DNA of 64,000 bases from Hyphomicrobiaceae bacterium (GCA_020442165.1 JAGRKV010000051.1:434001-498000); one strand, 5' to 3'. Numbered from the stretch's first letter, positions 1 to 64,000 are shown. Made by a program: numbers and translations. Notes: generated from the sequence alone by a model not told the origin.

Positions 1-1077
1 GTGGATGGCAGCCATGTTGGAGCCGCCGAGGAGGTCCTTCACCTTGTCGTAGCCGCCGTTGGCGCCAACCTTGAAGTAGCTAGGATCGTTCATCAGCAGC
101 GTAATGGCGCCGAAGCCGATGATGAAGGTGAGGATATAGAAGTAGCCGATGAAGCCGGTGGCAAAGAATACCGACTTGCGTGCTTCCTTGGCGTTGGCGA
201 CCGTGAAGAACCGCATCAGGATGTGCGGCAGGCCCGCAGTGCCGAACATCAGTGCCAGACCCAGCGAGATCGCCGAGACGGGATCGCTGATGAGTGCGCC
301 AGGTCCCATGATGGCGACGGCCTTGGGATGAACCTCAGTCGCCTTCCTGAAGAGCGCTTCAGGCGAGAAGCCGAAATTGGCGAGCACCATGATGGCCATG
401 AAGGTCGCACCGCCCAAGAGCAGGCAGGCCTTGATGATCTGCACCCACGTTGTCGCGACCATGCCACCGAAGGCGACATAGACGATCATGAGGCAACCGA
501 CGACGATCACGGCGTAGAGGTAGTCGAGGCCGAACAGCAGTTCGATCAGTTTGCCGGCGCCGACCATCTGCGCGATCAGGTAGAAGGCGACGACGACGAG
601 CGTGCCGATCGCCGACATTGTGCGCACTGGCACGGGCGACAGGCGGAAAGAAACCACGTCGGCGAAGGTGTACTTGCCGAGGTTGCGCAGTCGCTCGGCG
701 ATCAGGAACAGGATGATGGGCCAGCCTACCAGCCAGCCGACCGAGTAGATGACGCCGTCATAACCCGACGAGAAAACCAGTCCGGATATGCCGAGGAATG
801 AGGCCGCCGACATATAGTCGCCGGCAAGCGCCAGGCCGTTTTGGAAGCCGGTGATTCCGCCACCTGCGGTATAGAAGTCCGAGGCGGACTTTGTGCGCGA
901 GGCGGCCCATTTGGTGATGCCGAGCGTGAAGAGGACGAAGATGCCGAACATCACGATCGCTTCGAGATTGAGCGCCTGTTTGCCGCCACCTTCGATGGCG
1001 CCAGCAGCGAACGTGGCTGTGGTGGTGGCGATCAGCGCCGCTGAGGCTGCCAGTGATCTAATGCCAAATCTTGTCAT
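1..1077 (-). CDS. actP: Cation/acetate symporter ActP, C-terminus outside window
   Basis: Sodium:solute symporter family protein that imports acetate and similar short monocarboxylates with a cation across the inner membrane. The window holds the first 359 codons of a family usually about 550 residues long, so the C-terminal part is missing at the left edge. The product starts [12 protein letters not shown], has a cleavable-looking leader, then several membrane helices; [19 protein letters not shown] and the [12 protein letters not shown] segment are typical of ActP. A ribosome site GAGGAG lies inside the end of the upstream DUF485 gene, 2 bp away, so the two are translated together. Pairing with DUF485 is the classical yjcH-actP arrangement and supports the acetate assignment over other symporters. 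Confidence 0.93.
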
Positions 1078-1079
1078 AA

Positions 1080-1385
1080 TCACAGCTCCTCGGTGATGCG
1101 GCGCGTCAGGGCGTCGAATTCGCTGTTGGCTCGACGCACGTAGATGCCGGTCAGGATGAAGGCTGCGATAATCACGAAAATGCCAAGTGGTATGCCAATG
1201 GTCGTGACACCGTCTGCGAAAAGTGGGGTTGCAAGCAGCGGTTTGTTGAATGCGACTAGCAAGACAAAGCCGAAATAGATGGTGAGCATGATGATGGAAA
1301 GCGTCACGCCGAAGCGTGTCCGCTTGCTCACAAGTTCCTGGTAGGCAGGGTTGGAGCGTATGCGCTCCATTTCCTTTGGTGTCAT
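1080..1385 (-). CDS. yjcH: DUF485 membrane protein (YjcH-like), actP partner
   Basis: Small inner-membrane protein of the DUF485 family, 101 residues, with two hydrophobic helices (about residues 26-46 and 60-85) after a polar N-terminus reading [19 protein letters not shown], which is the family signature region. I chose the ATG at 1385 because GAGGAG stands 9 bp before it; a GTG at 1409 would add eight residues. The gene ends 2 bp before actP and is probably co-transcribed with it. Members are linked to acetate uptake, but the biochemical role is unknown. Confidence 0.9.
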
Positions 1386-1775
1386 GGACGTCGTCTCCTC
1401 GTGGCTCACGCGCGCGAAATCCCGCCGTGGTAGCGCCGGTTGTCGTTATTGCCTTGGATTGGATGCGGCTTGCTTTTTCCGCGTTGGCTTCTCAAGCCTT
1501 GCATTATCTAACTCGTGCGCGCCGCAACCACGATGTGCCAAGGTTGCCCGGAGCTGCAACGGAGCCGTCAAGCTATGCCATGTAAAAGCATTGCAGAGGT
1601 ACTAATCAGTTAGTCGTGACTTCTTTTTCAGACGCATTGACATCAATAAGTTTGAATTGGAGATATGCCTTTTTGCGGCGTTTTTCTCGTGGTGGCCTGG
1701 CTTCAAATGCGTTTGCTTCAAAATTAAATTGGGCGAAAGTCGAGTGGTCGTAACAGTGTGCTTAACGCTTTGCGC
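1386..1775. other. Intergenic region upstream of DUF485-actP
   Basis: About 390 bp without a convincing gene. It should hold the promoter for the leftward DUF485-actP pair and the end of the SLC13 permease transcript. I see a short perfect dyad ATTGA-CA-TCAAT at 1636-1647, too short to assign to a regulator, and AT-rich sequence near 1600-1740. No strong terminator hairpin with a T-run was found. Confidence 0.4.
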
Positions 1776-3560
1776 TCAAAGCGGCCACGCCATCAAGATG
1801 GCGGGAACGCCGACAGCAACGACGATGATTTCGAGCGGCAGGCCCAAACGCCAGTAATCGCCGAAGCTATAGCCACCGGGCCCCATGATGAGCGTGTTGT
1901 TCTTGTGGCCGATCGGGGTGAGGAAGGCGCACGACGCAGCGACTGCCACCGCCATCAGGAAGGGATCGGGATTAGAGCCGAGCTTTTGGGCAACCTCGAC
2001 GGCGATGGGGGCCGCAACCAATGTCGTTGCGGTGTTGTTGAGGACATCGGACAGCGTCATCGTCAAGGCCATGACGATGGTGAGAACGGCCCAGGCCGGC
2101 AGTCCCGTCGATATGTCGACGATGCCCTTTGCCAGAACGCCGGTGGCGCCAGACGATTCAAGCGCGTTGCCTATCGGGATCAGCGAGCCGATCAGAACGA
2201 CGACTGGCCACTCGATGGTGTCATAGAGGTTGCGCAGCGGAACGATGCCCAGCAGCACATAGATGAGAGCGACCAGGGCAAGCGCTATCGGCAGGTAGAG
2301 CAGACCAAATGTCGATAACGCAATGGCGGCGGCAAAAATTCCACCTGACAGCAACGCCCGCGAGCGGTCCGTCACCTCCAGCCCGCGTTCGCGTAGCGGG
2401 AGGACGCCTGTGGTCTCGACCAGCTGCGGAACGGTTTCCTTCGGAGCCAGCAGAAGCAGAACGTCGCCTGCCTGCAGGGATGTGCGGCGGACGCGGGTGC
2501 CCAGGCGCTTGCCCTGGCGGGAAATGCCGATCAGCCAGACGCCAAACCGGTCGAGGAGGCTGAGCGATGCACTGGAGCGCCCTTCGATCGCGGCGCCCGG
2601 TCTGACAACGGCCTCGACCAGTTCCAGCTCCGCTTCGACGAGTTCGGCGTGGTGGCGCTCCTTCTCGACGTAGGCAAGCTTGTTCGTTCCGGCGAATGCG
2701 TCGATCTTTTCGGCGGCTGTCTCCACCAGTAGGACGTCGCCGGCCTGGAGCTTCAGCCAGCCTGCTGCGTGGGGCAGGCGATGATGATTGCGGATCACAT
2801 TGAGCAGCGCGACCTCGGCCTCCTTTGCGGTGGCATCAACCTCCGCCAGGGGCTTGCCCGCGAATTCCGACTCCTGCGTGACTGTCAGCTCGGCGATGTA
2901 TTCGTCGAGTTCGTAGGGCGACGTGCCGGGGACTGTATCGTCCTTCGGCTGGGGGATCAGCCGCCATCCGATGAGCGCAATGAAGGCCACGCCGACAACA
3001 GCGCAGGCGAGGCCGACGGGTGCGTAGTCAAACATCTGGAATGGTGCGCCAAGCGTACGCTCGCGGAATGTGGAAACTATGATGTTGGGGGGCGTTCCAA
3101 TGAGCGTCACCAAACCGCCGAGGATGGTGGCGAACGACAGCGGCATGAGGGTGAGACCGGGCGACCGTTTGGCCTTGCGCGCGGCTTCGATGTCGACGGG
3201 CATCAGCAATGCGAGTGCGCCGACATTGTTCATGAATGACGATAGCACCGCTCCCAGTCCGGAAACGCGGAGGATATGACTGGAAATATTCGTTCCTGCG
3301 CCGAGCACGGCCCGCGCGATGAGGTCCACCGCGCCTGAACTTGCCAGGCCGTGGCTGACAACGAGCACCAGGGCGATAATCACGGTTGCTGGATGGCCGA
3401 AACCCTCGAAGGCCTTATCGCCGGGGACGGCGCCAAGAATTACCGCAGCGATGAGAGCGCCAAACGCGACGAGATCGTAGCGCCAACGCCCCCAAACCAG
3501 CAGGACGAGGACCGCAACCAGCAGTGTGAGAATCGTCAGCTGTTCAGGCGTGAACATCAT
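1776..3560 (-). CDS. SLC13-family permease with two RCK_C (TrkA-C) domains
   Basis: Inner-membrane transporter of the SLC13/divalent anion:sodium symporter type, about 594 residues. Hydrophobic helices fill residues 1-200 and 400-594. The middle (about 205-385) is soluble and holds two RCK_C/TrkA_C-like modules, seen as ESEFAGKPLAEVD...AGDVLLVE and EGRSSASLS...AGDVLLLLAP. The conserved GTPPNIIVS and SDVLNNTATTLV segments are the paired re-entrant motifs of this family. Substrate cannot be told: sulfate, dicarboxylate or another anion. ATGs at 3560 and 3557 are both possible; a TTG at 3596 would add twelve residues without hydrophobic character. It is monocistronic as far as visible. Confidence 0.85.
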   Translation of the reverse strand: MMFTPEQLTILTLLVAVLVLLVWGRWRYDLVAFGALIAAVILGAVPGDKAFEGFGHPATVIIALVLVVSHGLASSGAVDLIARAVLGAGTNISSHILRVSGLGAVLSSFMNNVGALALLMPVDIEAARKAKRSPGLTLMPLSFATILGGLVTLIGTPPNIIVSTFRERTLGAPFQMFDYAPVGLACAVVGVAFIALIGWRLIPQPKDDTVPGTSPYELDEYIAELTVTQESEFAGKPLAEVDATAKEAEVALLNVIRNHHRLPHAAGWLKLQAGDVLLVETAAEKIDAFAGTNKLAYVEKERHHAELVEAELELVEAVVRPGAAIEGRSSASLSLLDRFGVWLIGISRQGKRLGTRVRRTSLQAGDVLLLLAPKETVPQLVETTGVLPLRERGLEVTDRSRALLSGGIFAAAIALSTFGLLYLPIALALVALIYVLLGIVPLRNLYDTIEWPVVVLIGSLIPIGNALESSGATGVLAKGIVDISTGLPAWAVLTIVMALTMTLSDVLNNTATTLVAAPIAVEVAQKLGSNPDPFLMAVAVAASCAFLTPIGHKNNTLIMGPGGYSFGDYWRLGLPLEIIVVAVGVPAILMAWPL

Positions 3561-3774
3561 GACAGCTGTTGTGTGATGTTCAGCGCGGAAAGGCAACCCG
3601 GCTGATGGCTGTCACAAGAACTGGCTTGTGGCGCACTCTTCCTGGGGTTTAGCGTGCCGGGATGAGCGGGCTGCTGCTTCCTGCCTCAACCTGGCTGGCG
3701 GGCAGACATCGGTCCTGCCACATACCCGGTTTGCGCTCAATGGTGACGCTGCTCGCCAGCAGCGTTCTTTTCCC

Positions 3775-4017
3775 TCAGAGGAGACCTGCCGACTTGATCT
3801 CGTTCTGGCAGCGCTTGCCCAGTTTGTAGAACTTGGTGATGACGCAGTACTTCACCTTGGACACAGTCGGGTTGGTGCCAATGCACAGACGGCGAACGTC
3901 ACCTTCGCAAGCTGCGCGCAGGGCAGGTGTTACCTCTGGCGGCAGTTCGAACTTATCCTCGGCAATGGCTGGTGCGGCGGTGGCCAGGGCGAGCGCCATC
4001 ATGCTGTAGCGGATCAT
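3775..4017 (-). CDS. Small secreted Cys-rich protein
   Basis: An 80-residue protein with a signal peptide ending near PAIAED (about residue 19). The mature part carries four cysteines in a spacing like the Cys-rich FGFR/GLG1-type repeat: C-x3-DVRRLC, then a VKYC, then KLGKRCQNEI. Disulfide-bonded export to the periplasm is inferred. Small single-repeat proteins of this look occur in Hyphomicrobiales, but I know no function. It stands alone between the SLC13 gene and mmsA. Confidence 0.75.
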   Translation of the reverse strand: MIRYSMMALALATAAPAIAEDKFELPPEVTPALRAACEGDVRRLCIGTNPTVSKVKYCVITKFYKLGKRCQNEIKSAGLL

Positions 4018-4322
4018 GGGAACCCCCGTTCCGTTCTTCTCACTTTTCTCATGTTGCTTGGCGCAAAGACCATGCCGCGCGGGATGAATTAAGGACGCGG
4101 AGAGTCACTGCGACAGCTAACCGCACGAATCTTGGTTAATCCGCGTGTTGCGTTGCGACTTTCGTCTTGGCCCAGGCGTTTTGTCGGGTTGCAGGCCAGG
4201 AAGGGGCTGCACGCAAGGGTTGGATAGCCATCGTGCCAATGTGCCGGAACGAACCGGTGCGGGGAAAACTTTGAGGGTTGTCCTGCCAGCCAGTGGTCTT
4301 GCGCCGGGGGATGCCGCGCGGG
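4018..4322. other. Intergenic region, no feature recognised
   Basis: About 305 bp upstream of the small Cys-rich gene and downstream of mmsA. Short open frames here have no homology I recognise and no good ribosome site. It presumably holds the promoter of the leftward small gene; I see no clear hairpin terminator for mmsA. Confidence 0.4.
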
Positions 4323-5822
4323 TTATTTCATTGTCGGAATTGAAAACTCGGCGCCGGTGCGAATTCCAGACGGCCAGCGCGAGGTGACGGTTTTGGTCTT
4401 GGTGTAGAAGCGGATGGAGTCGGGACCATGCTGGTTGAGGTCGCCGAAACAGGAGCGCTTCCAGCCGCCAAACGTGTAGTAGGCGAGCGGCACAGGGATC
4501 GGCACGTTGACGCCAACCATGCCGACGTTGACCTTCGCGGCAAAATCGCGGGCGGCATCTCCGTCGCGTGTGAAGATGGCGACGCCGTTGCCGTATTCGT
4601 GTTCGTTTGGCAGACGCAGTGCGTCGTCGTAGTTTTGTGCGCGCACGACCGACAGGACGGGGCCGAAGATTTCTTCCTTGTAAATGCGCATGTCGGGCGT
4701 CACTTGATCGAACAGCGATCCGCCCAGATAGAAGCCGTTCTCGTAGCCCTGCATCCTGAAGCCGCGTCCGTCGACAACGAGCTTGGCGCCTTCGCTGACG
4801 CCGAGGTCGATGTAGCCCTTGACCTTTTCCAGATGCTGCCGCGTCACCAATGGGCCGAAGTCGGCATCGAGTGCCGTCGACGGTCCGACGCGGAGCGATT
4901 CGACGCGCGGCACCAGCTTCTGCATCAGCCTGTCGGCAGTATCTTCGCCAACAGGAACGGCGACGGAGATCGCCATGCAGCGCTCTCCCGCAGATCCGTA
5001 TCCTGCGCCGATCAGCGCATCAACAGCCAGATCGATGTCGGCATCGGGTAGGATAATCATGTGGTTCTTGGCGCCGCCGAAACATTGAACGCGCTTGCCG
5101 TGAGCGGCGCCGGTCGCATAGACGTATTGCGCGATATCCGACGAGCCGACGAAGCCGACAGCCATGATGTCGGGATCGGTGAGGATGGCATCGACGGCTT
5201 CCTTGTCGCCATTCACCACATTGAAAATTCCGGCAGGCAGACCAGCTTCGATGAACAATTCAGCGAGCATCAACGGCACCGTTGGCGCGCGTTCGGACGG
5301 CTTGAGAATAAAGGCGTTGCCACAGGCGATTGCTGGTGCCGCCTTCCACAGCGGGATCATGGCGGGGAAGTTGAACGGCGTGATGCCGGCAACGACGCCC
5401 AGCGGCTGGCGCATCGAATAGATGTCGATGCCAGGGCCGGCGCCCTCGGTGTATTCGCCTTTCATCAGGTGGGGAACACCGATCGCGAACTCGCACACTT
5501 CCAGCCCGCGCTGGATGTCGCCCTTGGCATCGGGGATGACCTTGCCGTGCTCGCGCGCCAACGCATCGGCAAGCTTGTCCATGTCGCGGTTGAGGAGGTC
5601 GACGAACTTCATCATGACGCGGGCGCGCCGCTGAGGATTGGTTGCGGCCCATTCGGGCTGCGCCGCCTTGGCATTCTCGACGGCCTGGCGGACATCGGCT
5701 GACGAGCCCAAGCCAACTCTTGCTGCGATCTCGCCGGTCATGGGCCAGAAGACGTCGCTGTAGCGGCCGGATGTGGCAGTGACAGGTTTACAGCCGATGA
5801 AATGGGTCAACTCGCGGGGCAT
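4323..5822 (-). CDS. mmsA: Methylmalonate-semialdehyde dehydrogenase (CoA-acylating)
   Basis: NAD-dependent aldehyde dehydrogenase of 499 residues that converts (methyl)malonate semialdehyde to propionyl-CoA or acetyl-CoA with loss of CO2, in valine, pyrimidine or inositol breakdown. The catalytic cysteine lies in GSAGERCMAIS (about residue 280), and PFNFPAMIPLW plus the IPVPLAYYTFGGWK end are diagnostic for the CoA-acylating MmsA subgroup. The ATG at 5822 is preceded by GAGGAG at 9 bp; an in-frame ATG five codons upstream lies inside that site. It is divergent from a LysR-type regulator about 100 bp away, which probably controls it. No mmsB or ivd neighbour is present. Confidence 0.93.
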   Translation of the reverse strand: MPRELTHFIGCKPVTATSGRYSDVFWPMTGEIAARVGLGSSADVRQAVENAKAAQPEWAATNPQRRARVMMKFVDLLNRDMDKLADALAREHGKVIPDAKGDIQRGLEVCEFAIGVPHLMKGEYTEGAGPGIDIYSMRQPLGVVAGITPFNFPAMIPLWKAAPAIACGNAFILKPSERAPTVPLMLAELFIEAGLPAGIFNVVNGDKEAVDAILTDPDIMAVGFVGSSDIAQYVYATGAAHGKRVQCFGGAKNHMIILPDADIDLAVDALIGAGYGSAGERCMAISVAVPVGEDTADRLMQKLVPRVESLRVGPSTALDADFGPLVTRQHLEKVKGYIDLGVSEGAKLVVDGRGFRMQGYENGFYLGGSLFDQVTPDMRIYKEEIFGPVLSVVRAQNYDDALRLPNEHEYGNGVAIFTRDGDAARDFAAKVNVGMVGVNVPIPVPLAYYTFGGWKRSCFGDLNQHGPDSIRFYTKTKTVTSRWPSGIRTGAEFSIPTMK

Positions 5823-5863
5823 GTTCTGTCTCCTCATGATCGGGGGCGGATTTCTTGTCTTCT

Positions 5864-5890
5864 GGTCAAATCTTCATGCGCGTTTTGACC
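5864..5890. promoter_or_regulatory. Candidate LysR operator between mmsA and lysR
   Basis: Inverted repeat GGTCAAA (5864-5870) and TTTGACC (5884-5890), 7-bp perfect arms separated by 13 bp, in the divergent mmsA/LysR intergenic region. Position and shape suit a LysR-type regulator, but no footprint or comparison supports it here. Confidence 0.4.
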
Positions 5891-5924
5891 TGTTGCAGCA
5901 ATTCCCATAGAACCAGAACCCGCT

Positions 5925-6830
5925 ATGCGAAAATTCAGAAACGAACTCGATTGGGACCAATTGCGCGTCTTCCTGGCGGTGGCGCGTGCCGGGCAGTTTT
6001 TTGGGGCATCCCGCAGGCTCGGGCTCGATCAGGCGACCGTCACACGGCGGGTACAGTCGCTGGAGACAACCCTTGGGAGTCGCCTGTTCGACCGGCTGAC
6101 GACCGGCGCGGCGTTGACGGCGGCGGGGCGGGAACTGCTTGCGCGGGCGGAGCGGATCGAGGCTGAGGTCCTGCAGCTGACGGCTGCCATCTCGCCTGAC
6201 AGGCAGGAGGTTGAGGGCCGTGTGCGGGTTGGAGCGCCGGATGGCTTCGGCACGCTGTTTCTTGCCTCTCGGTTTGTTGCGCTGGCCGAGGCTCATCCAA
6301 AGCTCGACATAGTCCTTGTGCCGCTGCCACGTTCGTTCTCGCTGTCGCGGCGGGAGGTTGATCTTGCTATTACGGTCGAGCGCCCAGCCGAAGGGCGGCT
6401 CAAGGTGCGCAAGCTCACGGACTACTCGCTGTCGCTTTATGCGGCGCAGAGCTATCTCGACAAGGCACCGCCATTGCGCCAGCGGCAGGATCTGCCCGCG
6501 CACCGCTTCGTCTCGTATGTGCCGGACCTGCTGTTTGCCCCATCATTGGACGTGCGTGCTGAACTCGGGCTCGACGAAGCGCGGACGTTTCAATGTGCCA
6601 GCGTGCTGGGACAGATCGAAGCGGTGAAGAGCGGCATGGGGCTAGGGCTGCTGCACGACTACGCAGCCGCAATTCATGACGATATCCGGCTGGTGCTGCC
6701 CAAGCTCCGGTTCATGCGCACCTATTGGATCGTGACCCATGCCGACATGGCGCAGTCAACGCCGGTGCGGGCGGTGCACGATCATATCGTGGCGCTAACG
6801 ACGTCGCAGAAAAAGGCTTTTATTCGCTGA
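5925..6830 (+). CDS. LysR-type transcriptional regulator
   Basis: A 301-residue regulator. The N-terminal winged helix-turn-helix is at about residues 8-66 (LRVFLAVARAGQFFGASRRLGLDQATVTRRVQ), followed by a linker helix and a periplasmic-binding-like effector domain from about residue 90. LysR proteins bind dyads between themselves and a divergent target, and the neighbour here is mmsA, with a dyad in the gap. Likely target is therefore mmsA; the effector is unknown. Length is normal. Confidence 0.92.
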   Translation: MRKFRNELDWDQLRVFLAVARAGQFFGASRRLGLDQATVTRRVQSLETTLGSRLFDRLTTGAALTAAGRELLARAERIEAEVLQLTAAISPDRQEVEGRVRVGAPDGFGTLFLASRFVALAEAHPKLDIVLVPLPRSFSLSRREVDLAITVERPAEGRLKVRKLTDYSLSLYAAQSYLDKAPPLRQRQDLPAHRFVSYVPDLLFAPSLDVRAELGLDEARTFQCASVLGQIEAVKSGMGLGLLHDYAAAIHDDIRLVLPKLRFMRTYWIVTHADMAQSTPVRAVHDHIVALTTSQKKAFIR

Positions 6831-6887
6831 GCCGATCGGGGGCGCGGGCGGAGTGGGGAGAGCGAGCGCGGTGGTGGGGACTGCCGG

Positions 6888-7358
6888 TCAGCGGTCCTTG
6901 CCCGTACCGAAAACGCGATGCAGGGCTTCGGCGACACGAACGCTATCGACTTCGTCCTTGTGGATGACGTCGGCAGCACCAGCCTCCAGCAAAACGGACT
7001 TGCGTTTGCGCGTTGCCTGGCCGGAAACAACGACGACGGGGCCGTCGTAGCCTGCGCGCCGCAGGAATGGCAGCGTCTGGGCGGCATTGTCGCTGGGTTT
7101 CAGGACATCGTCGAGGAACACGATCTCAGGCGAACGCGCTATCACTTCGTCCAGGGCTCGTCCCAATGTCGCTGCCCGCCGGATCTCGACGTCGTAGCCC
7201 AGCATCAAGTGCAAGGTCGCCTTGAGCCGGTCAGCGTCGAAGGTTTCATCCTCGACGATGAGGATGTCCTTGAGGACAGGCAATCCCGCACGCGACTTTG
7301 TCACGCCGCTACGCTTGGCAAGATAATCGCCTCCGGATTTGTTGGCTGGGCCTGCCAT
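6888..7358 (-). CDS. Single-domain response regulator (receiver only)
   Basis: A 156-residue receiver protein. DILIVEDET supplies the acidic pair near residues 36-37, IVFLDDVLKP carries the likely phospho-acceptor Asp84, and VVVVSGQ plus a following Lys/Arg-rich segment complete the fold. About 27 N-terminal residues precede the domain. There is no DNA-binding or enzymatic output domain, so it acts through protein contact or as a phosphorelay intermediate. It lies 167 bp downstream of the histidine kinase gene on the same strand, at the end of the signalling series that starts at 11723, and is the natural partner of that kinase. Confidence 0.88.
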   Translation of the reverse strand: MAGPANKSGGDYLAKRSGVTKSRAGLPVLKDILIVEDETFDADRLKATLHLMLGYDVEIRRAATLGRALDEVIARSPEIVFLDDVLKPSDNAAQTLPFLRRAGYDGPVVVVSGQATRKRKSVLLEAGAADVIHKDEVDSVRVAEALHRVFGTGKDR

Positions 7359-7525
7359 GTTCGCTGCTTCGACCTCTCCCTGGTATGCCTAGAAGACTGC
7401 CAATAGCGATCTTTCCGTCCGCGATCAATCGCAACAGTTGGGTGGATCTAACACAGGGTTGCCGCGAAGGGTCGCAAGCTGGAGGGCACTTTTGCCAAAT
7501 TGTGGGTAATGAGGCTGAACGGACG

Positions 7526-8668
7526 CTAACTGAAGATCCGCTTTGGCCAGCTCAACTTGAAGGTCGTGCCGCGTGCCTTCGCCGGATCGGATTGGACTGC
7601 CATGGTGCCGCCGACAGTCTCTATGGTCCGGTTAACGAAGGCGAGGCCCATGCCAGTGCTGCCATCCTTCGGCGCGAGGGTACGGAACGGAAGCAGGATC
7701 GAAGCATGGTGCGCGGGGTCAATCCCGGGTCCGTCGTCTGCTATAGTTACAACTAGGTGCCTGGGCTGATCGGTAGCTGTGATAACGATGTGCCCGGTCT
7801 TGCGATCGTGGTGGACGATGGCATTTTGAACAAGGTTCCGCAAAACGAGATCGAAGGCAGCCTTTACGGTTGTCAGGTTTGGCCAATCGCCTTCGATGTC
7901 GATCGTGAAGCCACCAGGGACCGCGAGCGAGGCGACCACCGTTTCGACGATGGCACGGGTTTCAACAGATTCTGCGATTTCGGATTTGCGGCCGACACTG
8001 GCGTAATCCAGGAGCGAGGTCATCATCTCGTTCATCCGGCGCGTGCGCTTGCCGATTTCCTCCAGGCGCATGCTGGCGGTTGCCATGTCACCCGTTTCCA
8101 GGCTGGCGGCCAGATCCTCGCTGGCGTAGCGCAGGGCGCGGAGCGGCGATTTTAAATCGTGTGAGACGATAGCTGCGAAGTCTTCAAGATCGCGGTTGGC
8201 GCGGGCGAGTTCCGCATTCGCGCGCGACAGCTCGCGGGATTTTTCGGCCGCAATGGTCTCCGCAATCAAGCGTGCGCGCATCTGCTTGGACAAGTCGGCT
8301 TCGAGGTCCGAACGCGACGTGGAGCGGGCGATCAGCATCAGGTAGTGGCGACCTTCTGCATGCCACAGCACGGTGAGATTGAGCCGTGGTGCGCCTTCGA
8401 AGCTGGTGACGATGCGGATGGCTGGAAGGTCGATGACGCGACCGGGCGATTCCTTGAGTGCATGAAGATCGGTTTCGAGTCCGATCAGGGGCAGACAGTA
8501 ATCGAGCAACGGCTCACCAATATCGAATGAATCGACGAGATGGCCGTAGCGCGCCGTGATGCGCAACTCCTCATCGAACCAGATCAAACCATAGACGCCA
8601 CGCTCGGCAAGCATGCGGCCAGCGGCAACCAGGGGGCTTGGCGAGAATTGCGAGGCTTCATCCGGCAT
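7526..8668 (-). CDS. Soluble PAS-like sensor histidine kinase
   Basis: A 380-residue kinase. Residues 18-115 look like a PAS sensor (GVYGLIWFDEELRITARYG), residues 120-163 form a coiled linker, the HisKA phospho-site is His170 in AIVSHDLKSPLRAL, and the HATPase_c domain follows with LVLRNLVQNAIVHHD (N box), IADDGPGIDP (G1) and STGMGLAFV (G2). No transmembrane helix is visible, so it is cytosolic. The gene starts 15 bp after the Ras-like GTPase gene, in the same series as the OmpA-type protein, and is followed by a receiver-only protein. This suggests its signal comes from the GTPase/membrane module; that is inference. Confidence 0.9.
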   Translation of the reverse strand: MPDEASQFSPSPLVAAGRMLAERGVYGLIWFDEELRITARYGHLVDSFDIGEPLLDYCLPLIGLETDLHALKESPGRVIDLPAIRIVTSFEGAPRLNLTVLWHAEGRHYLMLIARSTSRSDLEADLSKQMRARLIAETIAAEKSRELSRANAELARANRDLEDFAAIVSHDLKSPLRALRYASEDLAASLETGDMATASMRLEEIGKRTRRMNEMMTSLLDYASVGRKSEIAESVETRAIVETVVASLAVPGGFTIDIEGDWPNLTTVKAAFDLVLRNLVQNAIVHHDRKTGHIVITATDQPRHLVVTIADDGPGIDPAHHASILLPFRTLAPKDGSTGMGLAFVNRTIETVGGTMAVQSDPAKARGTTFKLSWPKRIFS

Positions 8669-8683
8669 GGCTGCTCCGCTGCG

Positions 8684-9187
8684 TCACAGTCCGCGACGCA
8701 GCATGGTTGAGGCCGCTTCGTGAAATGCTTGTTTTACATTATCGCCAGTCAAAGCGCTGGTATGAAATACGCCGGATCTGCCGGAGGCGAGTTCTGCGGG
8801 AATGCTCGCGTCGTCACCGTCGAACAGATCCATCTTGTTGACGATGAGCGCCTCGTAGCGTCCCGGGAACTGGGAACGGAAGCCTTTGGAAAGCGAAAGC
8901 ATGGTGTCGAGTGTCTGGCGGCGTGTGACATCACCGATGATGAAGGCGGCGGATGCTTCCTTCATGTAGACGTGCTGGAACATGGCTTCGCCGAAATTGC
9001 CGTCCGTGTCCCAAATGATGAGCGACATGGCCTGATTGGTGGGTGTGGCGGGAATGTCGTAGCGGTAGATGTCGACGCCAAGCGTCGGCTTGTAGTCGGT
9101 CTCAAACCGGTCGAAAACCAGGCGCTTGGCGAGCGATGACTTGCCGACCCCGATCTCGCCCAGGAGCATGAGCTTGCGCGCGATCAT
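8684..9187 (-). CDS. Ras-superfamily small GTPase
   Basis: A 167-residue small GTPase. The motifs are in order: P-loop GEIGVGKSS (G1), YKPTLGVDIY with a switch-I Thr (G2), IIWDTDGNFGEAMF (G3), VNKMD (G4) and TSAL (G5). The usual switch-II glutamine of DTAGQ is replaced, since the sequence reads DTDGN, so intrinsic hydrolysis may be low and depend on a partner. Length and motif layout fit Rab/Ras-like proteins rather than Era/Obg types. The start overlaps the end of the OmpA-type gene by 4 bp (ATGA), indicating translational coupling. That neighbour has a segment resembling Roadblock/longin domains, which are known GTPase partners. Confidence 0.9.
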   Translation of the reverse strand: MIARKLMLLGEIGVGKSSLAKRLVFDRFETDYKPTLGVDIYRYDIPATPTNQAMSLIIWDTDGNFGEAMFQHVYMKEASAAFIIGDVTRRQTLDTMLSLSKGFRSQFPGRYEALIVNKMDLFDGDDASIPAELASGRSGVFHTSALTGDNVKQAFHEAASTMLRRGL

Positions 9188-11400
9188 GGGCTGCCTTCGC
9201 CCTTGAAGCCGATCTCGAACTCGACGCGACGATTGGCGCTGGTGGGACCGGTTGCAGGCGAGATGTCGATCATCGACAGCCGCCCCACGGCGATCAAGTT
9301 CGACGCCGGGATGCCGCGCTCTACAAGTTCGTCTCGCACTCGTTCGGCTCGGCGCTGCGACAGCGTGGAATTGCGGGTCGTGGTGCCGCGCTCGTCGGTG
9401 TAGCCAACGACGCGCAGAAATACGCCGGCCTTGCCGAGCAGTTTCGCCAGTTCGTCGAGCTGCGCGTTGGCCACGACGGTGTCGCGGAACTCGGCATTCT
9501 CGCCAAAGAATATCGCGTTGGTCTTCACGAAGCTCGACAGCTGCTCGATTGGCGTGGGGATGTGCGTGGGAGCCGGCGCGGGCTTGGGAATCGACCGGAG
9601 TGTGATCTCCGATTGCAGCAGTGCAAGCGTAATAAGCTGGGCGCGCCGCGCCTGATCGGCCAAGCTCTCGGCAGATGTCACATAAGCAGGCTGATCGGCG
9701 GGCGGCGGCAAAGCTGGAACTGTGGACGAGGAAGGTACTGCCGCGGCCAGATCGTTCTCCCGCTCGATTGCCGTGATGGCCGCATGCAGCGCATCGGCCT
9801 GGCCGTTAAGGCGCGCGGCAAGTTTTTCAGCGGCTGCACCTGCGGGAAGGTCTTCGCCGATCTCCTTGCCGGCATCACCAAGGCTCAGCGCAGCGGCGGC
9901 GAGCGCGGGCGCCAGCTTCTTGACGGTTGTGGTGATTTCAGCGCGACCGCCCGAGGCTGCAAGTGCCTTCAGTTTTTCCAGATATGCAGTGGCGGCGGAA
10001 AGGCCCTGGCGTGCGTTGTCGAGCGCACCCAGTGTTGAACGCCGCCAGCTTTCGCGATTGAACGTGCCCAATTCGCGACGCAGGGCGGCAATTTCCGGGG
10101 CAGCATCGCGGGCCCCCTGCGGCACGACCGATATGCGATTGTTGATTGCCGTTGCGGGCAGGGCCTCGGCGAGGCGGCCGAGAACAGCCTGAAGGGCCGC
10201 CGTGTTGGGCGCCAGACCGGTAATCGTCATGGCGCGGCCGCGCGGTGCGACATGCAGTGTCGTCGGATAGCCGCGAATCTCCGCGCTGTTCTCGATGACT
10301 TCCTTGGCGATCGCCTGGACACGGTTTGTTTCATAGTTAATCCATGTCGACCAGGCGAACCAAGCGATCGCTGGCAGCAGGATCACCGCTGCGAGTAATT
10401 TTGCCGGACTTATCCCGAGGGCCGGCGCATCAAGCTCCTCGTACTGTCTGGATATGCGCTCAGTGAGCCTGGGACCGAGTGACGAGAGGCTGGAGCGGGC
10501 AAGTTCGGGGTTCTCGCGTTCGCCGTGCAATCCGGAAACCGTCTTCAGGAATTCATCATCGATGACCTGCTCGATCGATGCTCCCGCGGTGCCGGCACAC
10601 TTGGCAGCGAGGAGATATCCCGGGGAGCCGCGCAGATAGACCTGCTTCTCGCCAAGGTCGATCTCGCGCAGTGCATTCTCGTTGGTTTGCAGCGCCTCGG
10701 TTGCAAACGAGTTGATTGCAGTCAGCACGCCACCCAGGACATGATCCTGGTTCCTGGTGCCGGGACTGTCGGGCCATCGCGCAACAAGCTCGCCGGTGCC
10801 TCGCCTTATCAGAAGCAGGTCTTCGACCTCGACGCGCTGGCTTTCCGCGAGCGCCAGTTCCGCCATCGAGCGCCCCGAAGTGAGGCTCTTGATGCGCAGC
10901 ATCAAGCGGTTGCTTTCCAAGCGCCGGTTGACCTGCTTGACGAGATCGCGCATGGCGCTCGCCACGTAGGCTTTCACCATCTGCCCGGTCATTGGATAGA
11001 GGGCTTCGACCAGCGCATCCTGGCTATTGACGATCTCGGTCTTGACCGTCTTGACGACAACGGGTGCGAGCGAGGTTTCCAGTGCTTCATGGCGCTCAGT
11101 TTCGGCCCGAACGATGGCACCATCCAGAACGTCGGCGACAGAGCGTGAAAAGCTGTCGGTTGTGCCGGCCCGCTCGAACACAGCATCGATGCGCCGTGCA
11201 AGCTCTGCTCTTGCACCTTCCTCATAGGCCTGGCGGTCCTGGATCGTCGCTTTCGTTTCCTGAAGCTGATTGCCAAGTGTGTTCAGCTGGCGCGCGAGTT
11301 CGGCCAGGCGCTCTGCCTCGCTGTCGAACAGCAGCTCCTTCAGCTTTGTCACGCTATGCGACATCGCACCTTCGGACATTCGTGGCGTCTCCCCGCTCAC
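9184..11400 (-). CDS. Membrane-anchored OmpA-family protein with cytosolic GTPase-partner-like region
   Basis: A 738-residue protein without a signal peptide. Residues 15-150 are helical and coiled-coil-like. Residues 190-275 (VEDLLLIRRGTGELVARWP, then a helix, then EKQVYLRGSPGYLLAAKCAG) resemble a Roadblock/longin-type domain. A single membrane helix lies at 332-350. Residues 360-427 look like a BON-type domain (MTITGLAPN). A helical stretch and Pro-rich linker follow, and residues 625-735 are an OmpA peptidoglycan-binding domain (VVGYTDERGTTTRNSTLSQRRAERV). The topology is therefore cytosol, one span, then periplasm. It sits between a coiled-coil gene (17 bp gap) and the small GTPase gene (4 bp overlap). 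The Roadblock/longin reading is by eye and needs structure prediction. Confidence 0.88.
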   Translation of the reverse strand: MSGETPRMSEGAMSHSVTKLKELLFDSEAERLAELARQLNTLGNQLQETKATIQDRQAYEEGARAELARRIDAVFERAGTTDSFSRSVADVLDGAIVRAETERHEALETSLAPVVVKTVKTEIVNSQDALVEALYPMTGQMVKAYVASAMRDLVKQVNRRLESNRLMLRIKSLTSGRSMAELALAESQRVEVEDLLLIRRGTGELVARWPDSPGTRNQDHVLGGVLTAINSFATEALQTNENALREIDLGEKQVYLRGSPGYLLAAKCAGTAGASIEQVIDDEFLKTVSGLHGERENPELARSSLSSLGPRLTERISRQYEELDAPALGISPAKLLAAVILLPAIAWFAWSTWINYETNRVQAIAKEVIENSAEIRGYPTTLHVAPRGRAMTITGLAPNTAALQAVLGRLAEALPATAINNRISVVPQGARDAAPEIAALRRELGTFNRESWRRSTLGALDNARQGLSAATAYLEKLKALAASGGRAEITTTVKKLAPALAAAALSLGDAGKEIGEDLPAGAAAEKLAARLNGQADALHAAITAIERENDLAAAVPSSSTVPALPPPADQPAYVTSAESLADQARRAQLITLALLQSEITLRSIPKPAPAPTHIPTPIEQLSSFVKTNAIFFGENAEFRDTVVANAQLDELAKLLGKAGVFLRVVGYTDERGTTTRNSTLSQRRAERVRDELVERGIPASNLIAVGRLSMIDISPATGPTSANRRVEFEIGFKGEGSP

Positions 11401-11417
11401 CTGTTTTCACGCCAGCA

Positions 11418-11723
11418 TTATTCGCGAGGGATCTTGCGGATGCGCTCGCCGAGATCCAGCACGCTCTTTGCGAGTTCGTCGAATGCGGCGCGGCGATCCG
11501 CTCCGACTTCGCCTGCCAGGGCTTCGAGCCGTGCATGCAGTGCCGCGAGGCGGCTGCCCACGGAGTGCTCGAGTTCGTTGAGGCGGCCTTCAAGGGCGGC
11601 AAGCCGGCGCTCTGTCTGGCGCACGACGTCGCCCACCAGCAGGTCGCGGATCTGTTCCATTTTCTCATCATTGCGATCGCCCTGCTGCGGCGTGCGGAGC
11701 TGATCGAGGGAGGTGGCGTTCAT
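11418..11723 (-). CDS. Small coiled-coil protein, first gene of the signalling series
   Basis: A 101-residue soluble protein, mostly heptad-like helix from residue 20 to 95 (LLVGDVVRQTERRLAALEGR, then repeated Leu/Ala/Glu positions). I recognise no family. Its gene precedes the OmpA-type gene by 17 bp on the same strand, so it is probably made with it; the OmpA-type protein also has N-terminal coiled-coil stretches, and direct binding would be a simple hypothesis. The ATG at 11723 is used. Confidence 0.68.
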   Translation of the reverse strand: MNATSLDQLRTPQQGDRNDEKMEQIRDLLVGDVVRQTERRLAALEGRLNELEHSVGSRLAALHARLEALAGEVGADRRAAFDELAKSVLDLGERIRKIPRE

Positions 11724-12285
11724 TTGCCGAATGCCTTCTAATAAACTCTGACGGATGCGTGACGCGCGCGGAACCGCAGCGTCAGCATGACCACGTCGGA
11801 TCTATGGAACCCTTGCGCTTGCAAGTCATATCCGCGTGAAATTCAATTCAAGCCCTGATCTTCTTTTCGGTACGACTTCTTCGGAATTAAGGCGCTAGGT
11901 GCTGTCGAATGGCCTGCTGAATTTACTCGGTTCGCGCGCCGCCACGGCATGAGGCGGGCAGGCATGTCGCTTGCTCTTGCTCCTCTGCGGTTCGCGTGCA
12001 GCTTCTTATGTTGGTCATTCAACCCGATAAATGTGTTCCGTCCAAGGGTTATGCGACAGCATATCTTACCCCCTTTCATCGTCCCACACCATTGGCGGAA
12101 ATAGTAAAAAATCGCCATAGATCGTCAAACAGGGTTTTAAATGAAAGCGTCTTATGGACCGTGTTCGGGGCCGCGTTTAACTGCATTGGACGAGTTGCTG
12201 GCTACGCCCCGACGATCGGGTGAGCGTTTGTCGGCAGCACTGCAATGTTGAAGTGGCTGCAGGTCTTGGGGGAAAAACGACCAGA
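11724..12285. other. Divergent intergenic region of the signalling locus
   Basis: About 560 bp between the leftward coiled-coil gene and the rightward CHASE2 gene. It presumably carries both promoters. The stretch 12095-12170 is AT-rich and includes an inverted repeat TGGCG (12093-12097) and CGCCA (12113-12117), too short to name. Short open frames here show no family and no ribosome site. If the CHASE2 protein starts at the GTG at 12220, the gap is 66 bp shorter. Confidence 0.4.
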
Positions 12286-13512
12286 ATGACAGCTGGTGTG
12301 CGAAGGCCGGGCTTATTTCGGGCAGGGGGAGAAACGGCAGGCCGGCGCGGTTTGGCGCTGGCGCTATTGTTTGCTGCAATGGCGGCTGCCTTTCTGCCGC
12401 GACTGCCTGCGGACTGGTCGACCCGCATTCTGGCCCCTGGCTGGATGCCGCACCAGATTGTGCAGCTCCTGGAATATTCAAACGATGTTCAGGTGGCGGT
12501 TCTGGCTGACCGGCTGGCAGGGCCGCATCCGCGTGTCGCGATCGTTCTGATAACGGATGAGACACTTGCCGAGCTTCCGTATATTTCGCCGATCGACCGA
12601 GGACTTCTCGCCCGGGTCGTGAAAGCCGTCGATGGGCTTGGTGCCCGTGCCATAGGTCTCGACATCCTCTTCGATCAGGCAACCGAGCCCGACAAGGATG
12701 CTGCCTTGATCGAGCGGTTCAGGCTTTCGCGCGCGGCACTGGTGCTCGGCGGCGCCGACGAACGCACGCCGCTGGCGCCAAGGCGGCGGTCCTGGCAGAC
12801 CTCGTTCATGCAACGAGCGGGGTTGCCATTTGGGTATCTCAACCTGCGTTATGACGTCAGGGAAGCGGCACTGACGCATGTCGTGCGCAGCCGGGCCAGC
12901 GCCGCACCGAACTCGGCATTCAAGAAAAGTTTTGCGGAGCTGCTGGCGGAGCGCGCGGGCATCCGTTCGGTCCCTGAGAGCAGGCGCATTGCCTGGTTGC
13001 GGCCACCGCTTTCCGGCGGCGAGACGTTCACGACCGTTGATGCCGATGCCGTACTTGCGGCCGATCGCGAACCGGATGGTATTCTCGCGCGGGCGCTAGA
13101 GGCGCAACTCGACGGGCGGATCGTTCTGATTGGTGGTGATATCGATGGCCGCGACCGGCATCCCACGCCGCTGTCGCTGGTCGATGGTCAAGATACACTG
13201 GGTATTGCAATCCATGCCCAGATTCTCGCCGGGCTCATGGATGGCCGCTCCCTCAGCGATCTGACGCCGGCGGGCGTTTCATTTCTTGCTGGCGTTGCAA
13301 CCCTTCTGGGTGCGCTGATCGGCTGGTTCGCGGCCCGGCGGCGCCTCGTTTTCACTCTCGCCATCGGTGTTGGTACGCTGATCGTCATGGGCGTGAGTGC
13401 CATCGTGTTGTGGCAATTCCGTTCCATAGTTCCGGTGGCGCTGCTGATTGCATCGCTCGTTGGCGCTGCGGTCGTTATGCGGCTTGCGCGCTCCTGGCTT
13501 GCGCAGGGTTGA
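12286..13512 (+). CDS. CHASE2-domain membrane protein without output domain
   Basis: About 408 residues. An N-terminal hydrophobic helix (LALALLFAAMAAAFLPRL) is followed by a periplasmic CHASE2 sensory domain, with the hallmark segments VAIVLITDETLAELP...PIDRGLLARVV and GARAIGLDILFDQ. Near the C-terminus are three membrane helices (from GVSFLAGVATLLGALIGW to VALLIASLVGAAVVM), and the chain ends there. CHASE2 proteins usually continue into a cyclase, kinase or GGDEF domain; none is present. The ATG at 12286 has a G-rich site upstream; a GTG at 12220 is also possible. It is followed by a FecR-like exported protein and lies opposite the GTPase/OmpA/kinase series. Confidence 0.87.
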   Translation: MTAGVRRPGLFRAGGETAGRRGLALALLFAAMAAAFLPRLPADWSTRILAPGWMPHQIVQLLEYSNDVQVAVLADRLAGPHPRVAIVLITDETLAELPYISPIDRGLLARVVKAVDGLGARAIGLDILFDQATEPDKDAALIERFRLSRAALVLGGADERTPLAPRRRSWQTSFMQRAGLPFGYLNLRYDVREAALTHVVRSRASAAPNSAFKKSFAELLAERAGIRSVPESRRIAWLRPPLSGGETFTTVDADAVLAADREPDGILARALEAQLDGRIVLIGGDIDGRDRHPTPLSLVDGQDTLGIAIHAQILAGLMDGRSLSDLTPAGVSFLAGVATLLGALIGWFAARRRLVFTLAIGVGTLIVMGVSAIVLWQFRSIVPVALLIASLVGAAVVMRLARSWLAQG

Positions 13513-13572
13513 AATGACTGGGATGCGCTGGTGAAGTGTCCACGGTACGTGATTTGGAAAGAGGGGTTCTTG

Positions 13573-14376
13573 ATGCGCAAGAAGGTTGGCGGACCGGTTC
13601 TGATTGCAGCAACGCTTGGAATGTTTGGGATACTTACCGGCGCAGGCTCTGCTGTCGCGGACGTCATCGTTATCGGGGCAAGCGGCGCATCCGTTAAACC
13701 GGGTCAGGTCCTGACGAGCGACGCCACTCTTAGTCTGCCGGGCGGGGCGCGCGTTCGTGTCATGCTCGCTTCTGGGCGAACGCAGGAGCTCAAGGGGCCG
13801 GGCCAGATCAAGATCGGCGACCTCGGTAAGGGCGAGGCTGTCAACGAAAGCCTGTGGAACGACGTCAAGCGTCTTGTCGCGACGCAGACAAGCGCACGGG
13901 AAAGCGAATTGGGTGCCGTCCGTTCGGTTGCGCCAACGAAAAGCAGCCGATCGTTCTCAGCGTCTCGGGGTGGTGAGGCTCTGGGTGAACTGGGTGCTGC
14001 CGGGACGGCATTTTCCTGGCGGCGTGTCTCGGTCGACCGCGAGGGTGATGTCTGCGTCGAGAAAAGCGCTCCCATCGAATTGGTGCGTAATTCGCCGGGG
14101 CGGCCGCTGGCTGTCACGATCGTCAATATCCAAGCCAAGAAGCGCGGCATGGCGGAGTTCTCTGCGGGATCTGCAACCACATCGTGGCCCGCATCTGTCG
14201 GCAGTGACGTTGGGCTTTACGCCGTCGTTCTGCCTGACGGTGGGCGGCACGAGGTGCGCCTGCGTCCGATCAAGCCGTTGCCTGCGGCCGACGATACGCT
14301 GCGCGTGCTGCATGGTCAGCGCTGCCTGGCGCAGGTGGAAGCCTGGCTCAGGGGGCAAATGACGGCGAGCCGCTGA
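13573..14376 (+). CDS. Exported FecR-like protein
   Basis: About 267 residues with a signal peptide ending near GSAVADV. Residues 30-80 (ASVKPGQVLTSDATLSLPGG, then ARVRVMLASGRTQELKGPG) resemble the FecR-type beta domain found in periplasmic signalling proteins. The rest, including a C-terminal segment with a pair of cysteines (DVCVEK and GQRCLAQ), is not recognised. The ATG at 13573 has GAGGGG 6 bp upstream. It follows the CHASE2 gene by 60 bp and converges on the ferredoxin oxidoreductase gene with a 7 bp gap. CHASE2 plus FecR-type pairs recur in alphaproteobacteria and cyanobacteria; a role in sensing envelope state is inferred. Confidence 0.72.
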   Translation: MRKKVGGPVLIAATLGMFGILTGAGSAVADVIVIGASGASVKPGQVLTSDATLSLPGGARVRVMLASGRTQELKGPGQIKIGDLGKGEAVNESLWNDVKRLVATQTSARESELGAVRSVAPTKSSRSFSASRGGEALGELGAAGTAFSWRRVSVDREGDVCVEKSAPIELVRNSPGRPLAVTIVNIQAKKRGMAEFSAGSATTSWPASVGSDVGLYAVVLPDGGRHEVRLRPIKPLPAADDTLRVLHGQRCLAQVEAWLRGQMTASR

Positions 14377-14383
14377 CGGTCGG

Positions 14384-17300
14384 CTATTCCGCGATGCCGC
14401 GGCGCTCATCGTGCGCGGCGGCTTCGTCAAATGCCTTCCGCAATAAGTGCCGCTCTTCAAGAGCACTTGCCATTGCGCGCTGCTTGACTGCGCCAAAGCC
14501 CCGTATGGCGAGGGGCCAGCGGGCGAGCGCCACTGCTGCAGTGTGGCTTGCCGCGGACAGGTTTGCGACGATGATGTCGAGGTCCTGCTCGTAGTCGGCA
14601 ATGAGCTGGCGCTCAGCGCGCCGTTCGGTGCTGTAGCCAAAAATATCGAGGCGTGTGCCGCGCAAGCGCTTGGCTCTCGCGAGCAAGCGCAGCGCCGGCA
14701 TGATCCATGGCCCGAAACGGCGTTTGAGCGGGCGGCCGGTGTCCGGGTCCTTTGGAGAGAGCAGGGGCGGGGCTAGGTGAATCCGCATTGAGGTTACGCC
14801 GCTGAACTCAGTGGAGATCATACGGGCGAAGCGGCCATCGGTGTAGAGGCGCGCGACCTCGTATTCGTCCTTGATGGCCAGCAGCCGGTGATAGGCAATG
14901 GCGACGGCTTCGGTGAGGGCTTTACTCTCGTGGCGGCTGTGTACGTCGCGCTTGAGAATTGCAGCAATGCGGTGCTCATATCGCGCGGCGAGATCTGCGT
15001 CCTGGTATTTAGCAAGATCGGTTGCGCGAATGGCAATGAGCTGTTCGATCGTGTCGCTGGTTCGTGTTTGGGCCTTTGCTGGCAAGGTTTCAGCCAACCG
15101 TTGCAGAGCCTCCCGATCATGGGCCGCAAGTCGGCCGATACGGAATGCCTGCGTGTTGGCGGCGACATCGACTCCGTTGATAGCAATCGCCGTTTCAATA
15201 TTGTCTGAGGGAATAGGCAGGTAGCCACGCTGATAGGCGAAGCCCACGAGCATCATATTGGCGTAGATGGCGTCGCCCAGCATCGTCTCGGCGATGCGAT
15301 GGGCATCGAACAGCGTGGGCGGTTGTGTGCCTGAGCGTCGCGTGATCGCGCCACGCAGTTTATCGACGGGTGTGACGAGGTCAGGCGTGCGCGTGAATTC
15401 GCCGAGTGTCGCTGCATGGTCAGAAACGATCAGCGCGGTATGTCCCGGCGACACCATCTCAAGGATCTTATTTGACGCCGTGACGACAAGATCGCCGCCC
15501 AGCACGACATCGGCGCCTTCGACACCGATGCGAATGGCGTGGATGTCGGCGGGCTTTGCCGCAATGCGCATGTGGCAGGCGACGGGCCCGCCCTTCTGCG
15601 CAATGCCTGTTACATCGATGGCGCCAAAGCCGAGGCCCGCGAGGTGCGCGGCCTGTCCCAAAACCGCGGTGATTGTGACGACGCCAGTGCCACCGATGCC
15701 TGTTGCAAGAATGGCAAGGGGTTTTTCAAGTGGCGGGCGGATTGGTTCGGGCAAGTGGCTTGCCGTTGCATTCAATTCGGCTGGTGTGCGGCGGCGCGGT
15801 GTTGCGCCTTCGAGCGTGACGAAGCTGGGGCACAATCCGTCGATGCAACTCATGTCCTTGTTGCAGGCGGACTGGTCTATGGTGCGTTTGCGTCCGAACT
15901 CTGTCTCCAGTGGTGCCAGGGCGACGCAATTGGAGGTGACGCCGCAATCGCCGCAACCTTCGCAGACCAACGGGTTGATGGCGATGCGGATCGCGGGATC
16001 AGGTGCTGTTCCGCGCCGCCGCCTGCGGCGCAGCTCGGCGGCGCAGGTCTGATCGTAGATGAGGACGGTGACGCCATCGATTGCGGCCAGGTCCTTCTGT
16101 ACGGCATCGAATTCGCTACGCGGGTGAATGCTGACGCCTTGGGGCAGGGCGCCGCCCATGTCGCGATGCGGCTGGTCGCTGACGACTGCAACCTTTGAGG
16201 CGCCTTCGGCGACGAGCTGGCGTGCCATCTGCGCGAGTGTCATGCCGCCATCGAGATGCTGGCCGCCGGTCATGGCGACGGCGTCATTGAACAGCAGCTT
16301 GTAGGTCATCGTCACGCCTGAAGCGATTGCCGCGCGCATGGCGAGGCTGCCGGAATGCACGTATGTCCCGTCGCCGATGTTCTGGTAGACGTGGCGGCGT
16401 TTCGAGAATGGCGCCTCGCCGATCCAGTTGGCGCCCTCCGCGCCCATCTGCGTGAAGCCTTCGGTCGCTCGGTCCATCCACTGCACCATGTAGTGGCAGC
16501 CGATGCCGGCGTAGGCGCGCTCGCCCTCCGGTACGCGCGTCGATGTGTTGTGCGGGCAGCCGGCACAGAAATATGCGCGGCGCTGGACGGTTTCGGGGGA
16601 AGTGGGGCGGCGGTCCTGGGCTGTTTGCAGTTCGGATGTGCGCCGGGCCAGTGCGGTGTCGCCGGTAGCGGCGGCAAGCCGGTTGCCAATGACGATTGCG
16701 ATCTGAAGAGGATCGAGCGCGCCTGAGGCGGGAAAGAGTGCGTGGCCCTGCTCGTCGCGCTTGCCGATGATGCGCGGGCGATGATCCAGATCGTAGAGGA
16801 TCTCCTTCGCCTGTGTCTCGATCAGAGCTCGCTTTTCTTCGATGACGATGAGCAGGTCGAGGCCGTTGGCGAACGTCTTGAGGCCCTCGGGTTCAAGCGG
16901 CCAGACCAGCGCAATGTTGCGGAGTTTCAAACCAAGTGCAGCGGCCCGGTTATCGACCAGTCCCAGCATGTCGAGGGCCTGGCGGGTGTCGGAATAGCTT
17001 TTGCCTGAGGCGATGACGCCAATGCGTGGATTTGTGCCGCCATCGAGAATGGTGTGGTCCAGTTTGTTGGCGCGCACGAAGGCATGAATCGCATCGCGCT
17101 TGTGCTCGTGCCAGCGCTGCTCCTTGGCGAGCGGGGGATCCGCCAGACGGATGTTGAGGCCGCCAGGCGGCATGGCGTAGTCGGCGGGTGTCGGCAGGGT
17201 GATCTTCAATCGTCCCGGATCGGCATCGACGACCGCGGTGCTTTCGACATTATCCTTGACGCATTTGATGCCAACCCATGTTCCGGCGAACCGCGACATG

Positions 17301-17860
17301 GCAAAGCCGTAAAGGCCGAGGTCGATGAGGTCCTGTACGCCGGTCGGGTTGAGGATCGGTATCATGGCATCGACAAAGGCGAACTCTGACTGGTGCGCGG
17401 ATGTCGAGCTTTCGCAGATGTGATCGTCGCCCATCAGTGCGACGACGCCGCCGTTGGGCGATGTGCCGGCATGGTTGGCGTGGCGGAGTGCATCGCCCGA
17501 TCGGTCGACGCCGGGGCCCTTGCCGTACCAGACGCCAAAGACGCCATCGAAGCGGCCTTCGTCGCGCAACTCCGCCTGCTGCGTGCCCCACAAGGCGGTC
17601 GCGGCGAGGTCCTCGTTGATCGCTGGATGAAAGACGATGTCAGCTGCGGGAACACGTTCGCCCGCGAGTGCAAAAGCAGTTTCCAAGGTGGCAATGGGCG
17701 AGCCGCGATAGCCCGTGACATAACCTGCCGTATTAAGGCCAGCGGCGCGGTCACGCGCCTTCTGCATCAGCACCAGACGGACGATTGCCTGCATGCCGTT
17801 GAGGAGCTGATGCGGTTTTGAAAGATCGAACTTTTCGGTGAGCCGAGGCGTCGGCTGCAT
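14384..17860 (-). CDS. Indolepyruvate ferredoxin oxidoreductase, fused alpha/beta
   Basis: A 1158-residue fused 2-oxoacid:ferredoxin oxidoreductase of the proteobacterial IorAB type. It oxidatively decarboxylates aryl pyruvates such as indolepyruvate to acyl-CoA. The order is: N-terminal pyruvate-binding region, a Cys cluster CAGCPHNTS (about 430), the thiamine-diphosphate binding region around IGDGTYVHSG (about 490), a ferredoxin-like Cys region CEGCGDCGVTSNC...CNKDMSCIDGLCPSF (635-675), then the gamma/beta domain from ILATGIGGTGVVTI (about 715). Full length for the family. It is monocistronic; no ferredoxin or aromatic aminotransferase gene lies beside it. Confidence 0.94.
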   Translation of the reverse strand: MQPTPRLTEKFDLSKPHQLLNGMQAIVRLVLMQKARDRAAGLNTAGYVTGYRGSPIATLETAFALAGERVPAADIVFHPAINEDLAATALWGTQQAELRDEGRFDGVFGVWYGKGPGVDRSGDALRHANHAGTSPNGGVVALMGDDHICESSTSAHQSEFAFVDAMIPILNPTGVQDLIDLGLYGFAMSRFAGTWVGIKCVKDNVESTAVVDADPGRLKITLPTPADYAMPPGGLNIRLADPPLAKEQRWHEHKRDAIHAFVRANKLDHTILDGGTNPRIGVIASGKSYSDTRQALDMLGLVDNRAAALGLKLRNIALVWPLEPEGLKTFANGLDLLIVIEEKRALIETQAKEILYDLDHRPRIIGKRDEQGHALFPASGALDPLQIAIVIGNRLAAATGDTALARRTSELQTAQDRRPTSPETVQRRAYFCAGCPHNTSTRVPEGERAYAGIGCHYMVQWMDRATEGFTQMGAEGANWIGEAPFSKRRHVYQNIGDGTYVHSGSLAMRAAIASGVTMTYKLLFNDAVAMTGGQHLDGGMTLAQMARQLVAEGASKVAVVSDQPHRDMGGALPQGVSIHPRSEFDAVQKDLAAIDGVTVLIYDQTCAAELRRRRRRGTAPDPAIRIAINPLVCEGCGDCGVTSNCVALAPLETEFGRKRTIDQSACNKDMSCIDGLCPSFVTLEGATPRRRTPAELNATASHLPEPIRPPLEKPLAILATGIGGTGVVTITAVLGQAAHLAGLGFGAIDVTGIAQKGGPVACHMRIAAKPADIHAIRIGVEGADVVLGGDLVVTASNKILEMVSPGHTALIVSDHAATLGEFTRTPDLVTPVDKLRGAITRRSGTQPPTLFDAHRIAETMLGDAIYANMMLVGFAYQRGYLPIPSDNIETAIAINGVDVAANTQAFRIGRLAAHDREALQRLAETLPAKAQTRTSDTIEQLIAIRATDLAKYQDADLAARYEHRIAAILKRDVHSRHESKALTEAVAIAYHRLLAIKDEYEVARLYTDGRFARMISTEFSGVTSMRIHLAPPLLSPKDPDTGRPLKRRFGPWIMPALRLLARAKRLRGTRLDIFGYSTERRAERQLIADYEQDLDIIVANLSAASHTAAVALARWPLAIRGFGAVKQRAMASALEERHLLRKAFDEAAAHDERRGIAE

Positions 17861-18001
17861 CAGTGCCTCCGGCTTGAAATGTGAATACGTGAGCGTGGTT
17901 TGCTGCAGGAACGGTATGCGGCAGGAGAGGCCAACATTTCTGCGTGGCAGAGCGTGTCACGCTTTGTGGCGGCGCGCAATCGTCGTTACCGCAAACGGAA
18001 A

Positions 18002-18022
18002 ACCCCGGCTATGGACCGGGGT
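18002..18022 (-). terminator. Rho-independent terminator after DUF2853 gene
   Basis: Perfect 7-bp stem ACCCCGG (18002-18008) and CCGGGGT (18016-18022) with a 7-nt loop. On the minus strand the stem is followed by TTTTCCGTTT, fitting a terminator for the leftward DUF2853 gene that ends 31 bp before it. Confidence 0.72.
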
Positions 18023-18052
18023 CTTCGATTGTTTGAGTGCTGCGCCGCCAGG

Positions 18053-18376
18053 TCAGCCGGCGAGCGCGTCAAGTTTGCCAAACTTCTCGGCCAGCAAATA
18101 ATAGAAGGTGACGCGATGCTTCTGCTTGTCGCCCTTCATCTTCTCGCACACCTCCTTAATGGCGGCATCAAGGGCCTTGTCGTCATCGCCGAGCGCCAGT
18201 TTTTTCTTGCACCAGCTGTCGCGCACGCGATCGAGTTCGCTCTTGTCTGAGCAGGAAACGAGCGAAGCGTCCTTGCTCCTGAGCGCGATGCCAAGGTGCT
18301 TGACGATGCCGGCAACCGCCTTCTCGTTGGCGCCGGGAACGTAGCGCTTCAGATCATCGAGGTGTTCGGTGCTCAT
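18053..18376 (-). CDS. DUF2853 family protein
   Basis: A 107-residue soluble helical protein matching the DUF2853 pattern: an N-terminal DLKRYVPGANEKAVAGIVKH, a central LVSCSDKSELDRVRDSWCKK and a C-terminal KHRVTFYYLLAEKFGKL. The family is common in alpha- and gammaproteobacteria and small; its function is unknown. No signal peptide. A terminator follows the gene, and about 290 bp separate it from the next gene upstream, so it is transcribed alone. Confidence 0.85.
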   Translation of the reverse strand: MSTEHLDDLKRYVPGANEKAVAGIVKHLGIALRSKDASLVSCSDKSELDRVRDSWCKKKLALGDDDKALDAAIKEVCEKMKGDKQKHRVTFYYLLAEKFGKLDALAG

Positions 18377-18664
18377 TGTCGGATCTCCCGTATTCGAGCC
18401 TTGCGTCTATCGTGGATGGACCATCACATGCGACGCTTGCCGCGAACATACTGTCCGTCCGCGTCAGGTGATAGCGCGTGTGCTTGGAAAAATTAAGGGT
18501 TGAGTATGGGGGGCGGCCGCGAAAACTGATGTGCCGCAACCGACAATCCCTCGTCGAACGCCCCACGCGAGCACATAAACGCTTTTTTTTCAGATGCTTG
18601 ATCGCAGGACAGGCGTGTGTCCGTCGCCAGTTCGCCGCGCTGCACAACAGGCTTGCCAGCACAA

Positions 18665-19768
18665 TCATGCGGTTGGCGGAGGCGCGCCGATCCCCTTGAA
18701 GGCCATATAGCTGGCGTTGATCCGTCGCGAATGCTCGTCGTGCCCGGCAATATCCGCAACGATCGGCGCGGCGATGCTGGCGAATTGGTCTGCCAGTCTG
18801 TAGGAAATACGAACCTCATTGAAAGCAGCAAATTGTGCAGCCATGTCGTAGATGTGTGGCGTCATGCGAGCATCGGCGTGGGCGTCTGCACGGCTTGCCA
18901 GGAGTGCTTCGCTTGCCAGTGCGGAGAGCATGATGCGCTCGGAGTTGGCAAGAACGTCCCAAAGACTGCGGCGCAGACCGAGTGTCAGGGCGTAGCCGCC
19001 GTGGTTGATCGAATGCGTCACATAATAGACAGGCTTTTGGTTTGCTGTTGCGGCGGCATGAGGCAGATGTGTGAACTCAGATGGGCCGATTATGTCAGCT
19101 CCGTCGATCTCGCGGCTGGCAATCAGCGCGACTGTTGAGGGCAGTGCATCTTGAATTGGTATGGCCCCGTGGGCCTGCAAGACATCGGCGGCAATGCCTA
19201 GGACAGCGATACGCTTGTCCTTGAAGTCGGCAGCCTGCTCGATTTGCATTCGCGTCCACAATCCGTGCGCACGCCCGGAGTGACCGATCACCAGGCTCTT
19301 CATGTTGAACGCACCAGCGAGATCATCCCACAGGTCCTGGCCGCCCGCCGCGACGAGCCACGCATCGAGCTCATCGATGTTGAGGCCGGTGCCGCACGGC
19401 AGACCCGCGAAATATGAAAAGGCTGGATGCAACTCCCGATGAGCATGCTCATGGCCGGCGTAGAGGTCCGCTTCGCCCGTCATGACAGCCTTGAAGGCAT
19501 TGGCGCCGACTGCGGGTTCCTTTGCGATTTCGATCGTCCAGCGGCCATCGCTGGCTGCCTCCATGCGCCTTGCGAAGCGGCGGACGTGATCGCCGGGGCC
19601 GGTCACGGCATCGGGCCATAGGCTCGCCATGCGCAGCGTGCGGCGCTGGGGGATGATGGCAGGTGCGGCAAGGGCGCGTGCATCATCGGCTGCCTTGGCA
19701 GCTGCCGCAGCGGAGCCCAGGCCTATGGCGGCGGCGCTCGAACCTTTGAGAAAATCGCGGCGGTCCAT
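18665..19768 (-). CDS. TRAP-type (DctP family) solute-binding protein, Tat-exported
   Basis: A 367-residue periplasmic binding protein. The N-terminus MDRRDFLKGSSAAAIGLG is a twin-arginine signal, followed by an Ala-rich stretch and the DctP fold (LRMASLWPDAVTGPGDHVRRF, later ADIIGPSEFTHLP and YYVTHSINHGG). TRAP binding proteins deliver organic acids or related solutes to DctQM membrane partners, but no dctQ or dctM gene is within reach, so this is an orphan whose ligand cannot be told. The upstream neighbour on the same strand is a thioredoxin-like gene about 100 bp away. Confidence 0.85.
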   Translation of the reverse strand: MDRRDFLKGSSAAAIGLGSAAAAAKAADDARALAAPAIIPQRRTLRMASLWPDAVTGPGDHVRRFARRMEAASDGRWTIEIAKEPAVGANAFKAVMTGEADLYAGHEHAHRELHPAFSYFAGLPCGTGLNIDELDAWLVAAGGQDLWDDLAGAFNMKSLVIGHSGRAHGLWTRMQIEQAADFKDKRIAVLGIAADVLQAHGAIPIQDALPSTVALIASREIDGADIIGPSEFTHLPHAAATANQKPVYYVTHSINHGGYALTLGLRRSLWDVLANSERIMLSALASEALLASRADAHADARMTPHIYDMAAQFAAFNEVRISYRLADQFASIAAPIVADIAGHDEHSRRINASYMAFKGIGAPPPTA

Positions 19769-19872
19769 CCTTCCCCTCCTCTAGCGGGAACAGGACCTAT
19801 CAAAGCGCAGCGGCCAGATCATGACAATGATCTGGCTGCCAGGGATGGTGTTTGGAGGGGAATTTGTGGCTG

Positions 19873-20316
19873 TCAGTTCACACGCGCCAGGAGATGGTTC
19901 ATGGCGTGGAAGAAGTTTTCAGGCCCCAGATAGCCGGCGATGCGACCCACCTCGCGGTTGTTCTGCATCAGCACTGCGGTCGGCACCATGTCGACCGGGC
20001 CGTCCAGCCCCAGCTTGTCGTATGCCTCGTCGTTGAGGTCGAGAAACTTGATGGGTACGTCACGGGAGCGGGGCGAAGTTGCGTAGGCCGGTAGGACGTA
20101 GCGGCGGAACAAGGTGCAATAGGTACAGCCGGGGGCTTCCAGGACGACGATTTGCAAGTTGGCATCCAGCTGGTCACGCGATGGTGCGGGGCCGGCAGTC
20201 TCGTCGAATGCCGCCTGTGCCGTTAGCGGCCCCGGCGGGGACATGCCGGAGGCCAGCAGCAGTAGCAAGGCAATCGACATGCGGATGAGTGATGCTGAAA
20301 CGGTACGCAAGAACAT
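19873..20316 (-). CDS. Periplasmic thioredoxin-like protein
   Basis: A 147-residue protein with a signal peptide (hydrophobic to about residue 33) and a thioredoxin fold. The redox pair is in APGCTYCTLF, a C-x2-C motif, followed by the beta strand VPIKFLDLND and the cis-proline context MVPTAVLMQNNREVGRIAGY. It resembles SoxS/SoxW-type thiol oxidoreductases, but no sox genes are visible, so the partner is open. The gene precedes the TRAP-type binding protein gene on the same strand by about 100 bp. Confidence 0.8.
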   Translation of the reverse strand: MFLRTVSASLIRMSIALLLLLASGMSPPGPLTAQAAFDETAGPAPSRDQLDANLQIVVLEAPGCTYCTLFRRYVLPAYATSPRSRDVPIKFLDLNDEAYDKLGLDGPVDMVPTAVLMQNNREVGRIAGYLGPENFFHAMNHLLARVN

Positions 20317-20467
20317 GACTGGGCCTGTGCCGTATTTGGAGTCTTTAAAATTGTATCCAAATTGCGGGCCGTTGGTCGATGTGCTGGCCTGGGACGGTCG
20401 CTCAACCTTTCGTCAAGGTTAATCGTGGTGATCGGTTGGGGGCGCGCTTGATAAGCGCCGTCGTCGG

Positions 20468-21757
20468 CTAGAACGGAGCTGTGGGCTGCAACGAGCCGAG
20501 AAAGAATGCTGCGCCCAGTCCGATCACCAGGACAGCGCCAGCAAGGCCTGCTGCGCGCTCGATGCGCCAGCCCCAGCGGCTTTCCTCTCCGGCCAAGCGG
20601 GTTGCCAGTTCGCGCGAGGCGACCGCCAGCGTTGCAAGCGCTGAGACGGTGATAGCCGTGCCCAGAGCCATGGCGAAGGTGGCGAAGACGCCAGCCCACA
20701 TCAGACCCTGGGAAATTGCAAATACGAGAACGATGATGGCTCCGGTGCAAGGCCTTATGCCGACTGAGAACGCAACAGCCAGGGCCTTTGACCAGGACCA
20801 TGGGCCTTCGAGCTGGTCGGGCGAGGGCATGTGCGCGTGTCCGCAGCAGTCGTCATGCGCGTGACTGTGTGCGTGATTGTGCGCGGGTGCGTTGTGGTTG
20901 CCGTGTTCGTGGCTATGGCCGTGCCCGTGATCTGCTGTGTGATCGGCGCAGTGACTCGCGGCATCGTGATGGTGGTGCTCGTGCCCGCAGCCGCAGGAAT
21001 GTTCTGCGACATGTGTGTGGTGACGATGATCTTGGTGCGTGTGTTCGAGCGCATGCGCATGGGCATGGGCATGTTCGTGGGATGATGTGGGTATGCCGCT
21101 TGTCTGCCAACCCTTCACGATGGCTTTGATCTGGCCGTAGAGCAGCCAGATTCCGATCAGCATCACCAGCCCCCAACTGATGGTTTCGACCCGGCCTTCG
21201 GCGGCCTTGATTTCCATGCTAGTCGAGCGAAGTGCCAGCACCAGAATGCCGACGATGACGAGCGCTGAAAGACCCTGGATGGCGGCTGCGAGGAAGGACA
21301 GCGCGATGCCGCGTTTGACCGTGCGTTCGTTCGCCAGGACGTAGGAGGAAATCACAGCCTTGCCGTGACCGGGTCCGGCGGCGTGGAGCACGCCGTAGGC
21401 AAAGGATATAAAACCGAGAACCATTGCGGCCCAGACGGGGTTGCCAGTCTTCAGGTTTTTCACCGCCTGGGCCAGTTGGCGGTGGACTTTCTGCTGTGTG
21501 TTCATCAGCCAGGCAAAGAAGCTGCCTGGCTGCGCAATCGGCGAAGTAGAGGGGTTCGGACGGGTGAACAATCCGCGCGGTTTTGTCTCTTGTGGCTGCG
21601 TCGCGGCGCCGGGCGCGTTTGCGGGAGGCGCGGCGGAGGTTGCGGTGTTTGCTGCTTCGACGGCAGGATCGCTCGCGGCTGGAGCATGCCCGCTGAAGCC
21701 AGCTAGGGTGAGCACGAAGAAAATCATACACAAAAAGGCTTTGAGACGGCTGTGCAT
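20468..21757 (-). CDS. NicO-family nickel/cobalt exporter, His-rich
   Basis: A 429-residue inner-membrane transporter of the NicO/RcnA type. A leader (residues 1-27) and Pro/Ala-rich segment precede about six helices. The first carries the metal-site motif VLHAAGPGHGKAVI (about 123-136), and VGIRPCTGAIIV follows the loop. Between helices lies a loop at about 227-308 with more than 30 histidines and several cysteines, expected to buffer metal. It lies 6 bp after the DUF1007 gene, a frequent partner, so the two are one operon. Substrate could be Ni or Co; zinc is possible given the ZnuA gene next door. Confidence 0.88.
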   Translation of the reverse strand: MHSRLKAFLCMIFFVLTLAGFSGHAPAASDPAVEAANTATSAAPPANAPGAATQPQETKPRGLFTRPNPSTSPIAQPGSFFAWLMNTQQKVHRQLAQAVKNLKTGNPVWAAMVLGFISFAYGVLHAAGPGHGKAVISSYVLANERTVKRGIALSFLAAAIQGLSALVIVGILVLALRSTSMEIKAAEGRVETISWGLVMLIGIWLLYGQIKAIVKGWQTSGIPTSSHEHAHAHAHALEHTHQDHRHHTHVAEHSCGCGHEHHHHDAASHCADHTADHGHGHSHEHGNHNAPAHNHAHSHAHDDCCGHAHMPSPDQLEGPWSWSKALAVAFSVGIRPCTGAIIVLVFAISQGLMWAGVFATFAMALGTAITVSALATLAVASRELATRLAGEESRWGWRIERAAGLAGAVLVIGLGAAFFLGSLQPTAPF

Positions 21758-21763
21758 GGAGTC

Positions 21764-22435
21764 TCAGCTTTTCGGGCAGGACAATTGGATGGTCTTGGCG
21801 ACGGCGAAGCCCAGATCGGTGCCGACGTTGCCATCAACGCCGACCTTCGCGGCATCGGCGAGCTTCTTGGCCAGTTCCTCGTCTTCCTTTGGAACGGCGA
21901 CTTTTGCTAGACAGCCGGCTGGTGCATTGGCGAGCTTGACCGGATCCTTCTGAGCAAAGTCAAAGGCAATGAAGAAGCTCGGGTCGTAGACGGCAACATT
22001 GAAACCTTCGGCTTCAGCCAGCACGGGCTTTTCGAGCGGTGTCGTCAGGTGGAGCGAAAGGAGACCATCCTTGTATTCAAGCCAGTAGTCCTTCGGCGTT
22101 GCGAGACCTACAGGTGTGCTGCCCAGCTTGGGAAAGACGAAGTAGTCGAACTCCTTCAGGCTGTCGACGTTCACCTGGGCCAGTTCGGCCAGCTCCTTGC
22201 GATCGTATTGGCCGTCGTTGTTGGTGTCCAAGCCCTGGATCGCCATGGCGGCATACATCTCGTCGAACGTCCACTTGTGAGTGAAGCCCGTCACGGTGCC
22301 ATTGTCGTAATTTATGGTTGTTTCAACAGTCACCCAAACATGGGGATGAGCGGCGGCGGGCGCTGCTGCGAGCACGGTCGCGGCCAGTGCGGCGCATCCC
22401 GCAGCGCTGAATTTCAGTATTTTTTTGTGCGGCAT
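21764..22435 (-). CDS. DUF1007 periplasmic protein with EF-hand-like loop
   Basis: A 223-residue exported protein of the DUF1007 family, the usual partner of NicO exporters. The signal peptide ends at AAAHPHVWV, leaving an N-terminal His motif HPHVWV that could bind metal. Residues 70-81 (DTNNDGQYDRKE) have the spacing of a canonical EF-hand loop. The ATG at 22435 places a clean signal peptide at the N-terminus; an in-frame start further upstream would bury it. It is first in the operon with the NicO gene and divergent from znuA. Confidence 0.88.
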   Translation of the reverse strand: MPHKKILKFSAAGCAALAATVLAAAPAAAHPHVWVTVETTINYDNGTVTGFTHKWTFDEMYAAMAIQGLDTNNDGQYDRKELAELAQVNVDSLKEFDYFVFPKLGSTPVGLATPKDYWLEYKDGLLSLHLTTPLEKPVLAEAEGFNVAVYDPSFFIAFDFAQKDPVKLANAPAGCLAKVAVPKEDEELAKKLADAAKVGVDGNVGTDLGFAVAKTIQLSCPKS

Positions 22436-22792
22436 CGTCGTGGTCCGGCTTTCGATGATGGCGTTTGAAACTTGGGACCGGCAGGCGCTTTGGGTGGTTC
22501 GCCGAGCGTTGCGAATCGGCTGCTGCCATCGATCCATTGAAATCACAGGCCGAGCGTCCTGTCACTTTGGGCCAAGACTAGGGCGGAGCGGTCGGTGCTG
22601 GTGTGCGGCAGGAGCGCGCGGGTACGGCAGAGCGAGACCTGCGTGTTCTGAATATTTGGCCGGCAATCCGGCTCAAGCCTAACGCTTGCAGCGGCATAAT
22701 GCCCCCAGCATCTCACTATTGCCACCACGCTCAAGCTTAATGTTATAACAGTTCGCTTTAATCATATCTCGGGCTGCAACCGGGGCAGGATC
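22436..22792. other. Divergent DUF1007-NicO / znuA intergenic region
   Basis: About 357 bp, probably with promoters for both directions. The only clear element is the palindrome at 22741-22750, described separately. No gene is evident. Confidence 0.4.
22741..22750. promoter_or_regulatory. Candidate Zur-like palindrome upstream of znuA
   Basis: The sequence TGTTATAACA is a perfect 10-bp palindrome ending 42 bp before the znuA start. Alphaproteobacterial Zur sites have the form GTTATA-N-TATAAC; this one lacks the centre and is shorter, so the assignment rests mainly on position. Confidence 0.35.
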
Positions 22793-23821
22793 ATGACGAA
22801 AACGATGACACGCTACGGCTTGTTTGCCGCATTGTTGGCGACGGCCATACTCTCAATGCATGCTGCGTACGCGGAGGAAAGGACAGCGCCTGAGGTCGTT
22901 GTCACGATCAAGCCGGTGCATGCACTGGTGGCCATGGTGATGGAGGGTATCGCCATACCGGGACTGCTCGTCGAGGGCAAAGCCTCACCGCATTCTTTTT
23001 CCCTCAGGCCGTCGGACGCGCACGCTCTGGCCGGTGCTGATGTATTCGTGCGGGTTTCTCCATCGGTGGAGCCGTTCACGGTGCGCCTCGCTGAGACGTT
23101 GCCTTCAAAGACCAAGCTGGTGACGCTTGCCGAAACGCCGGGATTGCACTTGCTGAAACTTCGCACGGGGACGGCCTTCGAGGCGCACGAGCACGGCGAT
23201 CATGGCGACCACGAGGGCGCGCATGAGCACAGCAAGGATCATGACGGCGCGGTGGCGGAGAAACGGGAAGAAGACCACGAACACGGACATGAACATGATG
23301 CTGACGGTGTCGACGGGCACATCTGGCTCGATCCCGATAACGCCAAAGCCATCGTCCTTCATGTCGCAGATACGCTGGCGTCGTTGCGTCCCGATCTGAA
23401 GGAGAAACTCGATGCCAATGCTGCGAGGGCGGTTGCCAAAATAGCAGCGCTTGATGCGGAGTTGCAGCCAGCGTTATCCGCGGCAAAGGGCAAGCCATTC
23501 ATCGTGTTTCACGATGCCTATCAGTATTTCGAAAGCCATTACGGAATGCGTGCTGCCGGTGCAATCACGCTCAACCCGGAGGTGAAACCTTCGGCGCGTC
23601 GCCTTTCTGAGATCCGCGCGACGCTGAAGGCCACTGGTGCACGCTGCGTATTTGCAGAACCGCAATTCTCACCGCGGATCGTTGCCACAGTAATCGAGGG
23701 TACGGCAGCCAAAGCGGGTACGCTCGATCCATTGGGTGTCGATATTGCGCCTGGACCTGGCCAGTATGAGCAGATGATGCGCGCCATTTCCAAATCCATG
23801 ACGGAGTGTCTTGGCGGGTGA
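22793..23821 (+). CDS. znuA: High-affinity zinc-binding protein ZnuA
   Basis: A 342-residue periplasmic cluster-9 metal-binding protein that would feed zinc to a ZnuBC transporter. Signal peptide to about residue 27. Metal ligands are His67 (SPHSFSLRPSD), His176 (DGHIWLDPDNA), and the FHDAYQYF histidine; between them, residues 132-168 form a loop rich in His, Asp and Glu typical of zinc-type members. The C-terminal domain ends with a conserved Cys. No znuB or znuC gene is nearby, so the permease must lie elsewhere. The gene is divergent from the DUF1007-NicO pair. Confidence 0.9.
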   Translation: MTKTMTRYGLFAALLATAILSMHAAYAEERTAPEVVVTIKPVHALVAMVMEGIAIPGLLVEGKASPHSFSLRPSDAHALAGADVFVRVSPSVEPFTVRLAETLPSKTKLVTLAETPGLHLLKLRTGTAFEAHEHGDHGDHEGAHEHSKDHDGAVAEKREEDHEHGHEHDADGVDGHIWLDPDNAKAIVLHVADTLASLRPDLKEKLDANAARAVAKIAALDAELQPALSAAKGKPFIVFHDAYQYFESHYGMRAAGAITLNPEVKPSARRLSEIRATLKATGARCVFAEPQFSPRIVATVIEGTAAKAGTLDPLGVDIAPGPGQYEQMMRAISKSMTECLGG

Positions 23822-24047
23822 TTGGTGCCCGGCAAGGGCCTCTGTCGAGGGAGGGCGGCAGCAGCCTTGTGGCCGGCCGTTGCCGAAGGTGCGGAATGGA
23901 GCTTGTTGCCGCCTGTTGCGGGGGAATGGCAGTTGCTTTCCGGCGCTAACCATTTCCATTCAGCCAGCATTCATTCCAGCTCAATCATTTTGATCCCATC
24001 ACGTTATTGTCGGCTATAAGCCATTGGGTGTTGGGAGGTTATTCACA

Positions 24048-24317
24048 ATGAAAAGATTGATTCTTGCCAGTTGTCTCATGGGGCTGCTGGCACCGCAGGC
24101 GCTTGCTGATTCCGTACGTGTCCAATTGGGCCTCAACGGCAGCTATGGCGGCAACGGCGGTTACCACGTCATTGTTATCGACGGCATGGTGTGCCGGCTC
24201 AAGAACTCCACATTCGGCAACATTCCAGGCGGCCAGCCGCAGGGCTGCAACTACAAGATTTCTGAAGGTCTTCGCGTCCACACCAACAACCATGGCTGCT
24301 CGCGGCGCTGCGAATAG
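24048..24317 (+). CDS. Small secreted protein of unknown family
   Basis: An 89-residue protein with a clear signal peptide (MKRLILASCLMGLLAPQALA) and GGGAGG ribosome site 9 bp upstream. The mature part is Gly/Asn-rich, with a beta-like stretch GGYHVIVIDGMVCRLKNSTF and four cysteines (MVC, QGC, HGC, RRC). I know no family. It is followed 72 bp later by another small secreted Cys-containing protein on the same strand; the two may be co-expressed. Confidence 0.6.
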   Translation: MKRLILASCLMGLLAPQALADSVRVQLGLNGSYGGNGGYHVIVIDGMVCRLKNSTFGNIPGGQPQGCNYKISEGLRVHTNNHGCSRRCE

Positions 24318-24389
24318 TTTTGGGGACACTCATTCATAGGCAGATGTACTGCAGCACAAAGGGGCTGCATTTTCCTCAAGGACTGAAGC

Positions 24390-24734
24390 ATGACAGGCAA
24401 GTCTCTTTTCATTGCACTCACCAGCGTCTTCGTTGCGGTCTCCGCCATGTCTGGCGCGGTCCACGCAGACAAGTTCTCAAAGATCTACAACAACCCGAAG
24501 GTCGGCTCGAAAAGGCTTGATGGCTGCTATTCGTTTCCGGGCAGCTGCAAATCGCAGCAACAGGCCAACGCTTTTTGCCAGATGAAGGGGTATGCTTTCG
24601 CCTCCGACTTCTCGGCTACAAACAAGTTCGGCATGTATCAGGCCAAGCGCCTTGGCGATGGTGGCACGTGCACGGCGTCCTGCACGGTGATGACCCGTGT
24701 CGTCTGCGTCGCAAAGGGGCACGATTACGAGTGA
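24390..24734 (+). CDS. Small secreted Cys-rich protein of unknown family
   Basis: A 114-residue protein with a signal peptide ending at AVHADKF (about residue 27) and six cysteines in the mature part (GCYSFPGSC, FCQMKGY, TCTASC, VVC), suggesting three disulfides. The mature part starts with lysine-rich sequence. I recognise no family and no enzyme motif. A strong terminator follows, and the preceding gene also codes for a small secreted protein. Confidence 0.65.
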   Translation: MTGKSLFIALTSVFVAVSAMSGAVHADKFSKIYNNPKVGSKRLDGCYSFPGSCKSQQQANAFCQMKGYAFASDFSATNKFGMYQAKRLGDGGTCTASCTVMTRVVCVAKGHDYE

Positions 24735-24807
24735 TCGGAATTTGATTGCGGATTTGAAGGATGCCGGTGAGAGGCCAATTGTAAGTTGTGGCAGCTCATC
24801 AAAATGC

Positions 24808-24835
24808 GAAGGGCGGTCCAAATGGACCGCCCTTC
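24808..24835. terminator. Bidirectional terminator, 13-bp stem
   Basis: Perfect 13-bp inverted repeat: GAAGGGCGGTCCA (24808-24820) and TGGACCGCCCTTC (24823-24835) with a 2-nt centre. It lies between the rightward secreted-protein gene and the leftward L,D-transpeptidase gene, serving both ends. T-runs are short on either side. Confidence 0.8.
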
Positions 24836-24881
24836 ATTCATTGGGGTCTGATAACCGTTAGGTTTGATAGCAGACCTATTG

Positions 24882-25598
24882 TCAGTTGAGCGAGGCACTT
24901 CGCGCGCGCGAGTAGCGCTTGAAGGCGCGGCGCTCGTAATTCACGCGGCGTGCAGAGGCTGCCTTGGCACGCTGTTCCGCATCGACGTTTGCGAAATCAC
25001 CCGGCTCGGTCTTGAAGCGCTGCCACGTCACGGTCACGCGGGTGCCGGTGGGAACGCGCGGGTAGAGGTCGAGTACGTCCTCGTTATACATGCGGATGCA
25101 GCCCTTGGAGACTGCCTGGCCGATCGTCCACGGCGCGTCGGTGCCGTGGATCCGGTAGGTCGATGAGCCCAGATAAAGCGCCCGCACACCCAGTGGATTG
25201 AGCGGGTGGCCGCCTGGCACGTAGGTCGGCAGCTTGGGGTTTTCGGCGCGCATCTCGGGAGTTGGCGTCCACGGCGGGTTTTCCCGCTTCATGGAAACCG
25301 ACGTTACGCCCTGCCAGCGGCTCTGTTCACGGGGAACGGCGATCGGGTAGCTGATTGCTTGGCCCTTGCTGTGGACCCAATAGAGGCGGCGGTCTCCGAA
25401 CGAGACGATGACCTGGCCAGGTTTGTATTCAGGAGAGAAAGCAACGGCTTTGCGTTCGCCACCATGCTTCTCGTCGCCTCCCCAAAGGAAGGAGAAGAAG
25501 TCCTGGGCTGATGCTGCTGCGGAAAAGCTCGTGCTCATGATGAAGGCGGCAGCGCCTGCGGCGCAGGCCTTCAGAATGGTCGTCGGAACGGACGTCAT
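24882..25598 (-). CDS. L,D-transpeptidase (YkuD domain)
   Basis: A 238-residue exported enzyme that makes 3-3 peptidoglycan crosslinks or attaches proteins to the wall. Signal peptide to about residue 33. The YkuD domain runs from VIVSFGDRRLYWV to the active-site block IHGTDAPWTIG...SKGCIRMYNEDV, with catalytic Cys in SKGCIR and the paired His. The C-terminal 35 residues are basic and unstructured. The start at 25598 gives a normal signal peptide; a start further upstream does not. Alphaproteobacteria often carry many copies; this one is monocistronic. Confidence 0.92.
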   Translation of the reverse strand: MTSVPTTILKACAAGAAAFIMSTSFSAAASAQDFFSFLWGGDEKHGGERKAVAFSPEYKPGQVIVSFGDRRLYWVHSKGQAISYPIAVPREQSRWQGVTSVSMKRENPPWTPTPEMRAENPKLPTYVPGGHPLNPLGVRALYLGSSTYRIHGTDAPWTIGQAVSKGCIRMYNEDVLDLYPRVPTGTRVTVTWQRFKTEPGDFANVDAEQRAKAASARRVNYERRAFKRYSRARSASLN

Positions 25599-26237
25599 TA
25601 CTTTAGCGGCTCCGTAACTCGGTTTACGCGGGTCGCAGGCTGTGCATCCGGCCTTTTTACAGTGCCGGGTGCTTTCCTGGATCCGCCTCATGCTGCGCGG
25701 TTATGGTTTACAACTCGTATACCGTGCGTCGGTTTCATACGGCAGAGCATGGGAGCCACAGTTCTTTCATGTTCTTGCCATTGTTGGCGCCTGGGGCTGT
25801 GGACAAGCTGTGAGTGAGGCGCGGGAAACGTCCGGATTTTCTGGGGATTGGTGGGAAATCTTCAAGCGTTGTGTGGGGACGTTGGCGCGTCTGAATTGAG
25901 GCGATTTTCCGGCTCTCAAGGGATTGTGGATTTTATTTGATCCCGTTTCGTTCCAATTTTTGATTGACGAGCAGCTGGGCGCTCATTAGAACAAAAAAAG
26001 AACAAATGTGTTGCCGACGTGAGGTGTCGCTGTCCTGGCGGCGCGGTCACAGCCGGCATTCCCCCAGCATGGCCGGTGTGCGTGATGCCCATGTCCGATC
26101 CGCTTGCCACTTTTATTTCTGCTGACACCGGTATTTCCGCTGACACCGGGGCTGCTTCCCCCAAGCCTTCCCCGTGTGCCACGCCGCCGCTGCCCGATGC
26201 CCCTCCGGCAGCGGCGGCCCCTCCCGGGGAGACCGGC
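25599..26237. other. Region upstream of imuA with the SOS operator
   Basis: About 640 bp between the leftward L,D-transpeptidase gene and imuA. It contains the LexA site at 25989-26003, listed separately. In-frame codons continue upstream of the imuA start chosen here back to 26019, including a repeat ISADTG twice, but that part is low-complexity and unlike known ImuA. Otherwise I find only AT-rich promoter-like sequence near 25930-26000. Confidence 0.45.
25989..26003. promoter_or_regulatory. LexA (SOS) operator upstream of imuA-imuB-dnaE2
   Basis: GAACAAAAAAAGAAC is an exact GAAC-N7-GAAC direct repeat, the alphaproteobacterial LexA box. It lies about 235 bp before the imuA start chosen here (about 15 bp before the longest open frame), consistent with DNA-damage control of the mutasome operon. 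Confidence 0.85.
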
Positions 26238-27110
26238 ATGTGCGGAGCAAGGCCGGAGCGACAGCGGGTTGAGCGGCTGGCTGCGTTGCGGCGGATCGTG
26301 GCGTCGTCCGAGCCTGCTCTCATGGCGGAGACACCTTATTTGCGCAGCGGCCATGGCACCGGGACGGCGTGCTGGCGGCTAGGGGCCGCGCATGTCGATG
26401 ATGTGCTGGGGCCACACGGGCTTGCCGTGGATGGCCTGCATGAGGTGAAGCCTGCCTTGCCGGTTGAGGGAGCACTTGCGGGGGGCTGTCATGCCGGTGC
26501 GTGGGCGGCGGCACTGGCCTTCGTGCTGCGGCTCGTGCGCCGGCGACTTTCAGATGATGTGGCGGATGGGATGGGGCCGGCCCTGCTGTGGTGTCAGCAG
26601 CGTCATGTGGCGCGGGAGCTGGGACGGCTTCATGCGCCGGGATTGCAGCACCTGGGAATTGCGGCCGAGCGTGTCGTGTTGGCGGAAACAGCCAACAGTG
26701 AAGAGACGCTGTGGGCGATGGAAGAGGGGCTGGCCTCGGGTGCGCTGGCTGTGGTGGTCGGCGTCGTTGACGATGTCGCGCTTACGCCAGCCCGTCGCCT
26801 CGCCCTCAGGAGCGCGCGCCATGGCACGCCATGCGTGGTGCTGACATCGCCGCGCGCCGCACCGGCTGCGGCAACGGCGACGCGCTGGCGTGTCGCGCGG
26901 CAGCCCGGGGCACCGCATCCCTTTGATCCGCGCGCGCCGGGGGCAGGCCGTTTTGCCGTGTCTTTAGAGCGTTGCCGTCAGCGTCCGCTTCTGGGCGAGT
27001 CGTCCTCATTCATTCTGGAATGGTCCGATGAAGCGTATTGTTTCCATATGGCTTCCCGCCTGGCCGATCGAGCGGCTGGTGCGCGAGCAGGCGTCCGCCC
27101 GGCGGCGTGA
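26238..27110 (+). CDS. imuA: ImuA, SOS mutasome accessory protein
   Basis: A 290-residue RecA-like accessory protein of the ImuA-ImuB-DnaE2 translesion complex. ERLAALRRIVASSEPAL near the N-terminus and VAVVGVVDDVALTPARRLALRSAR later match the alphaproteobacterial ImuA pattern. The ATG at 26238 has GGGGAGA at 5 bp; in-frame codons extend upstream but are low-complexity. The end overlaps imuB by 83 bp, an unusually long overlap for this operon. The first gene after the LexA box, so it is presumably damage-inducible. Confidence 0.9.
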   Translation: MCGARPERQRVERLAALRRIVASSEPALMAETPYLRSGHGTGTACWRLGAAHVDDVLGPHGLAVDGLHEVKPALPVEGALAGGCHAGAWAAALAFVLRLVRRRLSDDVADGMGPALLWCQQRHVARELGRLHAPGLQHLGIAAERVVLAETANSEETLWAMEEGLASGALAVVVGVVDDVALTPARRLALRSARHGTPCVVLTSPRAAPAAATATRWRVARQPGAPHPFDPRAPGAGRFAVSLERCRQRPLLGESSSFILEWSDEAYCFHMASRLADRAAGARAGVRPAA

Positions 27111-28737
27111 ACTGCTGGAGGGACCGCCGTTCGCTCTGGTCGATGCGGTGCGCGGAGCCTTGCGTATCACGGCGGTCAATGCGCGTGCGCGTGGCGGTGG
27201 CGTCAGGGTCGGACAGGGGCTGGCGGATGCGCGGGCGGTTCTGCCTGGTCTGGCGACGCGACCGGCTCAGCCGGTGCGGGATCATGCGGGGCTCGTCACG
27301 CTGGCGCGCTGGGCGGGACGCTACGGGCCGCAGCGCCATGTCGACGGCGTGGACGGGGTGTGGATCGATGCGACCGGAGTGGCGCATCTTTATGGCGGTG
27401 AGGAGCGGCTGGCGGGTGATCTTTATGCACGGTTATCGCGGCTGGGTTTGACAGCGCGGATCGCGCTTGCCGGGACGCTGGGGGCTGCCTATGCGCTGGC
27501 GCGGTTTTCGACCTGTGCGGCTCAGCCGGTGCGATGTGTGGAAGAAGGAGACACCGCGGCGGCACTGGCACCGCTGCCTGTCGCTGCTCTGCGTGTCGAT
27601 GCAGAGATGGTTCTGCTCGCGCGCCGTCTGGGATTAAAGCGCATCGGCGATCTTTATGGCTTGCCGCGCACGAGCCTTGGCCGCCGCTTCCGCTCCGATC
27701 GCATGGCGGAAGCGCTTCTGGAGCGCCTCGATGCGGCGCTTGGGCATGCGGGCGAGCTGCGTGCCGGCCTTGCCGAGCCGCCGCGTCTCAGCGTGGAGAG
27801 ATCTTTCGCCGAGCCGCTCATCAGCATGGATGGCCTGGTTGCGGCGGTGGGAGAGCTGACGCACGAACTGGCGGCCTTGCTCGCCGCGCAGGGGCTCGGC
27901 TTGCGGCGAGGGCAACTCGTGCTCTCTCGTGCCGATGGCAGCGCGGCATACGTCGTCATCGGTACGGCCGCGGCCACCGGAGATGGGCGGCATCTGCTGG
28001 CGCTGCTGGCACCCAAACTTGATACGGTCGATGCCGGCTTCGGCATCGATGCGTTGCGGCTGGAAGCGATGGTTGCCGAGCCGCTGGCGGCACAGCAGAC
28101 GACACTTGGTATGGAGCACCGGGGCGATTCTGGAGGACCGGTGGGCGCATTCGTCGTCACGGCGGAGCGGTGCACGGCCCTAGAGCATCTGACGGACCGG
28201 CTCGCGAATCGGCTCGGCAGCAACCAGGTGCTGGTGATGGCGCCGGCTGCACGGCATCTACCCGAGCATGCGGTCATTGAGCGTGGGGCTCTCGCCCAGG
28301 ATAGGCGTCGCGGGCTGGTGCCATCTTCGGATCCGGCTTTCGATTCGCGCCATCGCATTGCTCTGCGCCCTGCACTGCTGCTCGAACGACCTGAGCCGAT
28401 CGCCGTCATGGCAGAGGTTCCCGACGGTCCGCCGTTGCGGTTCACCTGGCGCCGTGTCGAGCATCGCGTGGCGACGGCGGCGGGACCAGAGCGGATCGCT
28501 CCAGTGTGGTGGCGGTCGCTGCCGCGACTGCCGGGCCGTTGTGACGAGGCCGAGGAGGAGCCGGCCGTAGCTGCGCTGGGGGAGCGTGCCGTTCGTGCTT
28601 CGGTGCCGCGCACGCGCGACTACTACCAGATCGAGGATCGGGAGGGCGGCCGCTACTGGGTGTTTCGTGAGGGGCTCTACGGCGAGGGGGAGCAGGATGA
28701 GCCTCCGCGCTGGTTCCTGCATGGGGTGTTTGCATGA
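27028..28737 (+). CDS. imuB: ImuB, catalytically inactive Y-family polymerase-like protein
   Basis: A 569-residue Y-family polymerase homologue that acts as the hub of the mutasome, binding ImuA, DnaE2 and the beta clamp. The start reads MKRIVSIWLPAWPIERLVRE; the palm region contains DGVWIDATGVAHLYGGEERL, in which the acidic residues needed for catalysis in true Y polymerases are not all kept. A helix-hairpin-helix-like region and little-finger domain follow, and the C-terminus (YYQIEDREGGRYWVFREGLY) is conserved in ImuB. It overlaps dnaE2 by 4 bp (ATGA). Confidence 0.93.
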   Translation: MKRIVSIWLPAWPIERLVREQASARRRELLEGPPFALVDAVRGALRITAVNARARGGGVRVGQGLADARAVLPGLATRPAQPVRDHAGLVTLARWAGRYGPQRHVDGVDGVWIDATGVAHLYGGEERLAGDLYARLSRLGLTARIALAGTLGAAYALARFSTCAAQPVRCVEEGDTAAALAPLPVAALRVDAEMVLLARRLGLKRIGDLYGLPRTSLGRRFRSDRMAEALLERLDAALGHAGELRAGLAEPPRLSVERSFAEPLISMDGLVAAVGELTHELAALLAAQGLGLRRGQLVLSRADGSAAYVVIGTAAATGDGRHLLALLAPKLDTVDAGFGIDALRLEAMVAEPLAAQQTTLGMEHRGDSGGPVGAFVVTAERCTALEHLTDRLANRLGSNQVLVMAPAARHLPEHAVIERGALAQDRRRGLVPSSDPAFDSRHRIALRPALLLERPEPIAVMAEVPDGPPLRFTWRRVEHRVATAAGPERIAPVWWRSLPRLPGRCDEAEEEPAVAALGERAVRASVPRTRDYYQIEDREGGRYWVFREGLYGEGEQDEPPRWFLHGVFA

Positions 28738-31700
28738 GCGGGCGTATGAACACTGCCGCAGGGAGAGTGCCGCCGGCCTATGCCGAGCTGCAGGTCACAA
28801 CCAACTTCTCGTTTCTGCGTGGGGCCTCGCATGCCGATGAGCTCATTGCGCAGGCCAAGGCGCTGGGGCTGTCGGCCATCGCGGTGACGGATCGCAACAC
28901 GCTGGCGGGAGTCGTGCGGGCGCACACTGCGGCCAAGGAGGCGGGTCTGCAGCTCATCGTCGGCGCGCGGCTCGATCTTGCCGATGCGCCGAGCCTTCTC
29001 TGCCTGCCAAAGGATCGTGCGGCTTATGGGCGGCTATCACGCCTTATCTCCGTGGGGCAATCGCGGGCGGAAAAGGGAGAGTGCCACCTGAGGCTGGCGG
29101 ATGTCGCTGCGCATGGCGAAGGCCAGATCTTCATCGCGTTGCCGCCCGAGACGTGGGATTGGCGGGAAGCTCTTTGGTTTTCACGGACGCGCGTGGATAG
29201 AAGCTTTACCACCACTAATGCTGTCCAGGTTGATGCCCGGCGCACTGGCGCCGGGCCGCAGTCGCGGCCTGACCGGCCCTCGCCGGGCCGGTGGAGGGGT
29301 GATGTCGAAGATTTGTCACAGTGTTCCTCGGGGTGTTCCTCGGGCGGCAAAGGCGGGCTGGGAGATGGAAGCCCCACTCGTGCGGCGACATTCGCTTCAG
29401 ACCTCGCCCGCATCCGCGCAATGCTCCCCGAGACGGCAGCGCTCCACCTTGCTCTCACCCGTGGCTATCATGGTGAGGATCGTGCCCGGCTGGGCGCGCT
29501 TGCGCACATCGCCGATGCTGCCGGTATCACGACGGTCGTCACCAACGACGTGCTCTATCATGGGCCGCACCGCCGCCCGTTGCAAGACGTGCTCACCTGC
29601 GTGCGTGAGGGCACAACGATCGGGCAGGCAGGCTTGCGCCTGGAGGCGAATGCGGAACGGCACCTGAAATCGCCGGCGGAGATGGCGCACATTTTTTCGG
29701 GCTACGAGGATGCGCTGGCCCGGACGCTGTCGATCGCGGAGCAATGCAGGTTCTCGCTCGACGAACTGGTCTATGAGTATCCCGAGGAGCCGACGCCGCC
29801 GGGGCGGACGCCGCAGGACTATCTGGAGGAGATCACCTGGCAGGGTGCTGCCTGGCGGTTTCCGGGCGGGGTGCCCGACAAGGTGAGGGCGACACTGCAA
29901 AAGGAGCTGGAGCTTATCGATGAGCTTTGCTTCGCGCCCTATTTCCTCACCGTCTACGACATCGTCACCTTCGCCCGCAGCCGTGGCATCCTGGCCCAAG
30001 GTCGCGGCTCGGCTGCCAACTCGGCAGTGTGCTATTGCCTGGGCATCACAGCGGTCAATCCGGTCGAGGTGGATCTGCTGTTCGAGCGCTTCGTTTCGCA
30101 TGCGCGCCGCGAACCGCCCGACATCGACGTCGACTTCGAGCATGAGCGCCGCGAGGAGGTGATCCAGTACATCTATCAGCGCTATGGCCGCGATCGTGCG
30201 GGGCTTGCGGCCACCGTTATCAGTTATCGCGCGCGATCTGCAGTACGCGATGTCGGCAAGGCGATGGGGCTTTCGGAGGACACCGTGGCGGCGCTGGCCG
30301 GCATGGTCTGGGGCACGCGCTCTGGTGGTGTGCTGGGCGATCAGCGCATTCGCGAGGCCGGCCTTGATCCCACCGATCCGCTGCTTGCCGCTGTGATCGC
30401 GCTGACGGAAGAGTTGATCGGCTTTCCGCGGCATCTGTCGCAGCATGTCGGCGGATTCGTGCTGACCCGCGGGCCGCTTGTCGAGGTCGTTCCCGTCGGC
30501 AATGCGGCGATGGAGGGCCGCACCTTCATCGAGTGGGACAAGGACGATCTGGCGGCGCTTGGCCTGCTGAAGATCGACGTGCTGGCGCTCGGCATGCTCA
30601 CCTGCATCCACCGGGCGTTCGACCTGCTGGAGGAGCATCATGGGCTGCCGATCAGTCTCGCCTCGGTGCCGCGCGAGGATGCTGCCGTCTACGACATGCT
30701 GTGTGCGGCCGACAGTCTTGGCGTATTCCAGGTGGAGTCACGCGCGCAGATGAACATGCTGCCGAGGCTCAAGCCGCGTAATTTCTACGATCTCGTCATC
30801 GAGGTGGCGATCGTGCGGCCGGGGCCGATCCAGGGTGACATGGTGCATCCCTATCTGCGCCGCCGCGATGGACTGGAGCTGGAGACCTATCCGGCGCCGT
30901 CGCCCGAGCATGGCGACAAGAACGAGTTGCGCCAGATCCTGGGCAAGACAAAAGGCGTGCCGCTGTTCCAGGAACAGGCGATGCGGATTGCCATGGATGC
31001 GGCGAAATTCTCAGACGAGGAAGTCAACGAATTGCGTAAGGCGATGGCCACGTTCCGGCGGCGCGGCACCATCGGCCAGCTGGAGGAGAAGATGGTGTCG
31101 CGCATGGTGGCGCGCGGCTATGCGCCGGACTTTGCACGGCGCTGCTTCAGCCAGATCAAGGGTTTTGGCGATTATGGCTTTCCCGAGAGCCATGCGGCCA
31201 GCTTCGCGCATCTGGTCTATGTCTCATCGTGGCTGAAGTGCCATTACCCCGCTGCGTTCGCGTGCGCGCTCCTGAACTCGCAGCCGATGGGATTTTATGC
31301 GCCGGCCCAGATCGTGCGGGATGCGCGTGAGCATGGTGTGGAGGCGAGAGCTGTCGACGTCAATCATTCAGACTGGGATTGCGCTCTTGAAGGTGAGGAT
31401 CTGAATTGCGACAGCTTATCGGGTCCAGGCGCTCAGCCGATTGAGGTCAAGCGTGGTTGGGCCGGCGTCAGCGGGTTTATACCCATGGCCGGGGCGGCCG
31501 CAGGGAGTCGCTCTGCGGGGACGACGTCGTGGCCGGATGGGCCGGTGGCGGGCCAGTTGGTCGAGCCTGAAGCGGTCGATATGCCTGCCTCGCCCGTGGT
31601 TTGGAAGACAAGTTATATTCCGCAGCCAGCTCTGCGCCTCGGGCTGCGCCAGGTCGATGGTTTGCGGCAGGACGAGGCGGAGAAGCTTGTTGCTGCACGC

Positions 31701-32480
31701 GCGGCCGGCGGGCCATTTCGCGACATGGCGGATCTGAAGCGCCGCGCGCGTATTTCCCAGGCGACGCTGGAGCGGCTGGCGGCAGCGGATGCCTTCCGCT
31801 CGATGGCGCACGACCGCCGGCAGGCGTTATGGGAGGTGAAGGGGCTGGCTCCTGCCGATGCCCTGCCGCTGTTTGCGTGGAGTGCGGCGAAGGAGGAAGG
31901 TGCGGAGCCTGAGGTAGCATTGCCCCTGATGCCGCTGCCGGAGCATGTCGTCAACGACTACCAGACGCTAAGGCTGTCGCTGAAGGCGCATCCCATGCAA
32001 TTCCTGCGCTCTGATTTTTCAGCCGAGGGGATCAGCCCATGCGCGGCCCTGCGTGGCATGAAGGATGGCACGTTCGTGCGTATTGCAGGCGTGGTTCTCG
32101 TGCGTCAGCGGCCAGGCTCGGCCAAGGGCGTGGTGTTCATGACATTGGAGGATGAGACAGGGGTGGCCAACACTGTCGTTTGGCCCAACACGCTGGAAAA
32201 ATTCCGCAAGGTGGTGATGGCGGCGCGGCTGATCGTGGTAACGGGCCGCATCCAGCGTCACCAGAACATCATCCATATCGTGTCACAACGGCTGGAGGAC
32301 CGTTCGCCTTGGCTGGCACGGCTGGCGGATTCGGGGCCGGAAATGAAGGTGCCGATTGCCAATGCCGACGAGGTGCTGCGGCCCGATCCCGGCAGCGCGC
32401 GCGGGTCGGTCGGGCATCCGCGCTGGGCCAGCCATCCGCGCGATGCGCGGATCATCCCCAAATCGCGTGACTTTCATTAG
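28734..32480 (+). CDS. dnaE2: Error-prone DNA polymerase III alpha subunit DnaE2 (ImuC)
   Basis: A 1248-residue C-family polymerase for damage-induced translesion synthesis. PHP domain from residue 15 (YAELQVTTNFSFLRGASHADEL); catalytic aspartates in PPDIDVDFEHERREEV (about 462); helix-hairpin-helix (about 970-1010, ALRLGLRQVDGLRQDEAEKL); OB domain near 1110-1180. Family length is usually 1050-1150 residues. Two segments look extra: about 150-217, Gly/Ser/Pro/Arg-rich and encoded by DNA with two strong hairpins, and about 885-960, also Gly/Pro-rich. Frame is kept through both, so the gene may still work. Third gene of the SOS operon. Confidence 0.94.
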   Translation: MSGRMNTAAGRVPPAYAELQVTTNFSFLRGASHADELIAQAKALGLSAIAVTDRNTLAGVVRAHTAAKEAGLQLIVGARLDLADAPSLLCLPKDRAAYGRLSRLISVGQSRAEKGECHLRLADVAAHGEGQIFIALPPETWDWREALWFSRTRVDRSFTTTNAVQVDARRTGAGPQSRPDRPSPGRWRGDVEDLSQCSSGCSSGGKGGLGDGSPTRAATFASDLARIRAMLPETAALHLALTRGYHGEDRARLGALAHIADAAGITTVVTNDVLYHGPHRRPLQDVLTCVREGTTIGQAGLRLEANAERHLKSPAEMAHIFSGYEDALARTLSIAEQCRFSLDELVYEYPEEPTPPGRTPQDYLEEITWQGAAWRFPGGVPDKVRATLQKELELIDELCFAPYFLTVYDIVTFARSRGILAQGRGSAANSAVCYCLGITAVNPVEVDLLFERFVSHARREPPDIDVDFEHERREEVIQYIYQRYGRDRAGLAATVISYRARSAVRDVGKAMGLSEDTVAALAGMVWGTRSGGVLGDQRIREAGLDPTDPLLAAVIALTEELIGFPRHLSQHVGGFVLTRGPLVEVVPVGNAAMEGRTFIEWDKDDLAALGLLKIDVLALGMLTCIHRAFDLLEEHHGLPISLASVPREDAAVYDMLCAADSLGVFQVESRAQMNMLPRLKPRNFYDLVIEVAIVRPGPIQGDMVHPYLRRRDGLELETYPAPSPEHGDKNELRQILGKTKGVPLFQEQAMRIAMDAAKFSDEEVNELRKAMATFRRRGTIGQLEEKMVSRMVARGYAPDFARRCFSQIKGFGDYGFPESHAASFAHLVYVSSWLKCHYPAAFACALLNSQPMGFYAPAQIVRDAREHGVEARAVDVNHSDWDCALEGEDLNCDSLSGPGAQPIEVKRGWAGVSGFIPMAGAAAGSRSAGTTSWPDGPVAGQLVEPEAVDMPASPVVWKTSYIPQPALRLGLRQVDGLRQDEAEKLVAARAAGGPFRDMADLKRRARISQATLERLAAADAFRSMAHDRRQALWEVKGLAPADALPLFAWSAAKEEGAEPEVALPLMPLPEHVVNDYQTLRLSLKAHPMQFLRSDFSAEGISPCAALRGMKDGTFVRIAGVVLVRQRPGSAKGVVFMTLEDETGVANTVVWPNTLEKFRKVVMAARLIVVTGRIQRHQNIIHIVSQRLEDRSPWLARLADSGPEMKVPIANADEVLRPDPGSARGSVGHPRWASHPRDARIIPKSRDFH
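29235..29292. repeat. Two adjacent hairpins in the first extra dnaE2 segment
   Basis: Hairpin one: GCCCGGCGC (29235-29243), loop ACTG, GCGCCGGGC (29248-29256), perfect 9-bp stem. Hairpin two: ACCGGCCC (29272-29279), loop TCGCC, GGGCCGGT (29285-29292), perfect 8-bp stem. About 30 bp later TGTTCCTCGGG is repeated twice in tandem (29322-29344). Such structure is normal for intergenic repeats or terminators and odd inside a polymerase gene. Confidence 0.7.
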
Positions 32481-32492
32481 GAGCGACTTTCC

Positions 32493-34352
32493 TTGACCAC
32501 AAGGAGCGGCAACAATGGCGACATGACAAGAGAGAAAGAGAACATACCAATACGCTCAGCCCAGGTGAGCAGGCGCAGCACGCGCTACTGGCTGGTCAGG
32601 TGGCCTACTGTCTGTGCTGCCGCTCTGGGGCTCGTCATCGCCGTATCCCAGAGTAACGAGGCGCTCGGGCAACGTGCGCAGGCGGCTCCGGAAGAGGCGA
32701 CGGGCTGGACCGACAAGCCGCTTGCGACGGCGAAGCGATACATGGTCGCTGCCGCCAATCCGGTCGCGGTCGAAGCCGGGCGTGCGATCCTCAGGAACGG
32801 CGGCAACGCCATCGACGCCGCGATTGTGACCGTGCTTGTTCTCGGCATCGTCGAGCCGCAGTCATCGGGTCTTGGCGGAGGAGCGTTCCTGCTTTTTCAC
32901 GATGCACGAGCGGGCAAGCTTTTCACATATGACGGCCGCGAGACGGCACCTGCCGCAGCCAGGCCGGACCGGTTCATGCGTGACGGCCAGCCGATCGGCT
33001 TTCGCGATGCGGTCAATTCGGGTCTCAGCGTCGGTGTTCCTGGGCTCGCGCGCCTGCTGGAGATGGCCCACAAGTCGCATGGCCGTCTGCCGTGGAAGGA
33101 TGTGGTGGCTCCGGCCATCGCAATCGCGCGGGAGGGCTTTCCGGTTTCAGCGCGTCTTAACGGTCTGCTCGGTTGGTATGGCGCTGGGCGATTTTCACCA
33201 CAGGCGCGGGCACACTATTTCGATGCGAGCGGTAGGCCGCATCCCGTTGGCTACGTGCTGCGGAATGAAGAGTTGGCTCGATCGCTAGAAGCGCTTGCCA
33301 CGGAAGGGGCGGCACCTTTCTATACGGGTTCGATCGCCGGTCAGATCATTGAGGCGGTCAACGGCGCGGCGCGCACAGCGGCCGACATGACGCTGGAGGA
33401 TCTTGCCGGGTATAGGGTCGTTGCCCGCGACCCGGTCTGTTTTGCATATCGCGGGCAGCGGATCTGCGGCATGGCACCGCCGTCGTCGGGTGGGCTTGCG
33501 GTCGCGCAGATCTTGAAACTGATATCTCCATTCAATGAGGTGCAGGGCAAAGCCGCAGCGATGACGCCCAAAGCGATCCACATGATCGCGGAAGCGGAGA
33601 AGCTTGCGTATGCGGATCGGGATTATTACGTCGCAGACCCTGCTTTTGTCGGTGTTCCCAAGGGTTATCTCGACGATAGCTATATCGACGAGCGGCGGCG
33701 CCTGATCGATCCCGCAAGGGCGATGGCCAAGGCAGAGCCCGGCCAGCCGCCGGGTGCGTTCAATACAAACAACGGCGCTGATGCAACGCGGGAGCGTGGC
33801 GGCACGACGCATCTTTCCATCATCGATGCTGACGGCAACGCGGTGTCGATGACGGCGACAATCGAGGGTGCGTTCGGGTCGGGACTTTGGGCGGGAGGAT
33901 TTCTGCTCAACAACGAGTTGACTGATTTTTCCTTCAAGCCGGTGGACAATACTGGACGGCCGATTGCCAACCGCGTGGAAGGCGGCAAGCGTCCGCGTTC
34001 ATCCATGGCGCCTACGATTGTCTATGGCGCCGATGGCAATGTCGAAGCAGTGCTCGGTGCACCGGGCGGTCATCGCATCATCCTTTATGTGGTGAAGGCA
34101 CTTGTCGGACTGCTCGACTGGGAACTTGATCCGCAAGCGGTGAGCGCACTTGCCAACTTCGGCGATCGGGGGCGCGGCTTGGAGATCGAACCCGGTGGCG
34201 GCACCGCTGCCTTGGCGCTGCGTCTTGCGGCACGCGGCCATCACATGCGACTGGAACGCATGACGTCCGGTCTGCATATCGTGGCGCGCCGAAATGGCCA
34301 GCTGGAGGGTGGCGCCGATCCCCGGCGGGAGGGTGTCGCACTCGGGGACTGA
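32493..34352 (+). CDS. ggt: Gamma-glutamyltransferase
   Basis: A 619-residue periplasmic N-terminal nucleophile hydrolase that cleaves glutathione and other gamma-glutamyl compounds. After an N-terminal membrane/signal helix (CAAALGLVIAVSQS, about 45-62) the large subunit follows. Self-cleavage occurs before the nucleophilic Thr in GGTTHLSIIDADGNAVSMT (about 435), giving large and small subunits. GGNAIDAA and the YLDDSYIDERRRLI region are family hallmarks. The TTG at 32493 has AGGAG 8 bp upstream, overlapping the dnaE2 stop; the first in-frame ATG is at 32523. It is followed 85 bp later by thiO. Confidence 0.92.
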   Translation: MTTRSGNNGDMTREKENIPIRSAQVSRRSTRYWLVRWPTVCAAALGLVIAVSQSNEALGQRAQAAPEEATGWTDKPLATAKRYMVAAANPVAVEAGRAILRNGGNAIDAAIVTVLVLGIVEPQSSGLGGGAFLLFHDARAGKLFTYDGRETAPAAARPDRFMRDGQPIGFRDAVNSGLSVGVPGLARLLEMAHKSHGRLPWKDVVAPAIAIAREGFPVSARLNGLLGWYGAGRFSPQARAHYFDASGRPHPVGYVLRNEELARSLEALATEGAAPFYTGSIAGQIIEAVNGAARTAADMTLEDLAGYRVVARDPVCFAYRGQRICGMAPPSSGGLAVAQILKLISPFNEVQGKAAAMTPKAIHMIAEAEKLAYADRDYYVADPAFVGVPKGYLDDSYIDERRRLIDPARAMAKAEPGQPPGAFNTNNGADATRERGGTTHLSIIDADGNAVSMTATIEGAFGSGLWAGGFLLNNELTDFSFKPVDNTGRPIANRVEGGKRPRSSMAPTIVYGADGNVEAVLGAPGGHRIILYVVKALVGLLDWELDPQAVSALANFGDRGRGLEIEPGGGTAALALRLAARGHHMRLERMTSGLHIVARRNGQLEGGADPRREGVALGD

Positions 34353-34437
34353 TTTTGCCCAGGGCACGGCATCAAATCGCTCGCAACATCGGAGTGCCAA
34401 TGTTATGCGAGCCCGCGATTATGGGGAGCATGTAGGC

Positions 34438-35439
34438 GTGAGCGAGAGTAGTCAGGGTATCACTGTCGTCGGCGCTGGCATTCTCGGCCTTTGGCAGGCA
34501 CTCGTCTTGGCGCGCGCCGGGCATCGGGTGCGGCTCATCGAAGCGAGTGAGGATGCGACCGCCGCCGCGGCGAGCCGCTATGCGGGTGCGATGCTGGCGC
34601 CTGATTGCGAGGCGGAAGCGGCGCCGGAGGTCGTTCGCCAATTCGGCCACGCGGGTTTGAAGCTCTGGCGCGCGGTCTATCCGCATCTCGTAGATGCTGG
34701 AACGCTGGTCGTCGCGGCCGCGCGCGATCGCTCGGAACTCAACCGCTTCGCTCGCATGACCAGCGGGCATCGCGAACTCGATGCGGGTGGCATCGGCGAT
34801 TTGGAACCCGATCTCGGCGACCGCTTTGCGGCCGGGCTCTTCTTTCAATACGAAGCGCACATGGAGACGCCGCATGCCATGGCGTTCCTGCTGGATGAGG
34901 TGGGGCGCGCGGGCGCCCAAGTGGCTCTTGGTGAACCTGCCGAGATTGCCGGAATCGAAGGTGTGGTGGTTGACTGCCGGGGGATGGCTGCAGCGGAAGA
35001 ACTCGACACGCTACGTGGCGTGCGCGGCGAGCGGCTTATCCTACATGCACCCGATGTGACTCTAAATCGTCCAGTGCGCCTGCTCCATCCGCGCCATCCG
35101 CTCTATGTGGTGCCGTGGCCTGGGAACCGTTTCATGATCGGGGCGACGGTGATCGAGAGCGAGGATGATGGGCCGGCCACAGTGCGTTCAGCACTTGAGC
35201 TGATGGGCAATGCCTATGCGCTGCATCCCGGTTTCGGCGAAGCGCAGATCCTAGAGATCGGCGCGGGATTGCGGCCAGCGTTTACCGACAACGTGCCGCG
35301 CGTCTATCTGAAGGACAACGGCCGTGTCATCCGCGTGAATGGTGCATACCGGCATGGCTTCCTGCTGGCGCCGGTATTGGCAGAGGTGGTTGCCGCCGTG
35401 CTGGCGGATCCGGCCTACCGCCATCCGCTGCTGCTCTAG
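34438..35439 (+). CDS. thiO: FAD-dependent glycine oxidase ThiO
   Basis: A 333-residue D-amino-acid-oxidase-type flavoprotein that oxidises glycine to the iminoacetate used for thiazole synthesis in thiamine formation. The FAD dinucleotide motif is ITVVGAGILGLWQALVLARAGH near the N-terminus, and the C-terminal GYRHG-type segment reads NGAYRHGFLLAPVLAE. The GTG at 34438 with GGGGAG 8 bp upstream starts directly before the FAD motif; starts further upstream would overlap ggt. thiS, thiG and thiE lie 6 kb downstream on the same strand, so thiO is separated from its pathway partners. Some DAO-family relatives could give similar scores. Confidence 0.87.
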   Translation: MSESSQGITVVGAGILGLWQALVLARAGHRVRLIEASEDATAAAASRYAGAMLAPDCEAEAAPEVVRQFGHAGLKLWRAVYPHLVDAGTLVVAAARDRSELNRFARMTSGHRELDAGGIGDLEPDLGDRFAAGLFFQYEAHMETPHAMAFLLDEVGRAGAQVALGEPAEIAGIEGVVVDCRGMAAAEELDTLRGVRGERLILHAPDVTLNRPVRLLHPRHPLYVVPWPGNRFMIGATVIESEDDGPATVRSALELMGNAYALHPGFGEAQILEIGAGLRPAFTDNVPRVYLKDNGRVIRVNGAYRHGFLLAPVLAEVVAAVLADPAYRHPLLL

Positions 35440-35490
35440 AGAGCGTTCGATTTTCATGACATCGGGAGTGCGCTCAACCATCTTGTTGGG

Positions 35491-35540
35491 CGCATGTTTT
35501 TCACGCTGAACCGCTGCACACTTCAGCTAAACATGCGCTA
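35491..35540. repeat. Palindromic repeat, copy A
   Basis: Nested hairpin: outer stem GCATGTTT (35492-35499) with AAACATGC (35529-35536); inner stem GCTGAA (35505-35510) with TTCAGC (35522-35527). Its first 25 bp (35491-35515) are identical to 36776-36800. The terminal CTA on the plus strand forms the TAG stop of the CDF gene. It lies between convergent thiO and the CDF gene and may also end both transcripts. Confidence 0.8.
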
Positions 35541-36197
35541 GTGGTGGTGCGCATGCGACAGTTCCGCCGCCTCGCGCTTCTCTCTCATTGACTGGTGCAA
35601 GATCTGCCATGCGGAGCTGAGGAACAGCCCGGCCATCGCGCCTGCGACGATCAAGTCCGGCCACGCTGTTGCCGTTGCCCAGACTGCAACAGCCGCCAGC
35701 ATCACCGCGACGTTGCCAATGGCGTCGTTGCGCGAGCACAGCCACACCGAGCGCACGTTGGCGTCGCCGTCCTTGTAGCGCATCAGCAGCAGTACGCTCG
35801 TCACATTGGCTGCGAGCGCGAGGAAACCGATTGCGCCCATGACCTCGGCCTGCGGTACGCCGAGAACGAGCACCTGATAGGCGGTGGAACCGAACACCCA
35901 CAGGCCCATTGCAACGAGGCTCAAACCCTTCAACAGCGCGGCGTTCGCGCGCGTGGCAAGCGATCTGCCGATGACGGCGAGGCTGATGCCATAGGTCAGC
36001 GTATCGCCGAGAAAATCGAGGGCGTCGGCCTGCAGCGCCTGCGAACCAGCGAGCCGGCCGGCGGCCATCTCGACAAGGAACATGATTCCATTGATGGCGA
36101 TGACGGTCCACAAGACGCGCTTGTAGCGTGGATCAATGCCGTCAAATCGCGGATTACCACCGCATCCGCAACTGTGGGTCTCGCAGGTGTCGCTCAT
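35538..36197 (-). CDS. CDF-family cation efflux protein
   Basis: A 219-residue cation diffusion facilitator that exports Zn, Cd, Co or a related divalent ion in exchange for protons. Cys-rich N-terminus MSDTCETHSCGCGGNPRF, then six helices with QADALDFLGDTLTYG (metal site in helix 2) and CSRNDAIGNVAVMLAAVA (helix 5). It lacks the long cytosolic C-terminal domain of larger CDF proteins, as in the short subgroup. The ATG at 36197 has GGA upstream in GGAAAAAAAGTC; longer frames overlap merR. A MerR-type promoter precedes it, and it is divergent from the MerR gene. Confidence 0.9.
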   Translation of the reverse strand: MSDTCETHSCGCGGNPRFDGIDPRYKRVLWTVIAINGIMFLVEMAAGRLAGSQALQADALDFLGDTLTYGISLAVIGRSLATRANAALLKGLSLVAMGLWVFGSTAYQVLVLGVPQAEVMGAIGFLALAANVTSVLLLMRYKDGDANVRSVWLCSRNDAIGNVAVMLAAVAVWATATAWPDLIVAGAMAGLFLSSAWQILHQSMREKREAAELSHAHHH

Positions 36198-36267
36198 GAC
36201 TTTTTTTCCATCGATCGCCGGGCGTCTGACATCGAAACTGCTTTGCCATCGCAAATCCGATATGCAG

Positions 36268-36298
36268 ACCCTACATTCTCTAGTGACTAGAGGAGCAA
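36268..36298 (-). promoter_or_regulatory. MerR-type promoter/operator with 19-bp spacer
   Basis: For the leftward CDF gene: -35 TTGCTC (36293-36298 complement) and -10 TAGGGT (36268-36273 complement) separated by exactly 19 bp. The spacer is centred on the perfect dyad CTCTAGT-G-ACTAGAG (36278-36292). Overlong spacers with such a dyad are diagnostic for activation by MerR-family metal sensors; the merR gene starts 6 bp beyond the -35 box on the other strand. Confidence 0.75.
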
Positions 36299-36303
36299 GC
36301 CCC

Positions 36304-36768
36304 ATGCCGCGAAAAAGTTCCAACACGGGTGAAACGGGTGAGGTAGCGGCCAGCCACGCAATCGGCACGGTTGCACGCCGGACTGGCATCAAGGTTCCGA
36401 CGATCCGCTATTACGAAAGTATCGGCCTGTTGCGGGAGCCGGTGCGGACAGAGGCTGGCCGGCGCGTTTATGACGATGCGGCGGTGTCACGGCTGAAGTT
36501 CATTCGCCATGCGCGCGAGCTTGGATTTGAGATCGAGCAAATCCGGCGGCTTCTGGAGCTTGCGGGCGAGCCGCAGGGTTCATGTGCCGAAATCGACAAA
36601 ATAGCCAAGGCGCACCTTGCGGACATCGACAGCCGCATCGCGCGGCTGAAGGCGTTACGGGTTGAGATGCAGCACATGATCTCGGAATGCGCCCACGGCA
36701 AGGTATGTGAGTGCCGGATCCTCGAAGTGCTCTCCAACCACAGCTATTGCCAGCACGATAAGCATTGA
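36304..36768 (+). CDS. MerR-family metal-responsive regulator
   Basis: A 154-residue MerR regulator. The helix-turn-helix and wing lie at about residues 18-55 (HAIGTVARRTGIKVPTIRYYESIGLLREP), a long dimerisation helix follows, and the C-terminus carries the metal-binding cysteines: GSCAEIDKI, SECAHGKVCECRIL and HSYCQHDKH. This Cys pattern resembles ZntR/CadR-type sensors of Zn or Cd. AGAGGAG lies about 8 bp before the ATG. The divergent CDF gene has a promoter built for MerR activation, making it the expected target. Confidence 0.9.
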   Translation: MPRKSSNTGETGEVAASHAIGTVARRTGIKVPTIRYYESIGLLREPVRTEAGRRVYDDAAVSRLKFIRHARELGFEIEQIRRLLELAGEPQGSCAEIDKIAKAHLADIDSRIARLKALRVEMQHMISECAHGKVCECRILEVLSNHSYCQHDKH

Positions 36769-36775
36769 TCGCGCC

Positions 36776-36825
36776 CGCATGTTTTTCACGCTGAACCGCT
36801 TCGCGCTTTAGCCAAACACGCTCTA
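36776..36825. repeat. Palindromic repeat, copy B
   Basis: First 25 bp (36776-36800) match copy A exactly. Outer stem GCATGTTT (36777-36784) with AAACACGC (36814-36821), one A-C mismatch; inner stem GCTGAA (36790-36795) with TTTAGC (36807-36812), one G-U pair. The CTA at 36823-36825 forms the TAG stop of the leftward tautomerase gene, as the repeat does for the CDF gene in copy A. Confidence 0.8.
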
Positions 36826-37212
36826 GAGTTCTCCGGTCAGGAACTGCGCTCTTCCAAGACCGAACGACCAATCCTCGTCTGTATTCTCGACCATGGAAAC
36901 CATGACGTCGGTCGAAGCAATGCCCGCGCTCGCTTCGAGTTCCTTGCAGACCAGCTTGTAGAAATTTTCCTTCTGATCGGGCGGACGTGGCCGAGTCACC
37001 ACCTGGATCATTATGCGGTTGTTCGTGCGCGGGATATCGAGGCCGGTATCCTCCATCACAAGGCGTGACGGCTTCAATTCGGTGATGATCTGATAACGGT
37101 CACGCTCGGGCACATGGAAGGCGGCCAGCATCGCACGGTGGACGGCGTTGCTGATGGCCTGGATTTCTTCTTCGCTGCGGCCCTCGACGAGGTCGATGCG
37201 CATGAGCGGCAT
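36823..37212 (-). CDS. Tautomerase-superfamily protein
   Basis: A 129-residue member of the 4-oxalocrotonate tautomerase superfamily. The product starts MPLMRIDLVEGRSEEEIQAISNAV, so Pro1, the catalytic base, becomes N-terminal after Met removal. The two beta-alpha-beta halves are visible (RIDLVEG..., RIMIQVVTRPRP...). A longer start at 37251 would bury Pro1 and is rejected. GAAGGGAAC lies upstream of the ATG. The substrate is unknown. Its stop codon is supplied by repeat copy B. Confidence 0.8.
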   Translation of the reverse strand: MPLMRIDLVEGRSEEEIQAISNAVHRAMLAAFHVPERDRYQIITELKPSRLVMEDTGLDIPRTNNRIMIQVVTRPRPPDQKENFYKLVCKELEASAGIASTDVMVSMVENTDEDWSFGLGRAQFLTGEL

Positions 37213-37358
37213 CGTTGTTCCCTTCCTGCTGGCGCGGTGCGCGCGTTTCAATTTCTGACGCTCGGCCGCGATATTGGCACATCACGGGCCGGCTTGCCGC
37301 AGTGTTGAGCGTGATCATCCCGCAAACGGCGAGCGGGACAACCACGCGGCTCGTTCTG

Positions 37359-37377
37359 GCGGCCTGGATCAGGCCGC
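37359..37377. terminator. Hairpin downstream of the acyl-ACP synthetase gene
   Basis: Perfect 8-bp stem GCGGCCTG (37359-37366) and CAGGCCGC (37370-37377) with a 3-nt loop, starting 6 bp past the stop of the leftward gene. It lacks a good T-run on the minus strand, so it is only a possible terminator. Confidence 0.35.
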
Positions 37378-37382
37378 TTCGA

Positions 37383-40300
37383 TCAAGCAGCCGTTGCAGC
37401 CATGGCAGGCTTGTCGAGCCCCAGCCGTTCGCGCACGAGCTTCGTGGCTGTCACGTAGTCGGGCTTACCCGAGCCGAGCAGCGGCACGGGTGCCACCATC
37501 ACCTCGGCGGGGATCGAAAGCTCGTTCATGCCTTTCGACTTGGCGAAAGCCTGGAAGTCAGCGCGCGTAGCCTTATCGTTGGCGGTCAGGAGAACCATGC
37601 GTTCGCCCTTCCTCTGATCGGGAACGGTAACGACGACGGAGATGACAGCAGGCCAGATCTCGGCGGCTGCTGCTTCCACCACCGACAGCGACACCATCTC
37701 GCCGCCGATCTTGGCGAAGCGCTTGGCGCGGCCGCGGATCTTGATGAAGCCCTGCGCGTCGATCGTGACGATGTCGCCGGTGTCATGCCAGCCATCTTGC
37801 GGTGGCTCCAGCACGCCCGGGTTTTCCGCACGCAGGTAGCCGAGCATGACGTTGGGGCCGCGCACGTAAAGGCGTCCGCCTTCCTCGATGCCAGGTACGG
37901 GCTCCAGGCGCGCTTCCATCAGCGGCGACAGGCGACCGACGGTGCCTGACTTGTTGGCGAGCGGCGTGTTGATGGCAAGCACGGGCGCGGTTTCCGTCAC
38001 GCCATAGCCTTCGAGAATGCGCACGCCGAACTTTTCCATGTAGATCTGGCGCGTGCGTTCCTTGACCGCCTCGGCACCAGCAAGGATCAGGCGCACGCGG
38101 GCGAAGTCATAAGGGTGAGCGGCGCGCGCATAGCCGTTGAGGAAGGTGTCGGTGCCAAACAGGATCGTCGCGTTGGAACCGTAAACCAGCTCCGGCACGA
38201 TGCGGTAGTGCAGCGGTGAAGGGTAGAGATAGACCGGGACGCCAGCCACCAGTGGCATGACGAGACCTGCCGTCAGGCCGAACGAGTGGAAGACGGGTAG
38301 CACGTTGAACACCTTGTCGGAGCCGTTGACCGAAACGCGGGTCAAGGACTGCATGGCGTTGGCCAGGATGTTGGTGTGGGAGAGGACGACACCTTTGGGC
38401 GTGCCCTCGCTGCCGGATGTGAAGAGGATCGCGGCAGGATCGGTAGCCTTGCGCGCAACCTGGGGCTTTGATCCCAGCATCACGCCAGCGACCTTGTCAG
38501 CCAATCCGATCGAAGCCTTGACGTCTTCCAGATAGACGATGCGTGCGTTCTCTTCGAGCTTGAAGATCACTTCGCCCAGCCGTGCCTTCTCGATGAAAGC
38601 GCGCGAGGTGAGGATCACGTCCACCTTGGCGGCACGGCAGGCGGCGGCAATCGACTGTGCGCCAGCTGTGAAGTTCAGCATCGCGGGCACGCGGCCGGTC
38701 GACTGCAGGGCAAAGAAGGTGACGGCGGCGCCAACCGAGTTCGGCAGCATGACGCCGATGTTCTGGCCTTCGCCCGCCAGCGGCTTCAGCTTGCGGCCGA
38801 GCACCTGCGCGCCAAGGATCAATTTTTTATAGGACAGTTTCGCGCCCATCGGATCCTCGACAGCCGGCTTGCCGGTGTCGCGTTCCTGATGCGCCTTTAC
38901 CAGGGCTTCAAACAAGGTGATGTCGGTCGGCGCGGTCTTGACGGCGGCTTCGACCATGATGTCCTGGAGACGTGCGCCCGCGGCTTGGCGGCGGTTGCGG
39001 CCCTTCAGCTCGGGATTAACGTCGAGTTTCACGGGCGGCAGAATGGTGACGCGCGTCTTGGGGAACCAGACCTTCTTCGTCTGCTCGCTTGAGAGATAGC
39101 CGAACTTGGATCGCTCCAGTCCATCAATTCGCACGGGGATGACAGGCGCATCGGCTTTGTCCGCGATCATGGCGGTGCCGTCATAGACCTTCATCAGTCC
39201 GCCGGTCACGGTGAGGCGGCCTTCGGGGAAGATGACCAGTGTCTCGCCGTTCTTGACGTGATTGATGAGCGAGCGCGTGCCCAAGGGACGGGTGGGGTCG
39301 ATCGGCCAGGCCTTGGCAAGTTTCAGGAACGGCTTGACCCACCAGGTGTTGGCCATGCCGGTGTCGATGGCAAAGCCGGAGTGCGCGGGCAGAAGTGCAT
39401 ACATCAGACCGGCATCGAGCAGGCTGACATGGTTGGGTGCGATGATTGCCTTTTCGCCTTCGGCGGGCAGGTTCTCGCGGCCCTCGACCTCGACGCCGAG
39501 CAGCGTCTTGTAAAGGAACAGGATGAGGTCGCGCATGCCCTCGCTGCCCCATGCACGCATGATGAGGCCCATGGCGAGGAGGCTGCCCAGGCCGAGCATA
39601 ACGAACTGACCTGATATGCCGACGCCGATCGCCTGCAGTGCCATGAGTGCTACGGCAATTGCGGTCATGAAAGCGGCGTTCATGACATTGACGCCGGCAA
39701 TGACGCGGGCGCGGCGGTCGGCAGGTGCCCAGGCCTGCACGGCGGCGAAAGCAGGCACGATGAAGAGGCCGCCAGCGACGGCAAGGCCAACGAGATCGAA
39801 TGTGAGGCGCAAGCCGGTCGTTGTGGTGAGGAATGCGACGGCACCCATCGGGGATGCGGCGGGGGTGAGCCCGCTCGTAGCCCAGGCGATGTCGAGTGCG
39901 AAGACGCCCATCAGGAAGGCGCCCAGCGGTACAAGGGCAAGGTTTGGGCGCATCTTGCTGGCGCGTGCGGCCAATCCTGAGCCCGCTGCGATACCAACGG
40001 TGAACACGACGAGGCCAAGCGTGATGAGTTGCTCAGTGCCGCCGACGGTGTCCTTCATCAGGGTTGGCAGCAGCGACAAGGCTGCGGCGCCGACGAGCCA
40101 GAACCAAGAGGTAATCATGGCACCGATCCAGATGCGGCGGTCGCCTTTCAGGTCGCGCAGCAGGTGGGCCGTGGAGACGATCGGGTTGCGGGTGATCTGG
40201 AGGTGGGGCGCTGCTTCGCCGGTCAGGGGGATGAAGCGCGCCGCCAGGTAGCACGACACCGCCAACGTCAGGACCACAGCGACGACGGGCCATCCCGCCA

Positions 40301-40799
40301 CGCCATTGGCGACTGCAAAGCCGCCTGCGATGGTGCCGATCAGGATCGCCATGAAGGTCGCGCCTTCAACCAGCGCATTGCCGGCGGGAAGTTCGCGGGT
40401 TTCGAGATGTACGGGCAGGATGCCATACTTGATGGGGCTGAAGAGTGCGCCGATGACGCCGAACAGGGCAAGGGCCACGAACAGCAGCGGCACGGAGTGA
40501 AGGACGAAACCGACGGCGGCAAGTCCGGCGACCGGGATTTCGGCAAGCTTCAGTCGGCGCGCCATCAGCGCCTTGTCATGGCGGTCTGCCAATTCACCGC
40601 CCAGGCCCGACAGCACGAAGAAGGGCAGGATGAAGATGCCGCCGGCGAGGGCTACGAGCTGGGAGCCAGCAGTGCCGCCAATCTTGGCGATGATGAGCAT
40701 CACCAGGGCGTTCTTGACGAAGTTGTCGGACAGCGCGGACAGGAACTGAGTCCAGAAAATCGGGGCGAACCGGCGCGAGCGCATGAGGGAAGCGGACAT
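37383..40799 (-). CDS. aas: Fused MFS transporter / acyltransferase / acyl-ACP synthetase (LplT-Aas type)
   Basis: A 1138-residue fusion for lysophospholipid recycling. Residues 1-405 are a 12-helix MFS transporter like LplT (FWTQFLSALSDNFVKNALVM). Next is a PlsC acyltransferase with the HX4D motif NHVSLLDAG (about 451). From about 610 an AMP-binding acyl-ACP synthetase follows, with ILFTSGSEGTPKGVVLSH (about 786) and GYGVTETAP. In enterics lplT and aas are two genes; here all are fused. The ATG at 40799 has GAGGA upstream. Twin dyads about 300 bp upstream and a possible 70-codon gene between suggest control by a TetR-like repressor. Confidence 0.92.
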   Translation of the reverse strand: MSASLMRSRRFAPIFWTQFLSALSDNFVKNALVMLIIAKIGGTAGSQLVALAGGIFILPFFVLSGLGGELADRHDKALMARRLKLAEIPVAGLAAVGFVLHSVPLLFVALALFGVIGALFSPIKYGILPVHLETRELPAGNALVEGATFMAILIGTIAGGFAVANGVAGWPVVAVVLTLAVSCYLAARFIPLTGEAAPHLQITRNPIVSTAHLLRDLKGDRRIWIGAMITSWFWLVGAAALSLLPTLMKDTVGGTEQLITLGLVVFTVGIAAGSGLAARASKMRPNLALVPLGAFLMGVFALDIAWATSGLTPAASPMGAVAFLTTTTGLRLTFDLVGLAVAGGLFIVPAFAAVQAWAPADRRARVIAGVNVMNAAFMTAIAVALMALQAIGVGISGQFVMLGLGSLLAMGLIMRAWGSEGMRDLILFLYKTLLGVEVEGRENLPAEGEKAIIAPNHVSLLDAGLMYALLPAHSGFAIDTGMANTWWVKPFLKLAKAWPIDPTRPLGTRSLINHVKNGETLVIFPEGRLTVTGGLMKVYDGTAMIADKADAPVIPVRIDGLERSKFGYLSSEQTKKVWFPKTRVTILPPVKLDVNPELKGRNRRQAAGARLQDIMVEAAVKTAPTDITLFEALVKAHQERDTGKPAVEDPMGAKLSYKKLILGAQVLGRKLKPLAGEGQNIGVMLPNSVGAAVTFFALQSTGRVPAMLNFTAGAQSIAAACRAAKVDVILTSRAFIEKARLGEVIFKLEENARIVYLEDVKASIGLADKVAGVMLGSKPQVARKATDPAAILFTSGSEGTPKGVVLSHTNILANAMQSLTRVSVNGSDKVFNVLPVFHSFGLTAGLVMPLVAGVPVYLYPSPLHYRIVPELVYGSNATILFGTDTFLNGYARAAHPYDFARVRLILAGAEAVKERTRQIYMEKFGVRILEGYGVTETAPVLAINTPLANKSGTVGRLSPLMEARLEPVPGIEEGGRLYVRGPNVMLGYLRAENPGVLEPPQDGWHDTGDIVTIDAQGFIKIRGRAKRFAKIGGEMVSLSVVEAAAAEIWPAVISVVVTVPDQRKGERMVLLTANDKATRADFQAFAKSKGMNELSIPAEVMVAPVPLLGSGKPDYVTATKLVRERLGLDKPAMAATAA

Positions 40800-40873
40800 T
40801 TGGAATCCTCGGCAATCTGGGGTAGCGCGGCCAGTCAAGTTGTGGCCTGCGAGCAATGAGTTGGGTTCGCTCG

Positions 40874-41086
40874 TTATGAGCAGGTGATAGCGTGAAGTTG
40901 GTTAAAGAACGGCTTGTGGTGGCGCGCACTTGTGCGGGAAGGGCGGGGGTAGAGGCCGATAAGCGCGGCGTCGGCATCGGCAACCAGGGTTGCTGCGCGT
41001 GAGACCGGTCCTAGCAACCGGCTGACAATCCGGCATTTTAGGCTGGTGAGGGCGGATTGGAGGGCATGGATCAATTTCGCGGGCAT
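40874..41086 (-). CDS. Possible small protein upstream of the Aas fusion
   Basis: A 70-codon frame with a good ribosome site (AAGGGAAG, 7 bp from ATG) starting MPAKLIHALQSALTSLKCRI. It sits between the twin dyads and the aas gene on the same strand. I recognise no family, and the C-terminal third looks random. It could be a real small gene or a leader. Confidence 0.38.
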   Translation of the reverse strand: MPAKLIHALQSALTSLKCRIVSRLLGPVSRAATLVADADAALIGLYPRPSRTSARHHKPFFNQLHAITCS

Positions 41087-41104
41087 GTTGCTTCTTCCCT
41101 TTTA

Positions 41105-41151
41105 TGAACATCGTTCAGTCATCCATATAGCATCTAATTGAACGATGTTCA
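41105..41151. promoter_or_regulatory. Twin dyad operators upstream of the Aas region
   Basis: TGAACATCGTTCA (41105-41117) and TGAACGATGTTCA (41139-41151) are each TGAAC-N3-GTTCA dyads and are exact reverse complements of one another, 34 bp apart centre to centre. An AT-rich, -10-like stretch (CATATAG) lies between. The form suits a TetR-family dimer pair; the TetR gene at 41745 is a candidate regulator, though thiS lies between. Confidence 0.6.
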
Positions 41152-41485
41152 AGATGGCCAATGCCGGGGGTGGGGATAGGGTTAGTGGGAAGCTAACGGG
41201 GCTGTGGCCAGGATTTGAGCCATCGGGCTGGTGGCGGGAGCTGGCGGGCAGGATTGGGAGGCAGCAAGGCGGGCTGGGCAGCGGACAGGGGCGGCGGTGG
41301 CGCGTCTGGCGGTAGCAGGGCGGTGGCGAAGCTCACGGGTGCGCTGCGGGTGGACTCAACCAGTGGCGACGCGGCGGCGGGGCGGCTCGTGGCCACGAAA
41401 GTGGGCGGTGGTGCGCTGCCGGGCTTGCAAAGGGAATGTGCGGCCGCCTTATTGGGGCCAGGACCGTTTGACGATGAGGTGAGGC
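41152..41485. other. GC-rich region upstream of thiS, no feature recognised
   Basis: About 330 bp of G-rich sequence with open frames on both strands that translate to Gly/Ala/Pro-rich low-complexity peptides and show no family. I looked for a thiamine riboswitch (CTGAGA core) ahead of thiS and found none. Confidence 0.4.
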
Positions 41486-41734
41486 GTGACCTCTGCAACC
41501 AACGATTTGGCTTCCGATGCCGCGCGCGGGCAGGAGATTTCGGTCTCCGTCAATGCCGAAGCGCGTCGGGTTGGCGCTGGCTCGCTTGCCGACGTTCTGG
41601 TGGCGCTGGGTTATGGCGGGCAGAAGGTTGCCACGGCGCTTAACGGCGAATTTGTGCCGGAGAGGATGAGGGCAGATACACCTGTCGCGTCCGGAGACCG
41701 GATCGAAGTCCTGTCGGCGCGGCAGGGGGGCTGA
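41486..41734 (+). CDS. thiS: Sulfur carrier protein ThiS
   Basis: An 82-residue ubiquitin-like carrier that donates sulfur as a C-terminal thiocarboxylate for thiazole synthesis. The C-terminus ends in the required Gly-Gly (LSARQGG), preceded by TPVASGDRIEVL typical of ThiS. An N-terminal extension of about 16 residues precedes the beta-grasp start EISVSVNAEARRV, so the family's usual 65-70 residues are exceeded slightly. Start is GTG with TGAGG upstream. thiG and thiE follow about 1.2 kb later, separated by the opposite-strand TetR/DUF1348 pair. Confidence 0.88.
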   Translation: MTSATNDLASDAARGQEISVSVNAEARRVGAGSLADVLVALGYGGQKVATALNGEFVPERMRADTPVASGDRIEVLSARQGG

Positions 41735-41744
41735 GCGTCGGCCC

Positions 41745-42305
41745 TTAAAGCGTGATTATCCGGTTCTTGTAGCGTCTGATTGTCGTCGTGAAGATTTCCG
41801 GATCGTCAATGGCGCGCGCAAGGACGAGGGCTCCCTGGATGCCAGCGACAATCTCTTCCGCCAGTGATCGAGCTTCGGATCTGTTTTGGCCGAGGCAGCG
41901 TAGCGCGTTGGCAAGCGTGTCGATCCAGCGCGCGAAATAGTCCTTTATGGCATCGGGAAATCGATCTCGCACATGATCGATCGCTAGCGCGCCAACCAGG
42001 CAGACTCGGCTACCCGATTGAAAATAGGCGTCCGTCGAATCGAGCATTCCGACAATCGCCGACTTAGGGTCGCTGGGATCGGCGAGTGCAGCGAAGACGT
42101 TTGTCTCGAACCAGGCCGAAATATCTGCCAGGACGGCCGCAACCATCTCCTCTTTGCCTCCCGGAAAGAAGTGGTAGAGGCTGCCTTTACCGAGCCCCGT
42201 GCGATCGGTGATGATTGCGAGACTCGCACCTTCAAATCCGTGCTCGCGGAAAACCTCCGCGAGCAGTGGGATGACGTCGAGGCGTTCGGTTACGACGCGT
42301 GTCAC
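41745..42305 (-). CDS. TetR-family transcriptional regulator
   Basis: A 186-residue regulator. The N-terminal TetR helix-turn-helix is clear: IPLLAEVFREHGFEGASLAIITDRTGLGKGSLYHFFPGGKEEM. The ligand-binding part follows, with CLVGALAIDHVRDRFPDAI. The start is GTG at 42305. The gene lies 4 bp after the DUF1348 gene on the same strand, so both form an operon, and direct repeats lie before that operon. Repression of its own operon is likely; control of the Aas region by the twin dyads is speculative. Confidence 0.9.
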   Translation of the reverse strand: MTRVVTERLDVIPLLAEVFREHGFEGASLAIITDRTGLGKGSLYHFFPGGKEEMVAAVLADISAWFETNVFAALADPSDPKSAIVGMLDSTDAYFQSGSRVCLVGALAIDHVRDRFPDAIKDYFARWIDTLANALRCLGQNRSEARSLAEEIVAGIQGALVLARAIDDPEIFTTTIRRYKNRIITL

Positions 42306-42309
42306 CGCT

Positions 42310-42777
42310 CTAGAGCCCTAGATCCGTGAGACCCGGATGGTCATCGGGACGACGCCCCAGTGGCCAATGGAACTTGCGCTCACTCTCCTTGATTGGAAGA
42401 TTATTGATGCTGGAGTGGCGCTTGCGCATGAGGCCGTTCTCGTCGAATTCCCAGTTCTCATTTCCGTAGGCACGGAACCAGGTGCCAGCATCGTCGTGGA
42501 ATTCATAAGCGTACCGGACTGCAAGTCGATTCTCGCTGTGGATCCACAGTTCCTTGATTAGTCGATAATCCAGTTCGCTTGACCACTTGCGTTTCAGGAA
42601 GGCGACGATTTCATCGCGTCCGGTTATGAACTCGGCACGATTTCTCCACTTGCTGCTTTCCGTATACGCAAGCGAGACGCGTTCGGGATCGCGCGCGTTC
42701 CAGGCGTCTTCCGCCAGGCGGACTTTCTGTGTAGCGGTTTCCAGCGAGAATGGCGGGAGCGGCGGTCGTTGTGACAT
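42310..42777 (-). CDS. DUF1348 (SnoaL/NTF2-like) protein
   Basis: A 155-residue NTF2-like fold protein of DUF1348, with characteristic [25 protein letters not shown] and the run [22 protein letters not shown], plus [21 protein letters not shown]. Family members are often encoded beside TetR regulators, as here, and can be induced by electrophiles, but no enzyme activity is established. First gene of the operon with the TetR gene. Cytosolic, no signal peptide. Confidence 0.88.
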
Positions 42778-42792
42778 GGATCACCTGAATTT

Positions 42793-42824
42793 TACTGATT
42801 GGTACAGAATGTACTGATTGGTAC
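42793..42824. promoter_or_regulatory. Direct repeats before the DUF1348-TetR operon
   Basis: TACTGATTGGTAC occurs at 42793-42805 and 42812-42824, an exact 13-bp direct repeat with a 19-bp period, 16 bp upstream of the DUF1348 start. The inner GTAC ends also make GTAC-N5-GTAC. The position fits an autoregulatory TetR operator overlapping the promoter. Confidence 0.5.
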
Positions 42825-42903
42825 GGCAAGTCGACCTGCCGTGCAAGGCCTCGTTTGAGTCCCGCCCCTGTGAATTGTTCCCTGCCTCCTCTACATTCCC
42901 CTC

Positions 42904-43749
42904 ATGACAGCGCATCTCACATCCGCTCCGAAGCTCAGGCCGCTCACCTTTTACGGCGTCGAGCTCAATTCACGCCTGCTACTCGGCACGGCGCTCTATC
43001 CGTCGCCGCAGGTGATGAGCGAAGCGGTGCGCGCGAGCAAGGCGGGCATCGTCACGGTATCGCTGCGACGCGAGGCGGCGCGCGGGAAGAGTGGCGAGCG
43101 GTTCCTGGAACTGGTCAAGGCGCTGGGCGTGAACCTGCTGCCCAACACCGCCGGTTGTCGTTCCGCAAAGGAGGCGATCACAACTGCTGAGATGGCTCGG
43201 GAACTGCTCGAAACGGATTGGATAAAGCTGGAAGTGATCGCCAATGACGATACGCTGCAGCCCGATTTGTTCGGCCTCGTCGAGGCAGCGACCGAGCTCA
43301 ACAAGCGCGGCTTCAAGGTGTTTCCCTATACGACCGAGGATCTGGGTGCGGCCGAGCGGCTGGTGGCGGCAGGCTGCGAGGTGCTGATGCCTTGGGGGGC
43401 ACCGATCGGCACCGGGCTCGGCCTCAACAACCGCTATGCGCTGAAAACGATGCGCAACTACTTCCCCGACCTGCCGCTGGTGGTCGATGCCGGCATAGGG
43501 GCGCCTTCGCACGCGGCGGAGGCCATGGAGATGGGCTACGACGCGGTGCTGCTCAACACGGCCGTGGCGAAGGCGGGTGATCCCGTCCGAATGGCGGAAG
43601 CCTTTGCCAAGGCGCTGGAAGCAGGCCGTGCCGCTTTTGAATCGGGTCTGATGGAGCCGCGCGAAATGGCATCGCCCTCGACGCCGGTCGCCGGTACGCC
43701 ATTCTTTGACCTCGGCGCAGGGCCTGACGCGAAGGCTTCTGGTGAGTGA
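42904..43749 (+). CDS. thiG: Thiazole synthase ThiG
   Basis: A 281-residue TIM-barrel enzyme that condenses deoxyxylulose phosphate, the ThiS thiocarboxylate and a glycine-derived imine into thiazole phosphate. The Schiff-base lysine is in [37 protein letters not shown] and [18 protein letters not shown] are family motifs. A 20-residue C-terminal extension follows the normal core. It overlaps the ThiE gene at its stop codon, so the two are coupled. thiS lies about 1.2 kb upstream on the same strand, and thiO 7.5 kb upstream. Confidence 0.95.
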
Positions 43750-44387
43750 TGACGACGCGCACTGCTTCCGCACTCGATGTCTTTTATCCAATATTGCCCG
43801 ATAGCGACTGGATCGCGCGGATGGTGCCACTTGGCATCCGCACGGTGCAGCTTCGCTTGAAGGATGCGGAGGACCGGCAAGTCCGCGACCAGATCGCCGC
43901 CGCCCGTGAAGTCTGCCGCGCGCACTCCTGCCAGCTCATCGTCAATGACTACTGGCAAGCCGCGCTGGAGTTGGGTTGCGATTATGTCCACCTCGGACAG
44001 GAGGATCTTGCCGCAGCCGATCTCACCCGGATCAAGCGTGCCGGTGTCCGCCTTGGGATTTCGACGCACTCGCTGGAGGAGTTGGAAATCGCGCTGGCTG
44101 CCGGACCGGATTACGTGGCGCTGGGGCCGGTCTACCAGACCAGGCTGAAGGCGATGAAGTGGGCGCCGCAGGGCCTGGAGCGGCTGGGGCAGTGGAAAGA
44201 GCGTATTGGCACACTTCCGCTGGTGGCGATTGGCGGGATCACGCCTGATCGCGCGCCGGGCGTTATTGCGGCGGGTGCTGACAGTGTTGCGGTCATCACG
44301 GACTTTATGACGGCGCCCGACCCGGCAGCGCGCATGGCGGAGTGGCTGGTTTGGGCGGACCGCTGGCGCAGATGCTGCGACCGTTAA
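43746..44387 (+). CDS. thiE: Thiamine phosphate synthase ThiE
   Basis: A 213-residue TIM-barrel enzyme that joins hydroxymethylpyrimidine diphosphate and thiazole phosphate to give thiamine phosphate. Recognisable parts are [11 protein letters not shown] near the N-terminus, [25 protein letters not shown] and [11 protein letters not shown], then [22 protein letters not shown]. Starts at GTG 43746 or ATG 43749, overlapping the thiG stop. The variant TVQLRLKD (rather than QLREK) occurs in alphaproteobacterial ThiE. No thiC or thiD is present in the window. Confidence 0.93.
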
Positions 44388-44490
44388 CCACTGTGCGTTC
44401 AGCCCGCCGAGCCGATGGATTGTGACAGCCAGCCCGGCTAGGCTCCTGCTTTGAGTATTGCCTGGGGTTGCAAGGACTTTCAGTGTCGCA

Positions 44491-45717
44491 ATGTCCTATC
44501 GTTTGAAGTTTGACGAGCGCGTCGACAAGTTGTGGCGGCGGATCGTTCATGAGCAGATCGACACGGCGCTGGCCCTTCTTGCGGAGGGCAAGAACGTGCC
44601 TGTCGCGGTTCATGAGACGCGCAAGTCGATGAAGCGCGTGCGCGCGTTGTTGAAACTGCTGCGCACCGGGCTTTCGCGCGAGGACTACAAGAAGGAAAAC
44701 AGCCGTTTTGGCGACATCGCCCGGCACCTTTCTGATGCGCGCGATGCCGAGGTGCTGGCTTTAACAGCGCTGCAAATTGCTGAAGTGACCACGGGCAAGA
44801 CGCGGGCTGCCGCGCTCGAAATGGCCAAGGAGGCGCGGGCAACAGCACAAGCACATGCGGGCGACGGCGCCGGCAAGAAAAGCACAAGCGCGCGGCCGGG
44901 ACACCGTTTGCCCGAACAAGCTGTCGGAAAGGCAATCAAGGCTCTCAAGGCAGCCAAGAAGACGGTCGACGATGTGGAGCTGAGGTCGACGTCGTTTGCC
45001 GTCGTGCGCGAGGGACTGGCCACGAGCTACCGGCGTGGCCGGCGTGCGATGAAGCGGTCCTATGAGAGCAATCACGACGAAGAATTTCATGAGTGGCGAA
45101 AGTGGGTGCAAGCGCACTGGCGGCATATGTGGCTGTTTTCGCGCGCATGGCCCGATCACTTCGCCGCGCGCATGCAACTTGCCAAGGAGATGTCGGATCT
45201 GCTTGGAGCCGATCACGACCTCTACATGCTGATCCTTGCCGTCAAGCAAAGGCGTGAGCGTGGTGCAAGAGCTGCTGGTGTCGATGGCTTGTTGCGGGCC
45301 GCCCGCCGCCGGCAAGGCGAGATCCGCGAGGCGTTGCAGGCCAAATCAGCGGTGCTCTATGCGGAAGAGACCGCTGATTTTGTTGCGCGTATCGAAACCT
45401 ACTGGGAGGCGGCGCGCGCCGAGCAGAAACGCCAGCGGAAGTCAGACCGTTTGCGGCGGGAGGCGGTAAAGACCGCATCGGATGCTTCCGCGGCAATCGT
45501 GGACGAGGCGGCTGTGGCGGAAATGACGGCGGCAAAGTCACCAATAGCTGTAGCGGCGGCAAAATCGATAAAGAAGGCCAATTCGGCGACTGTCGACCGG
45601 GCCAGCAAGGCCATACGAAAACCGGCGTCAAAAGCCATTGCCAAAACCACTCGCGCAGCCAAGCCCGGTGCCAAGGCTGCACGCAAGCCGCGCCGCCCCG
45701 TGACTGTGCGCAGCTGA
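44491..45717 (+). CDS. CHAD-domain protein with basic Ala/Lys-rich tail
   Basis: About 408 residues. Residues 1-310 are a CHAD (conserved histidine alpha-helical) domain, thought to bind polyphosphate: HETRKSMKRVRALLKLLR and, in the second half, HEWRKWVQAHWRHMW are the two basic His helices. From about 340 the chain becomes an Ala/Lys/Pro repeat-like tail (SKAIRKPASKAIAKTTRAA) that resembles histone H1 or AlgP-type tails. No CYTH domain is fused. The ATG at 44491 opens MSYRLKFDERV; a TTG at 44458 would add 11 residues. Confidence 0.88.
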   Translation: MSYRLKFDERVDKLWRRIVHEQIDTALALLAEGKNVPVAVHETRKSMKRVRALLKLLRTGLSREDYKKENSRFGDIARHLSDARDAEVLALTALQIAEVTTGKTRAAALEMAKEARATAQAHAGDGAGKKSTSARPGHRLPEQAVGKAIKALKAAKKTVDDVELRSTSFAVVREGLATSYRRGRRAMKRSYESNHDEEFHEWRKWVQAHWRHMWLFSRAWPDHFAARMQLAKEMSDLLGADHDLYMLILAVKQRRERGARAAGVDGLLRAARRRQGEIREALQAKSAVLYAEETADFVARIETYWEAARAEQKRQRKSDRLRREAVKTASDASAAIVDEAAVAEMTAAKSPIAVAAAKSIKKANSATVDRASKAIRKPASKAIAKTTRAAKPGAKAARKPRRPVTVRS

Positions 45718-45860
45718 TGTTCCACCGGTTCAGCCTGCATCGCTGATGCAACCCTCCTCAGGCCACAGCGTCAGTGGCGGAAACTGGCGATCGGATCAGT
45801 CAGCCGGTGCGGCCGTCTCGGCCACTCGCAACGGGCTCCACGGCTGGTTCTCGAACAGGC

Positions 45861-45902
45861 TTTTTGCGAAGAACCGCCCACACTTCGCCCAAACATGCAC
45901 TA
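45861..45902. repeat. Diverged palindromic repeat, copy C
   Basis: Related to copies A and B: TTTTT, then inner stem GCGAAG (45866-45871) with CTTCGC (45883-45888), then AAACATGC (45891-45898) and ACTA. Both halves of the inner stem differ from copy A (GCTGAA/TTCAGC) yet still pair, which supports selection on the fold. The outer 5' arm has decayed. It lies between the CHAD gene and hemH; no gene uses its CTA as a stop. Confidence 0.6.
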
Positions 45903-45939
45903 AGGTGCGGCCAACTGTGCTCATTCACTTGGAGATGAC

Positions 45940-47001
45940 ATGACTAAGGACATGACGGCCGCACCGAGTCGTGAAGACGCTTCGCATCGGCCGGCCGATC
46001 ATCCCCGGGTCTCTTTCGGCCGCGTCGGTGTGCTGCTGCTCAATCTGGGCACGCCGGACGCGACCAGTTACTGGCCGATGCGGCGCTACCTGAAGCAGTT
46101 CCTGTCCGACCCACGCGTGATCGAAGAGCCCAAATGGAAGTGGTGGCCGATCCTCAACCTCATCATCCTGACCGTGAGGCCTTCCAAGAAGGGCAAGGAC
46201 TACGAGACGATATGGAACAAGGAAAAGGACGAGGGACCGCTGAAGACTATTACGCGGTCGCAAGCCGAGAAACTTTCACAGCGGCTGGGTGGTGATCCGC
46301 GCATCGTTGTCGACTGGGCGATGCGATATGCCAATCCCTCGACCGAAGCCCGCATCAACTGGCTGATGCAGCAGGGCTGCGATCGCATCCTGCTGGTACC
46401 GCTTTATCCGCAGTATGCCGCCGCCACGAGCGCGACCGCATGCGACGAGGCCTTTCGCGCGCTCATCAAGATGCGCTGGCAGCCCTATGTGCGCGTGGCG
46501 CCGGCCTACTACGAAGATCCCGCGTATATCGAAGCGGTTGCAAAAACGATCGAAATGGATCTGGGCAAACTCGATTTCGTGCCGGAGAAAATCATTGCGA
46601 CGTTTCACGGCATGCCAGAGAAGTATCTGCACGCTGGCGATCCCTATCATTGCCAATGCCAGAAAACGTCTCGCTTGTTGCGCCAGCGGTTGGGTTTTGA
46701 CGAAAGCAGGTGGCTGACGACGTTCCAATCGCGTTTCGGCAACGATCCATGGCTACAGCCTTATACGGATGAGACGGTGCAGCGGCTGGCAAAAGAGGGC
46801 GTAAAACGGCTTGCCCTTGTCGCTCCTGGATTTTCCGCCGACTGCCTTGAAACGCTGGAGGAGCTTGACGGAGAAAATCGGGAAATCTTCATGCACAATG
46901 GGGGCGAACAATTCGCCTATGTGCCGGCTCTCAATGACAGCACTGAAGGCATTGACGTGATCGAGGCTGTGGTCCGGCGGGAGCTGATGGGCTGGATCTA
47001 G
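45940..47001 (+). CDS. hemH: Ferrochelatase
   Basis: A 353-residue enzyme that inserts Fe2+ into protoporphyrin IX, the last step of haem synthesis. VGVLLLNLGTPDATSYWPMRRYLKQFL opens the core; the metal-handling His is in ATFHGMPE (about 223) and the conserved Glu in DCLETLEEL. HCQCQKTSRLLRQRLG follows the active-site His. The first 25 residues are a polar extension. Start is ATG 45940. It is monocistronic here. Confidence 0.96.
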   Translation: MTKDMTAAPSREDASHRPADHPRVSFGRVGVLLLNLGTPDATSYWPMRRYLKQFLSDPRVIEEPKWKWWPILNLIILTVRPSKKGKDYETIWNKEKDEGPLKTITRSQAEKLSQRLGGDPRIVVDWAMRYANPSTEARINWLMQQGCDRILLVPLYPQYAAATSATACDEAFRALIKMRWQPYVRVAPAYYEDPAYIEAVAKTIEMDLGKLDFVPEKIIATFHGMPEKYLHAGDPYHCQCQKTSRLLRQRLGFDESRWLTTFQSRFGNDPWLQPYTDETVQRLAKEGVKRLALVAPGFSADCLETLEELDGENREIFMHNGGEQFAYVPALNDSTEGIDVIEAVVRRELMGWI

Positions 47002-47308
47002 GGCAGATTATTCCGTCGTTGATTCGCTATTGCCGGGTGAATTTTCCCGCAAATTGCCGTGTTTTCCCGAAAACAGTCGCGGCCTTGCCATGATCTGGCA
47101 TTACACCCAATCTGGTGAAAAGACTGCGCTGGGCAATTCTTGGGCTGAAACGTGATTTTTTCGGCCCGGTGTTTTGCGTTTTCTTCAAAAATGGGCTGTT
47201 TCATGAAATTGAAACGATTCGTTTACCTTGCGTTTTGAAATTACATCTACATGTTTCATGGAGGGACGCTCGGATTGCGTCGCGCGATTTCAAAAGGAGA
47301 TGAAGCCA
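47002..47308. other. Intergenic region before the SPFH gene
   Basis: About 307 bp, AT-rich near 47150-47260. It holds GTTTCA-N6-TGAAAC (about 47199-47216), a 6-bp inverted repeat that may be regulatory. No other feature was found; a promoter for the SPFH gene is expected in the AT-rich part. Confidence 0.4.
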
Positions 47309-48271
47309 ATGAATGGTCTTTTTGGCGGGATGGAAATTTTCGGTATCCTGCTCATTCTGATGGCCGCCGCGGTGCTTTGGTCGACCGTCAAGGTGGTGCC
47401 GCAGGGCTACAACTACACCGTGGAGTATTTCGGTAAGTACACACGCACCTTAACGCCCGGGTTGCACATCCTGTGGCCGGTCATGGAGCGTGTGGGCTAC
47501 CGCATGAACATGAAGGAGCAGGTGCTCGACATTCCGAGCCAGGACGTCATCACGCGCGACAATGCCATGGTGCGGGTTGACGGTGTCACCTTCTATCAGA
47601 TCCTGAACGCAGCCCGCGCGGCCTATGAAGTCGATCTGCTGGAACATTCGATCGTCAACCTCACCATGACCAACGTGCGTACGGTGATGGGCTCGATGGA
47701 CCTCGACGAGCTGCTGTCCAACCGCGACCACATCAACGCCAAGCTGCTCGAAGTTGTCGATGCAGCGACCGAGTCGTGGGGTGTGAAGGTGACGCGCATC
47801 GAGATCAAGGATATTGCGCCGCCGCGCGACCTGGTTGATGCGATGGCCCGTCAGATGAAGGCTGAACGCGAGAAGCGCGCGCAGATCCTCGAAGCTGAAG
47901 GCGAGCGGCAGGCCGCGATCCTCGAAGCCGAGGGCAAGAAGCAGTCGGCGGTTCTCGAAGCCGAGGGCCGCAAGGAAGCAGCGTTCCGTGACGCCGAGGC
48001 GCGCGAGCGTGCCGCCGAAGCGGAAGCCGCTGCAACCCGGATGGTTTCGGACGCCATCTCAGGCGGCAACGTGCAGGCCATCAACTACTTCGTCGCCAAC
48101 AACTACGTGAAGGCGCTGGAGTCGCTGGCCAAGGCGCCGAACCAGAAGATCATCATGATGCCGCTCGAAGCGTCGTCGGTGATCGGGTCTCTCGCCGGAT
48201 TGGCGCAGATCACGGGCGAAGCGTTCGGCAGCAAAGGCGGTTCTGGCGGCGGCTCGGTGCCCCGGGTTTGA
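47309..48271 (+). CDS. SPFH/Band 7 (stomatin-like) membrane protein
   Basis: A 320-residue inner-membrane scaffold of the stomatin/QmcA type. An N-terminal helix (FGILLILMAAAVLW) anchors it, then the SPFH domain runs from KVVPQGYNYTVEYFGKYTRTL to about 190, and an Ala/Glu-rich coiled coil follows (REKRAQILEAEGERQAAILE, repeated heptad blocks) with a glycine-rich tail. It is predicted to oligomerise in membrane microdomains. AAGGAG stands 9 bp before the ATG at 47309. The two NfeD-like genes downstream are the standard partners of stomatins. Confidence 0.92.
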   Translation: MNGLFGGMEIFGILLILMAAAVLWSTVKVVPQGYNYTVEYFGKYTRTLTPGLHILWPVMERVGYRMNMKEQVLDIPSQDVITRDNAMVRVDGVTFYQILNAARAAYEVDLLEHSIVNLTMTNVRTVMGSMDLDELLSNRDHINAKLLEVVDAATESWGVKVTRIEIKDIAPPRDLVDAMARQMKAEREKRAQILEAEGERQAAILEAEGKKQSAVLEAEGRKEAAFRDAEARERAAEAEAAATRMVSDAISGGNVQAINYFVANNYVKALESLAKAPNQKIIMMPLEASSVIGSLAGLAQITGEAFGSKGGSGGGSVPRV

Positions 48272-48545
48272 GGGCTGGCGGTGCACGCTGTCCCACAAGA
48301 CATGGCATCCGGGGCTTCGGCTCCGGGTGCTGTCGGTTTTTCTTAATGCCGGCACGGTATCTTTCAGTTGATAGCAGCTGAAGTGCCGGGCAACCTTGGT
48401 CGAGGCGTCAACAGTGTTTTAAGTCTAGCGGCTTGGAGCGTGTCCGGTGACCTTGCCGTCAATTCCCCGAAGGGCCATTTCAGCAGTGAAAAGTTGGTGA
48501 TCGCGTCCGCAGTCAGGGTTGCGGGAACAGTTTTGGAGACGCTCA

Positions 48546-49004
48546 ATGCTGTCGGATTTTCTCTACAACCTTGGTGGCTGGAACTGGTTCATCGCGGCGG
48601 TCGTGCTGTTCGTGCTGGAGCTTATCGTTCCGGGCGTGCATTTCCTCTGGTTCGGACTCGCCGCAATTATCGTCGGCGCGATCGCGGTGGCGAGCGGTGT
48701 TGCTTGGCAATGGCAGGTCATCCTCTTTGCGTTGATTGCGGTTGCAACAGTCTTCCTCGTGCGGCGCTATGCTAATTCGGCTGGCATGCGCAGCGACGCA
48801 CCTGATCTCAACGTGAGGGGCGCGCAGTACATCGGCCGCACTCTCACCGTCAGCAGCGACATTCGGCAGGGACGCGGAAAAGTGCGTGTCGGCGATACGG
48901 TATGGCACGCTGAGGGCGAGGATGCGGTGGCGGGCACGCGCGTCAAAGTCGTTGGTGTCGACGGCACCGCGCTTGTGGTCCAGCGGATCGACGCCGACGA
49001 GTAG
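48546..49004 (+). CDS. NfeD-like membrane protein 1
   Basis: A 152-residue membrane protein: N-terminal helices (FIAAVVLFVLELIVPGVHFLWFGLAAIIVG and WQVILFALIAVATVFLV) followed by an OB-fold-like NfeD domain (YIGRTLTVSSDIRQGRGKVRVGDTVWHAEGED...VVGVDGTALVVQRI). NfeD proteins pair with stomatin-like SPFH proteins. It lies 274 bp after the SPFH gene and 6 bp before a second, related gene. Confidence 0.88.
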   Translation: MLSDFLYNLGGWNWFIAAVVLFVLELIVPGVHFLWFGLAAIIVGAIAVASGVAWQWQVILFALIAVATVFLVRRYANSAGMRSDAPDLNVRGAQYIGRTLTVSSDIRQGRGKVRVGDTVWHAEGEDAVAGTRVKVVGVDGTALVVQRIDADE

Positions 49005-49010
49005 CCTGCC

Positions 49011-49418
49011 GTGCGGCGCCCACCCGACGAGGTGATGTGGCTGATCGCGCTTATCAGCATGGTGCTGCCGGTCGCGGGCATCCTATTCGTCATATATGGC
49101 GCGGCTGCATATTCACGCGGCTGGGGCGATGGTGCCTGGTGGTTCTGGCTGGGTGCCGGGTTGATCGTCCTCGACTACCTGATCGATATCTGGCTCGGTC
49201 GATTCGTCGATGTCGGCTCGGAGGTTCCGGACCTCAATGCACGCGGTGTGCGCCATGTCGGACGCATCGTGCTGCTTGAACAGCCGATCTCGGCGGGGCG
49301 CGGCCGCATTCGTCTCAATGACAGCTGGTGGACGATCGAGGGGCCTGACATGGCCGCCGGTGAAAAGGTCCGCATCGTTGGCGTGCGTGGTGCCGTGCTG
49401 GTGGTAGCGCCGCTTTAG
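49011..49418 (+). CDS. NfeD-like membrane protein 2, paralogue
   Basis: A 135-residue protein with helices at LIALISMVLPVAGILFVIYGAAAY and WFWLGAGLIVLDYLIDIWL, then an OB-like domain (HVGRIVLLEQPISAGRGRIRLNDSWWTIEGPD...VRIVGVRGAVLVV) matching the upstream NfeD-like protein. The helix order is altered and the first part shorter, so it is a diverged duplicate rather than a recent copy. Start GTG 49011, or ATG 49035 with GAGG upstream. Membership in the SPFH/NfeD set is inferred from position. Confidence 0.78.
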   Translation: MRRPPDEVMWLIALISMVLPVAGILFVIYGAAAYSRGWGDGAWWFWLGAGLIVLDYLIDIWLGRFVDVGSEVPDLNARGVRHVGRIVLLEQPISAGRGRIRLNDSWWTIEGPDMAAGEKVRIVGVRGAVLVVAPL

Positions 49419-49506
49419 ATCGCTCCAGCGATGCCGCCTGCATAAGCACGCATCATCATTACTCTTCGAAAACGATCCTCGTGCCGAGAGCCGAACCGCT
49501 CAGGTA

Positions 49507-50532
49507 TCAGACAACTCCTGCGCGCAGGAAATCGTGGACATGAACAATGCCAACGGGGCGTCCGTCGCGGACGGCGAAGAGCGCGGTGATGCGCGAGGCG
49601 TTCATCATTTCGAGGGCGGCGGGGGCGAGGGTCTCAGGCGTCGTTGACTTGGGATTGCGGGTCATGATCTCGCCGGCGGTGCGCTGCACCAGATCGGTAC
49701 CCATATGGCGGCGCAAGTCGCCATCGGTAATGATGCCCAGAAGTCGGCCATCCGCATCGACGATCCCAAGACAGCCGAAGGCCTTGGTGGTCATCACCAC
49801 GAGGGCTGCGTCCATGCGATCTTCGGGGGCGACGAGGGGCAGTGCATCGCCAGTATGCATGAGGTCGCCAACATGCTTCAGGCTGGCGCCCAGCGAACCG
49901 CCTGGGTGGAACTCGCGGAAGTCGTGCGCGGTAAAGCCCTTCGCCTCCAGCAGCGCAATCGCCAGGCAATCGCCCAGTGCAAGCTGCATCGTGGTGGACG
50001 TGGTGGGAGCGAGACCGTGCGGACATGCCTCCTTGGCGCGCGGTAGTTCCAGCACGATGTCGGCGTTGGAGCCCAGTGCTGAATCGGAACGCGACGTGAT
50101 GGCAATCAGCGGCACGGCGAAGCGGCGGGAATAGTTGAGGATGCTTTTCAGCTCCACCGTTTCACCCGACCAGGAAAGTGCCAGCACGACGTCGTCTGGC
50201 CGAATCATGCCGAGATCGCCGTGCGAAGCCTCTGTCGGATGCACGAAGAACGCCGGAGTACCGGTCGAAGCGAAGGTGGCGGCGATCTTCTGGCCGACAT
50301 GGCCGCTCTTGCCGACGCCGGTGACGATGACGCGCCCGCGGGCATTGCGCAGGCGCGCGACCGCTCCGTCGAATGGCTCGGCAAGGGTCGTGGCTATTGC
50401 CTGGCGCAACAAGGTCAACCCATCGCTTTCCGTCGACAGCGTGCGCATGGCCGCCTGCACCGCGGGGCCTTCGTGGGGCGCATGCGCCATATCGTCCAGG
50501 GAGGCGGTCGTCTGAAGCCGTGTGGCAGTCAT
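49507..50532 (-). CDS. kdsD: Arabinose-5-phosphate isomerase (KpsF/GutQ family)
   Basis: A 341-residue SIS/CBS protein that interconverts ribulose 5-phosphate and arabinose 5-phosphate for Kdo synthesis of lipopolysaccharide. The SIS domain spans about 55-180 (VIVTGVGKSGHVGQKIAATFASTGTPAFFVHPTEA, later LALSWSGET), and two CBS domains follow from about 210. The ATG at 50532 gives the usual length with about 45 N-terminal residues before SIS; a start 141 bp upstream adds unlikely sequence. Other KpsF/GutQ activities cannot be excluded. No kdo transferase gene adjoins. Confidence 0.92.
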   Translation of the reverse strand: MTATRLQTTASLDDMAHAPHEGPAVQAAMRTLSTESDGLTLLRQAIATTLAEPFDGAVARLRNARGRVIVTGVGKSGHVGQKIAATFASTGTPAFFVHPTEASHGDLGMIRPDDVVLALSWSGETVELKSILNYSRRFAVPLIAITSRSDSALGSNADIVLELPRAKEACPHGLAPTTSTTMQLALGDCLAIALLEAKGFTAHDFREFHPGGSLGASLKHVGDLMHTGDALPLVAPEDRMDAALVVMTTKAFGCLGIVDADGRLLGIITDGDLRRHMGTDLVQRTAGEIMTRNPKSTTPETLAPAALEMMNASRITALFAVRDGRPVGIVHVHDFLRAGVV

Positions 50533-50770
50533 GAAAGTTCTCTTGCGGATGGCACTCGTGCAGGGGGCCGGTCCTGGTTGGCCGGGCGATTCGTGAGGGT
50601 GTGAGCCTAGCCTCAGGGCGGGCGCAAAGCAAAGTATCCGCAACTCGGGGTGCGGGCGGAGCAAGAGGGACACCGCTTAAACGGTCGTTAACCGGATCTT
50701 TCTAGGTTCGTATTTCTCAAAGTGTGCGTTTTTTCGTGTGTGCTTTTCGAGGCCCGAGAGGACGCAACCC

Positions 50771-52447
50771 GTGCCGCCTTCGCCATCATCGCCATTCCGG
50801 ACCGCTACGGTGGCCGCAGCCATGGTTGCCGCCATTCTTGGCGCACTGGCAAGTGCGCCGCGATGGGCGTTCGCACAATCTGTTGGGGAGGATGGACAGC
50901 AGGGTTACGTGACTGAGTCGAGCCAGCCCAATCGCGGTGGCGGCCTGGTGGGGCAGGGCATGGGCGACGGCGACAGAGCGCCTGATCTTCCCCCCATAAT
51001 CCCGAGCAGCGATCCAACGGAAGATTCCAAGGAATACGACCCGCTCGACACGCGTCCTGCTCCGGGGCAGCGTCCTGTCATCCGGGACGGTGATCTCAGC
51101 TATCCGCCCGAACCCAGGGCACCGGTCGACGGAATCGTCGCTGCCGAGGAGCCCGCGGAGGTGCGCGACGGTGTCGATTCCATGTTGATAGACACCAGAC
51201 CGGTGGAAGATTTCGCTGCGTTCGAGAATCCACCTGCCGGGCACGATCCATTGCTGTTCCAGATCGAGGATCTGCCTCCGGTCGAGGACCGCCGGACACG
51301 ACGGCTTTCGCTGTTGGAGCCTTATGATCCCGTGGGTATCCGGATCGGCTCGTTCGTGCTGTTCCCCGAGGCCGAACTCGGCGGCAGCTGGTACTCAAAC
51401 GTCCTGCGCTCGCCAACCGCCACGGCGGACATCGCCTTCGATTTCAAGCCGACCGCGCGCCTTGTTTCGGACTGGCAGCGCCATGCACTGGAATTCCGCG
51501 CTGGCGCCACGCTCAGCTATTTCAACGAACTCAACAGTGAGAATGATCGCGGGTACAATCTGGAGGCGCGTGGCAAGCTGGACTTGACGAAGCGTACGAA
51601 CCTGCAGGCGTTCGTGGCGCGTGACCTATCGCAGGAAAGCCGCTCGGCGATCGATGCGAATTCCGCCGGCGAGCGCGCCGACCTGACGCTCGATCGCGTC
51701 GGGGCGACGTTCAATCACCGCTTCAACCGTCTGTCTTTGCAGCTCAGGGGCACGGTGGAGGACTACAGGTATTCCGACGTCCTGGTCGGCAACATGATCC
51801 AGTCGAATGCCGATCGCAATCACACCAACTACGAGGAGACCGTGCGCGCGAGCTGGGAGTTCAAGCCGACACTGACGGGCTTTGTCGAAGCCGGTGTCAA
51901 TCAGCGGCGCTATGAGACCGTGGCGCAGAGCGACAACATTGGCCGCAACTCGAACGGCCAGCGTTATCGCGCGGGCGTCTCATTCGGAAACACGGGAAAG
52001 ATTCTGCGGGGCGAGCTGGCTGTCGGCTATGGCATCCAGACGCCCGAGGACAGCCGGCTGGGCTCGGTGGAAGGCGTCATCGTCGATGCTAACGTCGCTT
52101 GGCGGATGAGCGAGCTGACGACGCTGACGTTCAATGCGCAGTCCGATATTTCGGAGACGACGACCGCGGATGCAAGCGGCGTCATCTCGCATTCGTTTGG
52201 CGTCGAGGCCCGCCATGCCTTCCGGCGGCAGCTTATCGGTTTTGCCGGTACCAGCTACACGATGCAGAACTACGTGGGCGTGCCCATCGACGAAAGCGCC
52301 TGGCGCGCTGAAACCGGTCTTGAATATTACCTGTCGCGTGAGGCCATGCTGTTTGGCCGCTACCGTCATTCGCTTGTTGAATCGACGGAGCCCGATTCAA
52401 ACTACTCGACCGACGAAATTCATATTGGCATGCGCATTCGGCGGTGA
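50771..52447 (+). CDS. Outer-membrane beta-barrel protein (putative porin type 2)
   Basis: About 558 residues. The signal peptide ends near RWAFAQSV. Residues 45-180 are Asp/Pro-rich and disordered. From about 190 (VGIRIGSFVLFPEAELGGSWYSN) to the end is a beta barrel with alternating strands and a terminal aromatic-type strand (IHIGMRIRR), matching the BBP2_2 porin family seen in exopolysaccharide-linked loci. Start GTG 50771 with GAGAGGA about 8 bp upstream; a codon further upstream (50738) is less likely. galU and galE lie just downstream, which would suit a polysaccharide role, but that is inference. Confidence 0.82.
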   Translation: MPPSPSSPFRTATVAAAMVAAILGALASAPRWAFAQSVGEDGQQGYVTESSQPNRGGGLVGQGMGDGDRAPDLPPIIPSSDPTEDSKEYDPLDTRPAPGQRPVIRDGDLSYPPEPRAPVDGIVAAEEPAEVRDGVDSMLIDTRPVEDFAAFENPPAGHDPLLFQIEDLPPVEDRRTRRLSLLEPYDPVGIRIGSFVLFPEAELGGSWYSNVLRSPTATADIAFDFKPTARLVSDWQRHALEFRAGATLSYFNELNSENDRGYNLEARGKLDLTKRTNLQAFVARDLSQESRSAIDANSAGERADLTLDRVGATFNHRFNRLSLQLRGTVEDYRYSDVLVGNMIQSNADRNHTNYEETVRASWEFKPTLTGFVEAGVNQRRYETVAQSDNIGRNSNGQRYRAGVSFGNTGKILRGELAVGYGIQTPEDSRLGSVEGVIVDANVAWRMSELTTLTFNAQSDISETTTADASGVISHSFGVEARHAFRRQLIGFAGTSYTMQNYVGVPIDESAWRAETGLEYYLSREAMLFGRYRHSLVESTEPDSNYSTDEIHIGMRIRR

Positions 52448-52515
52448 TGAAACCCTGCCCTGGCTATGCCAAGAGCACGCTCCTTTCACTATCCAGCTTT
52501 GAAAGATGCGAAAAC

Positions 52516-52546
52516 GGGGCGGCAACTCTGCCACCCCTTTGTTATT
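52516..52546 (+). terminator. Terminator after the beta-barrel gene
   Basis: Stem of GGGG and GGCA (52516-52524) with TGCC and CCCC (52529-52537), one C-A mismatch and 4-nt loop, followed by TTTGTTATTTTTC. It lies 68 bp after the rightward gene's stop and 24 bp before the leftward galU stop. Confidence 0.75.
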
Positions 52547-52570
52547 TTTCGCCGCCTGTTTCCTCAGGAA

Positions 52571-53455
52571 TCAAAACAGCTTCTTCAGCTCGCTGTGGAA
52601 CGATGGGCCGAGGTCGTCGCGCGCCAGCGCATAGACTACGTTCGCCATCAGGAAGCCGATCTTGGAACCGCAGTCATAGATGTGGCCATCAAAGCGGACG
52701 GAATGGAATGGCTGCTTCTTGTCGTGCATGAGGGTGAGCATGGCATCGGTCAACTGGATCTCGCCGCCTGATCCGGATTCCTGATTGGCCAGGATTTCGA
52801 AGATCTCCGGTTGCAAGATGTAGCGGCCGGTGATGTGCAGGTTGGAAGGTGCGGTGCCGCGCGGCGGCTTTTCGACCATCTTGGAAATGGCTGAGACCTT
52901 AGCCTTTGGCTGCTCGACGCCGACGATGCCGTACAAGTGGGTCTGGTCGCTGGGGACTGGCGACACCGAGACGACATTGCCGCCTTTTTCGCCGTAGGCC
53001 TTCATCATCTCGGCCAGGCACGGCGTTTCGGCGTGATGCAGCATGTCGGGCAGCAGCAATGCGAACGGTTCATCGCCGACGAGGTCGCGGGCGCACCACA
53101 CGGCGTGCCCAAGACCGAGCGGCGCCTGCTGGCGGGTGAAGCTTGTCTGTCCGGGGCCGGGCAGATCGCGCGTTATCATCTCCAGTTCGCGATGCTTGCC
53201 GCGATCGGCCAGTGTGCGCTCCAGTTCGTATTGGCTGTCGAAGTGGTCCTCGATGACGCCCTTGTTGCGGCCGGTGACGAAGATGAAGTGCTCTATGCCG
53301 GCCTCACGCGCCTCGTCGACGACATGCTGGATGACCGGGCGGTCGACCACGGTCAGCATCTCCTTGGGCATGGCCTTGGTGGCTGGCAGGAAGCGTGTAC
53401 CGAGACCGGCCACGGGGAATACGGCTTTTCTGATCGGCGAGTTGTGTTTCGGCAT
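52571..53455 (-). CDS. galU: UTP-glucose-1-phosphate uridylyltransferase
   Basis: A 294-residue nucleotidyltransferase that makes UDP-glucose for polysaccharide and glycolipid synthesis. The nucleotide motif [18 protein letters not shown] lies near the N-terminus; [41 protein letters not shown] and the [14 protein letters not shown] segment are GalU signatures. The start at 53455 reads [19 protein letters not shown]. It is divergent from galE, whose product UDP-glucose 4-epimerase uses the same sugar nucleotide. Confidence 0.96.
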
Positions 53456-53707
53456 GATGTTCGTTTCGGATTTCTCGAAGGTCGGTCAAACTGGCGAAGC
53501 GGGCGTCAGCTTCATGTTGGGGTGATGAGACCCTTCTACTCCAGATGACGTTTGCAGATGTTAAAATGCGATAACGCCCGGAAAAGGTTTTTCCGTGCAT
53601 TTTCGCCTTAAGTTTATTGAAACCATGTCGGGAGAGCAGGGCTTCGTGCGCAGGCTGTGCTTCTGCTATGCTCGAATGGTTCCAAAGGGGGATGTAGCGG
53701 GGGATTC

Positions 53708-54703
53708 ATGGCGATTTTGGTGACGGGTGGTGCCGGCTATATCGGCAGCCACATGGTTCTCGAGCTTGCCGACGCCGGTGAGCGCGTCGTCGTGCTCGAC
53801 AACTTGTCCACGGGATTTCGCTGGGCGGTGGATCCTAGGGCTGTTTTGGTCGTGGGCGACATTGGCGATCAGCAACTCGTTCGCGGCGTCGTCAAGAAGC
53901 ATGACATCGAAGCAATCATCCATTTCGCTGGTTCAATCGTGGTCCCGGATTCGGTGTCTGATCCGCTGGGCTACTACAACAACAATACCGTGAAATCGCG
54001 CGCGCTGATGGAAGTGGCGGTCGAGACGGGTGTGCGGAACTTTATCTTCTCGTCAACTGCGGCTGTCTACGGCAACCCCAAGTCAAACCCGGTGGGGGAG
54101 GATGCACAGCCGCAACCGATGTCGCCTTACGGCTCGTCCAAGCTGATGACGGAAATCATGCTGGGGGATGCCGGTCGGGCGCACAATCTGCGCTATGTGG
54201 CGCTGCGCTATTTCAATGTGGCCGGTGCTGACCCGCAGGGACGGTCAGGACAGTCCACGCCACGGGCGACACATCTCATCAAGGTTGCCTGCGAGACGTC
54301 GCTGGGCCAGCGCTCACACATGGAAGTTTTCGGCACCGACTACGACACCATCGACGGCACTTGCGTGCGCGACTACATCCATGTGCGGGATCTAGCCCGC
54401 GCCCATTCCGCGGCACTTGCTCATCTGCGGGCTGGCGGCGCCTGCGATATTTTCAACTGCGGCTATTCGAAGGGCTACTCGGTGCTGCAAGTGATCGATG
54501 CGGTGAAGCGCGCTTCGGGCGTCGACTTCGAGGTACGGATGGCGCCTCGCCGGGCGGGAGATCCCGCGGCCATCGTCGCCCAGTCTGAAAAGATCCGGGC
54601 GGCCTTGGGCTGGAAGCCGGAACAGGACGATCTTGACCGGATCGTCGCGCATGCGCTCGCTTGGGAAGACAAGCTACCCGGCCTGAAACTCAAGGCCTCC
54701 TGA
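53708..54703 (+). CDS. galE: UDP-glucose 4-epimerase
   Basis: A 331-residue short-chain dehydrogenase-type epimerase. The NAD motif GGAGYIGSH starts the fold; the active site is completed by STAAVYG and Tyr-x3-Lys in PYGSSKLM, and YFNVAGADPQGR and ALGWKPEQDDLDRIV are GalE features. The ATG at 53708 is used; frames upstream add only low-quality sequence. It faces galU on the opposite strand, with about 250 bp of promoter region between. Confidence 0.94.
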   Translation: MAILVTGGAGYIGSHMVLELADAGERVVVLDNLSTGFRWAVDPRAVLVVGDIGDQQLVRGVVKKHDIEAIIHFAGSIVVPDSVSDPLGYYNNNTVKSRALMEVAVETGVRNFIFSSTAAVYGNPKSNPVGEDAQPQPMSPYGSSKLMTEIMLGDAGRAHNLRYVALRYFNVAGADPQGRSGQSTPRATHLIKVACETSLGQRSHMEVFGTDYDTIDGTCVRDYIHVRDLARAHSAALAHLRAGGACDIFNCGYSKGYSVLQVIDAVKRASGVDFEVRMAPRRAGDPAAIVAQSEKIRAALGWKPEQDDLDRIVAHALAWEDKLPGLKLKAS

Positions 54704-54933
54704 CGGTAGGCTCCGTAAGCAGCCAGTCCTATGCCCCGCGCGGGTGATACGGAGGCCGGCGTACCGCTCGGCGCGGCCATTTTTCCTGTTCTTTTTCGTG
54801 GTCTACACCTGGAATGCCCGGGTTTTTAGCCCCAATCTCGCCCTGAAGCTCGTCGAGTAACGAGGAGCAGCGTGCCATGCCGCTGCTGTCACCCGGTGCT
54901 GCCATCGCGGCGTGGGAGGAGGGAGGAGACGTG

Positions 54934-56235
54934 GTGCATCGTTTTGCCGGTTGGCCGTGGGCCGCAGCGCTGGAGGCTCGCCTTGTGCGGTGCGCGGTTC
55001 CGCGCGTTCCCACCATGGCGCTTTTGCTTTCGATCTTTGCCATTGTTTTGGTGCCTGCCGGGGCAGCAAGGCCGGAGGCTTCTTTTTCGCGCTGGCTGCA
55101 GGACGTGTGGCCGGACGCCGAAGCTGCCGGCGTGCGCCGGAGCACGTTCGATGCAGCCATCAAGGGGCTCGAGCCTGATAAATCGCTGCCCGATCTCATC
55201 CTGCCGGGCAAGGCGACGCCGACGATGAAGGGGCAGGCTGAGTTCACGCGGGCGCCGGGCGATTACCTCAACGGTTCGTATCTCGGCAAGCTGGCGCTGC
55301 AGGGCCGCGCCCTCATTGCCAAACACAAGTCGGTGCTTGAAAAGATCGAGCAGACTTACGGCGTCGATCGCTATTCGGTGGTTGCCATTTGGGGGCGTGA
55401 GACCGCATTCGGCACCTACAAGCTGCCACATGATGCGATCCGGGTGCTTGCGACGCAGGCCTACATGGGCCGGCGGAAGGATTTCTTCCGCCATGAGTTC
55501 GTGCTGGCGCTGAAGATGCTCGACGACGGCATCCCGCGCGAGAAGATGCGGGCCTCCTGGGCTGGGGCGATTGGACAGACGCAATTCCTGCCTTCCGAAT
55601 TCTACCAGCATGCGCGCGATCACGACCGCGACGGCATCGCCGACCTGTTCGATTCCGTTCCTGATGCGCTGGCGTCGGCGGCGCGGCAGCTGCAGGCCAA
55701 GGGCTGGGTGCGCGGGCGCACCTGGGGCTATGAGGTTGTCATCCCGCGGTCGTCCGATTGCGCGGAGGAGGGCCCGCCCGGCATTCGTTCCATTCGCGAT
55801 TGGGCCGCCATGGGCTACCAGCGTGTTGCGGGACGGCAATTTCCCGATGAAGTCATGGGGGAGCAGGCCTATCTCATGTCTCCAGCTGGGGCTTATGGGC
55901 CGTCATTCCTGGTGCTTGAGAATTTCCAGGTCATTCGCCGCTACAACACGTCGGACCTTTATGCCACGTTCGTGGGTAACCTCGCGGATCGCATGGCGGG
56001 GGGCGGCGATTTCGTCACTCCGTGGCAACCGATCGGGCCGCAAAAAACGCGACTCATCAGGTCGGTGCAGCAGGGGTTGCAGAAGGCTGGCTATGCAATC
56101 GACAAGATTGACGGTTTCATCGGTTCGGGCACGCGCCGCGAAGTCGGGCAATACGAGCGCAAGCACAAGCTCAAGGTCGACTGCTGGCCGACTGAGGCGG
56201 TGGAACGGCATGTGAGCGGCGGGGCGGGGCAGTAA
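54934..56235 (+). CDS. Lytic murein transglycosylase, MltB family, with peptidoglycan-binding domain
   Basis: About 433 residues. After an N-terminal hydrophobic signal (LLLSIFAIVLVPAGAA) the MltB-type catalytic domain follows; the catalytic Glu is in VAIWGRETAFGTYKLP, with YMGRRKDFFRHEFVLALKML and AGAIGQTQFLPSEFYQ near it. Residues 375-430 are a C-terminal peptidoglycan-binding PG_binding_1 domain (VQQGLQKAGYAIDKIDGFIGSGTRREV). GGGAGGAG lies 5 bp before GTG 54934, a strong ribosome site, though ATG 55015 is possible. The DUF459 gene follows closely. Confidence 0.9.
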   Translation: MHRFAGWPWAAALEARLVRCAVPRVPTMALLLSIFAIVLVPAGAARPEASFSRWLQDVWPDAEAAGVRRSTFDAAIKGLEPDKSLPDLILPGKATPTMKGQAEFTRAPGDYLNGSYLGKLALQGRALIAKHKSVLEKIEQTYGVDRYSVVAIWGRETAFGTYKLPHDAIRVLATQAYMGRRKDFFRHEFVLALKMLDDGIPREKMRASWAGAIGQTQFLPSEFYQHARDHDRDGIADLFDSVPDALASAARQLQAKGWVRGRTWGYEVVIPRSSDCAEEGPPGIRSIRDWAAMGYQRVAGRQFPDEVMGEQAYLMSPAGAYGPSFLVLENFQVIRRYNTSDLYATFVGNLADRMAGGGDFVTPWQPIGPQKTRLIRSVQQGLQKAGYAIDKIDGFIGSGTRREVGQYERKHKLKVDCWPTEAVERHVSGGAGQ

Positions 56236-56338
56236 CATGCCGGTGCCGGCGCGCCGGCGCGACGGGTATCTCGGCGAGCATTTCGCGCTATCGACAGGCA
56301 GGCGACATGCTGGCTGGTTTAGGGCTATAAGGCGACGC

Positions 56339-57808
56339 ATGTCATTGGAGCGATTCTGTCCGCCTGGGGCGGTCGACAGCATGGACCAGAAGCTCACGAG
56401 CACACATCGTTTCCTGTCACGCAGCTGCGCGCAGCATGCGGGTGCCATGCACATGCTTTTGCGTGTCCTTGTTGCCGCCTTCGCGTGGGTCATGGTGATC
56501 GCCTGCGCGGATCGGTCGGCATGGGCGCAATCTGCGGAAGATCTGTCCGGCGCAAGCTACATCACGCCATTCCCCGGAGGCGAGCGCTACAAGCTTCGTG
56601 TCATCGGAGATGAGTTCGGCGAAGGGATGCACGATGCGATCGCGGAGGCACTTGGCGGCGATCCGCGGCTTGACATCGAGAAGAAGGCCGCATGGCTTTC
56701 CGGGCTGACGCGACCGGATACGGAAGAAGAGCTGAAGCGGATTGCCGAGGACGCGGCGCGGGACAAGCCGCAGATTGCCGTCGTGATGTTCGGCAGCCTG
56801 GATCGCTGGTCCTATCGCGCGCCAGACGGCAGGCGCCATTCCGTCGGCTCGTCGGAGTGGCGGTCCGTTTATGCCAAGCGCACCGACCAGCTGATCCGCT
56901 CGTTGAGGTCTGCCGGGACAGCTGTCTACTGGGTTGGGCTGCCAATCATGCGGCGCGGCGAGGCCAACGAGGCAGCGCAGGTGCAGAACGAGATCTTCCG
57001 CGAGCGCGCCTATCTGTCGGGTGTGCGCTATATCGATGTGCAACAGGGCTTTGCCGGCGAACAGGGCGAGTATACGCCATATGGTCCAGATCTCGCGGGC
57101 AAGATCAGACTGCTTCGCGACTCCGACGGCATGCACATGACCGGAGCTGGTTACCAGAAGCTGGCGCACTTCGTCGAGCGCGAGCTGAAGCGTGATCTCA
57201 ACCAGGCGAAGAACGAGCGCGCCATCCCGCTGGCGGGAAGCGAAGCCGAACAGGCGCTCATCAATCCGATCCGGCATGCTGCAAAGCCTGCCTCGGGGGC
57301 AGGGGCATGGACGGCGTCCGCCATCGGCGCGGGTTCGGCCGCAGGAGCGAGTGGCGCTGCGGGCGACCAGCCGGCCGAGAACGGGCACATCAATTTGAAG
57401 ACCGCGACGAACGACGGCCGCGAACAGGTTCTTCCCATCGAGATTTTGCGTCCAGCGATACCGGCTGCTGTGATTGCTCTCGTCACGCGGCGCGAAAGTC
57501 CAGATCGCGCCTCGCAGATGGGCGACCAGGTCACGGATCAGATTCCCGGCGGACTGACGGTCATGAGTTCGATCACGCCGGGTGCGGAATCGACTGGTGC
57601 GGGCGGCAACCGGCATAAGGTATCGCCGGCGCAGACCCCGTATTTCCGGGTGCTCGTGAAGGGTGAGCGCATCGCATCACGCCCTGGCCGGGCTGACGAC
57701 ACGTCCTGGCCGCGACCGCAGGCGCCGGAGGCAGAGCCTTCCCGTGAGATCGTGCCCAATGCGGCACAAGACAGTGTGCCGCTGCCAACAGCCAAACCGC
57801 GGCGATAA
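56339..57808 (+). CDS. DUF459 SGNH-type hydrolase with long C-terminal tail
   Basis: About 489 residues. The signal sequence LRVLVAAFAWVMVIACADRSAWA lies in the N-terminal 70 residues. The DUF459/SGNH core (about 80-310) contains VIGDEFGEGM, where GDEF replaces the usual GDS nucleophile box, VVMFGSLDRW in place of the Asn box, and DSDGMHMT for the Asp-His pair. Residues 330-489 are a low-complexity Ala/Pro/Gly tail. The start is uncertain: ATGs at 56237, 56339, 56381 and 56447 are in frame. It lies close after the lytic transglycosylase gene, suggesting a wall-related role. Confidence 0.78.
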   Translation: MSLERFCPPGAVDSMDQKLTSTHRFLSRSCAQHAGAMHMLLRVLVAAFAWVMVIACADRSAWAQSAEDLSGASYITPFPGGERYKLRVIGDEFGEGMHDAIAEALGGDPRLDIEKKAAWLSGLTRPDTEEELKRIAEDAARDKPQIAVVMFGSLDRWSYRAPDGRRHSVGSSEWRSVYAKRTDQLIRSLRSAGTAVYWVGLPIMRRGEANEAAQVQNEIFRERAYLSGVRYIDVQQGFAGEQGEYTPYGPDLAGKIRLLRDSDGMHMTGAGYQKLAHFVERELKRDLNQAKNERAIPLAGSEAEQALINPIRHAAKPASGAGAWTASAIGAGSAAGASGAAGDQPAENGHINLKTATNDGREQVLPIEILRPAIPAAVIALVTRRESPDRASQMGDQVTDQIPGGLTVMSSITPGAESTGAGGNRHKVSPAQTPYFRVLVKGERIASRPGRADDTSWPRPQAPEAEPSREIVPNAAQDSVPLPTAKPRR

Positions 57809-57892
57809 CTGATCGCGCTGGCACGTCGGCTGACGCTGCGGCCGGTGCTGCTGTCAAAAGATGCGGTTCGTTTCTTGAATTGGGGACATGAA

Positions 57893-57920
57893 AAAAGCAC
57901 CGCCAATCGGCGGTGCTTTT
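57893..57920. terminator. Bidirectional terminator, 12-bp stem
   Basis: AAAAGCACCGCC (57893-57904) and GGCGGTGCTTTT (57909-57920), perfect 12-bp stem with AATC loop. The A-run and T-run make it a terminator in both directions: for the DUF459 gene and for gltD. Confidence 0.87.
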
Positions 57921-57956
57921 ATCGTTCAGGCATTCGCTACTGCTTCTCGGCGACTG

Positions 57957-59396
57957 TCAGCGCGGAAGCAGTGTCGAGCCCATCAAGGTCTTGTCGATCG
58001 AATGCGCGGCCTGGCGACCCTCGCGGATTGCCCATACGACCAGCGACTGACCACGGCGCATGTCACCAGCAACAAACAGCTTGTCGCGACCGGGCACGCG
58101 ATAGCTCATCTCGTCGCCGTCGATGCCCTTGAAGCGTCCGCGCGCGACGATGGGAAGCGACAACTCGTTCACGACGTCGGTCTCGATTGGGCCGGAGAAG
58201 CCCATGGCGAAAAGGACGAGGTCGGCGTCGAGTGCGCCTTCAGTACCTGGTATGGGCTTCAGCTTGTCGTCGACGCGGACGTAGTTCAGACGCTTGACCT
58301 TGCCGTTCTCGCCTTCGAAGCCGGTGGTGGAAATCTGATATTCGGTGGTCGCGCCTTCGGCCTGGCTCGACGAGATTCGCAGCTTCATCGGCCAATTCGG
58401 CCAATTCATCGCCTTGTTCTCCTTGACCGGCGGCTTGGGCATGATTTCGAGCTGGGTGACGGATATTGCACCCTGGCGGATCGACGTGCCGATGCAGTCG
58501 GAACCGGTGTCGCCGCCGCCGATGACGATGACGTGCTTATCGTTCGCCAGGATCTCATGCGTGCCCTGGGCCAGCGTCTCACCGGCGACGCGGCGGTTCT
58601 GCTGAGGCAGGAAGTCCATGGCGTAGTGGATGCCGTCGAGATCGCGGCCTGGAGCTGAGGCAAAGAAATCGAAGGGGTGCTCGGAACCACAGGTCAGAAG
58701 CAGTGCGTCGTGCTTGTCTTCGAGGCTCTTGACGGTGATGTCCTTGCCGACATGCGCATTGCAATGAAACCGCACGCCCTCGGCTTCCATCTGCTTGACG
58801 CGCCGGGCGATAATGGCCTTTTCCATCTTGAAGTCGGGAATGCCGTAAACGAGCAGGCCGCCTGGACGTGCATTCTTCTCGTAGAGATGAACCTCGTGGC
58901 CGGCGCGCGCCAGTTGCTGGGCGGCGGCAAGGCCGGCGGGGCCGGAACCAACCACGCCGATCGACTTGCCGGTCTTCTTCTCGGCGATCTGCGGTTTGAC
59001 GCGGCCCTCATCGAACGCACGGTCAGCAATCGCGCATTCTATGGTCTTGATGGCGACCGGCGTGTCATCGATGTTCAAGGTGCAGGACGCCTCGCACGGC
59101 GCGGGGCAAACGCGGCCTGTTACCTCGGGGAAATTGTTGGTCGAGGACAGGTTCTCGAATGCGGTCTGCCACTCGCCGTTATAGGTGAGGTCATTCCAGT
59201 CGGGGATCTGGTTGTTGACCGGGCAGCCGTTGTGACAATAGGGGATGCCACAGTCCATGCAGCGCGCAGCCTGGGTCTTCGTGTCCGCTTCGCTCAGCGG
59301 AGTGACGAATTCCCGATAGTTCTTGATGCGCTCTTCGACCGGCGCGTACTTGCGCTCGGCGCGGTCGAATTCCAGAAAACCGGTTGGCTTACCCAT
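57957..59396 (-). CDS. gltD: Glutamate synthase (NADPH) small subunit
   Basis: A 479-residue FAD/4Fe-4S subunit that passes electrons from NADPH to GltB for glutamate synthesis. N-terminal Cys clusters CMDCGIPYCHNGCPVNNQIP and CPAPCEASC bind 4Fe-4S centres; the FAD site is GSGPAGLAAAQQLARAGH; a second NADPH-binding site with VIGGGDTGSDC follows. It lies 48 bp after gltB on the same strand (gltB transcribed first), an ordinary gltBD operon. A strong terminator lies downstream. Confidence 0.95.
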   Translation of the reverse strand: MGKPTGFLEFDRAERKYAPVEERIKNYREFVTPLSEADTKTQAARCMDCGIPYCHNGCPVNNQIPDWNDLTYNGEWQTAFENLSSTNNFPEVTGRVCPAPCEASCTLNIDDTPVAIKTIECAIADRAFDEGRVKPQIAEKKTGKSIGVVGSGPAGLAAAQQLARAGHEVHLYEKNARPGGLLVYGIPDFKMEKAIIARRVKQMEAEGVRFHCNAHVGKDITVKSLEDKHDALLLTCGSEHPFDFFASAPGRDLDGIHYAMDFLPQQNRRVAGETLAQGTHEILANDKHVIVIGGGDTGSDCIGTSIRQGAISVTQLEIMPKPPVKENKAMNWPNWPMKLRISSSQAEGATTEYQISTTGFEGENGKVKRLNYVRVDDKLKPIPGTEGALDADLVLFAMGFSGPIETDVVNELSLPIVARGRFKGIDGDEMSYRVPGRDKLFVAGDMRRGQSLVVWAIREGRQAAHSIDKTLMGSTLLPR

Positions 59397-59444
59397 TTTT
59401 GTCGTCCGTCAGTCTTTTTCCAGCTTGCGTTGACCGATGCGAGT

Positions 59445-64000
<4,556 letters not shown>

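Follow-up and report, generated by a model that had tools for sequence, protein, structure and literature searches.

Gene content and conservation of the locus

Seven open reading frames were confirmed in the window (the whole 64,000-nucleotide stretch of DNA analysed here) at the coordinates and on the strands given by the initial annotation. Five of these form a leftward core running from 11723 to 6888, which encodes, in this order, a coiled-coil protein, an OmpA-type protein, a small GTPase, a histidine kinase and a receiver, and the intergenic spacings calculated from the coordinates are 17, -4, 15 and 167 bp, in agreement with those annotated. The first gene of the operon (11418..11723, minus strand) encodes CC, a small cytosolic coiled-coil protein of 101 residues. 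The two remaining genes point rightward and are accessory to the core; one encodes a CHASE2 membrane protein (12220..13512, plus strand; PF05226, E-value 2.1e-22), for which the annotated lack of an output domain holds, and the other a probable exported protein (13573..14376, plus strand) with a signal-peptide-like N-terminus as read from the sequence. Searches of the whole 64,000 nucleotides did not find any RNA-family or tRNA features.

The initial annotation knew of no described system with this gene set, but the four-gene core is known as the neighbourhood of the Group 1 Rup GTPases, described by Wuichet & Sogaard-Andersen in 2014 (PMC4316618). In that analysis, the Group 1 Rup proteins were the bacterial GTPases nearest to the eukaryotic Rab/Ras/Rho/Ran group, were not coupled to MglB, and had a neighbour whose domain was left as a 'domain of unknown function' (PMC4316618). 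Judged by its gene neighbourhood and by a GTPase signature in which the G3 Gln is missing and the Asp is kept, the present locus appears to match Group 1 Rup, and the two have in common a GTPase without the catalytic Gln, a coiled-coil gene, a gene for an unknown domain joined to a transmembrane segment and an OmpA domain, and a signalling output gene. We found no experimental work on the partner, regulator, function or biochemistry of any Rup in the open-licence literature.

Judged by the nearest named loci, which come from metagenome-assembled genomes of Hyphomicrobiaceae and Hyphomicrobium, the genome containing the window belongs to the Hyphomicrobiaceae. The five-gene core is conserved far beyond close relatives. 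The order of the coiled-coil, OmpA-type, GTPase and kinase genes is kept in 20 out of 20 loci of the same family, and the receiver is present in 17 of these. A survey of alphaproteobacteria yielded 53 Rup loci, with counts limited to those having enough flank; the CC gene lies upstream of the longin-OmpA gene in 38/38 such loci, and a kinase with the same N-terminal domain is present in 41/46. The longin-OmpA gene (named for the fold described below) is found in 37/38 family loci, the exception being a split gene in locus L088. A broader sample of the phylum comprised 23 distant loci, and in 21 of these the gene adjoins that of the GTPase. Independent searches of 149 relatives for the GTPase and for the longin domain found both in 54 genomes and neither in 93; in the two discordant genomes (G001 and G019), the contig breaks off within the OmpA-type gene. 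These counts rule out, for the core, a chance co-occurrence confined to close relatives. The linked system that had been proposed from the sequence thus stands as far as the peptidoglycan-contact protein, the GTPase and the two-component output are concerned, which form one conserved unit, whereas the inclusion of the CHASE2 and 'FecR-like' genes is contradicted by their distribution.

The Rup core is flanked in the window by genes for an aldehyde dehydrogenase (4323-5837) and an indolepyruvate-oxidoreductase-like protein (14384-17860). The same two metabolic genes directly bracket the five-gene core, without CHASE2, in several Hyphomicrobium genomes (L039-L041), and the position of Rup therefore looks old and vertically inherited.

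The GTPase Rup and the longin-OmpA protein

Rup (8684..9187, minus strand) is a Rab/Ras-like single-domain small GTPase, whose gene overlaps that of the longin-OmpA protein by 4 bp. It matches the Ras family (PF00071) with an E-value of 1.2e-22 and, at 167 residues, falls within the 150-240 residue size range of Group 1 Rup proteins. The annotated G1-G5 motifs are borne out by key residues that are invariant in 70 family homologues. The G3 motif reads WDTDGN, with Asn at the position of the catalytic Gln61; this position is never Gln in 93 bacterial homologues, all of which have the G3 Asp (Asp60). Without the catalytic Gln, Rup is expected to be a slow GTPase that relies on regulators. The closest sequences in the PDB are Rab proteins, both eukaryotic and Asgard. 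Membership of the MglA family was considered and rejected, since Asp60 is invariant in Rup whereas MglA has no conserved G3 Asp (PMC4316618), and since a search for Robl_LC7 (MglB) proteins, positive in three named control genomes, found no match in the window genome and 59 relatives. A diverged copy of Rup with an in-frame TGA is seen elsewhere (G077:C34:16553-17044), where the longin gene is kept, and may represent a decaying system.

The longin-OmpA protein (9184..11364, minus strand) comprises about 726 residues when read from the ATG at 11364. The reading frame could open at a GTG at 11400, but the ATG is the most likely start, because homologues align from about there. With this shift of the start, its description as a one-span OmpA-type protein is upheld. 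The single transmembrane segment (residues 335-353; 10342..10398, minus strand) is recognized as a hydrophobic stretch that is kept in the alignment. It is followed by a periplasmic BON-like domain (10102..10344, minus strand), for which Pfam BON is matched in 8/17 homologues (best E-value 2.7e-4), with the window sequence itself below detection, and by a C-terminal OmpA-type domain (9238..9468, minus strand; PF00691, E-value 2.4e-11), which by family membership would bind peptidoglycan. We also considered whether the CC protein is homologous to the N-terminal end of the longin-OmpA protein and rejected this, as the hhalign probability of 71% over 29 coiled-coil columns is not convincing.

The initial annotation missed a predicted longin/roadblock domain in the cytosolic part of this protein, which would supply the mechanistic link of the locus. 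The cytosolic part was aligned with 59 homologues (a set of 60 sequences) and modelled using AlphaFold2, giving in a single prediction a mean pLDDT of 87.0, with the domain mostly at 77-96 per ten-residue block. In the model, the N-terminal part is long and helical, and after it comes the domain in question (residues 167-312; 10429..10866, minus strand), whose elements occur in the order a-bb-a-bbb-a-a, with the bb-a-bbb-a elements at E179-187, E193-197, H201-225, E234-236, E240-246, E250-257 and H262-280. Foldseek searches initiated with the cytosolic domain against the PDB found p14/MP1 of Ragulator, Mon1-Ccz1-Ypt7, TRAPP and MglB among the best matches, with a probability of about 1.0 and modest E-values of about 1e-3. 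Using VIA-align, the domain could be superimposed on a TRAPP subunit (chain 2j3t_D) with a Z-score of 12.9 over 124 residues at 2.9 Å, on a Lokiarchaeal longin (8yqg) with a Z-score of 12.8, on the human MON1A/CCZ1 complex with a Z-score of 12.4 and on MglB from the MglA-MglB complex (6h5b) with a Z-score of 10.6. All 50 matches listed by VIA-align appear to be of the longin/roadblock type, and many of these structures were solved with a small GTPase. The N-terminal domain of the kinase encoded at this locus served as a control for specificity: it, too, has a bb-a-bbb arrangement, but it matches PAS proteins and not longins.

Sequence profiles built from 50-60 homologues, for the whole cytosolic region or the domain alone, found no credible relatives in Pfam or the PDB, so the assignment is made at the level of the fold and not of a sequence family. 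On the strength of the model, the cytosolic domain is predicted with high confidence to adopt the longin/roadblock fold. A shared fold does not by itself show function; linkage to a Rab-type GTPase and the lack of Robl_LC7 in the 60 genomes searched add weight to a functional reading. In the open-licence literature we found no report of a longin or roadblock domain linked to an OmpA-type protein. One Rup locus contains two longin-OmpA genes (L136:225-2882 and 3435-5108, plus strand), whose products could form a heterodimeric platform like that of Mon1-Ccz1.

The kinase, the receiver and the exchange of outputs

The histidine kinase (7526..8668, minus strand) consists of an N-terminal PAS domain, a signalling helix with Q129 and R131, a HisKA domain (E-value 1.1e-7) with His170, and a HATPase_c domain (E-value 1.7e-20), consistent with its annotation as a cytosolic histidine kinase. 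The PAS fold is predicted by AlphaFold2 with a pLDDT of 90.6 and retrieves PAS proteins in Foldseek. The last gene of the core (6888..7358, minus strand) encodes a single-domain response regulator (PF00072, E-value 5.7e-10) with a Lys at position 134. Its annotation as a receiver-only protein is retained, while the phospho-acceptor, given there as Asp84, may be either residue of a DD pair, D83 or D84. The receiver adjoins the kinase in most loci of the family.

Elsewhere in the phylum, the genes behind Rup encode HisKA and HisKA_3 kinases, hybrid kinase-receivers, class III cyclases, GGDEF-EAL proteins and a LuxR-type regulator. Typical outputs of Group 1 Rup have been reported to be c-di-GMP enzymes and kinases (PMC4316618); the class III cyclases, hybrid kinases and the LuxR factor are additions to these. 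By hhalign (probability 93%, E-value 2.7e-7), the cyclases have an N-terminal region homologous to the PAS domain of the kinase, and this domain is therefore the likely docking site for Rup; corresponding alignments of the PAS domain with the N-terminal domains of the GGDEF-EAL and hybrid-kinase proteins were not significant in hhalign. Class III adenylate/guanylate cyclases lie directly behind Rup in six loci (L129, L130, L134, L139, L140 and L141), five of which were called by a Pfam match and L140 by its near-identical N-terminal region. A further variant is a protein of 223 residues (L142:7758-8429, minus strand) in which the Rup-linked N-terminal domain is fused to a LuxR-type HTH, possibly a GTPase-controlled one-component transcription factor.

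A Gln in the N-terminal region of the output proteins was reported earlier to be invariant and was proposed to act in trans in GTP catalysis (PMC4316618). Its candidate counterpart in the window kinase is Q129, and of the 48 output proteins in the alignment only 29 have Gln at this position, so that a GAP role for the kinase is not supported and the idea of catalysis in trans is weakened. Two residues further on, R131 (8276-8278, minus strand) is Arg in 45 of the same 48 proteins.

A predicted envelope-anchored relay and its alternatives

What is new in this locus is the longin/roadblock assignment; the gene neighbourhood of Group 1 Rup was already known, as an uncharacterised one. The locus further departs from the published account of Group 1 Rup in its wider set of outputs, in the receiver as a regular fifth member in the family, and in a supposedly invariant Gln that is not invariant. 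The MglA-MglB systems of Myxococcus and Thermus resemble it in combining a small GTPase with a roadblock-type partner and in their links to receivers, but here the GTPase is Rab-like with the G3 Asp kept, and the partner domain is fused to a transmembrane segment, BON and OmpA rather than being a stand-alone Robl_LC7 protein. The actinobacterial conservons, or AGPS (CvnA-D; PMC13343842), are likewise operons with a kinase, a roadblock protein and a small GTPase; unlike the present locus, they have their own MglA-family GTPase and a membrane kinase as sensor, and no peptidoglycan-binding longin protein. TRAPP, Mon1-Ccz1 and Ragulator share the predicted regulator fold and a Rab-type GTPase partner, whereas the likeness is at the level of the fold only, without detectable sequence similarity, and the protein studied here is anchored to the cell wall and not to endomembranes. 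The orientation in which GTPases bind to roadblock/longin dimers is conserved from bacteria to eukaryotes, as seen in MglA-MglB and TRAPP-Rab (PMC10933270); longin folds also occur in roles that do not involve GTPases, for example in SNAREs (PMC10933270).

We hypothesize, with a probability of roughly 0.55, that the locus encodes a G-protein relay of the Group 1 Rup type that acts across the envelope, in which a longin dimer sets the state of Rup and Rup in turn gates the kinase. The OmpA-type protein would span the inner membrane and hold peptidoglycan through its C-terminal OmpA domain, its BON-like domain and coiled coil would extend across the periplasm, and the longin/roadblock domain would form the end of the cytosolic part nearest to the membrane. 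A cue from the envelope or peptidoglycan, we infer, may pass through the OmpA, BON and transmembrane parts to the longin domain, which, probably as a dimer assisted by the CC protein, would bind Rup and set its nucleotide state as a GEF or a GAP, by analogy with MglB, TRAPP and Mon1-Ccz1. Rup-GTP would then dock on the soluble kinase, at its PAS domain and signalling helix, and alter the activity of the kinase, from which the signal would leave via the single-domain receiver. Elsewhere in the phylum, the same front end would drive other outputs, some of them perhaps through a related N-terminal domain.

The longin/roadblock assignment suggests that platforms of this fold are paired with Rab-type switches outside archaea, eukaryotes and the MglA branch as well. 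The topology is unusual, as the platform forms part of a transmembrane protein that binds the wall, by which the G protein could read the state of the envelope. At slightly below even odds, the system may be a wall-tethered proteobacterial counterpart of a eukaryotic Rab regulator, that is, a transmembrane receptor whose longin domain switches a Rab-like GTPase by peptidoglycan or envelope state and which is coupled via a common docking domain to kinases, cyclic-nucleotide enzymes and transcription factors. In that case, the logic of a receptor, a G protein and swappable effectors would exist in bacteria with a G protein of the Rab type. The longin/roadblock assignment makes the function of Rup testable by simple biochemistry, with one domain and one GTPase.

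The part of this relay that could most readily be read otherwise is the activity of the longin-like domain, which might serve as a scaffold or effector that recruits Rup to the membrane, with no GEF or GAP activity, nucleotide exchange being spontaneous or due to another protein. Scaffolding roles have been described for longin/roadblock proteins (PMC10933270) and p14/MP1 of Ragulator, which is among the top matches in Foldseek, acts chiefly as a scaffold, but the GEFs TRAPP and Mon1-Ccz1 and MglB rank at least as high, and the 60 genomes searched contain no other recognisable roadblock-type regulator, so we regard this alternative as serious though doubtful. The direction of the signal could also be reversed, in an inside-out polarity or anchoring module where the kinase and receiver respond to a cytosolic cue by controlling Rup, and Rup-GTP recruits or activates the longin-OmpA protein at an envelope site. 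Such an arrangement would suit a soluble kinase with a PAS domain of its own and recalls the regulation of MglA by receivers in Myxococcus, as in the case of RomR (PMC4316618); we nevertheless consider it distinctly unlikely, since a cyclase, GGDEF-EAL protein or LuxR-type regulator takes the place behind Rup elsewhere, and Rup acting upstream of a variable output fits this variability better than the reverse. A merely coincidental fold, in a domain functionally unrelated to the GTPase, is very improbable: simple alpha/beta folds do recur and a sequence-level match is missing, yet the structure matches listed belong to one superfamily while the control domain goes to PAS, and the longin gene is co-inherited with the small GTPase.

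The relay outlined above takes its input from the longin-OmpA protein, whereas the initial annotation placed sensing in part on CHASE2 and the exported protein. These two genes adjoin the core throughout the genus to which the window belongs (four genomes), which speaks for such a role; we find it hardly credible, as the pair is absent from 35 of the 38 family Rup loci with flank and also exists in a genome without Rup (G028). CHASE2 is common in the family regardless of Rup, and in one other Rup locus that has it (G034) there is no exported-protein gene and an unrelated CoA-transferase gene lies between. The pair, oriented oppositely to the core, separates it from the conserved indolepyruvate-oxidoreductase-like (IORB) gene, and the simplest reading is that of a late insertion. 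A seven-gene system was therefore rejected, the two genes being by distribution a genus-level add-on. The name 'FecR-like' is likewise not sustained, because neither the exported protein nor two of its homologues match FecR or any other Pfam family; its reading frame, given earlier as 281 residues, probably starts at the ATG at 13573. Output-less CHASE2 proteins also form independent units, either with a homologue of the exported protein in a genome that has no Rup (L146:6548-8529, plus strand) or as a divergent pair (L150:5742-8536).
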